A stretch of DNA of 64,000 bases, from positions 1,407,501 through 1,471,500 of the forward strand of contig NZ_CP049074.1 of NCBI RefSeq assembly GCF_013343295.1, given 5' to 3'. A model generated the notes under the pieces. The model had not been told where the DNA came from, did no database searches, and saw only the letters and a program-made list of their open reading frames with translations. Shown in pieces: positions 1-64,000 of this stretch. Each line of letters opens with the position of its first letter. The first letter of the stretch is position 1. Source of the DNA: Metallosphaera tengchongensis. GTDB lineage: Archaea; Thermoproteota; Thermoprotei_A; Sulfolobales; Sulfolobaceae. The position numbers and the translations under genes were made by a program.

Positions 1-1
1 T

Positions 2-1831
2 GCCTCAACCCTGAACTTTGTTTTTGCGCCCCTCTTAGTCGGATCAAGTTCACTCCCCTGGAGAAACCTGGAGATGGAACTAAAGGTTCTAGGAGAATCG
101 TTGGAGGTAAAGTTTAAGTCGACTGGAAAGGAGTCCCTGTTCCTTGACTCCAAACCCCTAAAATTTTCGTGCAGCAGTGAAACGTGCGTATCCACTTCAA
201 AGGTGAGCCCTGGTGAGCACGTTGTCAAACTGTGTATAGGGAACGAGTGCACGTCCAGAAAGGTGATGGTAAACCAGCCAAAGACTGTACCGTTGTCCGT
301 GGGCAATAAGGCCTCCCCTTTGACCATAAGCACTGAAGTGCAGGGGAAGAAAATGATAATTAAGCTCAACTTCTCCAAGAAAACAGGTTCCTTTGAGCTG
401 AAGGTAAACAACGAAGTGATCCAAACTAGGAGAGTGAACAGTACACTATACGAAGCCGAGTACCCCCTCAAATCACCAGGGAAATACTTAGTGGAGGTCA
501 ATAGGCTTTCCAAGGGGTCCTCAGAGTCCTACACTAAGGAGGTGGAGGTCAAATCCCTAGAAATGACGATAGAGATGAAGGTGGAACAGCGTTGGCCAGA
601 TCTTTTAATTACTGTTGAAACTTACGTGGACGGTGTAAGGTCTTCAGTGGACAAGATAGACATAAAGGTGAACGGCGAGCTGGTGCCCTTTAGCAACCCC
701 GACCCTGGCATCTACACGGCCATGGTACCTACTAACAAGGAGGGAAAGTATGAGATTGTGGTGGAAGCGGTAAAGGATAAGCTTTCCAAGACTGAGAGAA
801 AAGAGGTCGCGGTCTCTATTCCCTCATTGAGGTCGTGGGATCCTAAGTCCTGGGTAGGCAGGTCAATCTACGGCTATGAGGTAGAGGGTATATTGGGGAT
901 TGGGGGTACGTCCTTCGTGCTTCTCGGTAGCAGGGAGAAGAAGAGGTACGCCATCAAGGTAGTAAATATCTTCCCGTCCTCATCAGGATCGCAGACAAGG
1001 ATCGGGCTCTCAACCTTTTCCGACCTGAGCAGGGAGTCCTCCAAGCTCCAGGAGATCTCAGAAAGGTCGGAGGAGATAGTAAAGCTTTACGGCATTTACG
1101 CTGACGTCAACACCATAGCCGAAATCCTTAGCGGAAAGACCCTCCTATACCTCACCAACCCCCCTGCCATCGTGATGGAGCTCATGACTGGTGGAACCGC
1201 TGAGGATTTGACCTCCAAGCAGGCTGTGTTTCTGTCGTCCAACTGGCCGGAGATAGTCAAGACGGTCTTCATAAATATCGCGAAGGCCCTTTACGTGGTA
1301 CACAGTGAGGACTACGTACACCTAGACGTAAAGCCCAGGAACGTCTTTTTCAGCGAAGATCCGGGTTCGGTGGGGAGTGAGGTGTTAGATAGGTTGAGGT
1401 CTGGGAAGACTAAGGTGAAGCTTGGAGACCTTGGCTCAGCCAGGAGAACTGGGGAGAGGATAAGCGAGTACACAGGTGAATATTGCCCTGTGGATCAAGT
1501 TGAGGCTATGCTACGAGGGGAGGGCGCTAGGCCTGATATGGACGTTTACGCTTTGGGTGCAACCATATATAAGCTTGTGAACGGGTCCCCACTTAACCCC
1601 GTTGAGATGGTCAGAGAGATGGACACTGCAGTAGACCTCTTCCTAAGACGCGGAGATTATAGGTCCAGCCTACAGAAGGCAAGGGAAGCCTACAAGGTCG
1701 CACACGCTTCAATCCAACTATCGAGGTTTAAGGAAATTGAGCCTCTTGTGAAATCCATGACCCACTGGGATCACACCAGGAGACCGTCCATTAAGGAGGT
1801 CTTGGACCAGTTACACGGCTTGAGTAAATAA
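2..1831 (+). CDS. Ser/Thr protein kinase with N-terminal Ig-like/beta-rich region (5' end probably cut by window)
   Basis: The C-terminal ~310 residues form a eukaryotic-like protein kinase. Counting from the ATG at 74, the Gly-rich loop LGIGGTSFVLLG lies near residue 273, the ATP-anchoring lysine in YAIKVV near 292, the catalytic loop HLDVKPRN near 416, and GDLGS in place of DFG near 451. The first ~270 residues are beta-rich, with repeated YEAEYPLKSPGKYLVEV-like and IYTAMVPTNKEGKYEIVV-like stretches that suggest Ig-like domains outside or beside the catalytic domain. The frame has no stop back to base 2, and the residues before M74 include a short hydrophobic stretch, so the true start, and perhaps a membrane segment, probably lies upstream; ATG 74 is the fallback. 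Substrate is unknown. Kinase call is firm, the N-terminal fold is inferred. Confidence 0.85.
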   Translation, partial: ASTLNFVFAPLLVGSSSLPWRNLEMELKVLGESLEVKFKSTGKESLFLDSKPLKFSCSSETCVSTSKVSPGEHVVKLCIGNECTSRKVMVNQPKTVPLSVGNKASPLTISTEVQGKKMIIKLNFSKKTGSFELKVNNEVIQTRRVNSTLYEAEYPLKSPGKYLVEVNRLSKGSSESYTKEVEVKSLEMTIEMKVEQRWPDLLITVETYVDGVRSSVDKIDIKVNGELVPFSNPDPGIYTAMVPTNKEGKYEIVVEAVKDKLSKTERKEVAVSIPSLRSWDPKSWVGRSIYGYEVEGILGIGGTSFVLLGSREKKRYAIKVVNIFPSSSGSQTRIGLSTFSDLSRESSKLQEISERSEEIVKLYGIYADVNTIAEILSGKTLLYLTNPPAIVMELMTGGTAEDLTSKQAVFLSSNWPEIVKTVFINIAKALYVVHSEDYVHLDVKPRNVFFSEDPGSVGSEVLDRLRSGKTKVKLGDLGSARRTGERISEYTGEYCPVDQVEAMLRGEGARPDMDVYALGATIYKLVNGSPLNPVEMVREMDTAVDLFLRRGDYRSSLQKAREAYKVAHASIQLSRFKEIEPLVKSMTHWDHTRRPSIKEVLDQLHGLSK

Positions 1832-1867
1832 TACCTAACCCGTGGTGGATCTTAACTCCACTAAGTC

Positions 1868-4021
1868 TCATCTCCTGAGCCTATAGGCCACTAGGATAGC
1901 GATGACCAGAACTATTACGAAAGATACTACCCTTGAATAGTAACTTGAGAAAATACCTTTTGGTGTTGTACCAGAGGAGGTAACGTTAGATGTACCTGTA
2001 GTAGTCGAATTGGTTTTGGTTACACCTGTGGTCTGATTAGTTTCTCGCGTAACGTTTTGATTTCTTGTAAAGTTGAAGTACACTGACGCATTCTGCGGTA
2101 CCTCAAGGGAAACGCTGCTAGGTAATACGCTGTAGTTTGGGATGGAAAGAACACGGACCAAATAGGTTCCTGGGTACAGGAGAACGGAGCTGTTTCCCGT
2201 TAGGTTATATCTCGTGTTGTTTATGAGCACGCTCCATTCCTTAACCCCATTCTCCGACAGGTTCACCCTGAACTGGTCCTCCTTAAACTTTATTAAGACC
2301 AGTACCGAGATCCCACCAAGTTTGGTTCCGTTAGGCAGATTAACCGAAAAGGTAGTTGGGGTCACCTTCACCAAGCCAGCTGTGGTTACGTTCACTGTAT
2401 ACTTGAAGTACTTGGGGGGAATAATCGTAAAGTTATGGACCCCTATAGTCTCGTTAACGACAAGGAACGTGGAGTTGGTCTTGAACTCCTGGGACCCTAT
2501 CTGAACCCCCCATGACTCTCCACTGGATTGGTTGAGCCCTGTCTCCAGGAAGACAACCCTGAAGGACTTAGGCACAACGTTCAGCGATAGAGTACTATTA
2601 ACTTGAGTCAAGACCCCTGTTAACGGTTTGTACCCTGGGGCCGGGTATACCTTAAATTGATACGAAGCGTTATTGGTCGGCAGCACAAGAAGTAGGGTCC
2701 CTGATACCTCATCCTTCACTAACCCCAACTCAATGGTCCAATTCCCGCTGTAGTTACGTAGAGATATGGAAGCCTCATAATAAGGCACGTATGGTAAGAG
2801 GTCAAAGTTTAGGGTATTACCAGACATGGACGCGTACTCTATCCCATCTGATGTCAGCAGGTAACCCACTAAGTTCCCGATCTGAAAAGACGTGAAGTCT
2901 CCGGTAAACATGTTGAAAGTGTAGATCTCTCCATTCCCGTAAAGGTAAGCAGTCCCGTTAGCCGCGTAGAGGACTTGAGTGACGGAGGGACCTTTCGAAG
3001 TGTTCAGAGTATCTTCCTCATAGACTCCGACCTTTCCGTGACCAAAAAGGAACGTTGAGTTCAAGGGTCCAGGCACTACTGAGCTCCAATTCCCACTCAG
3101 GTTGTGGTAAGTCACGCCCTGCCCGTTTATTTTCACTAACGTGGAGGGAAAGAGCACGCATAGATATCCTTCACCAACCGAGACATCTACGGGATTCAGG
3201 TACTGGGTCGAGTTAGGAAGATTAAGGGAACCACTTACATTATACTTTCCATACGCGAAATAGAGATGACCTGGGTTCACCCATAATATTTCCTCGTCGG
3301 GCGTTGAGATAACAGTAGCTATCCCTTGAGTTACGTTCACGAGCTGTGGAATGCCTGTAATCACACCATTTCTTTCCAGGCCGATTTGCGTTAAACTCAC
3401 TTGTAACTCCCCATTCACTTGATACCATGTCAAAAGGTATGTAGTTGTATAACTCGGAGAGATTGTGTAATTGAGGAAAACAGCCCCGTAATTTCCCGGT
3501 TCTACGTTACTAACTATCTGATAAGTTGTTGACGGTCCTTTTGTATTACTCTCCGCATACGCATATAAATAAATTCCTTGAGCGTTCCCCTCGCGAACTA
3601 CGTCCACAAGCAATACGAAATTCCTCAAAAATCCTACGGCGATCGGTATGGAATTTATATTAACTGACGTGTTCCTATCTAGGCTCTCGTTGAATATCCA
3701 CATAGTGGGGTACTTACTCCCGTTGACGAGTCTCTCTCCCACTATTACGATCAAGTTCTGAAATGAGGCGGTCTTGTTAACGGTTCCATCTCCAATGAAG
3801 TAGCCAGTACTGTTTTTCCAGACGTAAATCTCGCCTTCCTGGGCCCCAACGACGTAGGTAGTGTAGTTATTGAGGAATATCCCGTAGACTCTGGAGACAT
3901 TACTAATTTGAAACAAGGGTTCTACGGAGCTCTGGGCCTTGATGACCCCGATCGTTGATAAGACGAAGAGCAACAAAAGTAGAACAGCAACCTTATCCTC
4001 CACAGTAGGATCTCCGTACAT
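1868..4021 (-). CDS. large secreted/membrane-anchored beta-rich surface protein
   Basis: The 717-residue product has an N-terminal signal or anchor (VAVLLLLLFVLSTIGVIKAQ) and a C-terminal membrane segment (FVIVLVIAILVAYRLRR), so most of it should lie outside the cytoplasmic membrane. The body is rich in Asn-X-Ser/Thr sequons, as in heavily N-glycosylated Sulfolobales surface proteins. The first ~450 residues have repeating short strands compatible with a beta-propeller. The later part has modules such as VVFLETGLNQSSGESWGVQI and the related ENGVKEWSVLIN, which resemble the repeat modules found in thermopsin-like and other archaeal surface proteins. A Ser/Thr/Asn-rich linker precedes the membrane anchor. 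No protease active site was recognised. It lies tail to tail with the kinase gene. Function is unknown. Confidence 0.75.
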   Translation of the reverse strand: MYGDPTVEDKVAVLLLLLFVLSTIGVIKAQSSVEPLFQISNVSRVYGIFLNNYTTYVVGAQEGEIYVWKNSTGYFIGDGTVNKTASFQNLIVIVGERLVNGSKYPTMWIFNESLDRNTSVNINSIPIAVGFLRNFVLLVDVVREGNAQGIYLYAYAESNTKGPSTTYQIVSNVEPGNYGAVFLNYTISPSYTTTYLLTWYQVNGELQVSLTQIGLERNGVITGIPQLVNVTQGIATVISTPDEEILWVNPGHLYFAYGKYNVSGSLNLPNSTQYLNPVDVSVGEGYLCVLFPSTLVKINGQGVTYHNLSGNWSSVVPGPLNSTFLFGHGKVGVYEEDTLNTSKGPSVTQVLYAANGTAYLYGNGEIYTFNMFTGDFTSFQIGNLVGYLLTSDGIEYASMSGNTLNFDLLPYVPYYEASISLRNYSGNWTIELGLVKDEVSGTLLLVLPTNNASYQFKVYPAPGYKPLTGVLTQVNSTLSLNVVPKSFRVVFLETGLNQSSGESWGVQIGSQEFKTNSTFLVVNETIGVHNFTIIPPKYFKYTVNVTTAGLVKVTPTTFSVNLPNGTKLGGISVLVLIKFKEDQFRVNLSENGVKEWSVLINNTRYNLTGNSSVLLYPGTYLVRVLSIPNYSVLPSSVSLEVPQNASVYFNFTRNQNVTRETNQTTGVTKTNSTTTGTSNVTSSGTTPKGIFSSYYSRVVSFVIVLVIAILVAYRLRR

Positions 4022-4151
4022 AAGTTAATAACTTTTTCATAACGTAAGCGCTCTTGGAGCTTCTGGCCAAAGGGCGTCTTTAGAACTAGGTAAGTAAACA
4101 CCCTTAACAATAAGGGTACACCCTTTTGAAAACTTGAAGGGAAGGGATATC

Positions 4152-4766
4152 ATGGAGCAGAAAGTTTTAGATGTAAGGAAGTATCCCCCTTCCACCAGGC
4201 ATAGCTTAATACTTCAGGAGTTCGAGAAGCTTAAACCTGGAGATGGAATGTTCATATTAAACGACCACGAACCGGTCCATCTGATACATTTCTTATCCCA
4301 TAGGGACGACTTCGATATGGACGCCTATTACGCTAAGGAGGAGGGAGAAGGCAGGTGGTTGGCCTACCTTAAAAAGAAAACCTCTCAGGTGGATAGAAAG
4401 GTGCTTTATACTGATTTTGACAAGAATAAGAAGTTCTCTGACAGCTCCTTTACACCTGTCCAGGTCTACAAGACCTCAACCTACGCAGTGATTCTGGCCT
4501 ACTTTAAGCCAGGTCAATTCATACCTGTGCATAGTCCAGACATAGACCTGATACTTTACGTTAGAAAGGGCAGGGGTAAAGTCGTTGCAGGAGAGGAGAA
4601 GTTCGAGGTCTCTGAGGGGGATATTGTTGTTGTCCCTAGAGGAGTGAAGAGGGGTGTCCAGGCCGACACGGAAATGGAGGTGCTCCACATAGTTTCTCCG
4701 CCTCCCTCTGAGAAAGATCACGAACAGGTTGAGAAGGGGCTGGAGGTAGGGAGGTTTGGAGGCTAA
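4152..4766 (+). CDS. DUF2249-cupin fusion protein
   Basis: The N-terminal ~80 residues match the DUF2249 pattern: a DVRKYPPSTRH start, a GDGMFILNDHEP block and a final segment rich in Lys/Arg. The C-terminal ~90 residues form a small cupin (GRGKVVAGEEKFEVSEGDIV, then VVPRG). A metal-binding role is possible, but the usual cupin histidines are poorly preserved. I start at ATG 4152; an in-frame TTG at 4134 would add six residues. The next gene, for a MIP18/DUF59 protein, overlaps the end by 11 bases, so the two are probably one transcript. The pairing with an Fe-S assembly family suggests metal or redox handling; this is inference from context. Confidence 0.8.
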   Translation: MEQKVLDVRKYPPSTRHSLILQEFEKLKPGDGMFILNDHEPVHLIHFLSHRDDFDMDAYYAKEEGEGRWLAYLKKKTSQVDRKVLYTDFDKNKKFSDSSFTPVQVYKTSTYAVILAYFKPGQFIPVHSPDIDLILYVRKGRGKVVAGEEKFEVSEGDIVVVPRGVKRGVQADTEMEVLHIVSPPPSEKDHEQVEKGLEVGRFGG

Positions 4767-5133
4767 GGAAATTGTGGACGCAGAAAGGTGGAAAGCGAAG
4801 ATAATGGACGGACTAAGGGAAGTCTATGACCCTGAGATCCCAATTGACATAGTGAACTTAGGTCTGATTTATGAACTTACTATAAACGATGCGGGAGAAG
4901 TTTACATTAGGGTAGGTGCAACTACCCCGTCCTGTCCGGTCACTGACGACCTTGTCTACACCATTGAGCAGGTCATCAAGGAGAGCGTTAATGCCAAGAG
5001 CGTTAAGGTGGACCTAGACCTGGAAACTGGGTGGACACCCCTAATGATGACTGAAGAAGGTAGAGAGACCTTTAAGCGCAAGTACGGCTATGATATTGTG
5101 GAGATGTGGAGACTCCAACAGGGGGATCAGTAA
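4756..5133 (+). CDS. MIP18/DUF59 family protein (SufT/PaaD-like Fe-S assembly factor)
   Basis: The 125-residue protein has the family signature VYDPEIPIDIVNLGLIYEL followed by VGATTPSCPVTDDLV, which contains the conserved cysteine. Members of this family (SufT, PaaD, MIP18) take part in late steps of iron-sulfur cluster maturation. The start is TTG 4756 inside the end of the cupin gene; the 11-base overlap points to translational coupling. After the domain there is a short extension with Trp and Glu residues typical of archaeal members. The family assignment is firm; the client proteins are not known, but the many Fe-S enzymes in this window (POR, Rieske, radical SAM) are possible ones. Confidence 0.88.
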   Translation: MEAKEIVDAERWKAKIMDGLREVYDPEIPIDIVNLGLIYELTINDAGEVYIRVGATTPSCPVTDDLVYTIEQVIKESVNAKSVKVDLDLETGWTPLMMTEEGRETFKRKYGYDIVEMWRLQQGDQ

Positions 5134-5188
5134 AACAAAAATAGACACTTGCACGAAGGGGAAAAACAACTGACTTATCTAAAAAGGT

Positions 5189-5695
5189 CTACCTTATTAA
5201 GGAGAGTCCTAGTTGTTCCATTGAGGTAAGGCTTGGTAGTGCACCTGAGCTCCCAACGTAAGATATCTGCACGAAGTGGCTTCCAGATACGAGGTATACT
5301 ATCTCAACCTGCCCCAAGGAGTAAGTGGATACCCAAACTCCGTTCATCATCTGTGGGGATATGGGGGAAACTGAATTCAAGTAGCTTAGCGCAGAGTTAG
5401 CCGATGGGAAGTTCACCTCCAGTACGGTCATCAAGTCTCCCGCAGCGTCGGTTAGGTTTACGTAAGATATAGCGTCAGAACCGAAGCTCTGCAGAAATGA
5501 GGTTGGCGAACTGTCAGCCACTCCAGAGAATGAGTTAACCACCGACCACGTCACACCAGTGAAGTGGTCTAAGGTAGAGAGAGAAGGTACGGAGGGGACT
5601 TGAGCAGAGGGGTTTCCGCCCAGGAATCCCAAGGATAGAGCTCCCGCGATTAGGACTATGGCTATAACCTCACCCACTTTTAGATCAAATCTCAT
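5189..5695 (-). CDS. exported or membrane-anchored protein of unknown function
   Basis: From ATG 5695 the product begins MRFDLKVGEVIAIVLIAGAL, a short positive N-terminus followed by a hydrophobic segment, so it is probably exported or N-anchored. The remaining ~140 residues are Ser-rich and low in charge, suited to an acidic exterior, with no motif I recognise. A longer frame begins at 5761, but its extra 22 residues are lysine- and tyrosine-rich and would bury the signal, so I prefer the shorter start. Single gene, convergent with the MIP18 gene and divergent from the small membrane protein at 5856. Confidence 0.65.
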   Translation of the reverse strand: MRFDLKVGEVIAIVLIAGALSLGFLGGNPSAQVPSVPSLSTLDHFTGVTWSVVNSFSGVADSSPTSFLQSFGSDAISYVNLTDAAGDLMTVLEVNFPSANSALSYLNSVSPISPQMMNGVWVSTYSLGQVEIVYLVSGSHFVQISYVGSSGALPSLTSMEQLGLSLIR

Positions 5696-5855
5696 GTATA
5701 TTCCCTTAATATATCTATTAATCAAAATTGCATAATAAACTTTGTGTTCATATGTGTGCATTAGTATGCAATCCTGTTAGATTATAATTTTTTTAATATA
5801 TCAGGATAAACTTAAACATATGAAACTTATAAGTTTTATTAAGTAAGTTAACCAT

Positions 5856-6137
5856 ATGAAAGAGAAAGTAATATTGCCAATACTTAGCGGTTTGGGGCTT
5901 ATGGACGTTGTAACCACATTCTTGGGCGTAACTCAAGGTTACACTGAACAGAACTTCTTCCTCAGCTCCTTTCAAGATAATCCGCTCTTGCTTGTGTCCA
6001 TTATGTCCGTACTGAAGGTTTTCGCGATAGTTGTGTCAGTCTTGTTGGCAAGGAGGTCGATAACGTTACCCTCCTTGGTCCTTATCGGGTTGTTTGGGTT
6101 AGCTGACATTTCCAACCTTTTACTTCTTCTACATTGA
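5856..6137 (+). CDS. small membrane protein, DUF5658-like
   Basis: A 93-residue protein with about three hydrophobic segments. It carries an early D-x-x-TT pair (LMDVVTTFLGV) followed by a glutamate (YTEQNFFL), a pattern I associate with the DUF5658 family of small integral membrane proteins. No biochemical role is known for such proteins. The gene stands alone. An AT-rich stretch including cttataagttttatt lies about 20-40 bases before the ATG and could serve as promoter for a leaderless or short-leader transcript. Confidence 0.6.
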   Translation: MKEKVILPILSGLGLMDVVTTFLGVTQGYTEQNFFLSSFQDNPLLLVSIMSVLKVFAIVVSVLLARRSITLPSLVLIGLFGLADISNLLLLLH

Positions 6138-6343
6138 GCCCAACGAGTTTTTGGAAGCCTAGTCGGTGGTAAGTTGGGATGTATAGTTACTGGGCACGCG
6201 TACTGCTTGACGGTGGATTTTTCTCCTAGTTAGCATTTTCCTGACAGCTAGAAGTTAGATAAAGCGAAATCATATAAATTGTTAAAAACTATTTATCTAG
6301 ACGTAAGGTTTAGCTTATAATATTGAAGCCTTTTAATTAGAAT

Positions 6344-6439
6344 ATGAAAAGCCTATCAGATGATATAGTTTACGGAAAGGATACTCCACTTTCATTTACT
6401 TATAACGACTTAGACAAGGATGTTGAGGAGACTGAATAA
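6344..6439 (+). CDS. possible 31-aa small ORF
   Basis: ATG 6344 opens a 31-codon frame that ends at TAA 6437-6439. The peptide is acidic (ends in DKDVEETE) and has no recognised domain. It follows an AT-rich region with TATA-like sequence (cttataatatt) about 20-30 bases upstream. It may be a real small protein, the start of a broken gene, or chance. Confidence 0.2.
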   Translation: MKSLSDDIVYGKDTPLSFTYNDLDKDVEETE

Positions 6440-6490
6440 CATTTAATTAATACACATGTATATCTAAATGATTTAGAGAGTGCAGGTTAG

Positions 6491-6706
6491 TTTCTACAGG
6501 AATTCGTTAGAGCAATACGCTTCCCTACCAACCTGGGTTCAGAGGTTAAGTCCAGTTGTGTGAGACCGCTTTACCTTAATGGCGAGAGCCATGGTGTAGG
6601 GTCAGACTCTGAGCGTTGTCAAACCCTATTACCCTTGAGCGAAGGTGGCATCTCAATTAGAGCTCATCCTGAACACGGAATGGGGATAGAGACCTTTAAG
6701 GTATAA
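6491..6706 (+). pseudogene. stop-free frame without start, probable gene relic
   Basis: A frame without stops runs from 6491 to TAA 6704-6706. It encodes about 71 residues with varied composition, including RFPTNLGSEV, PLYLNGESHGVGSDSERC and SIRAHPEHGMG, and has no usable start codon. It looks like the C-terminal remains of a coding sequence, perhaps from an insertion element. I do not recognise the family. It ends 17 bases before the ATG of the DUF1404 gene. Confidence 0.25.
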
Positions 6707-6723
6707 AACCCAATGAGGTATAG

Positions 6724-7278
6724 ATGGACATGAATAAGCTTGTACTGGTCGGCGTAGTTCTCCTTCTCCTTTCAGTGAATCCAATAACTGAGGAGCTTGA
6801 ATTCAGGGTTGCTCTCGTTTATATGTTGTCTCACTACTCTCTCGTGTCTTCTGGCTTCCTCATCGGGTTTGCTCTTTTGAGATCCAGTTGGTACAACTTA
6901 ATCGTAGGGGCTGTCCCAATAGCATTCTGGCACCTTCCTTTTCCTTTCGCTCTAGGTGCCTCCTTCTTACTTTTTAGGGTAATGACAGACGTCTCATTGT
7001 TCTTGGGAGGACTGTTAGTGGGCTCCACGATACACAGCGTCCCTCAATGGGTAAAGATAACGCTACTGTCACTCTACATGTTGGGAGATACTGTCCTCAG
7101 CGTGATCTTCATAATAGCAGATCCGTTATACAGCCAAAAGGACTTCCATTTCCTTCTCTACCCTCCATCTTCGCTCCCAATAGTGGGTGTAGCCATGATC
7201 TTAGTGATGAACGTGGTTGTAGCAATTGTAGTTTACTTGTCCTTCAAGTCGATCCTGAGATGGGAGTCTGAAGATTGA
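6724..7278 (+). CDS. DUF1404 family membrane protein (copy 1)
   Basis: A 184-residue, very hydrophobic protein with about five to six membrane segments. It shares a set of spaced motifs with the 179-residue protein at 7312-7851: NPITE near the N-terminus, a SHYSLVSSGF block, an HLPF block, a GD pair before a further membrane segment, and an aromatic-rich YP loop. These are features of DUF1404, a family I know from Sulfolobales and close to terminal oxidase genes. The conserved His and Asp/Glu residues in membrane segments could bind heme or copper, but nothing here proves it. The gene converges on its paralog, leaving 33 bases between stops. ATG 6724 and ATG 6730 are both possible starts. Confidence 0.72.
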   Translation: MDMNKLVLVGVVLLLLSVNPITEELEFRVALVYMLSHYSLVSSGFLIGFALLRSSWYNLIVGAVPIAFWHLPFPFALGASFLLFRVMTDVSLFLGGLLVGSTIHSVPQWVKITLLSLYMLGDTVLSVIFIIADPLYSQKDFHFLLYPPSSLPIVGVAMILVMNVVVAIVVYLSFKSILRWESED

Positions 7279-7311
7279 AGGACTCGACTCATTAACCCTT
7301 TCAGGTTCAAT

Positions 7312-7851
7312 TCACTCGGACTCGAAAACCTTTATCAATACTTTCATGATTATAAAGAACGCTACGATGTTCATGAAAAGGAACATGAATATTCCTGCGT
7401 CTTTGATCTGCCAGTCCGGGTATGTAGATAGGGGATATACGTAAGCTTTATCGCCAAGCATGAACGCTGCAGAGAGGGATGTATCTCCAGCCATCCACCC
7501 TCCGAAGAGACTGTAACTGAGCTTACTGCCTAACCTCAATGATGACCCCATGAGAAAACCTGAGAGGGCAAGTAGTATCTCCACAACAATCCTCCAGAAC
7601 TCAAACCTAGAGGTGAGGTCAAAAACAAATGGCACATGAGAAGCAACGACGATTATAGACCCTAGGATAATCCATGGTATTGACTGGATCCTCATTCTCT
7701 TGGTGCCAAACCAAAAACCTGAAGCAAAGAGGGCGTAATGAGACGCCATGAACGCAACGGCATTATTTTCGTATAGATTCTCAGTAATAGGATTAATTAA
7801 GAATAAAATAGAAATGAGAAATATTAAAAAATTTCCCCTTTTTAACTCCAT
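7312..7851 (-). CDS. DUF1404 family membrane protein (copy 2), downstream of soxM
   Basis: A 179-residue integral membrane protein paralogous to the one at 6724-7278. Shared positions include INPITEN, ASHYALFASGF, ASHVPFVF, GDTSLS and a late MN pair. The ATG lies only four bases after the soxM stop on the same strand, so it is very likely cotranscribed with the terminal oxidase. This placement supports a role in oxidase assembly, cofactor insertion or stability, which is inference from context. The family itself has no assigned activity that I know. Confidence 0.78.
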   Translation of the reverse strand: MELKRGNFLIFLISILFLINPITENLYENNAVAFMASHYALFASGFWFGTKRMRIQSIPWIILGSIIVVASHVPFVFDLTSRFEFWRIVVEILLALSGFLMGSSLRLGSKLSYSLFGGWMAGDTSLSAAFMLGDKAYVYPLSTYPDWQIKDAGIFMFLFMNIVAFFIIMKVLIKVFESE

Positions 7852-7855
7852 AGGC

Positions 7856-10267
7856 TCACGGGTGGTATATGGGAAGCTGAAGATATAACATCGTGAAAAC
7901 TACAACCCAGACGGCGTCCACGAAGTGCCAGTAATACGAAGCACCCGTTGACAGTTGATATGGTACGGCTACTTTGGTTCTTAGAAGCGTTATTGCCCAG
8001 AGGACAAGTCCCATTATAACGTGAAACGCATGCAGCGACACTATTGTGAAGAAGAACCCTGTGTAAACGTTCTCTTGGGGTATGAACTTAACTATATGAG
8101 TGAATTCGTAGACCTGGCCCATCAAGAACGTGAACCCCATGGCCGCTGTAAGACCTCCCAAGATCTTAAAGAGCCTCATTTTCCCCTTGAGGAAGTTATG
8201 ATATGCCAAGTGAGCTGGAATGGAACTGGAGAGCAGTATCACTGTCATAACCAGGGGGAGGGGATACCAGTCTACTGGAAGTCTGGGAAGAGTAGCCACT
8301 GTTGGTGTTTCGTTTATATCGTAAATGTACCCTCCTATGAAGCTACCGAATAGGAAGATCTCTGCTATGATGAAGAACAATACTGGGGTCTTCGCCCTTC
8401 TAGACATCTCTATACCGCTCTCTTGAATTATGGGTTCCCCAGTGTTACTACTTACAGCTGACGAACCTGTCGCTCCTGTTGCGTTAGCTACTTTACCTAT
8501 GCCGAACCCTCCAAAGCTTCCAGGAATACCCCTCACTGGTCTGAAGTAATCGTTGTACAGCCAAGCTGTTCCCACACCTATGAACGTCAGAACCATTAAC
8601 GCCCCAGGAATAGTTATTCCTGCCAATATGAGCATGAACCCCAGTGGAGGGAAACACAACAACATTCCAAGGATAGAGGGGAAGTAAGATCCATGCCTAT
8701 GCTCAGACTTGGTTCCATCCATTTCCCTCCCGAAGGACAGGGGCAAGGCGATCGGCTTTATGGTAAAGTCTGGTATACCTATCAGCTGTTCGGAGTTCCA
8801 CGGGTCCATTGTAGTAACTGGTGGACCCCTAACCCAAGCGTAAAGTAGGGTCGCAAACATCGTTAACATTCCTATACCTTCTACAAACCCTCCCACTGTG
8901 ACCAGGTTCTGGAACGGTTGATAGAAAGGAGCTGGAACTACCGCATATCTCCTTGGCATGCCCAGCACTCCGTCTATACTCATTCCAGTTGCTACCACAA
9001 AGGCACCAACAACAATCATGAGCATAGAGCTCCTGGCTAACTCCTGATCGAACCACTTTCCTGTGAAGTACGGGAAGTAGTAAACTAAACCGCTCAGCAA
9101 CCCAACAAGTATTGCGAACACCATATAGTGGAAGTGGCCCACTACGAGGTAAGTCCCGTTGAAGGCGAGATCTACAGGGATCAGGGGGAAGAAGACTCCC
9201 GTTATTCCTCCAACCAGGAATAGCGAGATGAAACCGATCATGCCTATAGTCAGAGCTGAGAACTTAACTTTACCCCCGTAGAAAGTTATTGTCCAGTTAA
9301 CTACCTTCACTCCTGAGGGAATGGCTATTGCCATTGTCGTGGCAGCAGCTATCTCCCTGACAACGTCGCTGTCTATTGCTGTGAACATGTGGTGCATCCA
9401 AACTCCTAACACCGATAAAAACGCGATTGCCATGGACGACAAAGCTAGGGCTTTATATCCATATATCTGTCTCCCCACAGCCCTCGGTAACACTTCACCA
9501 ACCAGCCCCATGGCGGGTAATATTAGGATATATACCTCTGGGTGCCCGAAGAACCAGAAAACGTTTTGCCAAAGTAGAGGGTTACCCCCTAGAGCTGCGT
9601 TGAAGAAGGGAATGTTCCACATTCTTTCCAGAAATGCCATGGCGAGACCTGCTGTCAGCGGTGGTAGAGCCACCATGAGTAGTATGGCAGTGGCGAAGAA
9701 GGACCAGGTGAATAGGGACATCTTAAAGAAAGGTATTTTTCTAAGTCTCAGTATGGTCATCAAAAAGTTTATCCCAGTAAGGGTTGAGGAAACCCCAGCT
9801 ACCATTAGGGCCACTTCTATTAAGGTGACCCCGAAACCTCCGTTGACTTGGAGATCTGTGCTGAGGGGGGCATACATGTACCACCCAGTATTTATCGGGC
9901 CAAAAAGTGGGGCGACTATACTCATGGCCACGGCCGGGACCAATATCCAGAAAGAGAGAGCGTTTATCTTGGGCCAGTAAAGATCGTTCGCACCGATCAT
10001 TCTTGGAATGAGGTAGTTAGCGAAACCCGTTGAGATTGGCATGACCATGAAGAATATCATAAAAATACCGTGGAGTGAGACCGCATTGTAATATTCCGTT
10101 GCCCCTAAGTTATTTAACGTGAGCTGATCCCTTATCATAGAGGCATAAAATGATCCTGTGATAAGACTTATTATTCCCAGGACTATGTACATTATCCCTA
10201 TGTCGTGGGCACTGGTAGTGGTTAGGGCTATCTTAAGGGTCTCTTTAACCTTTTCCACTTTGGACAT
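7856..10267 (-). CDS. soxM: SoxM, fused heme-copper oxidase subunits I and III
   Basis: The 803-residue protein is the catalytic subunit of the SoxM terminal oxidase supercomplex in the cytoplasmic membrane, reducing O2 with electrons from the Rieske/cytochrome b/sulfocyanin branch. Subunit I ligands are visible: H66 in SLHGIF for the low-spin heme, H242 and Y246 in GHPEVY and HH292-293 for CuB, and H379/H381 in GHFHYM for the hemes. From about residue 625 (SRRAKTPVLFFIIAEIF) a cytochrome-oxidase subunit III domain follows in the same chain. This I+III fusion and the length (about 790 in Sulfolobus acidocaldarius SoxM, from memory) fit SoxM well. It is divergent from soxEFGHI across 442 bases, and a DUF1404 gene follows directly. 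Confidence 0.96.
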   Translation of the reverse strand: MSKVEKVKETLKIALTTTSAHDIGIMYIVLGIISLITGSFYASMIRDQLTLNNLGATEYYNAVSLHGIFMIFFMVMPISTGFANYLIPRMIGANDLYWPKINALSFWILVPAVAMSIVAPLFGPINTGWYMYAPLSTDLQVNGGFGVTLIEVALMVAGVSSTLTGINFLMTILRLRKIPFFKMSLFTWSFFATAILLMVALPPLTAGLAMAFLERMWNIPFFNAALGGNPLLWQNVFWFFGHPEVYILILPAMGLVGEVLPRAVGRQIYGYKALALSSMAIAFLSVLGVWMHHMFTAIDSDVVREIAAATTMAIAIPSGVKVVNWTITFYGGKVKFSALTIGMIGFISLFLVGGITGVFFPLIPVDLAFNGTYLVVGHFHYMVFAILVGLLSGLVYYFPYFTGKWFDQELARSSMLMIVVGAFVVATGMSIDGVLGMPRRYAVVPAPFYQPFQNLVTVGGFVEGIGMLTMFATLLYAWVRGPPVTTMDPWNSEQLIGIPDFTIKPIALPLSFGREMDGTKSEHRHGSYFPSILGMLLCFPPLGFMLILAGITIPGALMVLTFIGVGTAWLYNDYFRPVRGIPGSFGGFGIGKVANATGATGSSAVSSNTGEPIIQESGIEMSRRAKTPVLFFIIAEIFLFGSFIGGYIYDINETPTVATLPRLPVDWYPLPLVMTVILLSSSIPAHLAYHNFLKGKMRLFKILGGLTAAMGFTFLMGQVYEFTHIVKFIPQENVYTGFFFTIVSLHAFHVIMGLVLWAITLLRTKVAVPYQLSTGASYYWHFVDAVWVVVFTMLYLQLPIYHP

Positions 10268-10526
10268 GTTATTCTACATGATAAAGTACTTGAACGGGGT
10301 TTAATTTCTTAAACATATACTTTTCAATATATTTCAAAAAAAATATAAGATTGAGTAGAAACTTTTTTATAAATTCTTTTAGAAATTTTTAATAGTTTTA
10401 TTGTTCAGAAGAATTTTATAATTAAATTAACTTTATCGATTAAGCTTGCTTATATACTTATTTCGTGTAGAAACGATTAGAACAGATACACACCGCCCCA
10501 TATGCTATTTTAGGTTGAATTACCTA

Positions 10527-10572
10527 CTGACTTTCTCCCTGCACAAAGGGCGAGGCTTTCCTCACTTTGTAA
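10527..10572 (-). repeat. IS605/TnpB-type terminal hairpin repeat, copy 1
   Basis: Starts CTGACTTTCTCCCTGC and continues with AAAGGGCGAGGC then CTCACTTTGTAA. The core can pair as a GC-rich hairpin. Read on the minus strand, it ends in GTCAG, like right ends of Sulfolobales TnpB elements. No tnpB is adjacent. The copy lies between the divergent oxidase operons. Confidence 0.65.
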
Positions 10573-10672
10573 GTTGCCCGGAGGTAATGGGAGGTTCTCA
10601 GATGTGCGAAACTTACAAGAATAGAAGTTGTCCTCTTTAAATATTCAAGGTTTCACAGGTTATGAAACAAGG

Positions 10673-10682
10673 CTTATAAAAG
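10673..10682 (+). promoter_or_regulatory. TATA box of soxE
   Basis: The sequence cttataaaag lies 28-37 bases before the soxE ATG. With the usual archaeal spacing of about 25 bases from TATA centre to start site, transcription would begin at or just before the ATG, giving a nearly leaderless mRNA. Confidence 0.6.
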
Positions 10683-10709
10683 TGAAGTCTCATACTAACT
10701 TGATTTATA

Positions 10710-11297
10710 ATGAGAAAAGCTGTATCTCCCGTCTTTAGCTACGTAGTTGCATTCATAGTTGCTGTGGTAGTGTTATCAGCAGCAATAATATCAATTTATC
10801 AATATCACTCCCTGTCAGCTCCAACCAACACCACTTCAACCAGTACTACGCCCAGTAGGGTCACGCTCCCGGTAATCTCCTCAAATAAGACTGTAGTGGT
10901 GTACCTTGTAGCGCTTTCGTCTGCCTCTACATTCAATTTAAACGGTACTTCCTTCGGGCAAATGACCATTTACGTTCCATCAGGAGATAACATAGAAGTT
11001 AAGTTCACCAACCAGGAATCTCTTCAACACAACCTTTTGCTTGTGATGAACGACACTCCTACCCCAAATGCGGCAGATCTCTCCTCAGATGGTAAGATCC
11101 TAATGTATGTGGGTACCTCCTCCTCTTCGTATACCATCCAAGGGCTCTCTTCAGGTCAAACCGCTGTAGGCGTATACGGTCCCCTGTCCTCAGGAACCTA
11201 TTGGCTAGCCTGCGGGATATCAGGACATGCTGAGTCTGGCATGTGGGTTAACCTAGTAGTGTCCTCAAACATCACCTCGCCTTACGTTACGGGTTAA
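10710..11297 (+). CDS. soxE: sulfocyanin SoxE
   Basis: A 195-residue membrane-anchored blue copper protein. An N-terminal segment (VFSYVVAFIVAVVVLSAA) anchors it and a Ser/Thr-rich linker follows. The cupredoxin domain shows the type I copper ligands: a His in LQHNLLLV and the C-terminal Cys-His-Met set in LACGISGHAESGMW. Sulfocyanin carries electrons from the Rieske/cytochrome b part to the CuA/heme-copper part of the SoxM complex on the outer face of the membrane. It is first in a plus-strand soxEFGHI series and has its own TATA box; 64 bases separate it from soxF, so soxF may also have a separate promoter. Confidence 0.94.
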   Translation: MRKAVSPVFSYVVAFIVAVVVLSAAIISIYQYHSLSAPTNTTSTSTTPSRVTLPVISSNKTVVVYLVALSSASTFNLNGTSFGQMTIYVPSGDNIEVKFTNQESLQHNLLLVMNDTPTPNAADLSSDGKILMYVGTSSSSYTIQGLSSGQTAVGVYGPLSSGTYWLACGISGHAESGMWVNLVVSSNITSPYVTG

Positions 11298-11361
11298 TTT
11301 TTATTATTTTTATTTTAAAAATCTATTTTCTAACCTTTTATAATGATATATATAATCGTGA

Positions 11362-12129
11362 ATGAGCGTTAAAGTAATTAGAGGGAGCGAATTGGACAGA
11401 AGGGATTTTCTAAGACTAAGCTTAGTCTTGGGAGGGGCCATAGCGGTCTCTCCATTAGTCACTCCTGTTCTTGATTACATGGGGTACTACTACGGGGAGC
11501 TCAAGAGTTTGTCGCCAAAGTACTTGGTTGCCAACAACTCGCAGGGACTGGAGGGGTTCCCAAAATACAAGGTCGCAAATATCAAACAGCTTCAGGGGAG
11601 TTGCCCAGTTTATTTCTTTGCCTATCCTCTCACTGATGAACCTTGCTTTTTGGTGGATTTCAGCAAGCTAAATGGGATGACCAACGTGGAATTTAAGAAC
11701 CCCTACGGGAACCAGTTTAGAATTAACACCAACTTTAAGAACATAATGGGTGTAGGTCCAAAGGGATCGATCTGCGCTTTCTCGGCGGTTTGCGTCCACT
11801 TGGGCTGTCAGTTACCAGCTCAGGCAATAGTGCCGAGCTCCAACGACCCCGGACTGAACCCGTCCAGTTCCATTTTGCATTGCCCATGTCATGGTTCAAT
11901 GTATCAGCTCGACCAAGGAGGTATAGTGGTTGGCGGTCCAGCCCCAAGACCTCTTCCAATCGTCCTTCTGGAGTACGATGAGAGCACAGGGGATATATAC
12001 GCTCTTGGAACTAACGCTCCTTACTTCTCAGAGGCAGTACCTAGAAGGAGACCCAGGGACAACCTGATATACGATCCTAGGTACAGTTACTCAGTGCCCT
12101 CCAACCCTGCCTGCGTGAGGGTGAGCTAA
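11362..12129 (+). CDS. soxF: Rieske iron-sulfur protein SoxF
   Basis: The 255-residue protein has a twin-arginine signal (DRRDFLRLSLVLGGA) that serves as a membrane anchor, and a Rieske [2Fe-2S] domain with both cluster loops, CVHLGCQLP and CPCHGSMYQLD. It is the quinol-oxidising Fe-S subunit of the SoxM supercomplex. A long insertion between the loops, seen in Sulfolobus Rieske proteins, is present (residues ~165-180). Its TAA stop shares one base with the ATG of soxG, so the two are tightly coupled. The AT-rich run before the ATG (tataatgatatatataatc) is a likely second promoter. Confidence 0.95.
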   Translation: MSVKVIRGSELDRRDFLRLSLVLGGAIAVSPLVTPVLDYMGYYYGELKSLSPKYLVANNSQGLEGFPKYKVANIKQLQGSCPVYFFAYPLTDEPCFLVDFSKLNGMTNVEFKNPYGNQFRINTNFKNIMGVGPKGSICAFSAVCVHLGCQLPAQAIVPSSNDPGLNPSSSILHCPCHGSMYQLDQGGIVVGGPAPRPLPIVLLEYDESTGDIYALGTNAPYFSEAVPRRRPRDNLIYDPRYSYSVPSNPACVRVS

Positions 12130-13655
12130 TGGAGCAAGAGGAGAGGACGTGGTTAGATAAAGTACTACAGTGGTTGGATGATAGGACTGGACTCTATGGG
12201 CACACATTAAGACAAGCCCCAAGATACGCCTATAGGCTGGATTTCTGGTTGGGCTCCTTCGTCTTAGCCTCCTTCCTTTTTGAGGTCTTTACTGGTATGT
12301 TGATAGCCCTCTACTACGTCCCAGCAGATCCATACGCCTCTACGTCATACTTGATATCCAACGTGCCCCTGGGGGCTCTGCTATTTAGCCTGCATAGTTG
12401 GGGGGCTTACGCAATGATCTTCCTGCTCATAGTGCACATGACGAGGAACTTCCTGGTGGGGGCTTACAGAAAACCTAGGGAAATAATGTGGGTAGTTGGT
12501 ACTCTCCTGGCTGGGTTAACACTAACGGAAGCTTACCTGGGGTACTCCTTACCTTACAACCTGATCTCTTGGACAGCAACGACAACTGGACTAAACTTGT
12601 TCACATATATGCCCTTCGGGTTGAGCAACCTAATAGCAGCAATGACCTTGCTGCCACAGTTACCTGGAATTGCCAGCGGAGTTGATCCTTTAGTTGACAG
12701 GTTCTTCATCTTCCATTGGATAGTGGGAGCGCTCATAGCAATGGTGTTGGGCCTCCACCTGTATATCTTTGAAAAGCACGGTATAACTCCTCCCCTAAGT
12801 AAGGCTAAGGATAGGTCGGAGCTCATTGATGACTACCCAGAGAAACTAAGGAACGACCCTAACTGGAAACTTCAACCTTTGACTAGGACCTTTGGGATTA
12901 TAGTGGTCACCTTCCTGATGACTTTTGGGGCGATCTTCCTTATTTCCTCAGCCTTCCCCTTCCAAATAGCCATTGATGGAGCTACAGTGAAGTACATTAT
13001 GCCTGAATATAACCCAGCTCTTGCGGCTCAAACCCCGCCCATACCGGACTGGTACTTCCTTTTCATTTACTTCTTCTATAAGTCCGTTTCACCTTCCAAC
13101 GCATCCATGATTTTCTTAGCTTGGGGGGCGGTAACTGTACTATTCCCCTTCATAGACCAGTACGTGTTCAGGCATAAGTCACCTCATCCAGTCATGAGAC
13201 CTGCATCGATGGCGCTCGGTACGGGCTTCATAATATCCTTCATTGTTAACAGCGTCTGGGCATACGTAACTCCAGGTAGGGATATAGGACCGATAGGAGT
13301 TGAGGTCGACGGGGCAGCTTTCCTGGCGTCCTTCTTGGTCGTGTTTCCAACTCTGAGGCTACTTCAGGGGAGGGTTCAAGAAGGAGGGGAAGACTCCTTT
13401 AACTTGGGGAAGAGGCTTGGTTTCGCCAATAGCCTCCAGCAGACCCAAGAGATATCCTTGTCCAGACCGGTCTCCTTGACTGTGGATCTTAGCATTCTGT
13501 TTACGTTGGGTCTCATAGCCTATACTTCAGCTAAGATGCTCACGTTGACTAACCTATTCCTAGACCAGTTCCAGCTGGGACTCCTAGCTGGGATAAACAT
13601 GTTCCTCCTGTCCTACCTGGTTCTAATCTACACTCTAAAGGGTGATGGAAAATGA
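12129..13655 (+). CDS. soxG: cytochrome b SoxG (cytochrome a587 type)
   Basis: A 508-residue multi-pass protein homologous to mitochondrial cytochrome b. Two helix pairs carry the bis-His heme ligands: LHSWGAYAMIFLLIVHMTRN (His 14 apart) and FHWIVGALIAMVLGLHLYIF. The quinol-site PEWY motif appears as IPDWYFLF. In the SoxM supercomplex this subunit binds heme A-type groups (cytochrome a587 in Sulfolobus acidocaldarius, known from the family). The C-terminal ~100 residues, with two more membrane segments, extend beyond the conserved cytochrome b core. ATGA overlap with soxH. Confidence 0.94.
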   Translation: MEQEERTWLDKVLQWLDDRTGLYGHTLRQAPRYAYRLDFWLGSFVLASFLFEVFTGMLIALYYVPADPYASTSYLISNVPLGALLFSLHSWGAYAMIFLLIVHMTRNFLVGAYRKPREIMWVVGTLLAGLTLTEAYLGYSLPYNLISWTATTTGLNLFTYMPFGLSNLIAAMTLLPQLPGIASGVDPLVDRFFIFHWIVGALIAMVLGLHLYIFEKHGITPPLSKAKDRSELIDDYPEKLRNDPNWKLQPLTRTFGIIVVTFLMTFGAIFLISSAFPFQIAIDGATVKYIMPEYNPALAAQTPPIPDWYFLFIYFFYKSVSPSNASMIFLAWGAVTVLFPFIDQYVFRHKSPHPVMRPASMALGTGFIISFIVNSVWAYVTPGRDIGPIGVEVDGAAFLASFLVVFPTLRLLQGRVQEGGEDSFNLGKRLGFANSLQQTQEISLSRPVSLTVDLSILFTLGLIAYTSAKMLTLTNLFLDQFQLGLLAGINMFLLSYLVLIYTLKGDGK

Positions 13656-14095
13656 ACGCTGAAAGGATAGCTGAAATTTCAACAATAGTGTTTGCAATTG
13701 CCATCCTTGTTTTTTTGGGGGCTTTATCGTTTGTGTACCTTGGAGCTATAGATCACGGCTCATATATTCCCAGTAATGAGACACCCATTCCCATAAAGGT
13801 GATTGCCAAGCAGTACGTGTGGGAGTTCATATACCCCAACGGTACAGTCTCCTACGACAAGGTAGTAATACAGGCTGGAAAGCCGTACGTCTTTGAGGTC
13901 ACTTCAGCTGACGTAATACACGCGTTCTACATAGTCCAACTTGGATTAAAGATGCAAGCCATCCCTGGATACACCTACAACCTTTACGTGCTTGTCAATC
14001 AGCCAGGAGTTTACAATATTTGGTGTGCGGAGTTTTGCGGTCCAGGTCACTACACCATGAAAGGGATCATGATAGTTACCAACTCTACAGGGTGA
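13652..14095 (+). CDS. soxH: terminal oxidase subunit II SoxH (CuA)
   Basis: A 147-residue protein with one N-terminal membrane segment (IVFAIAILVFLGALSFVYL) and a cupredoxin domain. The dinuclear CuA site is complete: His in VIHAFY and the C-terminal CAEFCGPGHYTM set (Cys, Glu backbone, Cys, His, Met). It accepts electrons from sulfocyanin and passes them to SoxM. The family is short compared with bacterial subunit II because it has one membrane helix. The start overlaps the soxG stop by four bases (ATGA). Confidence 0.94.
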   Translation: MNAERIAEISTIVFAIAILVFLGALSFVYLGAIDHGSYIPSNETPIPIKVIAKQYVWEFIYPNGTVSYDKVVIQAGKPYVFEVTSADVIHAFYIVQLGLKMQAIPGYTYNLYVLVNQPGVYNIWCAEFCGPGHYTMKGIMIVTNSTG

Positions 14096-14096
14096 T

Positions 14097-14537
14097 ATGA
14101 TGAAAATGAAACCCCTTGACGTAGTCGCCTGGCTATTTACAATGGTCTCCATGGCGCTCATATTCCTCTGGGTTGGCGACTTCGGCACTCTAGGATACCT
14201 TGCGCAATCGCCCATATCCAGCTACGTGGAGAACCTATGGAGGCTCATGTACATAAGCGCGTCCGGTGTGTTTGGAGTTTTCATGGGGTCTCTAATATTC
14301 TTCTCCATTAAGTTTAGGTATGTAGAGGCACCGAGAGAGGTAAAGAGAGAGGTAGATCTGTCCAAGATAGTAGTCCCAACCCTATTGGTCTCAGGGGTAG
14401 CGCTAGTGTACGCAATTTCCCAGTACTTCTTTGATCTGTTGCTGAACCAGTTCGACTTAGGTCTCCTAGTTGGTCTAATGATTCTTCTGTTCTCATCGTT
14501 TATCTTCGTTATATATAAGGAGTACTTCAAGGACTAG
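14097..14537 (+). CDS. soxI: SoxI, small membrane subunit of the SoxM complex
   Basis: A 146-residue protein with about four membrane segments and no cofactor motif that I see. Its position directly after soxH (one base apart) and its size match SoxI of the soxEFGHIM cluster; the identification depends on synteny. A charged stretch of ~25 residues (FRYVEAPREVKREVDLSK) separates the two halves. ATG 14097 and ATG 14100 are both possible starts. The stop is followed at once by the GTG of the next gene. Confidence 0.82.
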   Translation: MMKMKPLDVVAWLFTMVSMALIFLWVGDFGTLGYLAQSPISSYVENLWRLMYISASGVFGVFMGSLIFFSIKFRYVEAPREVKREVDLSKIVVPTLLVSGVALVYAISQYFFDLLLNQFDLGLLVGLMILLFSSFIFVIYKEYFKD

Positions 14538-15287
14538 GTGAGTGTAAAATTGAAGACACCTCTTTTTTTCACATTTGTATGCGTCGTGGGCATAGCCTTT
14601 TTCGTAATTTCCCCACTCTATCCAAATCAGTTCGCGGTTCAGTTTTTGGGTAGTTTGGCGTTTTGGTTAGGTTTGGGTTACCTTCTCATGAAATATCCCT
14701 TAAAGAACGCCATCTCAAGGGTTAGGAGCGGAGGAAGGACTAGTTTCGGGGTCCTTATCCTCTACCTCATGGCCCACTACCTAGCTTACAGCCTCCTTTT
14801 GAGTAGATTAACAGACCTACCTGTAGAAAAGACCTTAGGACTCACGTACGCCCCAATGAGTACTGTTGATCTCCAGAACCTCCTGGGTATACTCTTCTCT
14901 CCTTCCTTATCTGCAGGATGGGGTGGAATTTACGTTGATCTCAGTTTGTTCTCGATCTTGATGGGGTTAGTCATAGGGACCTTGGTAACAGCGAACCTAG
15001 AGGAACTTAAATACCTCCGAGGGGCAAAGAGAGAGGCTTCCTTGATCGGTATTCCCATGGCAGGGATAATTACCGGAAGTACTTGTTGCGTGTCAATAGC
15101 AACCGTAGTGTATTACTACGTTCCGCTAATATCGCTCTCCTTGGCTGTTGCAAGCATTCTACTGAACTTTACCTACTTTAGCTTGCCCATAATTACAGCC
15201 ATTTTCCTCTGGTTAAATCTGAGAACCTTAATGGGATTTCACGGTAAAATCGTTAAAAAGAACCCGGAAGTAAAAGTAGATAAATGA
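14538..15287 (+). CDS. polytopic membrane protein at the end of the sox cluster, with Cys-Cys motif
   Basis: The 249-residue protein starts with GTG immediately after the soxI stop, so it is probably translated from the same mRNA. It has about six membrane segments. In the middle of the C-terminal half there is a TGSTCCVSIATVVYYY block with two adjacent cysteines inside or at the edge of a membrane helix, an unusual feature that could bind copper or form a disulfide. I do not recognise the family. The gene position suggests a role in oxidase assembly or copper supply, which is inference only. Confidence 0.68.
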   Translation: MSVKLKTPLFFTFVCVVGIAFFVISPLYPNQFAVQFLGSLAFWLGLGYLLMKYPLKNAISRVRSGGRTSFGVLILYLMAHYLAYSLLLSRLTDLPVEKTLGLTYAPMSTVDLQNLLGILFSPSLSAGWGGIYVDLSLFSILMGLVIGTLVTANLEELKYLRGAKREASLIGIPMAGIITGSTCCVSIATVVYYYVPLISLSLAVASILLNFTYFSLPIITAIFLWLNLRTLMGFHGKIVKKNPEVKVDK

Positions 15288-15446
15288 ATATATTTCAAGT
15301 ATCATCGTTATAAACGTGTGGGGAATCTGTATATTGAAACTTTTGGAACTATTCTACATTAGATATTGGATAGTACGAGCTACGGTAATAGCAGGTTATA
15401 TTTTTATAAGCTTAAGGTAAACAAAAAAGGTTTAACTTATCTTTAT

Positions 15447-17252
15447 CTAGCTAGAATATATACCAAGATCTTCGACCATGTAGTAGGCATTAAAGGTTCC
15501 AGGTCCAGTAACGTAATTCCACCCGTAATGGGCTGGAAGCGGATTGTTTCCTGAAGTAATGGGCACCCACGCTACGTACCCCTGAACGTCATTCCCATCA
15601 GGTAGTTTAACATTTCCAGTGTAAGAGATATGATATAGGGCGTAATTTAGAGGACCAATCCTGTGACCCACAAGGGAGACCATAGCAGCGGTCATCGGCG
15701 CTGCTCCGCTGGTACCATACCATAGAAACAGCTGACCTTGGAATACTAACGGTAGGCCGAAGCCGAATTCAGGTATGTTATATCCTCCAGCGGAGACGAA
15801 GGCAACGTCAGGGTAAGTCCTTACGGTCTGAGGAGTGAACGGAATTAGAGACGTTAGCTCGTAGGTTTGAACCGGGAATACCACACTATTCCCTCCAGTA
15901 CTGTAGTCCCATCCAGAAATACTGTATATTCCCCCAGATGAGGTAGCGTTAAGGAATATTCCACCTACTGAGGTAACCAACGGGTCCGACTCTGGATACC
16001 AAATCGTGTTATAGACTCCGATGTGGAAGTTAGGTGGCGGATGGTCACTTTCAAATCCCCAGTCGCCGGAAGCTGCCAACACAGATGTCCCCTGAACTGA
16101 GAGCTGAACCATAATATTATGTATCATGTAAAGCATGGCAGGGTAATATGAAGCTAGAAAGCTTTCAGGTAGAGTGACCGATATGGACACTACATCAGGG
16201 TTGATGTAGTTCGCCATGTAGTAATATTCATAGTAGTAGTTCAGGGAGTTTCCGACGAGGGCAGTCCCACCAACGTATCCGTCACTAAAGACTACGTCTA
16301 TGTTGGCACCGGGCGCGAAGGCACCTGAGTACTCAGCGTCCAGCTCGTTCTCTCCAGATTGACCCCCAGAGGTGTCAGTCCCCAATTGGACTACGTTAAG
16401 TGATCCCGTTCTAGGTATTCCGTATAGGGACCAGAAGTACTTAACGTCGCTCTGGTTGATGTAGCACTCTGGGACTCCCTCTATGGCTATGGTAGATCCT
16501 GAACCTGTAATTCCTTTGTTGTAGGCCTCAGTGAAGTTAAAGTAACCCTGGATCGTAACTGGAGATATAACTGCCGACGATATCAACCCCTTACCTGAGG
16601 GTCCCCTTCCGTCCATCATGGGTATAGACCAAGCATACCTTAACGCTGAGAAAACTCGAGGGTCTACGCTGTCTATCCCTACTATTCCAAGAACGTACTT
16701 CCCAACTTGGTATGGAAGGGATGGGGTAACGTTATTGGTGAAATAGTAGAAGGGACCTATGTTCTCAATACCTACCTTTCCGAACCAGTAGATGTCCTTG
16801 TAAGGATAGTAGTATACGTTTATATAGGTATTAAACGCTCTCTCAATTTGTCCTACTGTACCGTTAAAAACTAATATTAGTCCATAGTCTCCTTCGTAAC
16901 TAATCCCGTAATGTCCCAAGTAGCTCACTAAGGAATTCACGTAGGAGGTAGACGGATAATAGTATTCCCTGAACTGAGACGGGGTTAGATAACTCCCTGG
17001 GTGAGATATAACGTAAGAGAGCTCTTGGTTTAGAGAAGAGTAGTTGGAGAAGTTTAGGAGGATGGCGAAGGGTAGGTACATGGTCGAGTTCAACGGCTCT
17101 ACAAACTGTGATCCAGGGAGTACGGAGTACTGCGGCGATGATGTTTGTATGTAGATTGAGGAACTTTGGGCCTCTGCTATAGGCCCTAAAATTCCTATCA
17201 GTGGGGAGAGAGATAGTATCAATAATAAAATTAAAACGATAGGTTTCTTCAT
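15447..17252 (-). CDS. S53 family acid serine protease (sedolisin/kumamolisin type), secreted
   Basis: The 601-residue product starts with a signal peptide (PIVLILLLILSLSPLIGI, ending near AEAQS). The N-terminal ~180 residues are a pro-kumamolisin domain. The catalytic domain shows the S53 residues: Glu and Asp in ENELDAEYSG, the oxyanion Asp in ASGDWGFESD and the nucleophile in YGTSGAAPMTAAM. Enzymes of this family work at low pH, which fits a protein digesting peptides outside an acidophile. It is a single gene; about 160 bases separate it from the sox cluster end, with which it converges. Confidence 0.93.
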   Translation of the reverse strand: MKKPIVLILLLILSLSPLIGILGPIAEAQSSSIYIQTSSPQYSVLPGSQFVEPLNSTMYLPFAILLNFSNYSSLNQELSYVISHPGSYLTPSQFREYYYPSTSYVNSLVSYLGHYGISYEGDYGLILVFNGTVGQIERAFNTYINVYYYPYKDIYWFGKVGIENIGPFYYFTNNVTPSLPYQVGKYVLGIVGIDSVDPRVFSALRYAWSIPMMDGRGPSGKGLISSAVISPVTIQGYFNFTEAYNKGITGSGSTIAIEGVPECYINQSDVKYFWSLYGIPRTGSLNVVQLGTDTSGGQSGENELDAEYSGAFAPGANIDVVFSDGYVGGTALVGNSLNYYYEYYYMANYINPDVVSISVTLPESFLASYYPAMLYMIHNIMVQLSVQGTSVLAASGDWGFESDHPPPNFHIGVYNTIWYPESDPLVTSVGGIFLNATSSGGIYSISGWDYSTGGNSVVFPVQTYELTSLIPFTPQTVRTYPDVAFVSAGGYNIPEFGFGLPLVFQGQLFLWYGTSGAAPMTAAMVSLVGHRIGPLNYALYHISYTGNVKLPDGNDVQGYVAWVPITSGNNPLPAHYGWNYVTGPGTFNAYYMVEDLGIYSS

Positions 17253-17359
17253 TAATGTTCAGTAAGTAAAAAATGAGTTATAAACATATTTTATGAAAAG
17301 TACCGCAGACGCTATCCATTTTACGTGATAAAAGAACTGTAAACCTTTTCCTCTGGAGC

Positions 17360-17550
17360 ATGGAGGAGGCAGTGGAGTCCTTGAGGACGTTAAGCGTGTT
17401 GGGCCTGGACTTTGACTTTGCGTGGTCGCTAGTAAAATTCTAGCTGAACTGGGGGACAGGGGAGAAACCACTGAAATAAGGGAACTCGTTGGTAGTACAG
17501 CTCTACTCAACAATTGCGAGATCGTCAACGGTAACGTGAAGTATTTCTAG
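17360..17550 (+). pseudogene. small frameshifted gene beside copA
   Basis: ATG 17360 opens a frame (MEEAVESLRTLSVLGL) that stops at TAG 17441-17443. Just before that point a second frame begins (SKILAELGDRGETTEIREL) and runs to TAG 17548-17550. One indel near 17430 would join them into a protein of about 63 residues with protein-like composition in both halves. I do not recognise the family. It may be a broken small gene or a sequencing indel. It lies head-on against the minus-strand copper operon. Confidence 0.35.
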
Positions 17551-17562
17551 AGGATCAAGGGG

Positions 17563-17691
17563 TTAAAGGTCAGCAACTGGAAATGCCAGTATCTTAAAGG
17601 TCTCAACGGATCTTTTCCTAACCCTCAGCTCTAGACTTGACCCAGTGCCTAACTCAAGTTCTAACTGATCTGGTTCCATTACTCCAGTCAT
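17563..17691 (-). CDS. 42-aa small ORF coupled to copA by ATGA overlap
   Basis: An ATG on the minus strand at 17691 overlaps the copA TGA stop (ATGA), and the frame runs 42 codons to TAA 17563-17565. The peptide starts MTGVMEPDQLELELG and ends in FPVADL; it has alternating hydrophobic and charged residues compatible with beta strands and no cysteine, so it is not a CopZ-type chaperone. The overlap is what one expects of a real last gene in the copM-copA operon. Chance remains possible at this length. Confidence 0.45.
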   Translation of the reverse strand: MTGVMEPDQLELELGTGSSLELRVRKRSVETFKILAFPVADL

Positions 17692-19928
17692 CACTGCACG
17701 AAGCTCCAGAGCGCTACACTAACGCTGTTCATGGCCATACCTAGGGCTGCGTACTCAGGGGGCAAGACCAGACCTAGAGAAGGGAAAAGTACTCCGGCCG
17801 AGATGGGGACGAGCACAGCGTTGTAAGCCAGCGCCCAGGCAATGTTTTCCTTTATCTTCCTTACGGTCCTCTTGGATCTCTCTAGTAACAACTTTAGCGA
17901 GAGGACGCTCGGTACAACCACGTCCCCTGCATATTTAGCTATGTCAGTACCCGATGAAACGGCCACCCCTATGTCAGCTTCCCTCAAGGAAAGGGCATCG
18001 TTGACTCCATCCCCTACGAAGCACACAACCCCTTCCCTTTTCAACTCCCTCACTAGCTCGACCTTGCCATCAGGGGACAGCCCTTTCCTAATCTCCACCC
18101 CTAGGTCTTGAGCTACCCTATCTGCGTAAACGCTGGAGTCTCCCGTTGCAATTATTACCCTATACTTCCTCTTCAACTCATCAACCAGTTCCTTAACTCC
18201 ATCCCTCAGTTTGTCCTCTAACCATATGTCCCCGGCCACCTTCCAGTCCACACAGACAGATACGTCCCCCTTCGGTTCACCATCACAATTCTTTGTGACC
18301 AACTCCTTCTTCCCAACTAGAACTTCTCTACCCTCTACCTTACCGTATACTCCCCCCTCCAGCTCAGTGAAGTCCTCAACCTTGAGCTTTTCACCGCTCA
18401 TGTTCGCGATCACCCTTCCTACCGGATGACTGCTTAACTTCTCCAGGGACGAAGCTAGCTCGATTGCCCCATCCTGGTATTCCCTAAACTCCCTCACGCT
18501 CATCTCCCCCTTGGTTAGAGTACCCGTCTTATCAAAGACTATCACTTTCACCTCCCTCAACTTTTGTAGGCTTTCTCCATTTCTCACCACGATGCCCTTT
18601 TTGAGCAACTTCCTTATCCCTACCATGACCGCCATTGGGGTCGCAAGGCCGAAACCACAGGGGCATGCGGAGGCTAGAATCGCTACAGCTATCAGTATCC
18701 CGAATGTCTCTGGCTGGTGGAGGAGTAGAACCCAGGCTAAGAAGGAGAAGATGGAGATAGCGATTATGACTGGGACGAAAATCGAGGATATCCTGTCGGC
18801 AATGGATTGAATTGGGAGCCTCACTGTCTCCGCCTCCTTAAGCGCCTGAACCACTTGCGAGATGTAGGTCCTCTCACCGCTCCTGGTAACGTAGACCTTT
18901 AGAAAACCTGAGGAGAGCACTGAGCCCCCAACTAACGGGTCTCCCTTCACCTTCTTTACGGGAAGGCTCTCCCCCGTGTAAATTGACTCGTCCACAAACC
19001 CCTCTCCCTCATCCACAACTCCGTCAGCTGGAACCACCTCTCCTGATTTCACCACTACTAGATCTCCTACCTTAAGCTTCCTGGAGTCCACGGTCTCTCC
19101 GCTCACTAACCTAGCTTTAGTGGACTGGAGGTTTAGGACCTCATCACTTGTCCTCTCCTTTATGTAGGCCTCCAGGGTCTTCCCAGCCAAGATGAAGGTT
19201 ATCAATAGCGAGGACGCGTCGAAGAAGTACCCTGAGTGGAGGTAAAACAGGGAGACTAAGCTGTAGGTCCAAGCTGTGAGCGACGATAGGGACACAAGGA
19301 CGTCCATGTTGGTGGTCCTGTTCTTGAGAGCCCTGTAGGCTCCCCTGTGGAACCTCATTCCAGAGAAGAACACCACAGGTAAGGAGAGGACTAGTTGAAG
19401 AAATGGGACTTGAATCAGGGTGAAGGGAGATATCAAAGCTCCAACGATTAACCTGAGCAACAGGTCCCTGAAGTCTCCAGACTTACCCATCTCTTCCCTT
19501 TCCAGCTCTAGGGGGTAGCCCCTCTCTTTCATCTTCTCAAGTACCGTCTCCGCTGAGGTAGTTAACGGGTTTATCTCGACTATAGCTATCCCAGAACTGG
19601 CGTTCACCTTCGCTGATATCACCCCGTCCATGCTCTCTAGGAGAGCTGTCAGTTTATGGGCCTCCTCCTCACTGACCTTCACCCTCGCTGTGAACTTCTG
19701 AGTAGCCACGTCGTACCCAGCGCTTCTGACTGCCTTCACTACGTCGCCTAATTTTCCCCCTTCTATGACTACCCTGGCGTTCCCGGAGGCTAGGTTGACG
19801 TTGGTCTCCTTTACTCCCTTAACGCTGGAAATTGCTTTACTTACAGTAATCTCGCACGTGGCGCAGTGCATCCCTAGGACTTTGATCTCTTCGCTCCTTA
19901 ACCTCAGGGACTTGGTCTCCCCGCTCAT
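17691..19928 (-). CDS. copA: copper-exporting P1B-type ATPase CopA
   Basis: A 745-residue heavy-metal P-type ATPase. One N-terminal HMA domain has the metal site MHCATC (Cys 22 and 25) and a second HMA-like region without Cys follows (residues ~78-140). The membrane CPC motif (ASACPCGFG), phosphorylation site DKTGT, SHPVG and GDGVND hinge are all present. The protein exports Cu(I), which protects an acidophile that lives with dissolved copper. The ATG overlaps the stop of the YHS protein gene (ATGA), and both lie divergent from the regulator gene copT, which is the usual Sulfolobales arrangement. Confidence 0.95.
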   Translation of the reverse strand: MSGETKSLRLRSEEIKVLGMHCATCEITVSKAISSVKGVKETNVNLASGNARVVIEGGKLGDVVKAVRSAGYDVATQKFTARVKVSEEEAHKLTALLESMDGVISAKVNASSGIAIVEINPLTTSAETVLEKMKERGYPLELEREEMGKSGDFRDLLLRLIVGALISPFTLIQVPFLQLVLSLPVVFFSGMRFHRGAYRALKNRTTNMDVLVSLSSLTAWTYSLVSLFYLHSGYFFDASSLLITFILAGKTLEAYIKERTSDEVLNLQSTKARLVSGETVDSRKLKVGDLVVVKSGEVVPADGVVDEGEGFVDESIYTGESLPVKKVKGDPLVGGSVLSSGFLKVYVTRSGERTYISQVVQALKEAETVRLPIQSIADRISSIFVPVIIAISIFSFLAWVLLLHQPETFGILIAVAILASACPCGFGLATPMAVMVGIRKLLKKGIVVRNGESLQKLREVKVIVFDKTGTLTKGEMSVREFREYQDGAIELASSLEKLSSHPVGRVIANMSGEKLKVEDFTELEGGVYGKVEGREVLVGKKELVTKNCDGEPKGDVSVCVDWKVAGDIWLEDKLRDGVKELVDELKRKYRVIIATGDSSVYADRVAQDLGVEIRKGLSPDGKVELVRELKREGVVCFVGDGVNDALSLREADIGVAVSSGTDIAKYAGDVVVPSVLSLKLLLERSKRTVRKIKENIAWALAYNAVLVPISAGVLFPSLGLVLPPEYAALGMAMNSVSVALWSFVQ

Positions 19929-20086
19929 GTAGGCATCCCTTTTGGTCCACCTTTCAGGTAGACCTCTGGGTCCTTATCGAAAGCGACCTTACAGTGATGA
20001 CTGCAGAAGTAATACACCTTTCCTTTATACATTGACTTAAACTTAGAGGTCTCTTTCACTTCCATACCGCAGACCGGATCCATCAT
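19925..20086 (-). CDS. copM: YHS/TRASH-like copper metallochaperone CopM
   Basis: A small YHS-domain protein with a DPVCGMEV start and a YYFCSHHCKVAFDKDP core giving three cysteines for metal binding. It should deliver copper to CopA, coded directly after it with an ATGA overlap. I choose ATG 20086 because the broken YHS gene at 56263-56390 aligns at that codon (ttgataa just before the ATG in both); ATG 20101 and GTG 20110 would lengthen it slightly. Divergent from copT across about 115 bases. Confidence 0.87.
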   Translation of the reverse strand: MMDPVCGMEVKETSKFKSMYKGKVYYFCSHHCKVAFDKDPEVYLKGGPKGMPT

Positions 20087-20201
20087 TTTTATCAAGTACA
20101 TATATCTCACTTGTAGTAAAAATACTCTGTGTTAATTCTGTACGTTGCCTCCCTTAGCTTTGAACAAATAGTTTTTCTTTCCGTAATTCATGAGTTAGGT
20201 A
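20087..20201. promoter_or_regulatory. copM-copT divergent promoter region
   Basis: A short AT-rich intergenic region that must carry both promoters. On the plus strand, tttgaacaaatag lies ~30-45 bases before the copT ATG. On the minus strand, the gtatttttac segment at 20116-20125 could be the copM TATA. CopT of Sulfolobales is known to bind its own divergent promoter and respond to copper; no exact operator was identified here. Confidence 0.5.
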
Positions 20202-20717
20202 ATGACAAATGAAAAAGAGATCACGGAGGTGGAGTACAAAGTGCTACAGCTTCTAAGGAAGAACTCCAGGAGGAGCGCGAGCGACATAGCGAAGGAGCTC
20301 AAGGTTAGCAGAGCCCTGGTCTCCAAGGTCATAAGGTCCTTGGAGGAAAAGGGAGTGAAGTACTGCGTCGAATACTACGAGAAGGATGAACTCGTAGCCT
20401 TCGCTTTGGTGAACTCATGCGAAGGGCTTGATGACTGTTTCAAGCTACTGGACGGAAGGTACATGGCGGTGATAAGGGGGAACTTGGAGGAGTTAAGTAA
20501 CGCGCTGAGCAAAATCGGGAGCACGCAATACTTCCTGGCTGTGGAGAAGGTAGGCAAGCCTAAACTCAAGAGGAGAGAACTCTCATGCGATTACTGCGGG
20601 GAGAAGATCCTAGGGGAGCCCTACGTTGTCAAGGCTGGGAGGAGGGTTTACTACGCCTGTTGCAAGAGTTGCAAGACCCAGTTAACCAAGAGGCTGAGGC
20701 TTAAGGAGACCACCTGA
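20202..20717 (+). CDS. copT: copper-responsive transcription regulator CopT
   Basis: The 171-residue protein has an N-terminal Lrp/AsnC-like winged helix ([20 protein letters not shown], then [18 protein letters not shown]) and a C-terminal TRASH domain with [13 protein letters not shown] and CCKSC cysteines for metal sensing. Between them is a region like the sensor part of archaeal Lrp proteins. It is divergent from copM-copA, which it is expected to regulate in response to copper. The whole arrangement matches the known copTMA locus. Confidence 0.93.
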
Positions 20718-20750
20718 CCATAGGGCAGAGTACCCAGTCCGAACTAATAA

Positions 20751-20784
20751 TGTATCAAACCTCGCAGGGTCTAGAGGAGGTCAG
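20751..20784 (+). repeat. degraded GGTCAG hairpin repeat, copy 2
   Basis: The segment tatcaaacctcgcagggt is followed by ctagaggaggtcag. It keeps the AAACCTCGC start and GAGGTCAG end of the dispersed repeat, but the stem is weak. It lies after copT and before the PolB2 operon. Confidence 0.45.
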
Positions 20785-20856
20785 AAGCCCCACACAGGCT
20801 CTATATAGGTGTAATATATAATATCTTGTAAGATAATACCTAAAGTTTAAGTAAAT

Positions 20857-20862
20857 ACTTTC
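20857..20862 (+). promoter_or_regulatory. ANTTTC-type hexamer upstream of the PolB2 operon
   Basis: ACTTTC at 20857 fits the ANTTTC hexamer reported upstream of UV-induced (TFB3-dependent) genes in Sulfolobus. It lies 48-53 bases before ATG 20910. A hexamer occurs by chance often, so this counts only together with the identity of the downstream genes, whose Sulfolobus counterparts include a UV-induced polymerase gene. Confidence 0.35.
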
Positions 20863-20909
20863 GATTATCTGTCTAAAGACTTATTCGTTTTGGTTTAGTA
20901 TTAAATACC

Positions 20910-21149
20910 ATGGGTAGAACTCAACCTTCCTTCACTAGATCGGTGGACGCGGAGCTGGAGAAGTTGCTAAGGCTGAGCAAGAGGGTTGGTTACCCATGTT
21001 TCCAGGAGGTAGTGCTTGAGGCTTCAAAGAGGGTGAGGGAATTTCAAAGTGCACTCTACGACGAGGTCACTGACCCACAGGAGATCCTCCTCCTAACTCT
21101 GATCTCTGTGATAGCTGAGGGGAGGTGTAATGGAAGGTTACGTAGTTGA
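20910..21149 (+). CDS. small helical protein of the PolB2 operon
   Basis: A 79-residue, mostly helical protein (ELEKLLRLSKRVGYPCFQEV, later DEVTDPQEILLLTLISVIAEG). I do not recognise a named domain; an N-terminal helix-turn-helix is possible. Its end overlaps the polymerase gene by 20 bases, so the two are translated together. A small gene in this place next to PolB2 is what I remember from other Sulfolobales, which suggests an accessory factor of the polymerase. Confidence 0.72.
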   Translation: MGRTQPSFTRSVDAELEKLLRLSKRVGYPCFQEVVLEASKRVREFQSALYDEVTDPQEILLLTLISVIAEGRCNGRLRS

Positions 21150-22824
21150 CGCCCTTCCCACTAGAGGCGGCGTGGTTCTAGTCCTGGACGGATTTAGGAA
21201 GGTCAAGGTCAACACTACCTTCCCGATCTACGTGATCACAGATAGCCCGGAGAGAATAGCTGAACACCCTTCAGTCTTGCACTATGAGCAGGAGGTCTGG
21301 AGGGACCTTGACGGTAAGGAGGTCGACCTCTACAGGTTCGAGCTGGAGGACATGGAAGCTTACAACTACATTAGGAGGAGGGTTGAGACAGTTAACGAGA
21401 TACCTACGGTGATGTCACAGGTCCTGCACAGGATTAACGCCTATCCCTTCAGGAAGGTCAGGGTAGGGAAAGGGGTGGAAATGTACCCTGAGGAGTTCCC
21501 TAAGGTATCCTTCGCTACCGTAGTCACTGAGGACTGGTACGGCCCATCGCCAAAGGGGAGGAGGTTCGTGGCGAACGTCAACGGGGAGAAGTTGCAAGGT
21601 CGGATCGATGACCTAGACCTGAAGGTGGACGTAGCTGAATGCTTCGGGATAGCCTGCCAAAAGGTTACTGCTTCGGTCAAAATAAGGAGGAAGAGGGCTC
21701 CGGTGTCCGTGAGGGGGATGATCGAGTGGTCCCTGGTTAGCAGGACCTTGATCAGGGAGCTGGAGGGCTCCACCATAGGAAAAGTGCTCACTACCAACGA
21801 GGCTTGGGTTGCCTTCTCTAGAAGGGTCCTTATCCCCAGGGTGGTTCCCAGGGTGGAGAAGATGAGGACCTTAGATGAAATAAGGGCAGTGGACAAAGGA
21901 GGATTGGTCCTCTTCCCCAGGGTAGGATGTTTTGACCAGGTGTCCCAGGTGGACTTCTCCTCTATGTACCCTTCCCTCATAGTGAAGTACAACATATCAG
22001 CTGAGACCGTGGACGTGTGCAACGACCTGGAGACTGAAATAGGCCACTCCATTTGCATGAGGGAGACCGGGATAGTCCCGGAAGCCCTGAGATGGTTAAT
22101 AAAGAGAAAGGAGGAGCTCAAGAGGGTAGATGAGGAGAGGGCTGAAGCCATAAAGTGGATCCTGGTAGCCTCGTTCGGTTACCTAGGGTACAGGAACTCC
22201 AAGTTCGGGAAGATCGAGGCCTACGAACTGGTCACATACTTCGCCAGGAAAACCCTGAGGGAGACCATGGTTCTCGCGAGGGAGTACGGGTTGGAGGTGC
22301 TTCACGGGATAATAGACTCCCTGATACTAAAGGGGGAGAGGGTTCAGGAGTTCCTGAGGTCAGCTGAGGAGATGACGGGTCTCAGGCTCAAGGAGGACAG
22401 GATGAAGTGGATCCTGCTCTTCCCCAGAAGGGATGGGAGACCGTACCCCATGAGGTATATGGGGAAGCTGGAGAGTGGTGAGGTGAAGGTTAAGGGACTG
22501 ATCAGGAGGAACTTGCCCAATGTGGTCAGGGTCTTCGTGGAGGAAGCTGTGGGACTGGCTGAGGGGGCAGAAAGTTGCCAAGACCTTGAGGAAATTACTA
22601 AGGACCTGAACCTGCTAGCGAAGAAGTATAGGGAGAGGATACTGAACGGGGATCCTAGGGACTACGTTATTTGGGTTAAGGGTAAACCTTTGATAAGAGG
22701 GGTCAGAGGGTTCTACGACCCCTCCAGAGGTTACAGGGGAAGGGACGTGTACTACTACTTGGACTACCTGGAAAGGGAGAGACAGGTGTTGATTGATGCT
22801 TATCACGGGTTTTCAGGCAATTGA
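21130..22824 (+). CDS. dpo2: family B DNA polymerase PolB2 (Dpo2 type)
   Basis: A 564-residue family B polymerase, much shorter than replicative PolB1. Motif A appears as VDFSSMYPSLIVKYN, motif B as ILVASFGYLGYRNSKFG, and motif C as HGIIDSLILKG instead of the usual YxDTDS, so one of the two catalytic acidic residues in motif C is replaced. No complete ExoI-III set was seen, so proofreading is probably absent. The family (PolB2) is known for altered catalytic motifs and for induction by UV in Sulfolobus, which points to DNA damage tolerance. It lies between two overlapping genes (20 bases before, 29 bases after), so all three form one operon. Confidence 0.9.
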   Translation: MEGYVVDALPTRGGVVLVLDGFRKVKVNTTFPIYVITDSPERIAEHPSVLHYEQEVWRDLDGKEVDLYRFELEDMEAYNYIRRRVETVNEIPTVMSQVLHRINAYPFRKVRVGKGVEMYPEEFPKVSFATVVTEDWYGPSPKGRRFVANVNGEKLQGRIDDLDLKVDVAECFGIACQKVTASVKIRRKRAPVSVRGMIEWSLVSRTLIRELEGSTIGKVLTTNEAWVAFSRRVLIPRVVPRVEKMRTLDEIRAVDKGGLVLFPRVGCFDQVSQVDFSSMYPSLIVKYNISAETVDVCNDLETEIGHSICMRETGIVPEALRWLIKRKEELKRVDEERAEAIKWILVASFGYLGYRNSKFGKIEAYELVTYFARKTLRETMVLAREYGLEVLHGIIDSLILKGERVQEFLRSAEEMTGLRLKEDRMKWILLFPRRDGRPYPMRYMGKLESGEVKVKGLIRRNLPNVVRVFVEEAVGLAEGAESCQDLEEITKDLNLLAKKYRERILNGDPRDYVIWVKGKPLIRGVRGFYDPSRGYRGRDVYYYLDYLERERQVLIDAYHGFSGN

Positions 22825-23359
22825 TAGGCTAGTTAGCGAGGACGAAGTAGTGGAGTTCTTCTCCACTGACAGGAACCTGCTCTACACCCTGTACCACAGG
22901 GCCATAGTCCTCTCGTCTCCCGTCAAGGTCATATTGGTCTCAGAAAGGGGTGGAATAGACCCATTGCTTATAGAGAGGTTCAGGAGGATATTTCAAAAAT
23001 ACGACGAAATATATATCAGAAGAGCGTTCAAGGTCGAGGACGTGAGACCTACCATTGAGGCCATGGGGGGAGAGTTCGTGTTGGTAGACCCGTACCACCA
23101 CAGGAAAAAATACACCGAAATAGTCTCCGGAATAAGGAGAGCGCAGGGGAGGAAGTTCATATTCAGCTTCATGGACAGGGAGAGGGAGGGGTCCGTCTTC
23201 GGTCTTCACACAGCCCACTCCTTGATTAAACTGGAGGGTACCGGGTCTGGGTTCAGAGCAAAGATATTGAAGAGCGTCAGTGTGGAGAACATTGAGATAC
23301 CCTTTGGGACCTGGGAAATATTCGGGAGGTCCGAGGAGGGATTGGTGAGATGGCTCTAA
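22796..23359 (+). CDS. RecA/RadA-like protein lacking Walker A, PolB2 operon
   Basis: A 187-residue protein that overlaps the polymerase end. It opens with ITGFQAIDRLV, like the ITEFxxLD start of RadA-type ATPases, then has two strand-helix units (KVILVSERGG; EFVLVDPYHH) and KFIFSFMDRE near the place of a Walker B or sensor strand. The GxxGxGKT loop is missing, so ATP binding in the usual manner is unlikely. The order small protein - polymerase - RecA-like resembles in logic the bacterial ImuA/ImuB/DnaE2 damage cassette. ATG 22796 is preferred over TTG 22793. The RecA-fold call is from pattern and moderately sure. Confidence 0.7.
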   Translation: MLITGFQAIDRLVSEDEVVEFFSTDRNLLYTLYHRAIVLSSPVKVILVSERGGIDPLLIERFRRIFQKYDEIYIRRAFKVEDVRPTIEAMGGEFVLVDPYHHRKKYTEIVSGIRRAQGRKFIFSFMDREREGSVFGLHTAHSLIKLEGTGSGFRAKILKSVSVENIEIPFGTWEIFGRSEEGLVRWL

Positions 23360-23384
23360 ACTATTCCTACGATCACACATAGCT

Positions 23385-24707
23385 CTAGCTTTTCCTGTCC
23401 CTCGTCCTGAAGTACTCAAAAATCCTGACCTTCTCTGGGCTTTCCCTCATGCCCTCCCTTATTACGGAGTAGGCGATGAGGAGGACTATGGTGGTCACAG
23501 CACCTATGAGGAGGGCCTCCTGGGGCATACCAATGAAGAAGAGGACTATCGCTATCACCGAAAACGCTGGAAGGTAGGGGTAGCCTGGTGTCTTAAACTG
23601 AGGGTTCGCGTTCTTCCTCCTAAAGTGCATTACCGCCAAGGATGTGACCAGATAAGAGAAGAGTAAACCAAAGTTGCTTATTGCAGCTATTACGTAAACG
23701 TTCCCTGCAAAGAGTGTCGCGACTCCTATGAGGGAAGATATTAAGACTCCGTTGACTGCAACGTCCCTAGATTTATCGTATTTCGTTACGAACTTGGGTA
23801 GAAGACCGTCAGCTCCTATCTGATAGAGCATCCTGGAGGAGGTCAATATCATAGCCAAGGTAGCTGACGTCGTGGCAATGAGAGCGCCGACCCCAACCAC
23901 AAGGAAAAGTGAGGATGGTGCCTTGGCATAGGAGAGGGCGAAGGACAGGGGGTCAGCGCTTATCTTGTAGGCTGTGACTGGGGCAAGTATCATAAGGGAA
24001 ACGTCTACTAGGACGTAAAGGACTAAACTAATGACCACGGAGTAAACTATGGCCTTGGCAGCTCCCTTACCTCCCCCTTCAACGTCAGAAGCTATTGTGG
24101 AAACGCTTTGGAACCCAGAATAGGCAAAGATTATGCCCTGCATTGACTCAAAGAAGCCGTAAGATGCGTTTGGTGGTACTGTAAAGTGAGAGGGTAAATT
24201 TGTCCTGCCTATCGTTAGTATGGCGAAGGCAGAGAAAATTATCAGAATAGCTACCTTGAGCAATACAAGGTAGAAGTCGGCTTCAGCGGCCTTCTCAACT
24301 CCCATGAGGTTGAGTACGGTGAGAACTAGGATTAGAAGAATAGCAAACACTATGGGATTACCCAACCCCAAAATGGAGCTTAGATAAGCCCCAAATCCCA
24401 AAGCTATCGCTGATATGCTGGAGGCATAGCTGAAATAGAGCAAAATCCCGGTCACGAAACCTATGTGGCTCCCGAAGGCTTCATACGCAAACGAGTAGGA
24501 TGAACCCTTGAGTTCCGGGAAGAGGGAAGTAAGTTCACCTAGTTCAAAGGCGAGTATTAGGGATACGAAGCCCACGAAGGCGAAAGCTACTAATGAGAGG
24601 ATTCCTGCCAAGGAAATCACGGTCCCGCTTAAGACGAAAATTCCTGAACCTATTATAGCCCCTAAACTAACCGCTGTTGCGTAGGCAACGTTTATCTTCT
24701 TTGACAT
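23385..24707 (-). CDS. APC superfamily amino acid permease
   Basis: A 440-residue integral membrane protein with about twelve segments. The first segment holds the APC signature GAIIGSGIFVLSG, in which the unwound GSG region binds the amino acid backbone. Charged loops are short and the C-terminus is basic. The substrate cannot be read from the sequence. It is convergent with the PolB2 operon and followed by a transposon-relic zone. Confidence 0.9.
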   Translation of the reverse strand: MSKKINVAYATAVSLGAIIGSGIFVLSGTVISLAGILSLVAFAFVGFVSLILAFELGELTSLFPELKGSSYSFAYEAFGSHIGFVTGILLYFSYASSISAIALGFGAYLSSILGLGNPIVFAILLILVLTVLNLMGVEKAAEADFYLVLLKVAILIIFSAFAILTIGRTNLPSHFTVPPNASYGFFESMQGIIFAYSGFQSVSTIASDVEGGGKGAAKAIVYSVVISLVLYVLVDVSLMILAPVTAYKISADPLSFALSYAKAPSSLFLVVGVGALIATTSATLAMILTSSRMLYQIGADGLLPKFVTKYDKSRDVAVNGVLISSLIGVATLFAGNVYVIAAISNFGLLFSYLVTSLAVMHFRRKNANPQFKTPGYPYLPAFSVIAIVLFFIGMPQEALLIGAVTTIVLLIAYSVIREGMRESPEKVRIFEYFRTRDRKS

Positions 24708-25647
24708 GAGCAGGGTTTCACACGTGATTAATAAAAATTACCTTCCAGCTCTTTCCGGGCAAGACAGACTTTCCGAACACGGATCGACACCTGTGCAATT
24801 GATCAAGAGGAAGATTAGCTTGACTAGACCGTTATCGATCCATATTTAAGGGTTCCTTAAGAAGGGCTAGAAAGAGGGGTTTTGGTCTCATCGAGTTTCA
24901 TGGTTGACATTAACCTCAACCCTGGGCTTCACTTGAGTCGAGGGGATATCCTCTCACGCTAGTCCCCTTTTGGGTAACCCCGACCGACCTAGATGGTACG
25001 CTGTCCAGGTGGGGAAACTACGCATCTTTAGGTAGATGTTTAAGGACGCGTTCAGTTGTTTATCTAGTTTGAACCAACACCTTGAAGACTCGAATACCTT
25101 ACCTACCTTTCTGGATAGATACCACATCTGGGGCAAGCCGTTAGTAGAGGTAGGTTCACCTCAACTACGCATGGGTTAAAGATAGGTACCTTGTACTTGG
25201 GCACTCCATGCAGTGTACTCTACACGGTCTTCGATACCTTTGACAGAGAGTTGTTATCGTCCCTGAACATCCCTGCTTGTCCAGTCTTTCAACAGCAAAT
25301 TGTAAAGGTATAGACTAAGAAGGGAATTGACGAACTTGTGTACAAAGTGAAGACCATATCCCTCTCGCGGTGGGCATTGTTGAGTAACCTGATATCATGA
25401 TATAAACTTAACAAGTTCGCTGAAACTCTCGTCACGACTGCAAGGGAGGCAAAACCAAGCGCTCGAAGCTTCCCCTAAGAAAATTTCCTGAATCCTTGTA
25501 CATATATTAGATTCCAAATGGAGGAATTCCAAATTCCTTCTCCGGTCAACTTAGACGTTAATTCCTTAAAGATTCAGGAACGTCTTTCCCTATGGAGGGA
25601 GGTCAAACGAAAAGTTTGAAGGGTGTAAAAAACAAGAGATTTCCTTT
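24708..25647. other. 940-bp transposon-relic zone
   Basis: Between the permease and the DUF1059 gene there is no intact gene. Most of the stretch (about 24870-25500) is a decayed tnpB on the minus strand, listed separately. The flanks, 24708-24870 and 25500-25647, show nothing I recognise. Confidence 0.6.
24870..25500 (-). pseudogene. decayed tnpB (IS605 OrfB), family of the 55.5-kb copy
   Basis: Short minus-strand frames match the tnpB at 55456-56226. The piece at 24954-25136 has FKLDKQLNASLNIYL, the RuvC-III region, and a remnant of the zinc-finger segment. The downstream end ttggtctcatcgagtttcat at about 24880 corresponds to the right end of the same element. Several frameshifts and stops make it non-functional. 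Confidence 0.7.
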
Positions 25648-26007
25648 TCACGATACCTTGATGTTCTGCTTTATCTTATTTAGAGTGTCTTGGGGTATCG
25701 AGGTCATGTTATGAGATGTCTTAGCATGTATGGAGAGCTCATGTAAGAGCTCATCTTCGGAGGAGGCATTCATTATTTCAAATCCGCAGTTCATTCCCAC
25801 GCTCGCACAACTGAAGGAATATTTCCCAGACTTCTTTATGTTACTCTTTATCTTCTCCACCATATCTGCTGGGATTGAGGTCAATCCATGGCTTGCCTTG
25901 GCGTGCACTTTCAGCATCTCCAGAAGCTCATCCTCAGTCCCTGCGTTAGTTATTTCAAATCCGCAGTTCATTCCCACGCTCGCACAACTGAAGGAATATT
26001 TTGTCAT
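25648..26007 (-). CDS. tandem DUF1059 protein
   Basis: The 119-residue protein consists of two DUF1059 domains (residues 1-59 and 60-119), each with YSFSCASVGMNCGFEI and a later SIP-x-D/E stretch. Each domain has two cysteines (SCAS and MNCGF) and one HAK(A/T)SH pair of histidines that could bind metal. The two halves share a perfect 52-base repeat, evidence for a recent internal duplication. It is divergent from a single-domain copy at 26100. Function of DUF1059 is unknown. Confidence 0.82.
   Translation of the reverse strand: MTKYSFSCASVGMNCGFEITNAGTEDELLEMLKVHAKASHGLTSIPADMVEKIKSNIKKSGKYSFSCASVGMNCGFEIMNASSEDELLHELSIHAKTSHNMTSIPQDTLNKIKQNIKVS
25773..26001. repeat. 52-bp perfect direct repeat inside the tandem DUF1059 gene
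   Basis: Bases 25773-25824 are repeated exactly at 25950-26001, 177 bases (59 codons) apart and in frame. The repeat encodes the SFSCASVGMNCGFEI part of each domain on the minus strand. The rest of the two domains differs, so the identity reflects recent gene conversion or strong constraint on this part. Confidence 0.9.
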
Positions 26008-26099
26008 TAATATTATTTAGGTTAGAACAATATAAGGATTTCGAAAAAGAAATCTCAGGAAGATTTTTATATATTCAACTAAATTATAGATTAGAGATT

Positions 26100-26300
26100 A
26101 TGGTGTTCGGTTTAGGGAAGAAGAAGTTTGAGTTCTCATGTCAAAGTATAGGTATGAACTGCGGTTTCGCCGTGAAGAAAGCGTCCTCGGAGGAGGAACT
26201 ATTGGAAATTTTAAAGGTTCACGCCAAGGTAGCCCATAACCTGTCTAATATACCTGAAGACACTTTAAATAAGATCAAGGAAAACATAAAGAAAGTCTAG
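26100..26300 (+). CDS. single-domain DUF1059 protein
   Basis: From ATG 26100 the 66-residue product is MVFGLGKKKF followed by one DUF1059 domain with FSCQSIGMNCGFAV, a HAKVAH pair and SNIPEDTLNKI. The frame is open upstream to 26001, but that part has no sense as protein, and TATA-like tttttatatattcaac at 26064-26079 fits a leaderless start at 26100. It is divergent from the tandem copy and resembles its second half most. Confidence 0.8.
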   Translation: MVFGLGKKKFEFSCQSIGMNCGFAVKKASSEEELLEILKVHAKVAHNLSNIPEDTLNKIKENIKKV

Positions 26301-26965
26301 CCTGGTCTATAATTTCGTTTTTTATGGAGCGAGGGGAGCGGGGAGAGGCACGTGTTTAAGTTGGAGACTCTTTCTCAGATGTCAGGTACATTGTCGTGGG
26401 TCTCGTTTTGTGACATTGAACCAAGTTCTAAGACCACGGACTGGAGTGGATCCTCGAGGGTAAATGCGTCTTGAAGACCAGCTGAACCTTGAAGAAAATC
26501 TTAAAGCGTTTCTTTCCACCACAATGTTGATGAGCTAATTGGTCTTTACTGATTAGGTGAAGATAGCACGTCAGGGCGATAAACTATAGTCCTTTTTCCA
26601 CACGTCGTGGTCAAAGTTAAGATAAAGGTTCGTAGCATCCACTAGGGACGTGCTGTAAACCACTATTATTTCGAAAGTATGGGTTACGGTTAATAGAGAT
26701 TTAACCCTCGTGAGACTGTGTACTCCAAGGAGAGGGTAAGATAAACTAGACTATTTCTACCTACTCATTCTAATTTAAGCCTCATGTTACGAAAGGGTTG
26801 CCTGACCGCTTTAAGTCCTGAGGAGTTAGTTCATCTAGGAAAATCTCCAGTCGACCGACTCAATCTCGGGGCGTGATAACTGGGGGAATGGGGCGAGCTG
26901 CTCTCCATCAACACAGTCTTGGTTAAACCTTTACCCTTTCTCACAGGCGATCCGCTTTGTTTACG
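26301..26965. other. 665-bp stretch without a clear gene
   Basis: No intact gene. On the minus strand, 26571-26724 is stop-free and encodes a protein-like segment (TNLYLNFDHDVWKKDYSLSP at its end), perhaps the tail of a lost transposase or other gene; no family recognised. The rest has many stops in all frames. Confidence 0.35.
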
Positions 26966-27013
26966 CAAACTTGCAAAGGAAGGACAAGCCTCGCAGGGCG
27001 GGGAGGAGGTCAG
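26966..27013 (+). repeat. GGTCAG hairpin repeat, copy 3 (plus orientation)
   Basis: The stretch ends in cgcagggcggggaggaggtcag, with caagcctcgc just before it; CCTCGC and GCGGGG can pair. It is the reverse-complement orientation of the copies at 10.5, 33.1 and 44.3 kb. It lies 40 bases before the vapB start. Confidence 0.65.
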
Positions 27014-27053
27014 AGATGACGAGGTGGTAAACTTTATAGATCTACCTTACGGT

Positions 27054-27302
27054 ATGATAGTTAGCGTATCCAAAGTTGTTAGCTTTAAGGTCAGAAAGGA
27101 GATAAAGGAGAAGATGGAGTTGTACAAGGACAAGGTTATCTGGTCAGAGGAGTTGAGGAGGTTTGTGGAGCAAAGGATTGCCGAAATTGAGGCAAAGGAA
27201 GCCGTTGAGAAAGTAATGAAGGAATTGAAAGAGGCCAACTGGAGCTTCCCTAGGGGCACTTCGACCCAGTTAATAAGGGAAGATAGGGATGAGGATAGTT
27301 GA
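27054..27302 (+). CDS. VapB-type antitoxin
   Basis: From ATG 27054 an 82-residue protein follows with an N-terminal strand (VSVSKVVSFKVRKEIKEKM), typical of ribbon-helix-helix or AbrB-like archaeal antitoxins, and a charged C-terminal part that would wrap the toxin. The upstream part of the open frame runs through the repeat and is not likely translated. TATA-like aaactttatag lies ~20-25 bases before the ATG. The 14-base overlap with the PIN-domain gene identifies it as the antitoxin of the pair. Confidence 0.8.
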   Translation: MIVSVSKVVSFKVRKEIKEKMELYKDKVIWSEELRRFVEQRIAEIEAKEAVEKVMKELKEANWSFPRGTSTQLIREDRDEDS

Positions 27303-27693
27303 CGCATCAGCGCTAACTGCTGTGGTATTAAAGGAAGATGGGTGGGAGAAGATCATAAGCCTCTTAGTTCCAGCGTACTCTGTAGACCACGTTACAAAAG
27401 AGGTGATGAACGCCATATGGAAGATGAAGAATGTGAAGAGGGCCATAGACGACAATACCGCTCTCGGGATGAAGAAGATACTGTTTGACGTCTTGAAGGA
27501 GAGGACTTTGATACTGTTAAACGAAATGGACTACTTGGAGGACGCGTTCCAGATAGCTATCAACAACGACTTGACGCTTTACGACTCCCTATACATATCA
27601 GCGTGTTTAAAACGCGGCGCACAGCTCATAACCACGGACGTAAAGCAGGCAAAAATAGCTGAGAAGTTGGACGTGCAAGTCATTACCGTTTAA
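27289..27693 (+). CDS. vapC: VapC PIN-domain ribonuclease toxin
   Basis: A 134-residue PIN-domain protein. The first acidic residue is in RIVDASALTA, further ones are in TKEVMNAIWK (Glu), LTLYDSLYIS (Asp) and LITTDVKQA (Asp), the four positions of the metal-binding nuclease site. Such toxins cut tRNA or other RNA until bound by VapB. Overlaps its antitoxin gene. Confidence 0.9.
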   Translation: MRIVDASALTAVVLKEDGWEKIISLLVPAYSVDHVTKEVMNAIWKMKNVKRAIDDNTALGMKKILFDVLKERTLILLNEMDYLEDAFQIAINNDLTLYDSLYISACLKRGAQLITTDVKQAKIAEKLDVQVITV

Positions 27694-27886
27694 GCGTAGC
27701 GGGCATGGCAGGAGAGCTGGAGAGACTGAAGAGGGAAAGCACCAGGAGCCGGGGAAAAGTGTCAGAGAGTTTATGAAGGGTAAACCAGAGTACTATTGCT
27801 CCTCGTTCCTCTCTTACCTCAAATTCACACTCATGATTTAATTTGCAATAATGTGTCCTAAAATTACTCCATGACACGGACATCCT

Positions 27887-29215
27887 TTAAGAGGGTAGGA
27901 ACTCAAACTCTCTTGTTATGGGGACTTTCAGCATTGCTAAGAATAGTGGGATTGGTATTACTCCACGGTCAACAGTGTCCTTACTTAGGAAGTAAAACTC
28001 CTTAACCTTTCCCACCCTTACTACCCTTCCCCTAACCCTGCCGTACTTTATCTCAAAACCTATTAGTCTATCCGCTTTTCTGACGACTGCGTCTACTTCG
28101 TCTTTAGCTTTCAAGTAATAGACGTCAAACAGCCTAGCTAAATGAGTAATTACGACAGCTTCAGCGAGTTTAGTCTCATCGGGCGTTCTGGTCATAGTCC
28201 ATTTGGAGAAGGCATAGTAGATTGTGGGGTCAATGAGGTAGAACTTCTTCTCCTTCTTAAATAACGACGCCCCGTTGTTAGGGTCAATAGCCTCAACCAC
28301 TTTTAGCAAAAAGAGCTTTTCCAGTAACTCGACGTAGCTTATCGCAGTCTTCACTGTACCGACACTGAAGTCTTTGGACAGTGTGTGAAAGCTGAAAGTG
28401 CTGGAAGATCTATCAATTATGGCTTTAACAGTGGTCTTAAAGAACCTCTCACTCCTCCTCAACTTGTTTATATCGCTCACGATAAAACTTATCATGTCAG
28501 AAGTCGTAGTAAGGCTGACACTCCCCGTAGAAAAGAAGTCCTTTAAAGCGTTAGGAAATCCACCAACTACCAAGTAAGTCTCAAACAGTTTACTAAGTTC
28601 TGGTAAGTAGGGTACGTATTTGTAGTACTCCTCTATCACATAATCTAAGTCACCTTGGGGAATATCTACTCCAAAGAGTCTAACGTACTCTGAGAAAGGT
28701 AGGGGATACATTATCAAGGTCTTTCCCTTACCCCTTCTACCTGGAAAGGTCTCTATTTCCCCCTTGGCCTTCATGGATAGCGACCCCGTGAGTATTAAGA
28801 CGTCGTTTTTGAAGTCTCCATTGTCAATTCTTGACTTTATTGTCCTATACCACTCCTTGGGGAACGTGACTTCGTCTAGTATTATGTAGGATGTATTTAT
28901 TCTCTCACGCTCTTTCAACTTCAAGTATGTTGAAATTACGTCGTCAAGCTCCTTGTAGTCTGCCAGTTTATCACAAGAGAAGTAGAAGATTGCTTTCGGA
29001 CTATCCACAACGTTCAGTAGCTTCTTGATCAAGAGTACGAGTGCAGTGGATTTTCCTACTTGTCTAGGTCCAAACAAGAAGTTTAGGGAGAAGGGCTCCA
29101 GGGACAGGTTGAGGTCGACATCCCATTTTACTGGTGAACTTTCATACTTCTTATAGTACTCGTTATGTTTTACCAGTTCTTTAGACATCCACCAAGGGTT
29201 AAACTCCTCTATCAT
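27887..29215 (-). CDS. AAA ATPase with DUF4143-type C-terminus
   Basis: A 442-residue P-loop ATPase. Walker A is FGPRQVGKSTAL (residues ~49-60), Walker B is SYIILDEVTF, followed by RTIKSRIDNG and a sensor strand ending in LTGSLSMKAKG. The C-terminal half has a winged-helix region and a DUF4143/PD-(D/E)XK-like end (EVDAVVRKADRLIGFEIKYG), where Asp, Glu and Lys of a nuclease-like core can be seen. Such ATPases are common in archaeal accessory regions; their role is unclear. It stands alone between two VapBC modules. Confidence 0.85.
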   Translation of the reverse strand: MIEEFNPWWMSKELVKHNEYYKKYESSPVKWDVDLNLSLEPFSLNFLFGPRQVGKSTALVLLIKKLLNVVDSPKAIFYFSCDKLADYKELDDVISTYLKLKERERINTSYIILDEVTFPKEWYRTIKSRIDNGDFKNDVLILTGSLSMKAKGEIETFPGRRGKGKTLIMYPLPFSEYVRLFGVDIPQGDLDYVIEEYYKYVPYLPELSKLFETYLVVGGFPNALKDFFSTGSVSLTTTSDMISFIVSDINKLRRSERFFKTTVKAIIDRSSSTFSFHTLSKDFSVGTVKTAISYVELLEKLFLLKVVEAIDPNNGASLFKKEKKFYLIDPTIYYAFSKWTMTRTPDETKLAEAVVITHLARLFDVYYLKAKDEVDAVVRKADRLIGFEIKYGRVRGRVVRVGKVKEFYFLSKDTVDRGVIPIPLFLAMLKVPITREFEFLPS

Positions 29216-29909
29216 TGATGTGTAATCATACTCAACAAGTGTTTAAAAACTCTGTTTACTTTGACTCCACAACCCTTTAAAAAGCTGGGAGGTTAAGCTC
29301 CGTGATTAAGGCAAATGTTTTGACGTGTGGACAATAATTTCATTTTCCCCTTTTGGGCAGCGGGATGGTCAGAAGTCATGACCGCGTCTCCAGCCTTATA
29401 GCGAAGGCGGTCCCACGGTCATAGTTCATTTCCAGACTGACAAAATCGCATCCGTAGTAAGAAGTTTCAGTGAGAGGATTAAGTCTATATAACTCCATCT
29501 AGTGTTTTTGCGTGATGCCAAATGTGGGTATGTATCCCGAAAGGCTTGGATATGGACAGCCTGAGAGGTGCAGGTTCCCCCACTTAGACTGTATCCCGTC
29601 TAAGTGGGTCGGGGTTACCCCGCTAATGGGGGGATGAAGGAAAACCCGCTCGACTCCTGTGACTAGGGTTGGGGGTTGATATCAACCTATGCCCTCTTAT
29701 CAGGAGAATCTAGTTTTAAAGAAATCATTTGCTGCATTAAAAATATTAGACCCGTGTGTCCTGCAACGTTATTCGTAGAGCACTCACTGATTGACCTTGA
29801 GGTAAGCCTAAGACCTCTTATGATCTCATTATCCAAATAATATTTAACTTATCCAAGTTAAAATGTCCACAGAGTTCTCCGGTCCACATGACCTATCAAA
29901 ATAGCCAAA
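29216..29909. other. 694-bp intergenic zone holding mini-element copy A
   Basis: No intact gene. The middle part (29452-29705) is the TnpB-derived mini-element. 29216-29451 and 29706-29909 hold nothing recognised. Confidence 0.6.
29452..29705 (+). mobile_element. TnpB-derived mini-element (MITE-like), copy A
   Basis: About 254 bp that match the minus-strand copy at 34862-35134 from ccgtagtaag through ttgatatcaa. The left ~95 bp hold a TATA-like ctatataactcc and gtgggtatgtatcccgaaag; the right part matches the tnpB C-terminus coding end (PSKWVGV) and element right end seen at 55.5 kb. It codes for no transposase and would need enzymes in trans. Confidence 0.7.
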
Positions 29910-30335
29910 CTACGATACCTCATCACCCACTAGAAATATGCTATATAGTTGAGTATTTTTAAGAGAACTCAACAATTTCAAATCAGTAGTGAGGACCTTC
30001 CCATTTATCTTATTAGCCAAGGCTACCAGAGAAGCGTCATAGACTGTTATACTATATTTTAACCCCATCTCATATGCTTCGATGATAACTTCCTTACCCT
30101 CATGAACTGTAGAATTAGATATTAACTCGTATCCGTTTTTTAGAATCTCCTTTGCTTCCCTTTCGCTTATTTCTCCTCTAGCAACCCTCTTTCTTATGAC
30201 ATTAGTAAACTCATAGTATATGAGGTCCAAAAAGTGGTATTCTTCGCTCTTTTCTATTTGGTCTCTGATGTATTCACTTAACTTTTCAGGTATGTGTAAT
30301 GCCACTAAAGCAGATGTATCAACGACTGTCCTCAT
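29910..30335 (-). CDS. vapC: VapC PIN-domain ribonuclease toxin (second module)
   Basis: A 141-residue PIN-domain protein with the acidic residues in RTVVDTSALVAL, YYEFTNVIRK, ITVYDASLVALA and LTTDLKLLS. It follows its antitoxin gene with a 17-base overlap on the minus strand. It belongs to the same toxin class as the protein at 27289, but the sequences differ much, so the modules were acquired separately or diverged long ago. Confidence 0.9.
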   Translation of the reverse strand: MRTVVDTSALVALHIPEKLSEYIRDQIEKSEEYHFLDLIYYEFTNVIRKRVARGEISEREAKEILKNGYELISNSTVHEGKEVIIEAYEMGLKYSITVYDASLVALANKINGKVLTTDLKLLSSLKNTQLYSIFLVGDEVS

Positions 30336-30549
30336 CTCTGTCTTGCCTTACTAACTCATATGAGGGTATAAAATTCCTATCCCTTAACTCTTCCCTAATT
30401 GTGTCAGCGTTCTGTAAAAGCCTCTTCATCTTCTCCTTCCTCACTACTTGTTCTAAGTATTGCCTCACCAGCTCAGAGTAGTTTATGTTCAGCTCCTCCA
30501 GGTCCTCCTTAAGCTTCCTACTAACCCTTATTGATATTACTTCACTCAT
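30319..30549 (-). CDS. vapB: VapB-type (CopG/RHH) antitoxin
   Basis: A 76-residue protein with an N-terminal ribbon strand (EVISIRVSRKLKEDLEELN) and helices that fit ribbon-helix-helix DNA-binding antitoxins. The charged end (ELVRQDRDEDSR) overlaps the toxin gene start. It is similar in the last residues (EDRDEDS) to the antitoxin at 27054. Confidence 0.85.
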   Translation of the reverse strand: MSEVISIRVSRKLKEDLEELNINYSELVRQYLEQVVRKEKMKRLLQNADTIREELRDRNFIPSYELVRQDRDEDSR

Positions 30550-30778
30550 AAGGTTTACTTGACTGCAAACATAAAAGGTTTACACTCAACGTCTTTGAAG
30601 CATTTGTGACTTTAAAGAGTAAGGGAAACCTCTAAGGGCGAGAGGAAATAAGTTCATTTTCGGTATTTTCTTTTAAGCTTCTCATCAAAAGTGAATACTT
30701 TTAAATTCAGCCTCTTGGTGTTGAAATTTTCATGAAACCGTTGAAGTTATCATACCTTCTAGGATTGTTGTTTACCAA

Positions 30779-30818
30779 CTGACCTCCTTACCGCCATTGC
30801 GCGGGTTCCCCTCATGGG
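30779..30818 (-). repeat. GGTCAG hairpin repeat, copy 4, at tnpB relic end
   Basis: Starts CTGACCTCCTTACCGCC and continues with gcgcgggttcccctc. It sits at the downstream end of the decayed minus-strand tnpB, where the right end of an IS605-type element is expected. This is the only copy in the window directly downstream of a tnpB relic, and it links the repeat to these elements. Confidence 0.6.
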
Positions 30819-31560
30819 TTCGGAGTTACATATCTCATGTGGAGGACAGTCGAGAGGGAAGAGACCCCCCATACAAGTCCATGACCGCGATTACGTCACG
30901 GTTCTCATAACCGCATGAATAACGAAAATATCTATGTCCTACTTCCTCCATTTCTTTACTATATTTTGGGCATGAAGTGGAGGAGTAGTGTGGGTCGACG
31001 TAGATTACCTTTAGCCTGTGTTTCTTAGCCTCCCATCCAATCCAGTACTGGAGCCTACGGTACTGCATGAAGTAGAGCCTATCCCTGAACTGTGTTGGCA
31101 GCTCCTTCACCCTCTTGATGAGGTTGTTTAAGTCCTCTAAGAAGATGTCTGAGGCGTCAAAGGACTTAGCTGTGACTACAACCCACTTCCTGACTTTTCT
31201 TGATGAGTCCTCCAGATGTTCCTAGCCTTCTTATGGTACGACTTTATCCTGTTAAGAATCCTCTCATTCTCTTTCACCTCTTCTCGTCCTCCTTCTGTAG
31301 GTCCTCGGCCAGTGACTTGTAGTAGTGAGCGTGATCTTGTCGGATTGGTACCCTGAAGTACCTATCGTCTTTACCTACGACGACCTCAGCCATGTTAGCG
31401 TCTACGGCGACACCGTCCTTAGCCTCTGGTTTCTTCCAGCTCTTTTGGAGAGTGACCTTTAGAAATCTCTTGCCGTCCTTTAGCAACAACCTAGCCTCTC
31501 TCTCCCCAGTCCTTATAGAGTGACAGACTCCTTGGATAACCTAGTATATGTTTATATAAC
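30819..31560 (-). pseudogene. decayed tnpB (second family)
   Basis: Minus-strand fragments of a TnpB-type protein. 31274-31489 encodes the RuvC-I part with GVAVDANMAEVVVG (catalytic Asp present). 30835-31110 encodes the C-terminal part with the zinc-finger (SCPKYSKEM, FRYSCGYENRD, in which some Cys are lost) and the last RuvC Asp (VIAVMDLYGG). Frames change between them, so it is broken. It aligns with the relic at 56880-57480 and differs from the family at 55.5 kb. Confidence 0.75.
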
Positions 31561-31627
31561 CTTTTCTTTTCTAAAAAGTGATTTAAAAAATAAGTGGTCA
31601 ATTCTAGCAAATTACCTAGAAGTATTA

Positions 31628-31673
31628 ATAAAAAGAACGGTGAATCTCGCAATTTATGCGGGGAAGAGGCCAG
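31628..31673 (+). repeat. hairpin repeat, copy 5 (plus orientation)
   Basis: Runs from aaaaagaacggtgaatctcg to gcggggaagaggccag. The end GAGGCCAG replaces GAGGTCAG. It matches the copy at 55161-55208 along most of its length, including the aaaaagaac start. Confidence 0.6.
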
Positions 31674-31733
31674 AATACGTTTCTGCAGTTGTCTTCAGAA
31701 AACGTTTTTACATTAAATTCTCCAAAAGTTTTC

Positions 31734-32834
31734 ATGAACTCTGAAGTCTATAAGATATCCTTCTCAGCATTCTTTGCGGATCTAGGATACCAGGCTGTTG
31801 TAGCCTCGTTTCCTATCATTTTGGTATTCCAGTTTCACTTGCCAATATACATTTACGGTATAGTGGAGAGCTTTTCATATGGTGTGGGACTGATATTCTC
31901 CTTTCTTGGGGGATACTTGTCTGACAAGTACGGAAGTAAGAGAATAGCCATATTCGGGAACCTCCTAGTTACACTTCTGTCATTTACTGGGTTAGCCCAG
32001 AACAGCTTAGAGGCTATAGGTTTCTTCCTATCAGGATGGTTCATGAGGAACTTCCGCAGTCCAGCCAGGAGAACGATGCTGGTCCAAGTTACGCAGGAGG
32101 GAGAGAGGGGCAGAGCCTTTGCCACCCTTCATTCCTTGGACTTCCTAGGAGGCCTCATAGCTGTAGTTTACCTCTCAACATCCCTCTATCTTCACTTACC
32201 CTTCTATTTGATCTTACCTATGACTGCAATCCCAATACTCATTAGCTCTCTCTTCCTCTTCCTGACGAAAGTAGGGGACAAGACCTCAGGGAGTAAGCCT
32301 AAAACTAGGGTCATTGGAAGCGTTGCCTTAGCTTCAATGCTTTTCGGAATTAGTACCTACAGTCCAGGTTTTCCCATCATAACTGTTACGCAGTCCACTG
32401 CCCAAACCTACTTGGGTACCCTAACGTACGGTTTCTACTTGGGGGCTTCCTCAGGCTTCGCCATGCTTCTGTCTAGACTAAACGTTAAGGACAATGTAGG
32501 GCTTATCTCCGGTTACCTGGTTACGGCAGTTGCCAGTGCAGGTTTCATCCCACTCTTCTCCTTTAGGGAAGTTGGTCTCTACCCTCTTGTGGTAATGCTT
32601 GGGATAGGGAGTGCCTTCGCTGAGACCTTTGAACCTAACATGATTTCCAAAGTATCTGGAGGTAAAGTAGGTACTGGTATGGGTGTTCTCTCCCTGTCGA
32701 GGGGCGTTGGATACTTCATCGGAAATACGGTGATGGGAGTACTATATACCTTTAGTTACGCTTACGCTTATGGTTTCGCATCCCTCGTAGCTTTAACTTC
32801 AGCTCTGATAATATACTTCATGGTGAGAGGATGA
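31734..32834 (+). CDS. MFS transporter
   Basis: From ATG 31734 a 366-residue major facilitator with about eleven or twelve membrane segments. The loop between segments 2 and 3 has the MFS motif [14 protein letters not shown]. The open frame reaches back to 31656, but the added part crosses the end of the repeat and is not likely coding. Substrate unknown. The small gene at 32831 overlaps its stop (ATGA). Confidence 0.87.
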
Positions 32835-33091
32835 CGTTAGTAGAGGAGGTTAAGGGGTTAATAAGGGTTGACAAACCTTTACAAGCCTTGATGATGATTA
32901 AGCAGTACGTGGAGGACAACCCCGTAGAGAACCCATCAAAGGAGTGCGAGGAGATATTAAGGGCAGTGAAGGTGATGCCTTGGCTAAATGACGAGTCGTG
33001 GAGGTTCTTCGCTCCAAGCCTACCTGAGGAAGAAATAGAAATGCTCGCCTTGAGGATACAAGACTGCGTGAGGTCTTATTCGAGAAATTGA
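32831..33091 (+). CDS. small soluble protein coupled to the MFS gene
   Basis: An 86-residue, acidic, helical protein ([20 protein letters not shown] near the start). Two cysteines (SKECEEI and IQDCVRS) are present. It overlaps the MFS transporter gene by four bases and so belongs to its operon. Helix pattern resembles a tetratricopeptide-type pair, which is only a guess. Family not recognised. Confidence 0.65.
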
Positions 33092-33146
33092 CCTTCTCCT
33101 ATTGCTGACCCTCTCCCTGCCTAAGGTTGGGGGTTGATTTCTTTCG

Positions 33147-33193
33147 CTGACTTCCTCCCCGCGCTAAGAGGCGAAGCTTTCCGTACTTTGTAA
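33147..33193 (-). repeat. GGTCAG hairpin repeat, copy 6
   Basis: CTGACTTCCTCCCCGCGC, then TAAGAGGCGAAGCTTTC and TACTTTGTAA. Minus-strand orientation, close to the copies at 10527 and 44323. No tnpB next to it. Confidence 0.65.
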
Positions 33194-33305
33194 ATCTCAT
33201 CGACTAAGGTTAGGTGTCTCTAGATCGTCTGGTCTCCTCGCAGACCTTATTCACCAAATGTGAACCGGGAGAAAACAAAGTTGATGATAAAAAGATATAT
33301 CTTTA

Positions 33306-33314
33306 AGTTTATAT
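33306..33314 (+). promoter_or_regulatory. TATA box of the MFS gene at 33337
   Basis: The run agtttatat lies 23-31 bases before the ATG. The spacing suggests that transcription starts at or next to the start codon, a leaderless mRNA. Confidence 0.5.
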
Positions 33315-33336
33315 CCTCCCATTCCAAAATTTATAT

Positions 33337-34776
33337 ATGGATTCAAGGGGTCGTGAGGTACTGCTTCTTCTCGTATGGGGAGACCTACTGATAAACTACG
33401 TTGAGACCATGGTTGTCCCAGCCATACCTACCATTCAGAACGACTTCTCAATCAGCTCAACTCTAGCTTCCTGGATAACCTCGGCCTTCATAATAGTCGG
33501 CGCAGTCGTTTCGCCCATTTTCGGAAAGCTCGCTGACCTCTATGGTAGAAAGAAAATGTACTTGATATCTTTAGGCTCCTACTTGATAGCTGTGGGATTG
33601 GCTGGTTTCTCTCCGACCATTTACACCCTCATTGGGGCTAGGGCTATCCAGGGGTTAGGGTACGGAATATTTCCCGTGGGTCTAGCAATTATAACTGACG
33701 TGCTCCCTCCAGAGGACGTAGCTACTGCTCAAGGGCTCCTCTCAGGTTCAGTTGGAATAGGAACGGCACTAGGTTTGATCGTGGGAGCGTACATTGATCA
33801 GAACTTAGGCTGGCAGTACGCGTTCCACACGGCGTTCTTTCTATCTCTGGCTTTCTTTGTAGTAATACTGCTCGGGCTAAAGGATACGGGAACTAGAGTG
33901 AAACAGAGCATTGATTACGTGGGGGCGACGCTGATAACCCTAGGTATGGTCCTCATCCTAGTCTACATAACTGAAGGTCCTTCCTTAGGCTGGCTAAACT
34001 ATGAGAACCTGACAATGCTTACCCTTGGTCTGCTTCTGGTCTTGGCGTTCATTCCAGTAGAGCTGAGGGTAAGAGACCCATTAGTTGACATGAGGCTGAT
34101 GAGGATAAGGAATGTAATGGTCTCCAACTTAGTGGGCATAGTTAGTAGTATCGCTCTAATGATTATGTACTTCGGGATCATATACTACGCTCAGCTCCCT
34201 CCACCCTTTGGGTTGGGCCTGGACATATTTTCTGCAGGGCTAACCCTAGCCCCTGCCACTGTGGTGATGTTGATAGTTGGACCCATAGTTGGAAAATTGA
34301 CGGGGGACATAGGTCCTAAACCCCTCCTGTTAGTGGGCTCAGTGATCTCAGTCATGGGCTTTCTCCTGCTCATCTCCAATAGGTCTTCGTCCCAAGCCTT
34401 GGTTGAGGACGTGATAGTCGCAGGGACAGGGATGATCTCAATAATCATTCCGTTGATAAACATGATAGCCGTATCCCTACCTGAAACTGCCAGGGGAATC
34501 GGGTTAGGCGTAAATACTCTCCTCAGAAATCTTGGAGCTTCAATAGGGCCTGTTCTGGCAACCTCCATAATGACTTCCTACAAGGACCCATACGTGTTCA
34601 TGCTTAACGGAAAAATTTTGAGCATTTCGTTCTACCCGAGCAGAACTGCTTTCGACGTGATGTTTGAGGTCGCCATATTGGTAATAGTCGTCAATCTAGG
34701 GATATCTCTAGCAACTAAAAACTATAGGCTTAGGGAGAAGAGAGGAAAGATCGAGGCGGACGTCAGGAGCAGGTGA
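33337..34776 (+). CDS. MFS transporter, DHA2/EmrB-like drug-proton antiporter family
   Basis: A 479-residue transporter with about fourteen membrane segments. The motif GKLADLYGRKKMY after segment 2 and the antiporter motif region GLLSGSVGIGTALGLIVGAY in segment 5 fit the 14-helix drug:H+ antiporter family. It likely exports a toxic compound with the proton gradient of the acidophile; the compound cannot be told. Single gene with its own promoter. Confidence 0.88.
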   Translation: MDSRGREVLLLLVWGDLLINYVETMVVPAIPTIQNDFSISSTLASWITSAFIIVGAVVSPIFGKLADLYGRKKMYLISLGSYLIAVGLAGFSPTIYTLIGARAIQGLGYGIFPVGLAIITDVLPPEDVATAQGLLSGSVGIGTALGLIVGAYIDQNLGWQYAFHTAFFLSLAFFVVILLGLKDTGTRVKQSIDYVGATLITLGMVLILVYITEGPSLGWLNYENLTMLTLGLLLVLAFIPVELRVRDPLVDMRLMRIRNVMVSNLVGIVSSIALMIMYFGIIYYAQLPPPFGLGLDIFSAGLTLAPATVVMLIVGPIVGKLTGDIGPKPLLLVGSVISVMGFLLLISNRSSSQALVEDVIVAGTGMISIIIPLINMIAVSLPETARGIGLGVNTLLRNLGASIGPVLATSIMTSYKDPYVFMLNGKILSISFYPSRTAFDVMFEVAILVIVVNLGISLATKNYRLREKRGKIEADVRSR

Positions 34777-35151
34777 GTTAGCTAAAGGGCTAAATGGAAT
34801 TCCCTGAGGTGCAGTCTCAGGGGCCCTTGACCTTCGCACATTAATTAACGGAGTATGCCCAGAGAGGGTTTTGGGTTTCATCGGATCTCATACTTGATAT
34901 CAATCCTCAACCCTTAGGCTTCACGGGAGTCGGGCGGGTCTTCCTTCAACCTCCTCCGCCCCAAGGGGTAACCCCGACCCATCTAGATGGGGTACCGTCA
35001 AAGTGGGGGAACCCGCACATCTTGGGCTATCCATGAACATGCCTTTCGGGATACATACCCACATCCGGTATTATGCAAAAACATTAGATGGAGTTATATA
35101 AACTTCATACTCTCACTGAAACTGCTTACTACGGCTACGCCTCGTTAGACT
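34777..35151. other. 375-bp intergenic region holding mini-element copy B
   Basis: Most of the region (34862-35134) is the mini-element. The remaining 85 bases after the MFS stop show a short GC-rich inverted repeat (tccctgaggtgcagtctcag) that could act as a hairpin; nothing else seen. Confidence 0.6.
34862..35134 (-). mobile_element. TnpB-derived mini-element (MITE-like), copy B
   Basis: About 273 bp, in inverse orientation to copy A at 29452-29705. It keeps the ccgtagtaag end, the ttatataactcc TATA-like segment, gtgggtatgtatcccgaaag and the tnpB 3' part through ttgatatcaagtatgagatc. It is more like the 55.5-kb element at its right end than copy A. No transposase encoded. Confidence 0.7.
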
Positions 35152-36333
35152 CTAGTCCACCTCAGTACTGAACTTCATTGCCAGTAAAGCTAAAGAGGCA
35201 ACTCCTATCTTCAGAGCGTCCTCGTCCACAGTGAATTTTGAACTGTGGTTTGGGTAAACTATGCCCTTGCTCTCATTTTTAGTGCCTAGGAAGATGAAAC
35301 TGCCCTTAGCCAGTTGAAGGAACCTAGAGAAGTCCTCTCCACCCATCACAGGTTGAGTCTCCTTCACATCTACTCCAGGTAATTCCCTGAGGATCTCCAT
35401 AGCCCTTTTAGTGGTTTCATGGTCGTTGACTGTAACGGGATAGGCGTTCTCTTTGAAGGAGACTATACATTCTGCGTTGTACGCCTCACATATAGCCTTG
35501 ACCAAGGTCTTAAAAGAGTCTAAGGCCTTCCTCCTCACCTCCTCGTTAAGGGTTCTAATGGTACCTTCCATAACTGCCCTGTCTGGTATAATGTTATCCT
35601 TAGTACCCGAGTGTATGCTTGTTACCGAGAGGACAAAGGGTTCCAGTGGGTCAATTAGCCTAGACCTGATGGATTGCAAGGAATTTACTATCAAAGCTGA
35701 GATGTAGACCGGATCGACCGTCTCATGTGGGGCAGACCCGTGACCTCCTCTCCCCACTACGTCCACCCTGAACGAATCGGGTGATGCCATAAGTGGACCT
35801 CCTCTAGTGGCTAACGTTCCTGTGGGATACCTGGACATGACGTGAAGGCCAAAGACGTAATCCACACCTTTCATCACTCCGTGCTCTATCATGGGTAGAG
35901 CGCCTCCTCTACCTCCATCCTCCTCGGCAGGTTGGAAGATTAGCCTCACCTCACCTATCTGATCCAGATGTCTCATCAGGACGGTAGCGGCCCCAAGCAA
36001 CATGGCAGTGTGAGCGTCATGCCCACACGCATGCATTACACCGGGCTTAGAGGAGGAAAAGGGTAAGCCGGTCTCTTCGTTCACTGGAAGAGCGTCCATA
36101 TCTGCCCTCAACGCTACGGTCTTGCCACTCCTCTTTCCCCTAATTACTCCCAGGACTGCAGTAGGTAAACCCACCCCTTCATAAACTTCCACTCCCAAGT
36201 CCCTAAGGTATTGGGCCACTAGTTTAGCAGTTTCATATTCCTGATAGGAAAGTTCTGGATTTCTGTGGATTTGCCTCCTGAGCTCTATTACTTTCCTTTC
36301 CACTTGTCGCGCATCTTCCAGCATTTGTGACAT
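35152..36333 (-). CDS. cpsA: M20 family metallo-carboxypeptidase/aminoacylase (CpsA-like)
   Basis: A 393-residue zinc peptidase of the M20 amidohydrolase group. Metal ligands appear in MHACGHDAHTAML, the catalytic Glu pair in QPAEEDGG, and a later His in FGLHVMSRYPTG. The dimerisation domain lies at residues ~180-295. The length matches the CpsA carboxypeptidase of Saccharolobus solfataricus (393 residues, from memory), which removes C-terminal amino acids of peptides in the cytoplasm. Here it could take over peptides made by the S53 protease. Single gene. Confidence 0.87.
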   Translation of the reverse strand: MSQMLEDARQVERKVIELRRQIHRNPELSYQEYETAKLVAQYLRDLGVEVYEGVGLPTAVLGVIRGKRSGKTVALRADMDALPVNEETGLPFSSSKPGVMHACGHDAHTAMLLGAATVLMRHLDQIGEVRLIFQPAEEDGGRGGALPMIEHGVMKGVDYVFGLHVMSRYPTGTLATRGGPLMASPDSFRVDVVGRGGHGSAPHETVDPVYISALIVNSLQSIRSRLIDPLEPFVLSVTSIHSGTKDNIIPDRAVMEGTIRTLNEEVRRKALDSFKTLVKAICEAYNAECIVSFKENAYPVTVNDHETTKRAMEILRELPGVDVKETQPVMGGEDFSRFLQLAKGSFIFLGTKNESKGIVYPNHSSKFTVDEDALKIGVASLALLAMKFSTEVD

Positions 36334-36401
36334 GAAAATAAGTTGTTCGTTGGAGATTAAATACTCAGGGGAGGGAAAGAAGTCCTATACCTCAGCGTCG
36401 G

Positions 36402-37151
36402 TTAAGCCTTTTCTCTAGTTAATATTTCTTCCAGTCTTCCTGTGTCCCTCAAGTAACTTAGCAAGTATGGAGTGTCTAAAACCTTCTCCTTAGTTAAATA
36501 TTCCAAAAGGAGACCTTTTGGCTTCTGCCTTACACCTTTAACTCTCATCACCTCTCTCTCAGTCACTATCACGTCCAAAGGGACGTCAAAGGGCTCCCAT
36601 GGAATTTGATCTAGAACCTGAAGTGAATGAACAGTTGTGACCACTGGGACCTTTTCGCTCACCTTCCCTTGTTCTCTTAGGATTGCGTACTCTAACTCGC
36701 TGTACCCCTCTCCTTTCCCCACCCTGTTTCCGTCCCCGGAGACAGCTACTGATCCTACTATTATTAGGTCAACGTCTGGTATTTCTCTCAGGGGTATCCT
36801 GTCCCCAAACCTAGAAAAGTTGGATATCCTGGAGGCTTCCCTTGGATTTTCCCATGCCCTTTCGGAGAATAGGAAGAACTCCCCTTTCAACCTTGGTGTG
36901 GGGACTAGGAGAAGCTTCCTCCGCCTTAGAACCCTTTCCCTTACCGGTGCTTGGGGCGAGTCTGGGTTAGACTTTATCACCTTTGCCCCCTTAAACTCTG
37001 GAGTATTGATCAAGAGCTCGGCTGCCGTGGAGCTCCCCTTAAAGTTAGGGATCCTACCCCATACTGGTAATGGGAAAGAGGCGACTCCCTTTTCCTCGAG
37101 CAGCCTCCATACGGTCTCCCTAATTTTTTGCTTTCTGTCCCTTTCCGACAC
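36402..37151 (-). CDS. 5-formyltetrahydrofolate cyclo-ligase family protein
   Basis: A 249-residue protein with the 5-FCL fold: an N-terminal helix ([16 protein letters not shown]), [14 protein letters not shown] and a C-terminal [20 protein letters not shown] block, the most conserved part of the family, in which the nucleotide is bound. Archaeal members may have a role in C1 metabolism other than formyl-folate. It overlaps the agmatinase-like gene by 32 bases on the same strand, which suggests joint expression. Confidence 0.82.
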
Positions 37152-38055
37152 GGTTCATCCTAGCCTTTAAGCTCATTGCTTCATATATGAGATTTGATGC
37201 CAACATTGACGTGATCTCGCTTACATCATAGGGTGGAGAGACTTCAACCACATCAAATCCCACAAGGTTAACCTCCAAGCTCCTGATAATTTCCAGCGCT
37301 TCAAAGGATGTCAATCCACCTACCTCCGGAGTCCCAGTTCCTGGGGCATAAGCTGGATCAACCACGTCGATGTCAAAGGAGATGTAGGTGGGGCCCTGAA
37401 GCCCTTGAATGGCTTGTAGAACCCTTTCCCTACTTAGCTTTACGTCCCTTACGTTAAAGGAAGATACCCCTAGCCTTTTAGAGTCCTCCACGTCCTCGTG
37501 GGAGAACAGTGAACCTCTTATCCCAACTTGAATCACGTTCTTAAGGAGGCCCTCCTCCAGGGCCCTCCTCAGCCAAGTTCCGTGGTCGTATTTCTTGCCC
37601 CAGTGAGAGTCCCAAAAGTCATAGTGCGAATCGAAGTGGATTAGGTTAACCTTTCCGTGGACTCTGTTGACTGCCCTCAATATGGGCAACGTTACTGAGT
37701 GGTCTCCTCCTGCTAGGAAGAGGGTGGATTTCTCCATCTTTTTTGACAGCACTTCTTCTATCCTACTCATGGTGTCCTCTATGTGTCCTGGTACAACGTC
37801 AACGTCTCCCCCATCACACGCGTTCAGCTCCTCGAAGGGGTAGACTTCTTGAAACGGGTTGTAAGGTCTCAGGAGCCTGGAGCCATCCCTTATCCCCATG
37901 GGGCCGAACCTAGCACCGGGTCTGTAGGTGGTAGCATCGTCAAAGGGTATCCCCATGAATGTCGCCTCCTCCCTCTCATCGTTACACATGGGTAGTCTGG
38001 CGTAAGTTGAAATCTGGGCGAACCTAGGTGATTTAAGGGCGTCTATTTGCCTCAT
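37120..38055 (-). CDS. speB: agmatinase/arginase family ureohydrolase
   Basis: A 311-residue ureohydrolase with the binuclear Mn site: [20 protein letters not shown] and [14 protein letters not shown], the three family signatures. The family splits agmatine (to putrescine and urea), arginine or guanidino compounds; for Sulfolobales agmatinase is the likely function, in polyamine synthesis. In the second signature, the usual HFDAHxD is HFDSHYD. The gene precedes the 5-FCL-like gene. Confidence 0.87.
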
Positions 38056-38228
38056 GGGATAAGATAGGTCTCAAGGTAAATAAATTAGTAATTACGGAAT
38101 TGGAGACGGGTTCTAAAAAAGGTTTAAACATGATTAGCCTTGTACGTCTTGGGATACACGCGCTTACTCAGCTTTAAAAAAGCGCACAAAAATATCTAGG
38201 ACTTGAACGAGAAAGCTTGACTGCAAAT

Positions 38229-38522
38229 CTATTCATTGACTACCTGGAACACCCTGTGAGTAGGCCTGCCCTCTATAATGGTCTTCCCGTAGGAAGTGGT
38301 GTCTCTATACGCTTGGCTAACTATGAACTTCCTGAACGAGTCCATGTCCTCCCATTCACTATATATGAGATACTCTTGGGGGTCTGTCACACTCCTGTAA
38401 AGCTTGGCGTCTTTGAAACCCTTGTAGTTCCGTTTGAGATGGTCTAAGACCCCTGAGAAGGTGTCCTCAAATTCCTTTTCGTGACCTTTCTTAACCCTGT
38501 AATAAAACCCGACGTTGATCAT
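38229..38522 (-). CDS. odsN: OdsN, ABM-domain protein downstream of soxN
   Basis: A 97-residue ferredoxin-like fold protein of the antibiotic biosynthesis monooxygenase (ABM) family, with FYYRVKKGHEKEFED and LIYSEWEDMDSFRKFI. The gene is 32 bases after soxN on the same strand, the place of odsN in the Sulfolobus cbsAB-soxLN-odsN cluster. ABM proteins include heme-degrading enzymes; a role in heme or quinone upkeep of the complex is conceivable but not shown. Confidence 0.82.
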   Translation of the reverse strand: MINVGFYYRVKKGHEKEFEDTFSGVLDHLKRNYKGFKDAKLYRSVTDPQEYLIYSEWEDMDSFRKFIVSQAYRDTTSYGKTIIEGRPTHRVFQVVNE

Positions 38523-38554
38523 TTAAACTACCCTCACGTACATATTAAAAAAAC

Positions 38555-40201
38555 TTACTCTTCCTTTTCTTGAGGTTTTTTGTATACCACGTAGTGGTAC
38601 AGGGATATGGCTTCTCCCAACATGAGAAATACTAGACCTAGGTCTACGCCGAATAGATTAGATGCGTACCCGGTAGGAGGGATAGTCCACATTTGAGCCA
38701 CTATGACGACAACTAGGATGAAAATTACGCTCATTAACACCTCAGCTAACTTCTTTTTGGTCTCGTTAGAGGTCGGTGTTTCAGTCGTTTTCACTTCTGG
38801 GACTGCGTTATTCGGAACTTTGCTTGGAACCCCCAACACCACTTTACTCATAGCTTTTGCCCCTAAAAAGAATAGAGATCCGAAAAATATTGCTATACCT
38901 AGGGTAAAGAAACTGGTGTACTGGATCGCCTCAACTACTGACCCAGCAAACAACATGGCTATCACAACGAATATTATTGAAGTTAGTGGAGAAGCACCCC
39001 TAACGTTCCTCACGTCAGGACTAGGCTTTATGAAGGTGAGACCCAAGGCTACGATTATCGCTGGTATCAAGTAGGCTACGACCTGCTCCTTGACGCTCAC
39101 CTCAACGCCTGGGGCTAGGTCCCCCCATAAGCTGGTCTGTATCAGGTAGGTCATCATTAATATTCCTATTCCAGTGAAGACCTTTCTCCTCAGTGGGTGG
39201 AGCTCTTCACTCCTATCAAGGAACGGCAATATGATGAGGTAGACTAGCGGAATAATCACACCGATCAAGAGGAACACCACCACGTCGCTAGTGAAGTCGG
39301 CTATTTTGTAAAGGAATAGGAAGAACCACGGAGGATATGTAGTAATGTGGGCTGCTGCAGGGCTGTTGGGTGGGGGTGCAGGTTTCGGATTCATAAATGG
39401 GTTGAAATACTGGGGTAACCCATTGAGGTAAGCCAGTGCGTTTGGGATGGCCAGAATGAACCCCCACGTCATGAATATGAGGGAGCTCATGTAGACGAAA
39501 TTTCTGGGCCACCAGGGATTAAATTTAGACCACTCTTCCTTGGTGTAGACAGCGGGGGCCTTGGGTTTGACCTTTCTAGAGGGCATCATGCCGTAGGACT
39601 CTGCCAGGAAGAAGTGAAATACGAAAAGCAAACCTATTAGGGCAACTAGTATTATGTGTAACGCCAGGACCCTGGTGTAGTCCCCAGTGTCATAGTTCCC
39701 GAATATGATCGGTATTAGAAAGGAGAGCTGTGGAATGGAAGTTATGATCCCAGCACCCACATCCACTGCGCTAACTGCTAGGGCGTCACCTATAAGGCTA
39801 TAGCCCAGGAACGAGGCACCCAACGTCAGGACTAGCATGAGCACTCCCAAAATCCACAAAAGTTCCCTCGGTTTCTTGTAGGCTCCTGCGAAATAATTCC
39901 TAAACATGTGGACATAGGCCAATATGATCATTGCGTACGAACCGTAAAGGTGGCTATATAGTACCACGGAACCATAGGGTACTTGGTTAATGATTGTCTC
40001 CGTAGATTGATAACCAGCTGCCGCATTGTAATACAAGAGTAGAATAAGTCCTGAGATTACCGTATATATGAAGGAAGCTGCCACCAATGCACCGAGCCAC
40101 TCGTTTACATGGTACATATAGTCGGGTGTTTTAAAGAACGGTAGATCATTTAGGCCCAACCTCTCCGAAAACCAGTCCGAAACCCTCTTATAGAGACTCA
40201 T
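38555..40201 (-). CDS. soxN: cytochrome b SoxN
   Basis: A 548-residue polytopic cytochrome b. Heme-binding His pairs: SHLYGSYAMIILAYVHMFRN and LHIILVALIGLLFVFHFF. The PEWY-type motif is YPPWFFLFLYK. A C-terminal extension with several membrane segments follows the core. With SoxL and CbsAB it forms a quinol-oxidising complex analogous to the bc1 complex, distinct from SoxEFGHIM. It is 44 bases after soxL. Confidence 0.92.
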   Translation of the reverse strand: MSLYKRVSDWFSERLGLNDLPFFKTPDYMYHVNEWLGALVAASFIYTVISGLILLLYYNAAAGYQSTETIINQVPYGSVVLYSHLYGSYAMIILAYVHMFRNYFAGAYKKPRELLWILGVLMLVLTLGASFLGYSLIGDALAVSAVDVGAGIITSIPQLSFLIPIIFGNYDTGDYTRVLALHIILVALIGLLFVFHFFLAESYGMMPSRKVKPKAPAVYTKEEWSKFNPWWPRNFVYMSSLIFMTWGFILAIPNALAYLNGLPQYFNPFMNPKPAPPPNSPAAAHITTYPPWFFLFLYKIADFTSDVVVFLLIGVIIPLVYLIILPFLDRSEELHPLRRKVFTGIGILMMTYLIQTSLWGDLAPGVEVSVKEQVVAYLIPAIIVALGLTFIKPSPDVRNVRGASPLTSIIFVVIAMLFAGSVVEAIQYTSFFTLGIAIFFGSLFFLGAKAMSKVVLGVPSKVPNNAVPEVKTTETPTSNETKKKLAEVLMSVIFILVVVIVAQMWTIPPTGYASNLFGVDLGLVFLMLGEAISLYHYVVYKKPQEKEE

Positions 40202-40245
40202 ATTTTTTCACTCTCCTCTTGGGAATTAAACATGATACATTGGAC

Positions 40246-41226
40246 TCATGAACCTGAGAACGGGTTGGTGTTTGCCTGGACCTGAGTCTTATCTCCTACA
40301 ACACTACCGTACTGGGAAGTGTCTAAATCAGCCGATGGGTTCTGCGAAGGGACTCCGTCTGAACCCTCAGGGTACGTCGCCACGCCTAATGCACCTATTG
40401 CGTATAGATAATCCGTCGAACTGTCATACTCCAAGAGCACAGTTGGTAGAGGTCTTACGGTGGGTCCAGTTAGCACAGCTCCTCCCTTGTATGGGTCGTA
40501 GGTTGAACCGTGGCAGTCACAGTGAATTAGAGCAGGGATATTCGCCTGTTTGGCAGCTAGCAGAGCCTGGGCAGTCAAAGTGTCTGGCTCTGGGGCAGTT
40601 AATTGAGACGGTCCCACATAGTTGGGAGGGTAGAAGTGAATGTACGGTGGTGTGCATCCCAGATGTTGACAGATGGCAGAGTAGGACACGATAGAATTGT
40701 TTGGCCCTACTCCTCCTGGAAACTTGTAGCTTTTACCAGTTTGTGGGACTACGACCTCAACTCCAGGTACCGAAACTGGATTCCCATTTTTGTCCCCGAG
40801 GTTCAAAAGGAAGTTGGGCTCTCCAGTGAGAGGGTACTCATATAAGGTGATTATTGGACTATTTACGGGTATGCTAGATGCCTTCAAGGGATTTCCAGAA
40901 GAGTCTAGAAGTAGGGACTTAGGGAATCCTGAAGCCTGTTGGACAGGTGGGACTAAGACCCTCAAACCTGGAACTATACCCACCACTGTGGCAGCTGCTA
41001 CGCCTATGACCAAACCCTTGAGAAAGTTCCTCCTCCCCTCGTCCACTCCTCCAACGTTCTTACCGACATAATTGAACAAGTAGTCCTCTCCCTTCTCAAC
41101 AAATTCCCTTCCATCGAACCTGGTCCTAGGGTTTCTCATGGTCTTTAATAGCTTCTGTATAAAGTAGACATCGGAAGTTTTTAGGATACCCTTCTCCCCA
41201 TTACCTAGTCTAATTTTAAGGGGCAT
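40246..41226 (-). CDS. soxL: Rieske iron-sulfur protein SoxL
   Basis: A 326-residue Rieske protein with cluster loops CQHLGCTPP and CDCHGSTYDPYKGG. An extended cytoplasmic N-terminus of ~65 residues precedes a twin-arginine anchor (GRRNFLKGLVIGVAAA). It belongs with SoxN in the same operon. The second loop has CDCHGS where SoxF has CPCHGS; both forms are known among Rieske proteins. The long insertion between loops is typical for Sulfolobales. Confidence 0.93.
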   Translation of the reverse strand: MPLKIRLGNGEKGILKTSDVYFIQKLLKTMRNPRTRFDGREFVEKGEDYLFNYVGKNVGGVDEGRRNFLKGLVIGVAAATVVGIVPGLRVLVPPVQQASGFPKSLLLDSSGNPLKASSIPVNSPIITLYEYPLTGEPNFLLNLGDKNGNPVSVPGVEVVVPQTGKSYKFPGGVGPNNSIVSYSAICQHLGCTPPYIHFYPPNYVGPSQLTAPEPDTLTAQALLAAKQANIPALIHCDCHGSTYDPYKGGAVLTGPTVRPLPTVLLEYDSSTDYLYAIGALGVATYPEGSDGVPSQNPSADLDTSQYGSVVGDKTQVQANTNPFSGS

Positions 41227-41591
41227 TACTTCTCACATCGTTATATTAACCTTACAAACAAATTAAGATTTAGTCGTTAGACTCATGGTCTCAAGATGCG
41301 GAACAAAATCCGGACTCAATATTAGACCCTTGATGAAAGACCTGATTTTTATTACCCTTCAATGGATTTGTCTTAGTTAACATGTTAAAAAACATGTGTA
41401 AAACGGGTAACCTGGAGCACTAAACATTCCGCTAGAGTTCATACCAAAATAATGAAAGTCTGCAGTTAATCCAGATCCCAAGGACTTTATCTCTTCCCTA
41501 GGTTATAACAGGTTGAGAATCGCGTCCTTTCATGCAAACTAGGGACTCAAATACTGGAAATTTGAAGAAACGATGAAGAAGGAAGCTGCAC
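41227..41591. other. soxL-cbsB intergenic region
   Basis: 365 bases with no gene. It should contain a promoter for soxLN-odsN and contains the perfect palindrome at 41380-41397. The presence of so long a gap suggests that cbsAB and soxLN-odsN are separate transcripts. Confidence 0.55.
41380..41397. promoter_or_regulatory. palindrome ACATGTT-N4-AACATGT
   Basis: Two perfect 7-base arms (41380-41386 and 41391-41397) around AAAA, about 155 bases upstream of the soxL start on the minus strand. Such symmetry suits a dimeric regulator. It was not seen in front of the other oxidase genes. Confidence 0.4.
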
Positions 41592-42539
41592 TCAGACATT
41601 GTTCTGTCTTGGTTTGATTAGATCCATGATCCGTCTAAGGTTCCCTTTCTTAGCACCTATATTAATTAGAATAACTCCAGCAATTGGATAAACTAGGTAG
41701 AGGATTAGGTGATACCCATTAACCCCAAGGAAGGTAGTGGTCACCACCATGAAATAACCTAGAGCTGCGTAAGGGTTCCTGCTTAGGGCTAGTGTTGCAA
41801 CTAGGTACATTGAGATCGCCAGGGACACTATAAACAATGGAAGTGAGTATGGACTCGACAACACTATTCCGAAAACGGATGGCATCACCATGTTCATGAT
41901 TATCTCCATGAACCTATTACTGGAAACTAGAAAATAGATGGGAAGAAAGGAGAACAAGGCTGGCACAGCTGCCACGTAGGAAATGAGAGCCCTTCTAGCA
42001 CTCGTCATTCTTAGGCTCCACACCACAGTAAACGCAAGGAGCCCTGCTAAGGACGCTTCAAAAAGAATGAGGTAATTAATGAAAAGTTCCACGTGTACAA
42101 TGTCGACTGCCAGCCCAGCAAAGAGTAACAACACTACCATGAAAATAGTTGGAACGTTTAGCACTGAAAGGATGGAGCTCTTGAGTAGACTTTCTATAAT
42201 GCCAGAAATGCCTATAATAGCGATAGCTACCTCAAATGAGATCCACCATGGGGACGTAAAGTAATTATTGATAAACGTGAAAGAAGGTGATATTAATAAA
42301 AGTATACCCAACGGTAACAGCGCTTTTGCTTTATCCCAAGACAAGACCAAGAACGCACTCAAGGAGAGGTAACTCATATATAGTCCAATTTGACCTACTC
42401 TGGTCAGCGAACCTTGGAAAGGAACGTGTACGGGTAAGTACGAAATTGAGAAAATAAATTGCAGAATAAACTGGAAAATAGAACCTATGCCTAAAAAAAT
42501 TAAAGATAGCTTGATTGCCTCATCCCTTAATTCGCTCAT
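41592..42539 (-). CDS. cbsB: CbsB, hydrophobic subunit of the cytochrome b558/566 complex
   Basis: A 315-residue, extremely hydrophobic protein with about nine or ten membrane segments and no cofactor motif. It overlaps cbsA by four bases (ATGA) and occupies the cbsB position. Family knowledge: CbsB accompanies the glycosylated cytochrome CbsA and may anchor it. Call depends mostly on synteny. Confidence 0.85.
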
Positions 42540-43963
42540 CTCCTAAACACCACGTACAGAGCAATCAGGGCTATTATTGCAACTATTGCTCCCACAACAG
42601 TCACGTCTAGAGTAACGTTTCCAACGCTGGAGGTAGTGGTACTGGTAGTGTTGCTCGTGGTTGTAGTTGTGGTCGTGGTTGTAGTAGTTGTAGTTGTTGT
42701 AGTTGAAGGAGCTGAGTTAGATATTGTGAACTGCAGGAACCCAGAAGTTATAGACTTGTCAAATAGAGTCTCGCCAAGTTTCCCTTGCCAGACCGCAAAG
42801 GCTACGTAATAGGTATTTCCGACTGTGAAGTTTGGCATATAGTTGGAGTAGGATTGCGGTACCGCCATTGGTCTTACGTATTCCACTGTCCAATAACCGT
42901 TGGAATAGGTAGCTCCTGTCTTCACAAAGAATAGAGATCCGTTGAGGCCTGCGGATGCTACGGGCGCGTACCATATCCCAGAAGTGTCGACTTCGTACAT
43001 ATTGGTGTTGTTAGTGTATAGAGGCACTGCAAACCCTGAGTTTCCCGGATCAGTATAGCTTAGACCTGTGAGCGACTCGTTGTTCCACAGGTTAGCTGCG
43101 AAGGCTGGGTCATACGTTTTATTGTTCCACGTAGCTCCAGAGACCCACATCCATATGTTTGCAGCACCTCCCTGCTGTTGTAAGGATCCTCCAGCGTCCT
43201 TAAGTGTGAATCCATCGAACTCCTGACCTGGTACTTTACCACCTATATTCATACAGTCACTTGTGGGAGGGATCACGGTACCCATGTACCACATTATGGC
43301 GGCCCTATCTGGATAGTACCACGTAGTGTTAGTGTAATAACCGTAGAACATTCCGTTGTTATAGAGTAGGTCCTCCATGGGTCTGAGGGAGTGGTACAAT
43401 ATTATGGTTCCATTTGATAAGACCTCGATCTGTGTTCCGTTGGGTGTAGGTAACGTTATTCCTGAGTAATTCAGGACAAGTCTACCTTGCTCTTGTTTCC
43501 CGTTTACGATAGCGTAATAACTTTTTGCTGTATTATTTATGTAGTATGTCGTACCTGGAGTGAGCATTATTTGCCTAAATAGACCTGGTCCACTCGCTGG
43601 CGGATAAATAGCTCCAGCTGCCGCAGACCAAGCCCCGAACGCAGGGTCGGGAGCATACCAGCTCATCAATACCATGAGATCAGAGCCGTTCCACGCTGTC
43701 TTGACCAGTACGTAGTGGGTTATACCAGAGGTAGGTGCTTGAGGTATATTGGCGGTAAGGGAGATGTTGTCCCAGGGAATTTTTTGCCAGAAGCTTTCCG
43801 TTCCTGGCGCATTCAGGTCAGCTGAGCCTACTACCTTGTACGCCACTATTTGGGGGGTAGTCTGAGCCATAGGAACGTCCACAAAACCCATTATAATGGA
43901 GGCGATAAGTAGTCCAATTCCCAGAATTACAAGTAGTCTCTTATCCTTTAATCTTTGAGCCAA
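42536..43963 (-). CDS. cbsA: CbsA, cytochrome b558/566 subunit A
   Basis: A 475-residue ectodomain protein with an N-terminal membrane segment ([19 protein letters not shown]), many N-glycosylation sequons, a long poly-Thr/Ser linker near residue 430 and a C-terminal membrane helix. CbsA is a highly glycosylated b-type cytochrome on the outer surface that takes part in electron transport with SoxLN. Heme ligands cannot be assigned with confidence. First gene of the minus-strand cluster. Confidence 0.9.
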
Positions 43964-44405
43964 CTCCTTATCACAAGAGAGATATAGACTACAGGAAAAT
44001 AAAAGGTTAAAAAGTTGGACTAATTTTCAATCTATTTTATGATTTTAAGAACTCGTAAGTATGACCTTAGATGTTTCATTTTGACACCTCTAAAAAGCGG
44101 AAAGTCGAGATTTAACTTCTGAAAAGGATTTTTATTTAAAAAGTGACAAGTTTAATGTTACCGGAGCGACATTTCTAAATCTGTTTAATAACCAGAATCC
44201 CGAAATTCTCGTTTCCGCTACAAGGACTAAGGTATATAAAAAGAGAAATTCGGAACTAAATTCAGCTTGTAGCTGGAAGAACTTAGGTTAAGGTTCCATT
44301 GGATTTTATGTTGACATCAATGCTGACCTCCACCCCGCCCTAAAGGGCAAGGCTTTCTTCACTTTGTAGCGTAAAAATGATCTAGTTAATCTACCTTGTT
44401 AATTA
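43964..44405. other. 442-bp region upstream of cbsA with hairpin repeat
   Basis: Holds the presumed cbsA promoter (AT-rich part, 43990-44040) and a hairpin repeat copy at 44323. No gene recognised. Confidence 0.55.
44323..44369 (-). repeat. GGTCAG hairpin repeat, copy 7 (best-preserved)
   Basis: CTGACCTCCACCCCGCCC is followed by TAAAGGGCAAGGC and TTCTTCACTTTGTAG. The CCGCCC...GGGC stem is the most regular in the window. Minus orientation. No tnpB nearby. Confidence 0.68.
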
Positions 44406-44987
44406 CTATTTTTGACAAGAGATGCAGGAATATATGACGTCGTTAGCTTCATCGTCTCTATCCTTCCTTCTCCCACTGTCTAATGGGAGCTTACTTACTT
44501 TAAGGTAAGGCGTCCTTTCCACTAGGACTTTTCTAAGGGACGACATAATGTCCTTCCACGCTTCCCTGGGGTTGTCCTTATACAGTTTAAAATTAAGCTC
44601 CTTAGCCACTGTTTTAAGATAGTTTACACAAGTCATCCTTATTGGGCATGACTTACAGGTGAAGTCGTCACTCTCTAGGTCCATGACAATTAGCTCTCTA
44701 TTATCAGTAACATATAATATTTTATTCTCTAGTTCAAGTTTTTCTCCACTAGGGGAAAAAGATAAGGCTGCCTTAAATGCAATCCCGTTATCTATTACCA
44801 GCCCCATATCCCTTATCCTATCCAGCATAAGGTAGAAGTAGCTCTTACTCATTTCTACACGTTCGTGGGTTGAGAGAACCCTGATAAACTTGTCGCTCCT
44901 TATTTTTTCAAAGTTTTCTTTACGTAATAAAACTACATTTCTTTCTATAATAGGACGCTCAATTTTAGAAATATTAAAGTAACACAT
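44406..44987 (-). CDS. Cys-cluster putative regulator, paralog of the protein at 48738
   Basis: A 193-residue protein that shares its plan with the 179-residue protein at 48738-49277: an N-terminal VVLLRKENFEKI stretch, a helix-rich part (MSKSYFYLMLDRIRDMGLV) like a winged helix, a mixed-strand part and a Cys set (FTCKSCPIRMTCV). It has an extra SCISCQK at its C-terminus. The cysteines could hold a zinc or Fe-S site. Family not recognised. A DNA-binding sensor is a fair guess; alone on its strand, close to the POR operon. Confidence 0.65.
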   Translation of the reverse strand: MCYFNISKIERPIIERNVVLLRKENFEKIRSDKFIRVLSTHERVEMSKSYFYLMLDRIRDMGLVIDNGIAFKAALSFSPSGEKLELENKILYVTDNRELIVMDLESDDFTCKSCPIRMTCVNYLKTVAKELNFKLYKDNPREAWKDIMSSLRKVLVERTPYLKVSKLPLDSGRRKDRDDEANDVIYSCISCQK

Positions 44988-45249
44988 GATCTCAATACTC
45001 TAAAATGTTATTTAAAGGAAAAAAACCTTTCATTGGAATAAGTAAAACGTATTTGAAAAACTTGATTAACCAAGTTAAGTTATAGTTAAACGTCAAGGCG
45101 GAAGGTGGGGAGACACATCGGACTAGATACGCCAACTTTTGCATCTCGGACTGCTGAGCTTGAGTTAGCTTTATCGAGGGTTAATTTGTCCTTTAAAGCG
45201 CTAAATATTTAGGGTCTACCAATTTATTATGAAGCCTGCTTCTTGACTT

Positions 45250-45594
45250 ATGCTACTGGTTCCTTATACAATCTTCATGGTATTAGAACACTTTGCAATA
45301 GGTTATAGATCGTTGACTAAATACAAAACAGTTGACAGGAAGATGGGTGTACCTCTAGCAGTTGCTGAAATCTTGTATTACTCTCTCCTCACTCTCAGTT
45401 TAGGAAACCTAGCGTTGATGATACCAACTTACCTCTTTCTTATCACTCATGCGGTAGGTGGCGCATTCTACATTTTCAACGGAAGGCTCACATTCAGTAA
45501 GGAGTTCTTTCAATATTATTCCATTTATGAATTCATAGAGCTATTATTTTTGGTGACCATACTTTTAGCTGAACTTTGGTTCGGATTGCCCTGA
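45250..45594 (+). CDS. small membrane protein
   Basis: A 114-residue protein with about three or four membrane segments (LTLSLGNLALMIPTYLFLI in the middle). A His in LEHFAIGY and another in LITHAVGG lie within membrane regions. Family not recognised. It is a single gene between minus-strand genes and ends next to a hairpin repeat copy. Confidence 0.6.
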   Translation: MLLVPYTIFMVLEHFAIGYRSLTKYKTVDRKMGVPLAVAEILYYSLLTLSLGNLALMIPTYLFLITHAVGGAFYIFNGRLTFSKEFFQYYSIYEFIELLFLVTILLAELWFGLP

Positions 45595-45595
45595 A

Positions 45596-45630
45596 CTGAC
45601 CACCCAAAGGGCGAGACTTGTTGTTCTTTT
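45596..45630 (-). repeat. hairpin repeat, copy 8
   Basis: CTGACCACCCAAAGGGCGAG, then ACTTGTTGTTCTTTTT. The stem is partly lost, but both flanks match the family. It overlaps the stop codon of the small membrane protein (TGA 45592-45594) to within one base. Confidence 0.5.
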
Positions 45631-45831
45631 TGTCCCATATCAAGGGTCTAAAATTTGGTCTCAGACCTTTCCCAATCCTCTAGGGCAAGGTTCCTATGAG
45701 GTCAGGAGGTTATTCTATCTGCATAGGATGCATCAAGGACTTGAAATCCATCTATCTAGTCCTCATCTCCTTAGTCCTCGAGATAGAAAAGTGATAGTCT
45801 TTATAGAGTATAAAGAAAACACTACAATTTT

Positions 45832-46689
45832 TCAGCTTACGATCTTCGATAGTTCCTCCCACATCTCATCCACATCGTTCTGTATCCTTTTCACGTCTTC
45901 ATCGCTGAGGTTAGCAAATCTCCCTTGCAACTTCAGATATTCCACCACTGGTTTTCTATTAGCTTTGTCCAGTAGGGTCTTGCTAACGCTCGTTAACCTT
46001 AACTTTCCGTCCTCTATTTCGTATAACGGCCATATTCCAGTCTCCACTGCAAGTTTCGCTACTTGAACCGTTAAACTGGAGTCGAACTTCCATCCAGGCG
46101 GGCATGGAGACAACAGGTGGATGTACCTGAAACCTGTGATGTCCTTTGCCTTCCTTATCTTAGCTTGATAGTCAAAAAGGTAAGCAATGGACGCTGTAGC
46201 CACATAAGGTACACCGTGCTGAGCCACTAGTTGCGGCAGAGGTTTCTTTCTCTCCCTCTTTCCGGAGGGGGTAGTCGTGGTCCATGCCCCATAGGGGGTT
46301 AACCCGGACCTTTGAACCCCAGTATTCATGTACGCTTCGTTATCGTAACAAACGTAAATGATATCCTCGTTTCTCTCAGCTGCACCGCTGAGCGAGGCGA
46401 AGCCTATATCCCCTGTTCCTCCATCTCCGGCCCAAACTACAACTGTGGCCTTTTCTCCTCTTGCATCTAAAGCGCTCTTCACACCTGAAGCTATAGCTGC
46501 CGAAGCAGCAAAGGCACTGTGGATCACTGGAACCTTCGAAGGCATTCCCTTGGAGTCCCCCATGATTACTGTGGTACACGATGCTGGGACTACGAGGACG
46601 GTATTCTTTCCGGTAACCTCCAGGAGAGCGTCCAATTCCCTAGGTATTGGGCATCCGGGACACGCTGCGTTTCCTCTCATGAGCATCAT
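45832..46689 (-). CDS. porB: pyruvate:ferredoxin oxidoreductase beta subunit
   Basis: The TPP-binding subunit of a four-subunit POR. It has a cluster-binding [12 protein letters not shown] start, the TPP/Mg motif [16 protein letters not shown] with NEAYMNTG downstream. Another Cys lies in LSPCPPGW. The enzyme converts pyruvate and CoA to acetyl-CoA, CO2 and reduced ferredoxin. I use ATG 46689, which overlaps the porA stop as ATGA; GTG 46698 would add three residues. Last gene of the operon. Confidence 0.92.
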
Positions 46690-47846
46690 AACAACCACCT
46701 CTCTTCTTCCAACTTTCCCTGACTCAGGTCCTCCAACACTTTCTGTATGTGCATGGGTCTAACGTCCTTTCCTCCTAGACCGCCTATGACGTTATGTATT
46801 GGAACATCAAGACCGTAGGATGACGACTTCACCTCTATTCCTAACACTCCGCCTGAGCCGAAGGAAACTGCCCTGTCCATAACTACCACCCCCCTTACCC
46901 TCCTAACATACTCCCTCACCTTCTCCTTGGGAAAGGGACGGAAAACCCTTATCTTTAAAAGACCTGCCCTTAATCCCTTGTCTCTCTCCCTCTGGGCTGC
47001 CACCCTTGCGTCCCCAGACCAAGCCCCCATGGAGATAACCAAGTAGTCTGCGTCCTCGCACATGTAACACTCCACTAAACCGTATTCCCTCCCTGTGATA
47101 TTTTCGTAGTCCTTTCCTATATCCTCTATAACCCTCTTTGCTCTCTCCATGCTCCTCTGTGCCTCGTATCTGTAGAACATGTAGTCCTCAGGTGTGGCTA
47201 CTGAACCCACCCCTACCGGATCGTCGAAATCAACCAGGTTGAATCTCCTTTCTGGGAGGAATTGATCCACCACCTCGTCAGGGAGCACCTCGACCCTCTC
47301 CATGGTGTGGGTGAGTATGAACCCGTCGAAGCCCATCATCACTGGAAGTGTGACGTTTTCATGCTCGGATATCCTGAACGCCATTAACGTCAAATCATAG
47401 GCCTCCTGAACATTCTCAGCGCTCATTTGTACCCAAATGGAGTCCCTTTTCCCCATAATGTCCTGGTGGTCATCTAAGATGGACCAAGGGGACGCAATTG
47501 CCCTAGTAGCTACTGCAGCCACCATGGGAACCCTTTGTCCTCCAGCCCAGTAAATCATCTCAGTCATGTAAAGAAGTCCCTGGGACGCGGTCGCTGTGAA
47601 GACTCTGGCTCCACTCAAAGCTGCCCCGTACACTGAGGCCAAGGCCGAGTGTTCGCTCTCAACCCTGATGAGCCTAGCCTTAAGCTGGCCTTTGTCTATG
47701 TACTCAGATAATTTCTCCAACATGGTAGTCTGCGGTGTAATGGGATAAACAGCCAGCACCTGCGGTTTAGCCTGCCTCACAGCGTAAGCTACCGCGTGGT
47801 TTCCAACCATACCTGTTACAATGCTCCTCTTATACGTTGTCTGCAT
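46686..47846 (-). CDS. porA: pyruvate:ferredoxin oxidoreductase alpha subunit
   Basis: A 386-residue alpha subunit with [20 protein letters not shown] and [13 protein letters not shown] at the N-terminus (PITPQ is the family hallmark of substrate and TPP contact). [19 protein letters not shown] and a C-terminal domain that starts near residue 250 complete it. One base separates it from porD. The overlap with porB shows coupled synthesis. Confidence 0.93.
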
Positions 47847-47847
47847 T

Positions 47848-48114
47848 TCACTTCACCTCCTTGATCATCTCAATTGCAGCAGTTGGGCAGACCTGGGCAC
47901 ATACGCCACAACCTTTACAGTAATTGTAATCTATGGAAGGGTACAGGTTCTTTTCAAGGTCTATACTATTTTCTACGCAGTAAAAGAAGCATAGTCTACA
48001 CCTAGTGCACCTGTCGTAGTGAATTACCGGTCTCAAGACCCTCCACGTTCCGGTTAAACCCGCGGAACCTATGGTTGGTCTAGCTATGGGAATTCCAGGC
48101 TGTACTTTAATCAA
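47848..48114 (-). CDS. porD: pyruvate:ferredoxin oxidoreductase delta subunit (2[4Fe-4S] ferredoxin type)
   Basis: An 88-residue protein with two complete [4Fe-4S] motifs: [11 protein letters not shown] and [11 protein letters not shown] followed by P. It links the catalytic subunits to soluble ferredoxin. It overlaps porG by eight bases. Confidence 0.93.
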
Positions 48115-48649
48115 GTTCCCTCACCTCCCTCTTTCCGAGTGCCATTGCCTTGGCGTTGAGTTCACCAATCCTTCCTTTAAACTCCTCTTCGACGACAGTC
48201 TCAAGAGTTTCCAGTTTAGCAACCCCCAGAACTCTGTCCAGAGCCCCCAACATAGCTGTGTTGACGACGCTCCACCCAGCCATTACCAGCCCTAGGGATA
48301 TGGCTATCCTCGTGGCGTCAACGTAATACGTTCTTTTCCAAAGTTTCTTGGGGTTGCCTGAATTGAGGATCAGAATACCGTTATCTTTTATTCCCTCCAG
48401 CGGATTAATTACGTCTATCAACGTGGTGTCAAAGACTACGACAACGTCTGGATTGTAGACTCTCCTATGCAGGAGAATTGGCTCCTCAGATATCCTTACC
48501 TCACTCCTAACTGGGGCTCCTCTCCTCTCCCCTCCAAAGAACGGGATGGATTGAGCGTACTTCCCCTCCTGTATTGAAGCTTTGGCCAAGATCTCCCCTG
48601 CAGTGACTACCCCCTGTCCGCCCCTTCCAACTAGAGAAATTTCTATCAT
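48107..48649 (-). CDS. porG: pyruvate:ferredoxin oxidoreductase gamma subunit
   Basis: A 180-residue gamma subunit with the N-terminal [15 protein letters not shown] loop and [13 protein letters not shown] block typical of the family, likely the CoA or structural domain. It is first in the order porG-porD-porA-porB, the usual gene order for archaeal four-subunit POR. Confidence 0.93.
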
Positions 48650-48737
48650 GAATTACAATTGCATTCACAGGAATAAGGAAATGAGTTAGTATTCAGAAGT
48701 ACCATCAATGTTAACTCAGTTAAACACAAAAGGATGG

Positions 48738-49277
48738 TTAGCCCAGCATTATGGCATCTAATCTCACCACAGACTTGCCAAATATTCCCTTAACTAGTTT
48801 ATTCCACAGGGTTGAAGGTATCCTGAGATCCCTAGCCGTCTCCTCGTCTATTGGGCCAGGCCTTATCTTCATCTCGCTTACAATTCTCCTTATCCCGTAG
48901 ATGCACTCTGCGAAGACTGGACAGGTCTTGCATTCGTATTTGCTTGATCCCATGTCAATGAAAATTAAGTGGTTTTTAGAAGAGTAGAGAACACCGTTGT
49001 CCAGGTCTAGGGATGACTCCCTTGGTATGAACGGGATGACCGCCTTAAAGGATATGGCGTTGTCTTCCACCAGCCCCATTCTCTTGAGGTCCTCCAGGAT
49101 ATAGTAGTAATAGCTCTTGCTCAAGCCCAGGGTCTCCCTTCTATCTGAGGAGAGGACCTTCTGATAGTTTTCAGTCCCAAGTTTGTTGAAGTTCTCTCTG
49201 GACAACATGACTACCTTCTCGATTTTTTTAACCGGTCTATCCGTACTGAAAATCCTATAGTCGCACATTGTACTCAT
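48738..49277 (-). CDS. Cys-cluster putative regulator, paralog of the protein at 44406
   Basis: A 179-residue protein with VVMLSRENFNKLG, a helix-rich part with SKSYYYYILEDLKRMGLV like a winged helix, and the Cys set YECKTCPVFAECIYG. Another Cys lies in MCDYRIF at the start. Similarity to the product of 44406 covers nearly the whole length. It lies between porG and a radical SAM gene on the same strand. ATG 49277 and 49268 are both possible starts. Family not recognised. Confidence 0.65.
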   Translation of the reverse strand: MSTMCDYRIFSTDRPVKKIEKVVMLSRENFNKLGTENYQKVLSSDRRETLGLSKSYYYYILEDLKRMGLVEDNAISFKAVIPFIPRESSLDLDNGVLYSSKNHLIFIDMGSSKYECKTCPVFAECIYGIRRIVSEMKIRPGPIDEETARDLRIPSTLWNKLVKGIFGKSVVRLDAIMLG

Positions 49278-49347
49278 GATAATAAAAGATATTAAAATAT
49301 AAAATCACTTTTTCTCATTAAATTGGGTAAACTTAGTTTAACGGGGT

Positions 49348-50562
49348 TTACCGCATAATATTTTTAACGAGCTTAACAATTTTTTCATATGCTTCCCTCC
49401 TGCAGTCTAAACCATTGTAGCCCTTTCCCTCCAGGACGGAAAGAAACCTACAACCGCCAAAACACAGGGGTAGGAAGGGGCACTCCTTGCACTCTTCCCT
49501 AATTCTCAGGGTTTTTCTACCCAAGAGCTTCTCGTTCAAGGTCAAGGTTCCGTCTTCCTCCAGTCTACCCTTAACGTAAAGATGGTTCCCAGTGAAGGCC
49601 CAACAAGGGTAGATCTTACCTTCCGGGTCCACAACTATGTCCTCGTCCACGTAAGCTACGCATAGCCCAAGCCTGAAGATGTCCTGAGGTATCTTAAAGC
49701 CTCTCTCGTGGGCTTTCTGCCAGAAGGTTAGGAGCACATCTGACTCCGTCTCCCTTGGAATTACATTCTCCCACCACTCGTTCCTGAAGAGGTTGGTGTG
49801 GACGAGGTGCGGGTCTAACCTAACGTTTGAAATGCCCTCACTCTTCAACTCATCAAGGAGCTTGTCCACCTCATGGAAGTTGTGGACATCTATGTTAACC
49901 CTAAGTACCACTTTTACTCTATCCTGGAGTTCCCTAAGGTTTTTAACTATCACGTCGAATGATCCCCTTCCATCTATGTAATACCTTCTCCTATCATGCA
50001 CCTCCCTAGGTCCGTCTAGGGTTATTTGGACGTGGGAGAGTCCCAGGGGGGTTAGCCTATCTACCACTCCCTTGGTCAACATGGAGCCGTTCGTTACTAG
50101 GCTAAAGGAATAATCAACTCCTGGTAAGGATTTAGATATCTCCTCGATCCTCCTCAGCTCAAGCAGAGGCTCCCCGCCAAAATACGTGACCCTTACCTTC
50201 CTTCCGTTGTGGTTCTTGAGGATGTAGTTGATGAACCCTCTGATCACCCTATCAGACACAGACAAGTCCTTCCTGAAGCCCTTCTGGAAGCAATAGGAGC
50301 AGTCAAAGTTGCAGTTGTAGGTAAGTAGGAGGGTAGGCTCGAGGATCGGTTTCTTGAGAAAGTTCTCAACGGTATTCTCAAGGTCCCTGAACCCTGATGA
50401 GAATCCCTCCTCGATGATCCCCTTAAGGTGACCAGGGACTTCACCCCTCTTGAGGAGTTCTAACTCCTTCTGGTCCAGTTCAATCGCGTACCCTGTGAGC
50501 GTATTAAACAAAACGTTGTCAATAAAAACGTTGAACTTGGAAAGAGCCATGGGAGTTTTCAC
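49348..50562 (-). CDS. radical SAM/SPASM protein, peptide- or protein-maturase type
   Basis: A 404-residue radical SAM enzyme. The N-terminus (FNVFIDNVLFNTLTGYAIEL) resembles the leader-binding start of RiPP and quinohemoprotein maturases. The SAM cluster motif is CNFDCSYC (residues ~84-91) and FGGEPLL follows. The SPASM part has IYPCWAFTG and CKECPFLPLCFGGCRF, ligands for auxiliary clusters. It likely modifies a peptide or protein, but no small precursor gene was seen nearby. GTG 50562 and ATG 50550 are possible starts. Divergent from the U32/Ahb operon. Confidence 0.84.
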   Translation of the reverse strand: MKTPMALSKFNVFIDNVLFNTLTGYAIELDQKELELLKRGEVPGHLKGIIEEGFSSGFRDLENTVENFLKKPILEPTLLLTYNCNFDCSYCFQKGFRKDLSVSDRVIRGFINYILKNHNGRKVRVTYFGGEPLLELRRIEEISKSLPGVDYSFSLVTNGSMLTKGVVDRLTPLGLSHVQITLDGPREVHDRRRYYIDGRGSFDVIVKNLRELQDRVKVVLRVNIDVHNFHEVDKLLDELKSEGISNVRLDPHLVHTNLFRNEWWENVIPRETESDVLLTFWQKAHERGFKIPQDIFRLGLCVAYVDEDIVVDPEGKIYPCWAFTGNHLYVKGRLEEDGTLTLNEKLLGRKTLRIREECKECPFLPLCFGGCRFLSVLEGKGYNGLDCRREAYEKIVKLVKNIMR

Positions 50563-50568
50563 CTCACT

Positions 50569-50585
50569 CTCCCCAACTTGGGGAG
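50569..50585. promoter_or_regulatory. palindrome CTCCCCAA-C-TTGGGGAG
   Basis: Perfect 8-base arms with one central base just upstream of the radical SAM gene at 49348-50562 (minus). It could be an operator or form a hairpin in the mRNA leader. An alternative is a changed copy of the dispersed hairpin repeat, since CCTCAC and GGCTC flank it in similar places. Confidence 0.4.
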
Positions 50586-50728
50586 TATCCGCATCTCCCG
50601 GCTCTTCTTTCGATCCGGAGCAGTTTTTTAGTTGCCTGCATTAGGTGAGAAGATTGTGGGTTCCCTTTTTCTATTCCTAAGATCATTCCTTCATAAAACA
50701 CGTTAAAGGTAGTTAATCGTATAACAAG

Positions 50729-50736
50729 TTTAAATA
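50729..50736 (+). promoter_or_regulatory. TATA box of the U32 operon
   Basis: tttaaata, 24-31 bases before ATG 50760 but only 9-16 bases before ATG 50745. The spacing supports ATG 50760 as start of a leaderless message. Confidence 0.5.
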
Positions 50737-50759
50737 CAATAAAAATGAAGGAAATTCTC

Positions 50760-51893
50760 ATGAGGCTCGTTGTAGGAACGAACTTCGACGATACGTTAGT
50801 GGAGAAAATAAGGGAGTATCCAGTTACCCATATGTTCGGAAGCCATACCAAGACGTTGACTGGTCACGGTAGGGCGTCTTTCGTGTTGCCCACGATTGAC
50901 GACGAAAGGTTTAGAGCCCACCTTGAGGTAGTACACGGTTCCAAGATTAAGTTCCTCTACACTATGAACACTGCGACCCTTAACGGTGGGGAGTACTCAG
51001 AGAAGTACTTGACTCGTCTAAGGAATGAAATCGAGAGACTAGTTAACATGGGAGTAGACGGATTTGTCGTGGCGTTACCACTGCTGATAAAGTTAATAAA
51101 GAGGGAGCACCCTGATCTGGAGGTATCCATCTCCTCCTATGCTAGGATTTACAACTTGAGGGAGGTCGAGAATTTTGTGGATCTTGGTGCTGATACTGTG
51201 ATCTTACATGAGGATGACAACAGGAACTTTAGGCTTCTCAAGTCGCTGGAACGGTTCAAAGGTAAGGTCGACTTTGAAGTAATTACCAACAACTCCTGTC
51301 TTTGGGGATGCGCCTATAGGAGAACTCACGACATAGTCTCGTCCCAGAGCAGCGCAGAGAACGGGATAATTGCCTGGTTTGAGTACCCCATTCTGTTCTG
51401 CGCCACTGACGTGAGGAATGACCTCGCGAACATTGTGAGGATGAGGTGGATAAGACCGGAGGACCTGAGGGTTTATGAGGACCTTGGTATAGACAGGTTC
51501 AAGATCGCTGGAAGGAACAAGAGGACAGAGTGGATAGTCAGGGCAGTGAAGGCTTACGCTTCCAGGAAGTATGTAGGAAATCTCCTTGACATAGTGAGCT
51601 ACCCCCAGGGAAGAGCTGTACCTAAAGTAATGGAGAAGGTAAACGGACCCAAGGACTATGAGCTGTTGAAGGAGGTGTACGTGGACAACCTGAAATTCCC
51701 TGAGAACTGGCTATCGTTCTTCAAGTACAACGAGTGTGAGGAGAGGAGTTGCTCCGAATGTAGGTACTGCGATGCCGTAGCCAGACAGGTAATAAACGTG
51801 AACGGGATAGAACTGAACAGTTTGAGGTTGAATAGGGTTGAGGTGCCAATAGACCTCATACCGAGGTTTGGGGACAATGGTAAGGATCAATAA
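50760..51893 (+). CDS. U32 peptidase-family protein with Cys clusters
   Basis: A 377-residue TIM-barrel type U32 protein ([11 protein letters not shown] start; [27 protein letters not shown]). Cysteines occur in [17 protein letters not shown] and the C-terminal [12 protein letters not shown], enough for a [4Fe-4S] cluster as in UbiU/UbiV, the U32 proteins of O2-independent hydroxylation. TATA spacing supports ATG 50760; ATG 50745 adds five residues. It opens an operon with MBL, AhbD and AhbC proteins, which suggests a role in heme or another cofactor. Substrate not known. Confidence 0.78.
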
Positions 51894-52569
51894 CATTAGG
51901 ATCATGGAATTGTTGGAACCTGACTTTTTCGGGGGTGTCCTAAACCACAACCTAGCGGTCGTGGAAAGAGGGCCCTCAGGAGGTCTCATGTTGATTGACA
52001 CGGGACTCCCAGGTTACCTGGAGACCATCGAAGAGTACCTTAAGTCATGGGGGTTCTCCATCGAGGACGTGTCCGATGTCGTTGTAACCCATTGGCATCA
52101 CGATCACGCTGGGAATGCGTCCGAAATCAGGAAGCTATCTGGAGCTAAGGTTTACGCTCATTATCTGGAGACATCTTACCTACTAGATCCCCCCACATAT
52201 CAGATATCGTATGCTGAGGTTACGGAAAGGTTGAAAGTTCCAGAGGAGGACTTCAAGAGAACCATGAGGAGGATAAACGACCTAAAGTACGATCCAGTAA
52301 TAGTGGACGTTACTTTAAGGGGAGGGGAGGACTTAGCTGGCTTTAAAGTCATACATGTCCCCGGGCATACCCCAGGGCACATAGCGTTATACAATGGGGA
52401 AGACCTAGTTGTGGGAGACGCAATGAGGGGGATAGGGGGAGAGCCCACCCCTCCACTGGAGTTCTTCTCATGGGACTACGAACTCTCCTTGGCTTCGTTT
52501 AGGAAGCTCTCTTCAATTCCCGCTAAGGTCATTGTCCCTTTCCACGGTGAGGTGATACAGAAGTGGTAG
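51877..52569 (+). CDS. metallo-beta-lactamase superfamily hydrolase
   Basis: A 230-residue MBL protein. The zinc site [10 protein letters not shown] is complete, with later ligands in [21 protein letters not shown] and VPFHGEV. These enzymes hydrolyse thioesters, esters or nucleic acids; the substrate here is unknown. It overlaps the U32 gene by 17 bases and the ahbD gene by 7. I use ATG 51877 over TTG 51868. Confidence 0.88.
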
Positions 52570-53603
52570 CCCCTTACGTAGTGGTTTTGGAGAGCACTAA
52601 GGCGTGTGATTTAGCTTGCAAACATTGTAGGGCAAAAGCCATACCTAACAGGTTGCCAGGTGAGCTGTCCACAGAGGAGGTTAAACGTCTAGTTGATGAC
52701 CTCTCTGAATCTGGGGTGAAACTTTTCGTAATAAGTGGGGGAGACGCTTTAAAGAGGGATGACTTGTTTGAGATCCTCCGTTACTCCTCTAAGAGGATTA
52801 CCACTGCCCTTTCACCCAGTGGGAGCAGGATAGACCTTGGAGTGGCGAAGAAGATAATGGAGAGTGGAGTGTCCATGGTGTCCATTAGCATAGACGGACC
52901 AGAACACATCCACGATGAATTCAGAGGGGTCAGAGGGGCATTCAAAATGGCAAAGGACGCAGTGAAAGCGCTCAAGAGCGCTGGTATACCGGTTCAGATA
53001 AACTCTACAATCAGCAAGTACAACGTCAACGAGCTTGAGCTGTTAAAGGAAACCGTCCTAGGGATGGAACCTGTTTATTGGGATATATTCATGTTGATCC
53101 CTACAGGAAGAGCCACGAAAGAGATGATGGTTTCCCCCGAGGAAGGAGAGAGAGTTATGAGGACTGTAGCGCGTTGGAGGACTCAGGGAATTAACGTGAG
53201 GATGACGTGCGCCCCATATCTTGTGAGAGTAGTGAACGAGATGGGGGTGAGACCTGTCGCTCCAGACAGAAACTACGGAAGAAGGAGCGTACAAGGGGCT
53301 AGGGGATGTATGGCAGGGAATGGTTACGCCTTCGTTGCCTATGACGGTACTGTTTACCCATGCGGGTTCCTCCCAACGCCAGTGGGGAACATAAGGTACA
53401 AGAAGTTCAGCGAGATATATGAGAACTCCTTGCTTTTCAAGAGTTTGAGGGACCCATCTAAACTTCAGGGCAAGTGTGGGCTATGCGAGTACAAGACAGT
53501 TTGCGGAGGGTGCAGAGCGAGGGCTTTTAGCATAACTGAGGACGTCATGGCGGAGGATCCCTTCTGCACCTACGTCCCAAGCGTTATGAGGTTGAGAGCT
53601 TGA
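52563..53603 (+). CDS. ahbD: AhbD-like radical SAM Fe-coproporphyrin III decarboxylase (heme synthase)
   Basis: A 346-residue radical SAM/SPASM protein. SAM cluster: CDLACKHC (residues ~14-21), then SGGDALKRDDLFEI. The C-terminus CGLCEYKTVCGGCRARA followed by AEDPFC fits AhbD, which converts Fe-coproporphyrin III to heme b as the last step of the siroheme-dependent pathway. The start is GTG 52563 inside the end of the MBL gene. Adjacent ahbC supports the call. An alternative is another SPASM decarboxylase. Confidence 0.8.
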   Translation: MVAPYVVVLESTKACDLACKHCRAKAIPNRLPGELSTEEVKRLVDDLSESGVKLFVISGGDALKRDDLFEILRYSSKRITTALSPSGSRIDLGVAKKIMESGVSMVSISIDGPEHIHDEFRGVRGAFKMAKDAVKALKSAGIPVQINSTISKYNVNELELLKETVLGMEPVYWDIFMLIPTGRATKEMMVSPEEGERVMRTVARWRTQGINVRMTCAPYLVRVVNEMGVRPVAPDRNYGRRSVQGARGCMAGNGYAFVAYDGTVYPCGFLPTPVGNIRYKKFSEIYENSLLFKSLRDPSKLQGKCGLCEYKTVCGGCRARAFSITEDVMAEDPFCTYVPSVMRLRA

Positions 53604-54697
53604 TAAGCGTATCCAGACTAATTACCAAGAGACCTGAGGAGGCCGACAGGATAAGATATGCCGGTCTCAAGGATAGATACCCCTCTGTGTTAGTATTCAA
53701 TGTGACCAGAAATTGTAACTTACGGTGTAGACATTGCTATTCGAACTCAGGGACGCAACTGTTCACGGACCTACCTCTCTCATCGTGGTTAAACGCGGTA
53801 AAACAAGCGTCCGAAATGGGAGTAAAACACATATTGCTGTCCGGAGGGGAACCCCTGGCTAGGAGAGACATCCACATTATTGCCAAGGAGGCGCACGACC
53901 ACGGAATTAGGGTGGAGCTCTCCACTAACGGAACTATGGTCACTAGGGAGAGGCTGGAGGAGCTAAAGGGTTACATTGATTACGTAGGAATAAGCGTCGA
54001 TGGACCCGAGGTGGTTCACGACAAGTTCAGAGGTGTGGATGGAGCCTTTAAGAGAGCTATGAGGGGGATACACCTGTCAAGAGAGATGGGGATCAAGACG
54101 GGTCTCAGGTTCACGATAACCAAGGAGAACTACCATTACGTGGACTTCGTCTTCGAGCTGATGAAGAAGGAAGGGATAGACAGAGTATGCTTCTACCACC
54201 TAGCTTACGCCGGAAGGGCAGACAGGGAGATGGACATTGACAACTCAACAAGGTTGGGCGTAATTAGAAAGATCGTAGAGTACTCTAGAAGCGGGGAGTG
54301 GGAAGTCCTTACCGCTGACAACCCGGTGGACGGGATCCTCATATATAGGTTAACTGGGAGCCAAGCGGTCTTGGAACTTCTCAAGAGAAATGGAGGAAAC
54401 AAGTCGGGTGAGAGGATAGCCGACGTAACCCCTGAGGGTCTAGTTTACCCAGACCAGTTCACGCCTATACCGTTAGGGAGGATTGAGAATTTAAAGCAGA
54501 TATGGGATGAGCCCAACCATTTGGTTAAGGAACTTAGGAATAGGAAACTTCACGTTAAGTGCTCCTCTTGTAAATTCTTTGACGTATGCAATGGTGGGCT
54601 GAGGGGGAGAGCCCTAGCCCTATATGGTGACCTTTGGGAGAGAGACCCCTCATGCTACCTCCATGAAATAGAAAGAGATTTAGGGCTTAACGACTGA
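53600..54697 (+). CDS. ahbC: AhbC/NirJ-like radical SAM didecarboxysiroheme deacetylase
   Basis: A 365-residue radical SAM protein with CNLRCRHCYSNSG (residues ~38-50), LLSGGEPLAR and the NirJ/AhbC-type end CSSCKFFDVCNGGLRGRA followed by GDLWERDPSCYL. AhbC removes acetate chains from 12,18-didecarboxysiroheme to form Fe-coproporphyrin III, the substrate of AhbD. TTG 53600 overlaps the ahbD stop. The heme is needed by the cytochromes coded in this window. Heme d1-type NirJ is less likely since no other nir gene is near. Confidence 0.82.
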   Translation: MISVSRLITKRPEEADRIRYAGLKDRYPSVLVFNVTRNCNLRCRHCYSNSGTQLFTDLPLSSWLNAVKQASEMGVKHILLSGGEPLARRDIHIIAKEAHDHGIRVELSTNGTMVTRERLEELKGYIDYVGISVDGPEVVHDKFRGVDGAFKRAMRGIHLSREMGIKTGLRFTITKENYHYVDFVFELMKKEGIDRVCFYHLAYAGRADREMDIDNSTRLGVIRKIVEYSRSGEWEVLTADNPVDGILIYRLTGSQAVLELLKRNGGNKSGERIADVTPEGLVYPDQFTPIPLGRIENLKQIWDEPNHLVKELRNRKLHVKCSSCKFFDVCNGGLRGRALALYGDLWERDPSCYLHEIERDLGLND

Positions 54698-54720
54698 CGA
54701 TTTAAAGATCAGGGGAGAAT

Positions 54721-55089
54721 TTGAAAGGGTATGTCGTATTCTTTAAATGCCACAACGGAGTTGTGGAAACTGGTGGTAGGAAGAGCTTCAAGATAGAGGA
54801 AGGACTATACGCTTACGTCGGATCCTGCGGTATCTCTTGCGGAAAGAGGGTATCAAGACACTTGGATCCAGATAAGGAGAAGCTGCATTGGCACGTTGAC
54901 TACTTATCCAGAATGTGTGAACCTCTTGGTGCGTTGGTGTTAAACGTAGAGGAGAGGACCCTAGCCTCCTATCTTTCCAAATTTCCCTCTGTGAGGGGGT
55001 TCGGTTCCACAGACGACAGGGAGAACGAAAGTCACCTTTTCAAAGGAGAAGTTGAAGATATTCTGAGAGTCCTTCTATCTGAGAGGTAA
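54721..55089 (+). CDS. DUF123 (GIY-YIG-like) protein
   Basis: A 122-residue protein with the DUF123 traits YAYVGSCGISCGKRVSRHL, LHWHVDYL and RGFGSTD followed by SHLF. The family is related in fold to GIY-YIG nucleases and is widespread in archaea; its substrate is not known. The start is TTG 54721, 23 bases after ahbC. It is the last gene of the U32 operon or a gene of its own. Confidence 0.85.
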   Translation: MKGYVVFFKCHNGVVETGGRKSFKIEEGLYAYVGSCGISCGKRVSRHLDPDKEKLHWHVDYLSRMCEPLGALVLNVEERTLASYLSKFPSVRGFGSTDDRENESHLFKGEVEDILRVLLSER

Positions 55090-55098
55090 ACTAGTGTA

Positions 55099-55208
55099 CT
55101 GATTTCCTCCCAGCCATAGCGAGGGTTCCTCTCGTCGATTCTGGTCAACCTCTTCTATCTGATAAAAAGAACAGCAAATCTCGCCCTTTATGCCGGGAAG
55201 AGGCCAGA
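55099..55208. repeat. inverted pair of hairpin repeats (copies 9 and 10)
   Basis: The left arm starts CTGATTTCCTCCCAGCC in minus orientation; the right arm (55161-55208) runs plus: aaaaagaacagcaaatctcg ... gccgggaagaggccag. Together they form a ~110-bp unit with related inverted ends, like a minimal mobile element, though it may be two chance neighbours. Confidence 0.5.
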
Positions 55209-55334
55209 CGACTCTTACCAATTTATAAGTTAAACATTTTCATCTAGACTCATCAGTACATAAGTACCTTTAGACGCAATTTTTAGGGTTAGGCATAGCG
55301 ATATTACTAACAGCCGTTAACTTAAGAACTTTGT

Positions 55335-55366
55335 ATGGGTACCCATGCAATAGGGGTACCCATGCA
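55335..55366. repeat. 13-bp direct repeats holding GGGTACCC palindrome
   Basis: GGGTACCCATGCA occurs at 55337-55349 and again at 55354-55366. The first copy is part of the perfect palindrome ATGGGTACCCAT (55335-55346). The second copy includes the ATG of the ATPase fragment at 55362. Confidence 0.7.
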
Positions 55367-55448
55367 TTTTGTCTTCGGGAAACCTGTTGAAGATCCCTTT
55401 GATAAGGAACAAGAGATAGACACTCTGACTAAGCTCATCTCGAGGGGT
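55362..55448 (+). pseudogene. N-terminal fragment of an archaeal-type ATPase gene, cut at the TnpB element
   Basis: ATG 55362 opens a frame with FGKPVEDPFDKEQEIDTLTK followed by LISRG, the typical start of archaeal ATPases (Pfam archaeal ATPase/AAA group) just before the Walker A region. The next codons belong to the right end of the tnpB element (ggtctgggtttcataggatc). The P-loop and rest are missing. No continuation was seen on the far side of the element. Confidence 0.6.
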
Positions 55449-55455
55449 CTGGGTT

Positions 55456-56226
55456 TCATAGGATCTCATACTTGATATCAATCCTTAACCCTTGGGCTTC
55501 ACGGGAGTCGAGCAGGTTTTCCTTCATCCTTCTCCGCCCCATTAGCGGGATAACCCCGACCCACTTAGACGGGGTACCGTCTAGGCGGGGAAACCCGCAC
55601 ATTCTCAGGTAGATGTTCAGGGAAGCGTTCAACTGCCTGTCTAACTTAAACCCACACCTCTGACAGACGAAGGTCTTACCAACCTTTCGGGATATAAACC
55701 TACATCTGGGGCAAGACCTTGAGGTAAGGTATGGGTTGACCTCGAAGACGCGAGAACAGCGTAGAATAGCCTTGTACTTGAGTACCTTGTGTATACTCCT
55801 CCACACAGTCCTCGAGACCTTCCTAGACAGCTTACCGCTAGCGCTCTTAAACATGTTCTGCTTGTCCAGTCTCTCGACTCCGAAGGTTGTCAATGGGTAT
55901 AGCTCAAGTAGAGCGTTTACGAACTTATGCACTAAGTCCATAACCCTATTCCTCTCGCGGTGGGAGTACTTCCTCAACAGTCCTTCCCCCTTCTTACCAT
56001 GCTTTGAGGCGAAGGACTGTACCTTACCCCTTTTCTTTACCATGCTATACTTCAGGGAGAATAGCCCAAGGTAGGGGAGCGCTGAGGTAAAGGCCAACGC
56101 GAGGTCTTCTCTTGATAACTTAAAGACCGCAGCCCTAGGCTGCAGCCTGTTTGGTACTAAGATAGTGAATAAGACTATTGGGATGGCTGACTTCCTCCTC
56201 GCCATACCTAAGCTTTCTAATCCCAT
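55456..56226 (-). CDS. tnpB: TnpB (IS605 OrfB) protein, N-terminally shortened and probably inactive
   Basis: A 256-residue protein with the TnpB C-terminal half: the RuvC-II Glu in FGVERLDKQNMF, a four-Cys zinc finger (SCPRCRF, FVCQRCGF) and the RuvC-III Asp in KLDRQLNASLN. The N-terminal wedge/REC part usual for ~370-400 residue TnpB is largely missing, and I cannot find a RuvC-I Asp where GLFSLKYSMV stands. So RNA-guided cleavage is unlikely. The family parental to the mini-elements at 29.5 and 34.9 kb and the relic at 24.9 kb. Confidence 0.75.
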   Translation of the reverse strand: MGLESLGMARRKSAIPIVLFTILVPNRLQPRAAVFKLSREDLALAFTSALPYLGLFSLKYSMVKKRGKVQSFASKHGKKGEGLLRKYSHRERNRVMDLVHKFVNALLELYPLTTFGVERLDKQNMFKSASGKLSRKVSRTVWRSIHKVLKYKAILRCSRVFEVNPYLTSRSCPRCRFISRKVGKTFVCQRCGFKLDRQLNASLNIYLRMCGFPRLDGTPSKWVGVIPLMGRRRMKENLLDSREAQGLRIDIKYEIL

Positions 56227-56262
56227 TGATCACTGCTCTGGCATTCCCTTTGGGCTCTTCCC

Positions 56263-56390
56263 TTAAGTACTAGCGTCCTTCTCGAAAGCCTTTATGCAGT
56301 AGTTACTACAGAAGTAGTACACCCTCCTTTGTACATTGTCTTGTACTGCGACTCTTCGTCTACCTCCATTCCGCAGACAGGGTCTGTCAT
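56263..56390 (-). pseudogene. frameshifted YHS-domain (CopM-like) gene
   Basis: ATG 56390 starts MTDPVCGMEVDEESQYKTMY, close to CopM. After KG the frame is off by one base; in the next frame VYYFCSNYCIKAFEKDAST continues to a stop at 56263-56265. Both halves align with copM at 19925-20086. It is a second copper chaperone gene broken by one indel, next to the tnpB copy, with no copA beside it. Confidence 0.7.
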
Positions 56391-56460
56391 GGTTATCAAA
56401 TAGATAATAAATAGTAAATAAACTTAATAATAAATTAAAGTAAACTACTATTTAAGAACT

Positions 56461-56736
56461 TCATCGTGATGAAGAACTGTTTGAGCCGAGCGAATTAAAC
56501 TCTTTACACACGTCCTCGATTGGCTTATTACCTTCATAATCATATACCCACACCTCGAATAGCTTAGATAACTGTTCAAATAGATCCTCATCGTACTTAC
56601 CTTTGTTTTTCAACTCAAGGTAGAAATTGATAAAAGCCAGCTTTGTGTCCTCCAAGTAGCTTAGGTCTTCCTTTATGTCCTTTAACAGCACTTTAGCCTT
56701 TGAGAATGCCACTCCTACCGCTTTGCAGTCTAGCAT
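56461..56736 (-). CDS. small helical protein of unknown function
   Basis: A 91-residue, acidic, helix-rich protein (SKAKVLLKDIKEDLSYLEDT; LSKLFEVWVYDYEGNKP) with a Ser-rich end. An AT-rich upstream region (56737-56765, minus) includes a tttaaatag-like run. It might be a HEPN-like or toxin-antitoxin component, but I cannot assign it. It is flanked by transposon relics on both sides. Confidence 0.5.
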   Translation of the reverse strand: MLDCKAVGVAFSKAKVLLKDIKEDLSYLEDTKLAFINFYLELKNKGKYDEDLFEQLSKLFEVWVYDYEGNKPIEDVCKEFNSLGSNSSSSR

Positions 56737-56879
56737 AAGAAGAAAGAGGGGAAACTATTTAAAAACCTTGGTTTTGGGCTGAAACGCTCACGCCTTCAAC
56801 TTTGCTCCACCAAAGCCCCTCTGGCGGCGAATCCCTTTAGCTAAGTATGGCCCTACTGCAGAGAAGACATGATCCTAGG

Positions 56880-57480
56880 GCACACTAGTGGCAAGAAACC
56901 GCCTTTAGCCCGTGCTTCTTGGCTTGTTACTCAGCCCAGGACTGAAGTCTACGGTACTGCGTCAAGTACGGACTATCTCTGAACTGCGACAGTAGCTCCT
57001 TCACCCTCTTGATGGGGTTGTTTAAGTCCTCTAGGAAGGTGGCCGAGGCGTTAAGCGAGTTGGCTACCTCTACAACCTACTTCCCGACCTTCCTAGCTGA
57101 GTCCTTCAAGTTTTCAGTTTTCCTGTGGTACGACCTTATCCTGCGTAGGACCCTGTTCTCCTTCCACCTTCTATCGTACTTCTGCAGGTTCTCAGCTAGT
57201 GACCTGTAGTGTGGGCGTCATCTAGTCTGGTTGAGATCCTAACGTGCTTATCTCCTTTACCTACAAAGAGCTTAGCCACGTTCACGTCTACGGCGAGACC
57301 GTCCTTAGCTTCTGTTTCTTTTTATCCCTTGAGGAGAGACCTTTAGGTACGCGTTACTGTCCTACATCAACCTAGCCTCCCTCAACTCTCGATCCTTGTA
57401 TTCTGACAAGTTCCCATAGGAGCCTAGTATTGCCAACTCACCAACACCAGCTATCCTCACGCCTATCTTGTTAATCAATA
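56880..57480 (-). pseudogene. decayed tnpB (second family), copy 2
   Basis: DNA alignment with the relic at 30.8-31.5 kb is evident: ctccttcaccctcttgatg, ttgtttaagtcctct and gttctc...ttctgcagg segments occur in the same order. Stops and frameshifts interrupt all frames. Remnants of the RuvC-I coding part (acgtctacggcgagaccgtc) are visible near 57285-57305. Confidence 0.65.
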
Positions 57481-57835
57481 GTGTACGACTGTTCTAGCGT
57501 TAGCCAGACGGACACGCTGCGTACAGTGGGTACCAACCACATGGGCTGTTCAACCGCGGCCTGTACTTTGCGATGGCGTGCCTATAGCAGTCTATGGCTA
57601 ACTTGGAGGGTTAAACTCTTGCCTCAGGACTTCGTAAGTACCCTTGTGCATCTCTTTCAGGAACTCCTCGGTCTGTCCTCTCTCAACCGGAGAGGACAAA
57701 ACGTGGACCTTTTCCATACCTTTCGACCAGACCAGAGGGACTGTGGGGGAAACTTTCTAGAGACTGTAGCTCTGATTTCGTTCTCACTCTTTTTACCCTC
57801 CTACCCCAAGTAGGACGTGAAAAGTGCTTGAAGAC

Positions 57836-57877
57836 CTGACCACACCCTGAAGGGCGAGGCTTGCTTTAGCTTTTGTG
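57836..57877 (-). repeat. hairpin repeat, copy 11
   Basis: CTGACCACACCCTGAAGGGC then GAGGCTTGCTTTAGC. Minus orientation. It lies on the upstream side of the decayed tnpB, so it is not the right end of that copy. Confidence 0.55.
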
Positions 57878-58014
57878 ACCCTCCTTTTTTGGGAAGTTTT
57901 TCTTGACTATAGGTAAACCTCCATTAAGCTCCTTTAGGGTGGAGAGGGCAATTGAAACTAAAATTAGTATCCTAACCTTCCTCCAAGGGAACAACTTTCA
58001 TCAAGTTAATGCGT

Positions 58015-58854
58015 TTAACTGACGCGCTTAGGAATATCCCTACTAAGGAGACTCATAAATGCGAAGATGAAGGACACGATGGAGTACCCCAACGTTAGAA
58101 CTACCGCGTCAACTTGGGTCCCAGGGATTGCAGGGAATATCTCCAACGCCTGTACTATTACTGAGGCACCGGGAATACTACCGGCATAAAGGAAAGGAAG
58201 CTCCGTCGCTCCCCATGACGGTAAGGAGATGGCTACACTGTTAAACACTTGGTCTCCTGTAAGTCTGGCCACGAAAACTAAAACGGCCCCTATCAGCACG
58301 GAACCTATGAGGATAGAGCTGGAAATCAGAAAGGCCAGACTACTTCTCCTCAGCAGTTCCCCAGACATAAACGATATCGCGTAAAAGGTTAGTGACGAGA
58401 ATATTACGGTCGCAACTAGCCCTGGGAGGTACTGAAGCTCCACCTGGTACCCAAAGAGAATTTCGGAAAGAGCTAGTGCCAGCGTGACCATGAGCATATA
58501 GATACTGATCACGAGAATGTAACCACCTATTAACTTACCTAGTCCAAACTTCGCTCTTGTTATTGGCTTCGTTAAAAAGAAGTCGACGGTTCCCTGTTCG
58601 TACTCCTCAGAGAGAGATCCAGAGGCAATTGAGATAGCAATGAAGTGGAGTAGAAGACTCTGGGGTAAGAGGACACCAGCCAACCAAAGGATTGGCTGAA
58701 TTGGAGATATCAGTTGTTCAATTCTAGGACTTCTGACCTCGGAGAGAGCTACGTAAACCCCAACCTCAAAGAAGACAGTAATTGCTATGAGTGATATGAC
58801 CTTCTTCCTGGCTATTGATCTCCTCAACTCGTATAATATTAGGTTTCCCATCAT
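58015..58854 (-). CDS. ABC transporter permease (ABC-2 type)
   Basis: A 279-residue membrane protein with six membrane segments: [19 protein letters not shown] first, then [20 protein letters not shown]. The [19 protein letters not shown] motif before segment 3 is typical of ABC-2 permeases, often for export of drugs, lipids or small molecules. The ATG overlaps the ATPase stop by four bases. Substrate unknown. Confidence 0.87.
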
Positions 58855-59756
58855 CTCGCTCCTGCCTCCCTGATAGCCCTCTCGTAAGCCTCCTCCAAGT
58901 CTTGGTCGAGGTAGAATGCCTTAATCCTCACTCCCCTTAGGACTAATTCCCTAAGGAGCTCCTCCCTCTCGTCCTTCTGGAGCTCTATCACGAACTTACC
59001 GTTACTTTCCTCCAGTCCCTTTACGTACTCCAACCCTTTCAACGCTGAGATCAAGGACTCCCTATCCCTAGTCTCGAGAATAACCCTAACCCCCAAGAAC
59101 CGCATGACCAACTCTTCAGTCGTTCCCTCGAAGAAGACTTTCCCCCTATAAATGAAGAAGACCTTATCTGCCAGTCTTTTGACCTCCTCTAGTTCGTGGG
59201 AGGTCATGAGGACAGTGACCCCTCCTCTCCTCATTTCCATGAGGACTTCCCTCACTTTTAGGTTCAGAACGGGATCTGTACCCACGTTTGGTTCATCCAT
59301 GATCAGGATCTCTGGGTCTCCAAGGAATGCCTCGGCGAGGGCAATCCTCTGTATCATACCTTTACTGTACTTAGCTATTTTCTTGTTGGCGTTCTCCTTC
59401 ATATCTACTAAGTCCAAGACCCTGTGAATCTCCTCCCTATTAGCCCCCTTAAGCTTGGCTGAAAATTCCAGGAGTTCTCTACCCGTCATAAATGGGGGTA
59501 AGTTAGGTAACTCCTGGACGTAGCCTACCTTCTTGAATACTTCCTTGCTCTTAAAGGGATCTTGCCCCATTATCCTTATCTCTCCCCTGTCTGGGTAGAT
59601 GAGAGTAGTTACGATTCTCAGTAAGGTTGTCTTTCCGGCACCGTTTGGACCAAGTATTGCTGTTATCTCTCCGCCCGTAACGGACATGGACACGTCATTG
59701 AGAGCCAACTTTTCGCCATAGGTCTTCGTAACATTGATCACATCGATGGTCTTCAT
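58851..59756 (-). CDS. ABC transporter ATP-binding protein
   Basis: A 301-residue ABC ATPase: Walker [12 protein letters not shown] (residues ~35-45), Q-loop YVQELPNLP, signature [13 protein letters not shown], Walker [10 protein letters not shown] and the switch His in TSHELEE. The C-terminal 80 residues form the extra domain of ABC-2 exporters. It belongs with the permease gene that follows it. In the signature, the usual LSGGQ is YSKGM, as in many ABC-2 ATPases. Confidence 0.92.
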
Positions 59757-59891
59757 TTAATCGTGTATGAACTAATAAAGTATAAAAGAATGTGCCAAAT
59801 AGGAACGTAATTTCCGTCCCAGAAGAGGATTCCCAGTTGTTTATGAGAACTCCAAGTTCGCAACAGTTTGTGGGGTCTTTCGTAGTTACAA

Positions 59892-59931
59892 CTGCCTCCC
59901 CGCACTGAAGGGCGAGGCTTCTTTCATCTTT
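59892..59931 (-). repeat. hairpin repeat, copy 12
   Basis: CTGCCTCCCCGCACTGAAGG is followed by GCGAGGCTTCTTTCATC. Minus orientation. Stem CCGC...GCGAGG is mostly intact. Confidence 0.6.
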
Positions 59932-60005
59932 CGCGAATTGGTGAATACTTGTACTGTCTGCTCTTCCCCAAAAGCGTTCTCAGTGATGGGTTAGAGGACT
60001 GGTTC

Positions 60006-60049
60006 GACCTCCCCCAGCCCTAAGAGCTAGGTTTGCCCTTTTTTCATCA
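60006..60049 (-). repeat. hairpin repeat, copy 13 (degraded)
   Basis: GACCTCCCCCAGCCCTAAGA, then GCTAGGTTTGCCC. The CTGAC end is lost to CTCGAC-like sequence. About 75 bases after copy 12, same orientation. Confidence 0.45.
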
Positions 60050-60488
60050 ATCTAGAATACCTTCATGTTGTTCTGCTTAACTTCAACCTGTTCATTGGTG
60101 AAACTAAAGACGGTACATAAAACAAGTTTATAGCTGAGTTGCCGTGACGCTTTAAATTTTTTCACCATGTAGTTTAGTTTTGAACGTGGAGACTCACTTA
60201 AACTCTCTTCACCGAGAACCCTACCTACATCCTCTAGCCATAACTCCTTTGGACTAGCTTCTGATACCCTCCCAGTCCTAAAGGATCAGGTTTGTATCTG
60301 GTCCTTAATAATTGTAGAGAGTCCTTCGAGTCAAGGGGAATGATGCCTTGTCCTCCAGGATGAGAAGTAGGCAAGCCCATACCAGTATCGTTACTTCTCA
60401 AGAGCAACAAAAACCCACTCAACTAGAGACTATCTCGTGGGCAGGGTAGCTTTTTGGGTCTGATGACCCTTAGGTTACAGGGCCTTTA

Positions 60489-60526
60489 ATGATAAAAGAG
60501 CGACAAACCTCGCCCTTTGGGGTCTG
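60489..60526 (+). repeat. hairpin repeat, copy 14 (plus orientation, truncated)
   Basis: gataaaagagcgacaaacct is followed by cgccctttggggtctg. The GGTCAG end is altered. It touches the stop of the rubrerythrin-VIT1 gene, which suggests the insertion is at or inside its 3' end. Confidence 0.5.
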
Positions 60527-61468
60527 TTATCCAACGCCGGCCATATGTGCTAGTATGCCTAGCAAGTGGGTTACAAGGGCAGCCCCCAAAGCTAGACCAG
60601 TCATCAGTGCTCCTTTCCGCCAAGGCGAGACATCGCTCAACAGACCTATAAGGCTTCCGACCAGGAATGTAACACCTCCTGTTATAGCGTAGGACATAAA
60701 CAACCCCAAAAGCCCCTGAAGACCAAGGAGGAAAGGTATAACAGGGACTATCGCCCCAAGGATGTAGGATATCGCTGTGGTCTTAACGCTCTCACCAGCG
60801 CGGGACTTCTCGTCCTCCACTTCTTCCCCCTTTAGCAACGCCTTTCTCTTAGCGTTGTTCTTTATGTCCTCCTCAGACTTGGAGGACAAGTATGCCCCTA
60901 TGCTCATGGAAATCATACCAGATACTCCAACTATGAGCCCACCTAAGGCAACGTAAAGGGGAACCGAGAAGATCCCGGCTAAACCTGAGACTGAAGCCAA
61001 AACCTCTATCAATCCATCGCTGACTGCATATATCGACTCTCGGACGGAGTCTACGTTGACCTGAGACTGAATTAGGAGATCCTCGTGCATTAGTTCCTGC
61101 ATCATGATATCCCTAAATCCCTGCCTCTCGGAGTCTGAAAACTCGCCTGACTGGGAGAGCTCGTGATACTTTTCAGCGTCATTGCTTTCCCCGGACTCAG
61201 CAATCTTTAACGTTAAAGCCAACCCCAAAACTCTCCTCAACCTGGTGAGCAACCAAAGCTTGAACCTTTCCCATAACCCAAGACCTTCAAGCTCTATCCC
61301 CCTGGCCTCTGCCAACTTCCTCCAGAAATCAGCGTGATTTCCCTCCCCCTCTGCCAACTCCTCTAGAACTTCCCTTACCTTTTCGTCTTTTTCCGTCTCA
61401 GCTAGGGCAGAGTAGAGCTCCTTGCCGAAGATCTCAGACTTAAAGTTACTCCTCACTAATTGCTCCAT
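60527..61468 (-). CDS. rubrerythrin-VIT1 fusion protein (MbfA-like iron/manganese transporter)
   Basis: The 313-residue protein has an N-terminal ferritin-like diiron domain (residues ~1-140) with ESEIF-like, EGNHADFWRKL and MQELMHEDLL carboxylate/His residues, and a C-terminal VIT1/CCC1 domain (from ~165, DGLIEVLASVSGLAG) with five membrane segments. Such fusions export iron or manganese from the cytoplasm under excess or peroxide stress. It fits an acidophile in iron-rich water. Its 3' end abuts a repeat copy. Confidence 0.88.
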   Translation of the reverse strand: MEQLVRSNFKSEIFGKELYSALAETEKDEKVREVLEELAEGEGNHADFWRKLAEARGIELEGLGLWERFKLWLLTRLRRVLGLALTLKIAESGESNDAEKYHELSQSGEFSDSERQGFRDIMMQELMHEDLLIQSQVNVDSVRESIYAVSDGLIEVLASVSGLAGIFSVPLYVALGGLIVGVSGMISMSIGAYLSSKSEEDIKNNAKRKALLKGEEVEDEKSRAGESVKTTAISYILGAIVPVIPFLLGLQGLLGLFMSYAITGGVTFLVGSLIGLLSDVSPWRKGALMTGLALGAALVTHLLGILAHMAGVG

Positions 61469-61493
61469 GGGTTAATATTGGAATAACTTGTAT

Positions 61494-61973
61494 TTAAGAA
61501 TTACTCTTATCTAACTCCTTGAGGTATACCTTCTTGAAAGTTGATGGTACGTCCCTGTCTTTTACAGACGCTATCAGGACGCAGCACCAGTCCTTATACT
61601 CCTCTGGATTTGCGTCTTTCAGGACAAAGTACTTTAGCCTGTTTGGGGAGGACGTCTCCTCAACTCGTCTGAAGTCGGAATCTGAGTTCATAACAAGGTA
61701 GACGTTGTCAGCCTCGACCTCGTGGTTCAAGATGAACCAGCGAACCTTTCTGCCCTTCACTTCCTCCCAAGAGACCCTCGAGGGTGACAACTTGAACCCA
61801 GCAGGTGCCCTACCTATAACCTCATCTATCTCCATCAGTTCAATCTTATCGTCGTGTAGGACGAAGACAGCATCCCCCTTTGGGTAGTAAAGGTAGAGTT
61901 TGTTCCCTGAACCGCCCAGCAGAATAGTGAACACCTTGTCGTTCAGGTAATTGAGAAAATATTCCTCTGACAT
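61494..61973 (-). CDS. protein of unknown function
   Basis: A 159-residue soluble protein, strand-rich (KVFTILLGGSGNKLYLYYPK, then GDAVFVLHDDKIELMEID) with a CC pair in KDWCCVLIAS. No family recognised. It is 25 bases upstream of the rubrerythrin-VIT1 gene and 39 bases downstream of the ferredoxin oxidoreductase beta gene, all on the minus strand, so it may be cotranscribed with one of them. Confidence 0.62.
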   Translation of the reverse strand: MSEEYFLNYLNDKVFTILLGGSGNKLYLYYPKGDAVFVLHDDKIELMEIDEVIGRAPAGFKLSPSRVSWEEVKGRKVRWFILNHEVEADNVYLVMNSDSDFRRVEETSSPNRLKYFVLKDANPEEYKDWCCVLIASVKDRDVPSTFKKVYLKELDKSNS

Positions 61974-62012
61974 TGGGGAGTTTAGTCTAGAGAGAAATAA
62001 AAAATGATCCCC

Positions 62013-64000
<1,988 letters not shown>

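Follow-up and report, generated by a model that had tools for sequence, protein, structure and literature searches.

Three overlapping genes of Metallosphaera tengchongensis, encoding a small helical protein, a family B DNA polymerase with an altered catalytic motif and a RecA-like protein without a P-loop, raise the question of what such a polymerase does and how its two companions belong with it. We analysed the genes within a window of 64,000 nucleotides (contig NZ_CP049074.1, positions 1,407,501 to 1,471,500), the genome consisting of one contig of 2,176,897 bases. RadA is encoded once in the same genome, alongside two further family B polymerases and one Y-family polymerase, and the cassette therefore adds to the usual set. 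All three genes lie on one strand, PPB2 and PolB2 overlapping by 20 bases (21130-21149) and PolB2 and iRadA by 29 bases (22796-22824), so that the ORF coordinates bear out the overlaps claimed in an earlier note made from the DNA letters. Because the frames overlap, the three proteins are probably made from one mRNA and co-translated. An alternative start for iRadA, a TTG at 22793, lies one codon before the ATG at 22796, and RNA folding around the PolB2 start gave nothing remarkable.

Upstream of the cassette, at 17691-20717, is a probable copper-handling cluster, whose members are a P-type ATPase, a small TRASH-like protein that accompanies it and a regulator with a TRASH domain; the TRASH domain was confirmed by profile search, and the remaining names come from reading the sequences. 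At 25648-26300, two small proteins encoded side by side but on opposite strands have the repeat FSC-x-S-x-GMNCGF in common.

Table 1 Genes of the cassette and promoter features, in window coordinates
Feature	Position	Strand	Description
ANTTTC hexamer (DDRE, Orc1-2 binding element), here ACTTTC	20857..20862	+	-53 from first ATG; 48-53 bases upstream
Extended element ACTTTCGATTATCTGTCT	20857..20874	+	ANTTTC, then CTCTC-like box 11-13 bases on
PPB2 (arCOG07300)	20910..21149	+	79 aa, ATG start; three-helix protein opening with MGRT (ORF, AlphaFold2)
PolB2/Dpo2	21130..22824	+	564 aa, ATG start; B-family DNA polymerase, motif C HGIIDS
iRadA	22796..23359	+	187 aa from ATG; RecA/RadA-family relative without Walker A, GLVRWL clamp-motif-like C-terminal tail

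Relation to published systems

The grouping of PolB2 with arCOG07300 and an inactivated RadA in one operon was described in 2013-2014 (PMC4104785). The partners have since been named PPB2 and iRadA, and a PolB2-PPB2-iRadA "mutasome" was modelled in 2025 as a heteropentamer of three PPB2, one PolB2 and one iRadA (PMC11791011), the physical complex being published as a computed model only. The earlier note had called both partners uncharacterised, which is incorrect given these names and this model; its central proposal, a damage-tolerance polymerase of archaea with two partners, one of them an inactivated RecA relative, agrees with the published work. It had also made joint induction after DNA damage a point on which the idea could fail. 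Published data from Saccharolobus/Sulfolobus islandicus are favourable here, NQO inducing SiRe_0614, SiRe_0615 and SiRe_0616 by 21.3-, 25.6- and 22.3-fold, respectively (PMC10470591, Table 1). SiRe_0614 and SiRe_0615 are annotated there as Dpo2N and Dpo2C (PMC10470591); read from the operon order, SiRe_0614 would be PPB2 and SiRe_0616 would be iRadA.

The S. islandicus operon (SiRe_0614-0616) has the same three genes in the same order, including a polymerase with the first motif C Asp replaced, a PPB2 with an MGRT start and a RecA-like third gene lacking Walker A, and the damage-response promoter element is found in relatives. It differs from the window operon in that sequence identity is moderate, overlaps of exactly 20 and 29 bases are a feature of the window copy, and the window operon adjoins copper-handling genes and a permease gene. 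We consider it very probable that the cassette is the Metallosphaera copy of the PolB2 mutasome operon of damage tolerance, working by the mechanism proposed for that system.

In the proposed mechanism, Orc1-2 would activate transcription from ANTTTC after DNA damage, as has been shown in S. islandicus and presumably applies here. Three PPB2, one PolB2 and one iRadA would then assemble, and the published model predicts that the MGRT arm of one PPB2 sits in the PolB2/iRadA cleft near DNA, with PolB2 gripping iRadA as adjacent RadA units do in a filament. PolB2, which would work without proofreading, is expected to extend mismatched or lesion-containing primer ends, as shown for the S. islandicus enzyme; the outcome would be damage tolerance, with mutations as its cost. 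iRadA would have a structural role instead of acting as an ATPase, and PCNA may be the docking partner of its C-terminal GLxxW tail.

The closest analogy drawn in PMC11791011 is Escherichia coli Pol V (UmuD'2-UmuC-RecA), which likewise combines an error-prone polymerase, a small multimeric subunit whose arm lies close to the active site, a RecA-family partner and damage induction (PMC11791011). The Pol V polymerase, however, is of family Y rather than family B, UmuD' is unrelated to PPB2, and RecA is an active ATPase, unlike iRadA. The earlier note had instead compared the cassette with bacterial ImuA-ImuB-DnaE2 while stating that the families differ; the difference in families stands, but as the closest analogy the Imu system gives way to Pol V. 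Both are three-part damage-induced cassettes with a RecA-like member, a likeness of logic only, since the polymerase families are others and no homologous accessory proteins were found. Counterparts by descent would share just this logic of polymerase, RecA-like protein and small accessory protein under damage induction, but the family assignments contradict such an origin: the polymerase is of family B, the cassette holds neither a Y-family ImuB-like nor a C-family DnaE2-like protein, and the third protein has no ImuA family match. Descent of the cassette from ImuA-ImuB-DnaE2 was rejected, its probability being close to nil.

The polymerase and its altered motif C

The family B profile PF00136 (DNA_pol_B) matches PolB2 (E 9.2e-11) over residues 255-383, the palm/fingers region only, and alignment places the family B polymerase 5mdn as the nearest solved relative. 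Motif A reads VDFSSMYPS, with D275 kept, and is preceded by a D(K/R) motif (D255-K256) of which D255 is invariant in an eight-sequence alignment. Motif C reads LHGIIDSL, in which I394 replaces the first Asp and the second, D396, is retained; motif A retention and HGIIDSL in place of YxDTDS, both claimed previously, are thus seen in the sequence. PolB1 of the same genome carries VYGDTDSL at this position. Among PolB2 relatives the first Asp is missing in 29/29, and all 29 carry [ILV][ILV]DS.

This family-wide replacement of the first Asp would suit a catalytically dead polymerase, the complex then being a structural or regulatory factor, for example in replication initiation. Inactivation was argued in PMC4104785, which noted orc neighbours and, in 2014, drew on the link of the operon to orc genes in proposing a replication-initiation role. 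The S. islandicus enzyme Dpo2, however, also lacks the first motif C Asp, and it is an active polymerase in vitro with no detectable exonuclease (PMC8764526) and is needed for damage-induced mutagenesis in that organism (PMC8764526, PMC10470591). Because Dpo2 polymerizes (PMC8764526), the altered motif C of the window enzyme is, by analogy, no sign of inactivity and does not imply an inactive polymerase; a reading of inactivity from motif C alone was rejected on this basis. The retained Asp of motif A and second Asp of motif C also speak for catalysis, and the immediate neighbours of the window operon, named by reading their sequences, look like copper-handling genes and a permease rather than orc. 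A dead polymerase is therefore very unlikely, and an active damage-tolerance polymerase remains our preferred reading. Against this, phenotypes of polB2 deletion are reported to differ among species and treatments (PMC8100216, PMC7785828).

A PolB2 protein query matches 133 plasmid records, many of them haloarchaeal, and in one of them (L086) the polymerase is immediately preceded by a gene of the Cdc6/Cdc18 family and two small hypothetical ones.

PPB2, iRadA and probable RecA ancestry

The earlier note had proposed structure prediction for both small proteins, and this succeeded for one of them. AlphaFold2 modelled the single chain of the 79-aa PPB2 as three helices (residues 6-26, 29-49 and 56-74; mean pLDDT 86.5), for which a fold search returned no significant match, but gave a poor model of the 187-aa iRadA (mean pLDDT 43.2) from an alignment of the window protein and four relatives. 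The N-terminus of PPB2 is MGRTQPSF, and the MGRT start is present in all PPB2 proteins of the Sulfolobaceae genomes compared (29/29).

iRadA has no N-terminal RadA domain and begins at the RadA core position. The absence of a P-loop noted earlier was upheld, GxxGxGK[ST] (Walker A) being found nowhere in the 187 residues. All of the 28 iRadA proteins compared terminate in a GL/GI-x-x-W/Y tail, the broken frame of G013 having been left out; in that genome iRadA (L021) is split over two reading frames, by either a frameshift or a sequencing error.

Direct comparisons of the window iRadA would by themselves fit an unrelated alpha/beta protein. No Pfam or NCBIfam family matched, and hhalign profile comparison with the RadA of the same genome scored no better than shuffled sequences. 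Foldseek with the poor model listed RadA and Rad51 chains among its weak matches, none significant, and a second alignment of this model ranked common Rossmann-like folds, again with no significant match. Since the model is poor and significant fold matches were absent, it was not counted as evidence of a RecA fold, and for the same reason RecA ancestry is argued here only through intermediates. Relatives that the operon encodes in other families align strongly with iRadA (hhalign 99.8%, E 3e-30). Two of these have weak matches in different halves: L081 to RecA over residues 15-126 (E 0.0016 against PDB sequences and 5e-4 for NCBIfam RecA), and L083, in the C-terminal half, to RadB (E 0.0022). 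In addition, the S. islandicus ortholog, as modelled with AlphaFold, can be superposed on RadA over 161 residues at 2.4 A (PMC11791011). These relatives and the published model make a good but indirect case for RecA ancestry, and an unrelated protein is highly improbable. The earlier description of the third protein as RecA-like is thus sustained by way of the intermediates, but not by the direct RadA comparison or by fold searches with its own model.

Promoter element, distribution and probable transfer of the operon

The ANTTTC hexamer is the element bound by Orc1-2 (PMC9738581), and the copy that the earlier note had reported upstream of the cassette is present as ACTTTC (Table 1). By itself, the hexamer is about as frequent in the window as expected (173 copies versus 174.6), but its position is conserved: at -65 to -28, it occurs in 24 of 33 upstream regions of the first gene, against a mean of 3.2 and a maximum of 9 in 2000 shuffles, a count that carries no strict p-value since the sequences are related. 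In PPB2 promoters across genera, a CTCTC-like box is usual 11-13 bases past ANTTTC. Among the 35 regions having the hexamer, 27 have such a box after it (shuffled following bases: mean 2.6, maximum 9), an excess that is somewhat overstated, since hexamers were picked in a way that favours the box and the regions are related to one another. In its strict form, the extended pattern ANTTTCRNTNNNCTNTCT has five sites in the genome and its reversed control one; by inspection, the expected spacing to a gene start occurs only at the PolB2 promoter, and the pattern therefore defines no regulon.

Of 31 Sulfolobaceae genomes, 29 carry the complete trio of PolB2, PPB2 and iRadA, and the remaining two (G018 and G030) have none of the three. 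iRadA lies beside PolB2 in every one of the 29, on the opposite strand in three, and in 25 PPB2 immediately precedes PolB2. The earlier note had named a lack of conserved linkage in other genomes as grounds for abandoning its proposal; the linkage is there, and the joint presence and absence of the three genes supports the modelled complex. In four Metallosphaera genomes (G002-G005, loci L045-L048), PPB2 is detached from polB2-iradA and located elsewhere in the genome, where it retains MGRT and an ANTTTC at -50 or -52. The polB2 genes of these genomes also have an ANTTTC upstream, but farther off and mostly lacking the second box, and at such a distance it may be a chance occurrence.

The window PolB2 is 71% identical to PolB2 of genomes of another genus and about 60% identical to that of its own genus, whereas for PolB1 the identities are 75-82% within the genus and 62% with the other one; trees agree with these identities. 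In AU tests, a clade of the genus was rejected for PolB2 (p 5e-7) as well as for iRadA (p 0.001); the testing came after the tree had been seen, with the tested group set by taxonomy. In genus-mates, the surroundings of polB2 did not contain the flanking genes seen in the window, the operon occupying a different locus. These comparisons point to acquisition of the operon of this genome from another genus, a horizontal replacement. PolB2 and iRadA appear to have been transferred together, probably along with PPB2, for which the evidence consists of identities, the AU tests covering the other two genes. Because the genus clade also excludes a second member, G001, more than one transfer may have taken place. 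We see an even chance that the Metallosphaera operon split, with PPB2 gaining its own damage-responsive promoter, that a whole, unsplit operon from a foreign genus replaced it here, and that the element is ANTTTC plus a CTCTC box 11-13 bases on, longer than the published hexamer.

The operon is already known, real but ordinary apart from the signs of sideways acquisition, and as a system it adds little, since publications already cover the operon, how it is induced and what its architecture is likely to be. What may be new is the off-genus operon at a different locus, the detached PPB2 in four genus-mates, and the CTCTC box after ANTTTC. The added value is comparative: the three genes come and go as a set and two of them, probably all three, moved together, while the detached PPB2 genes still carry the MGRT arm and a damage-response element. 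Both observations support the modelled complex and provide natural test cases for it.
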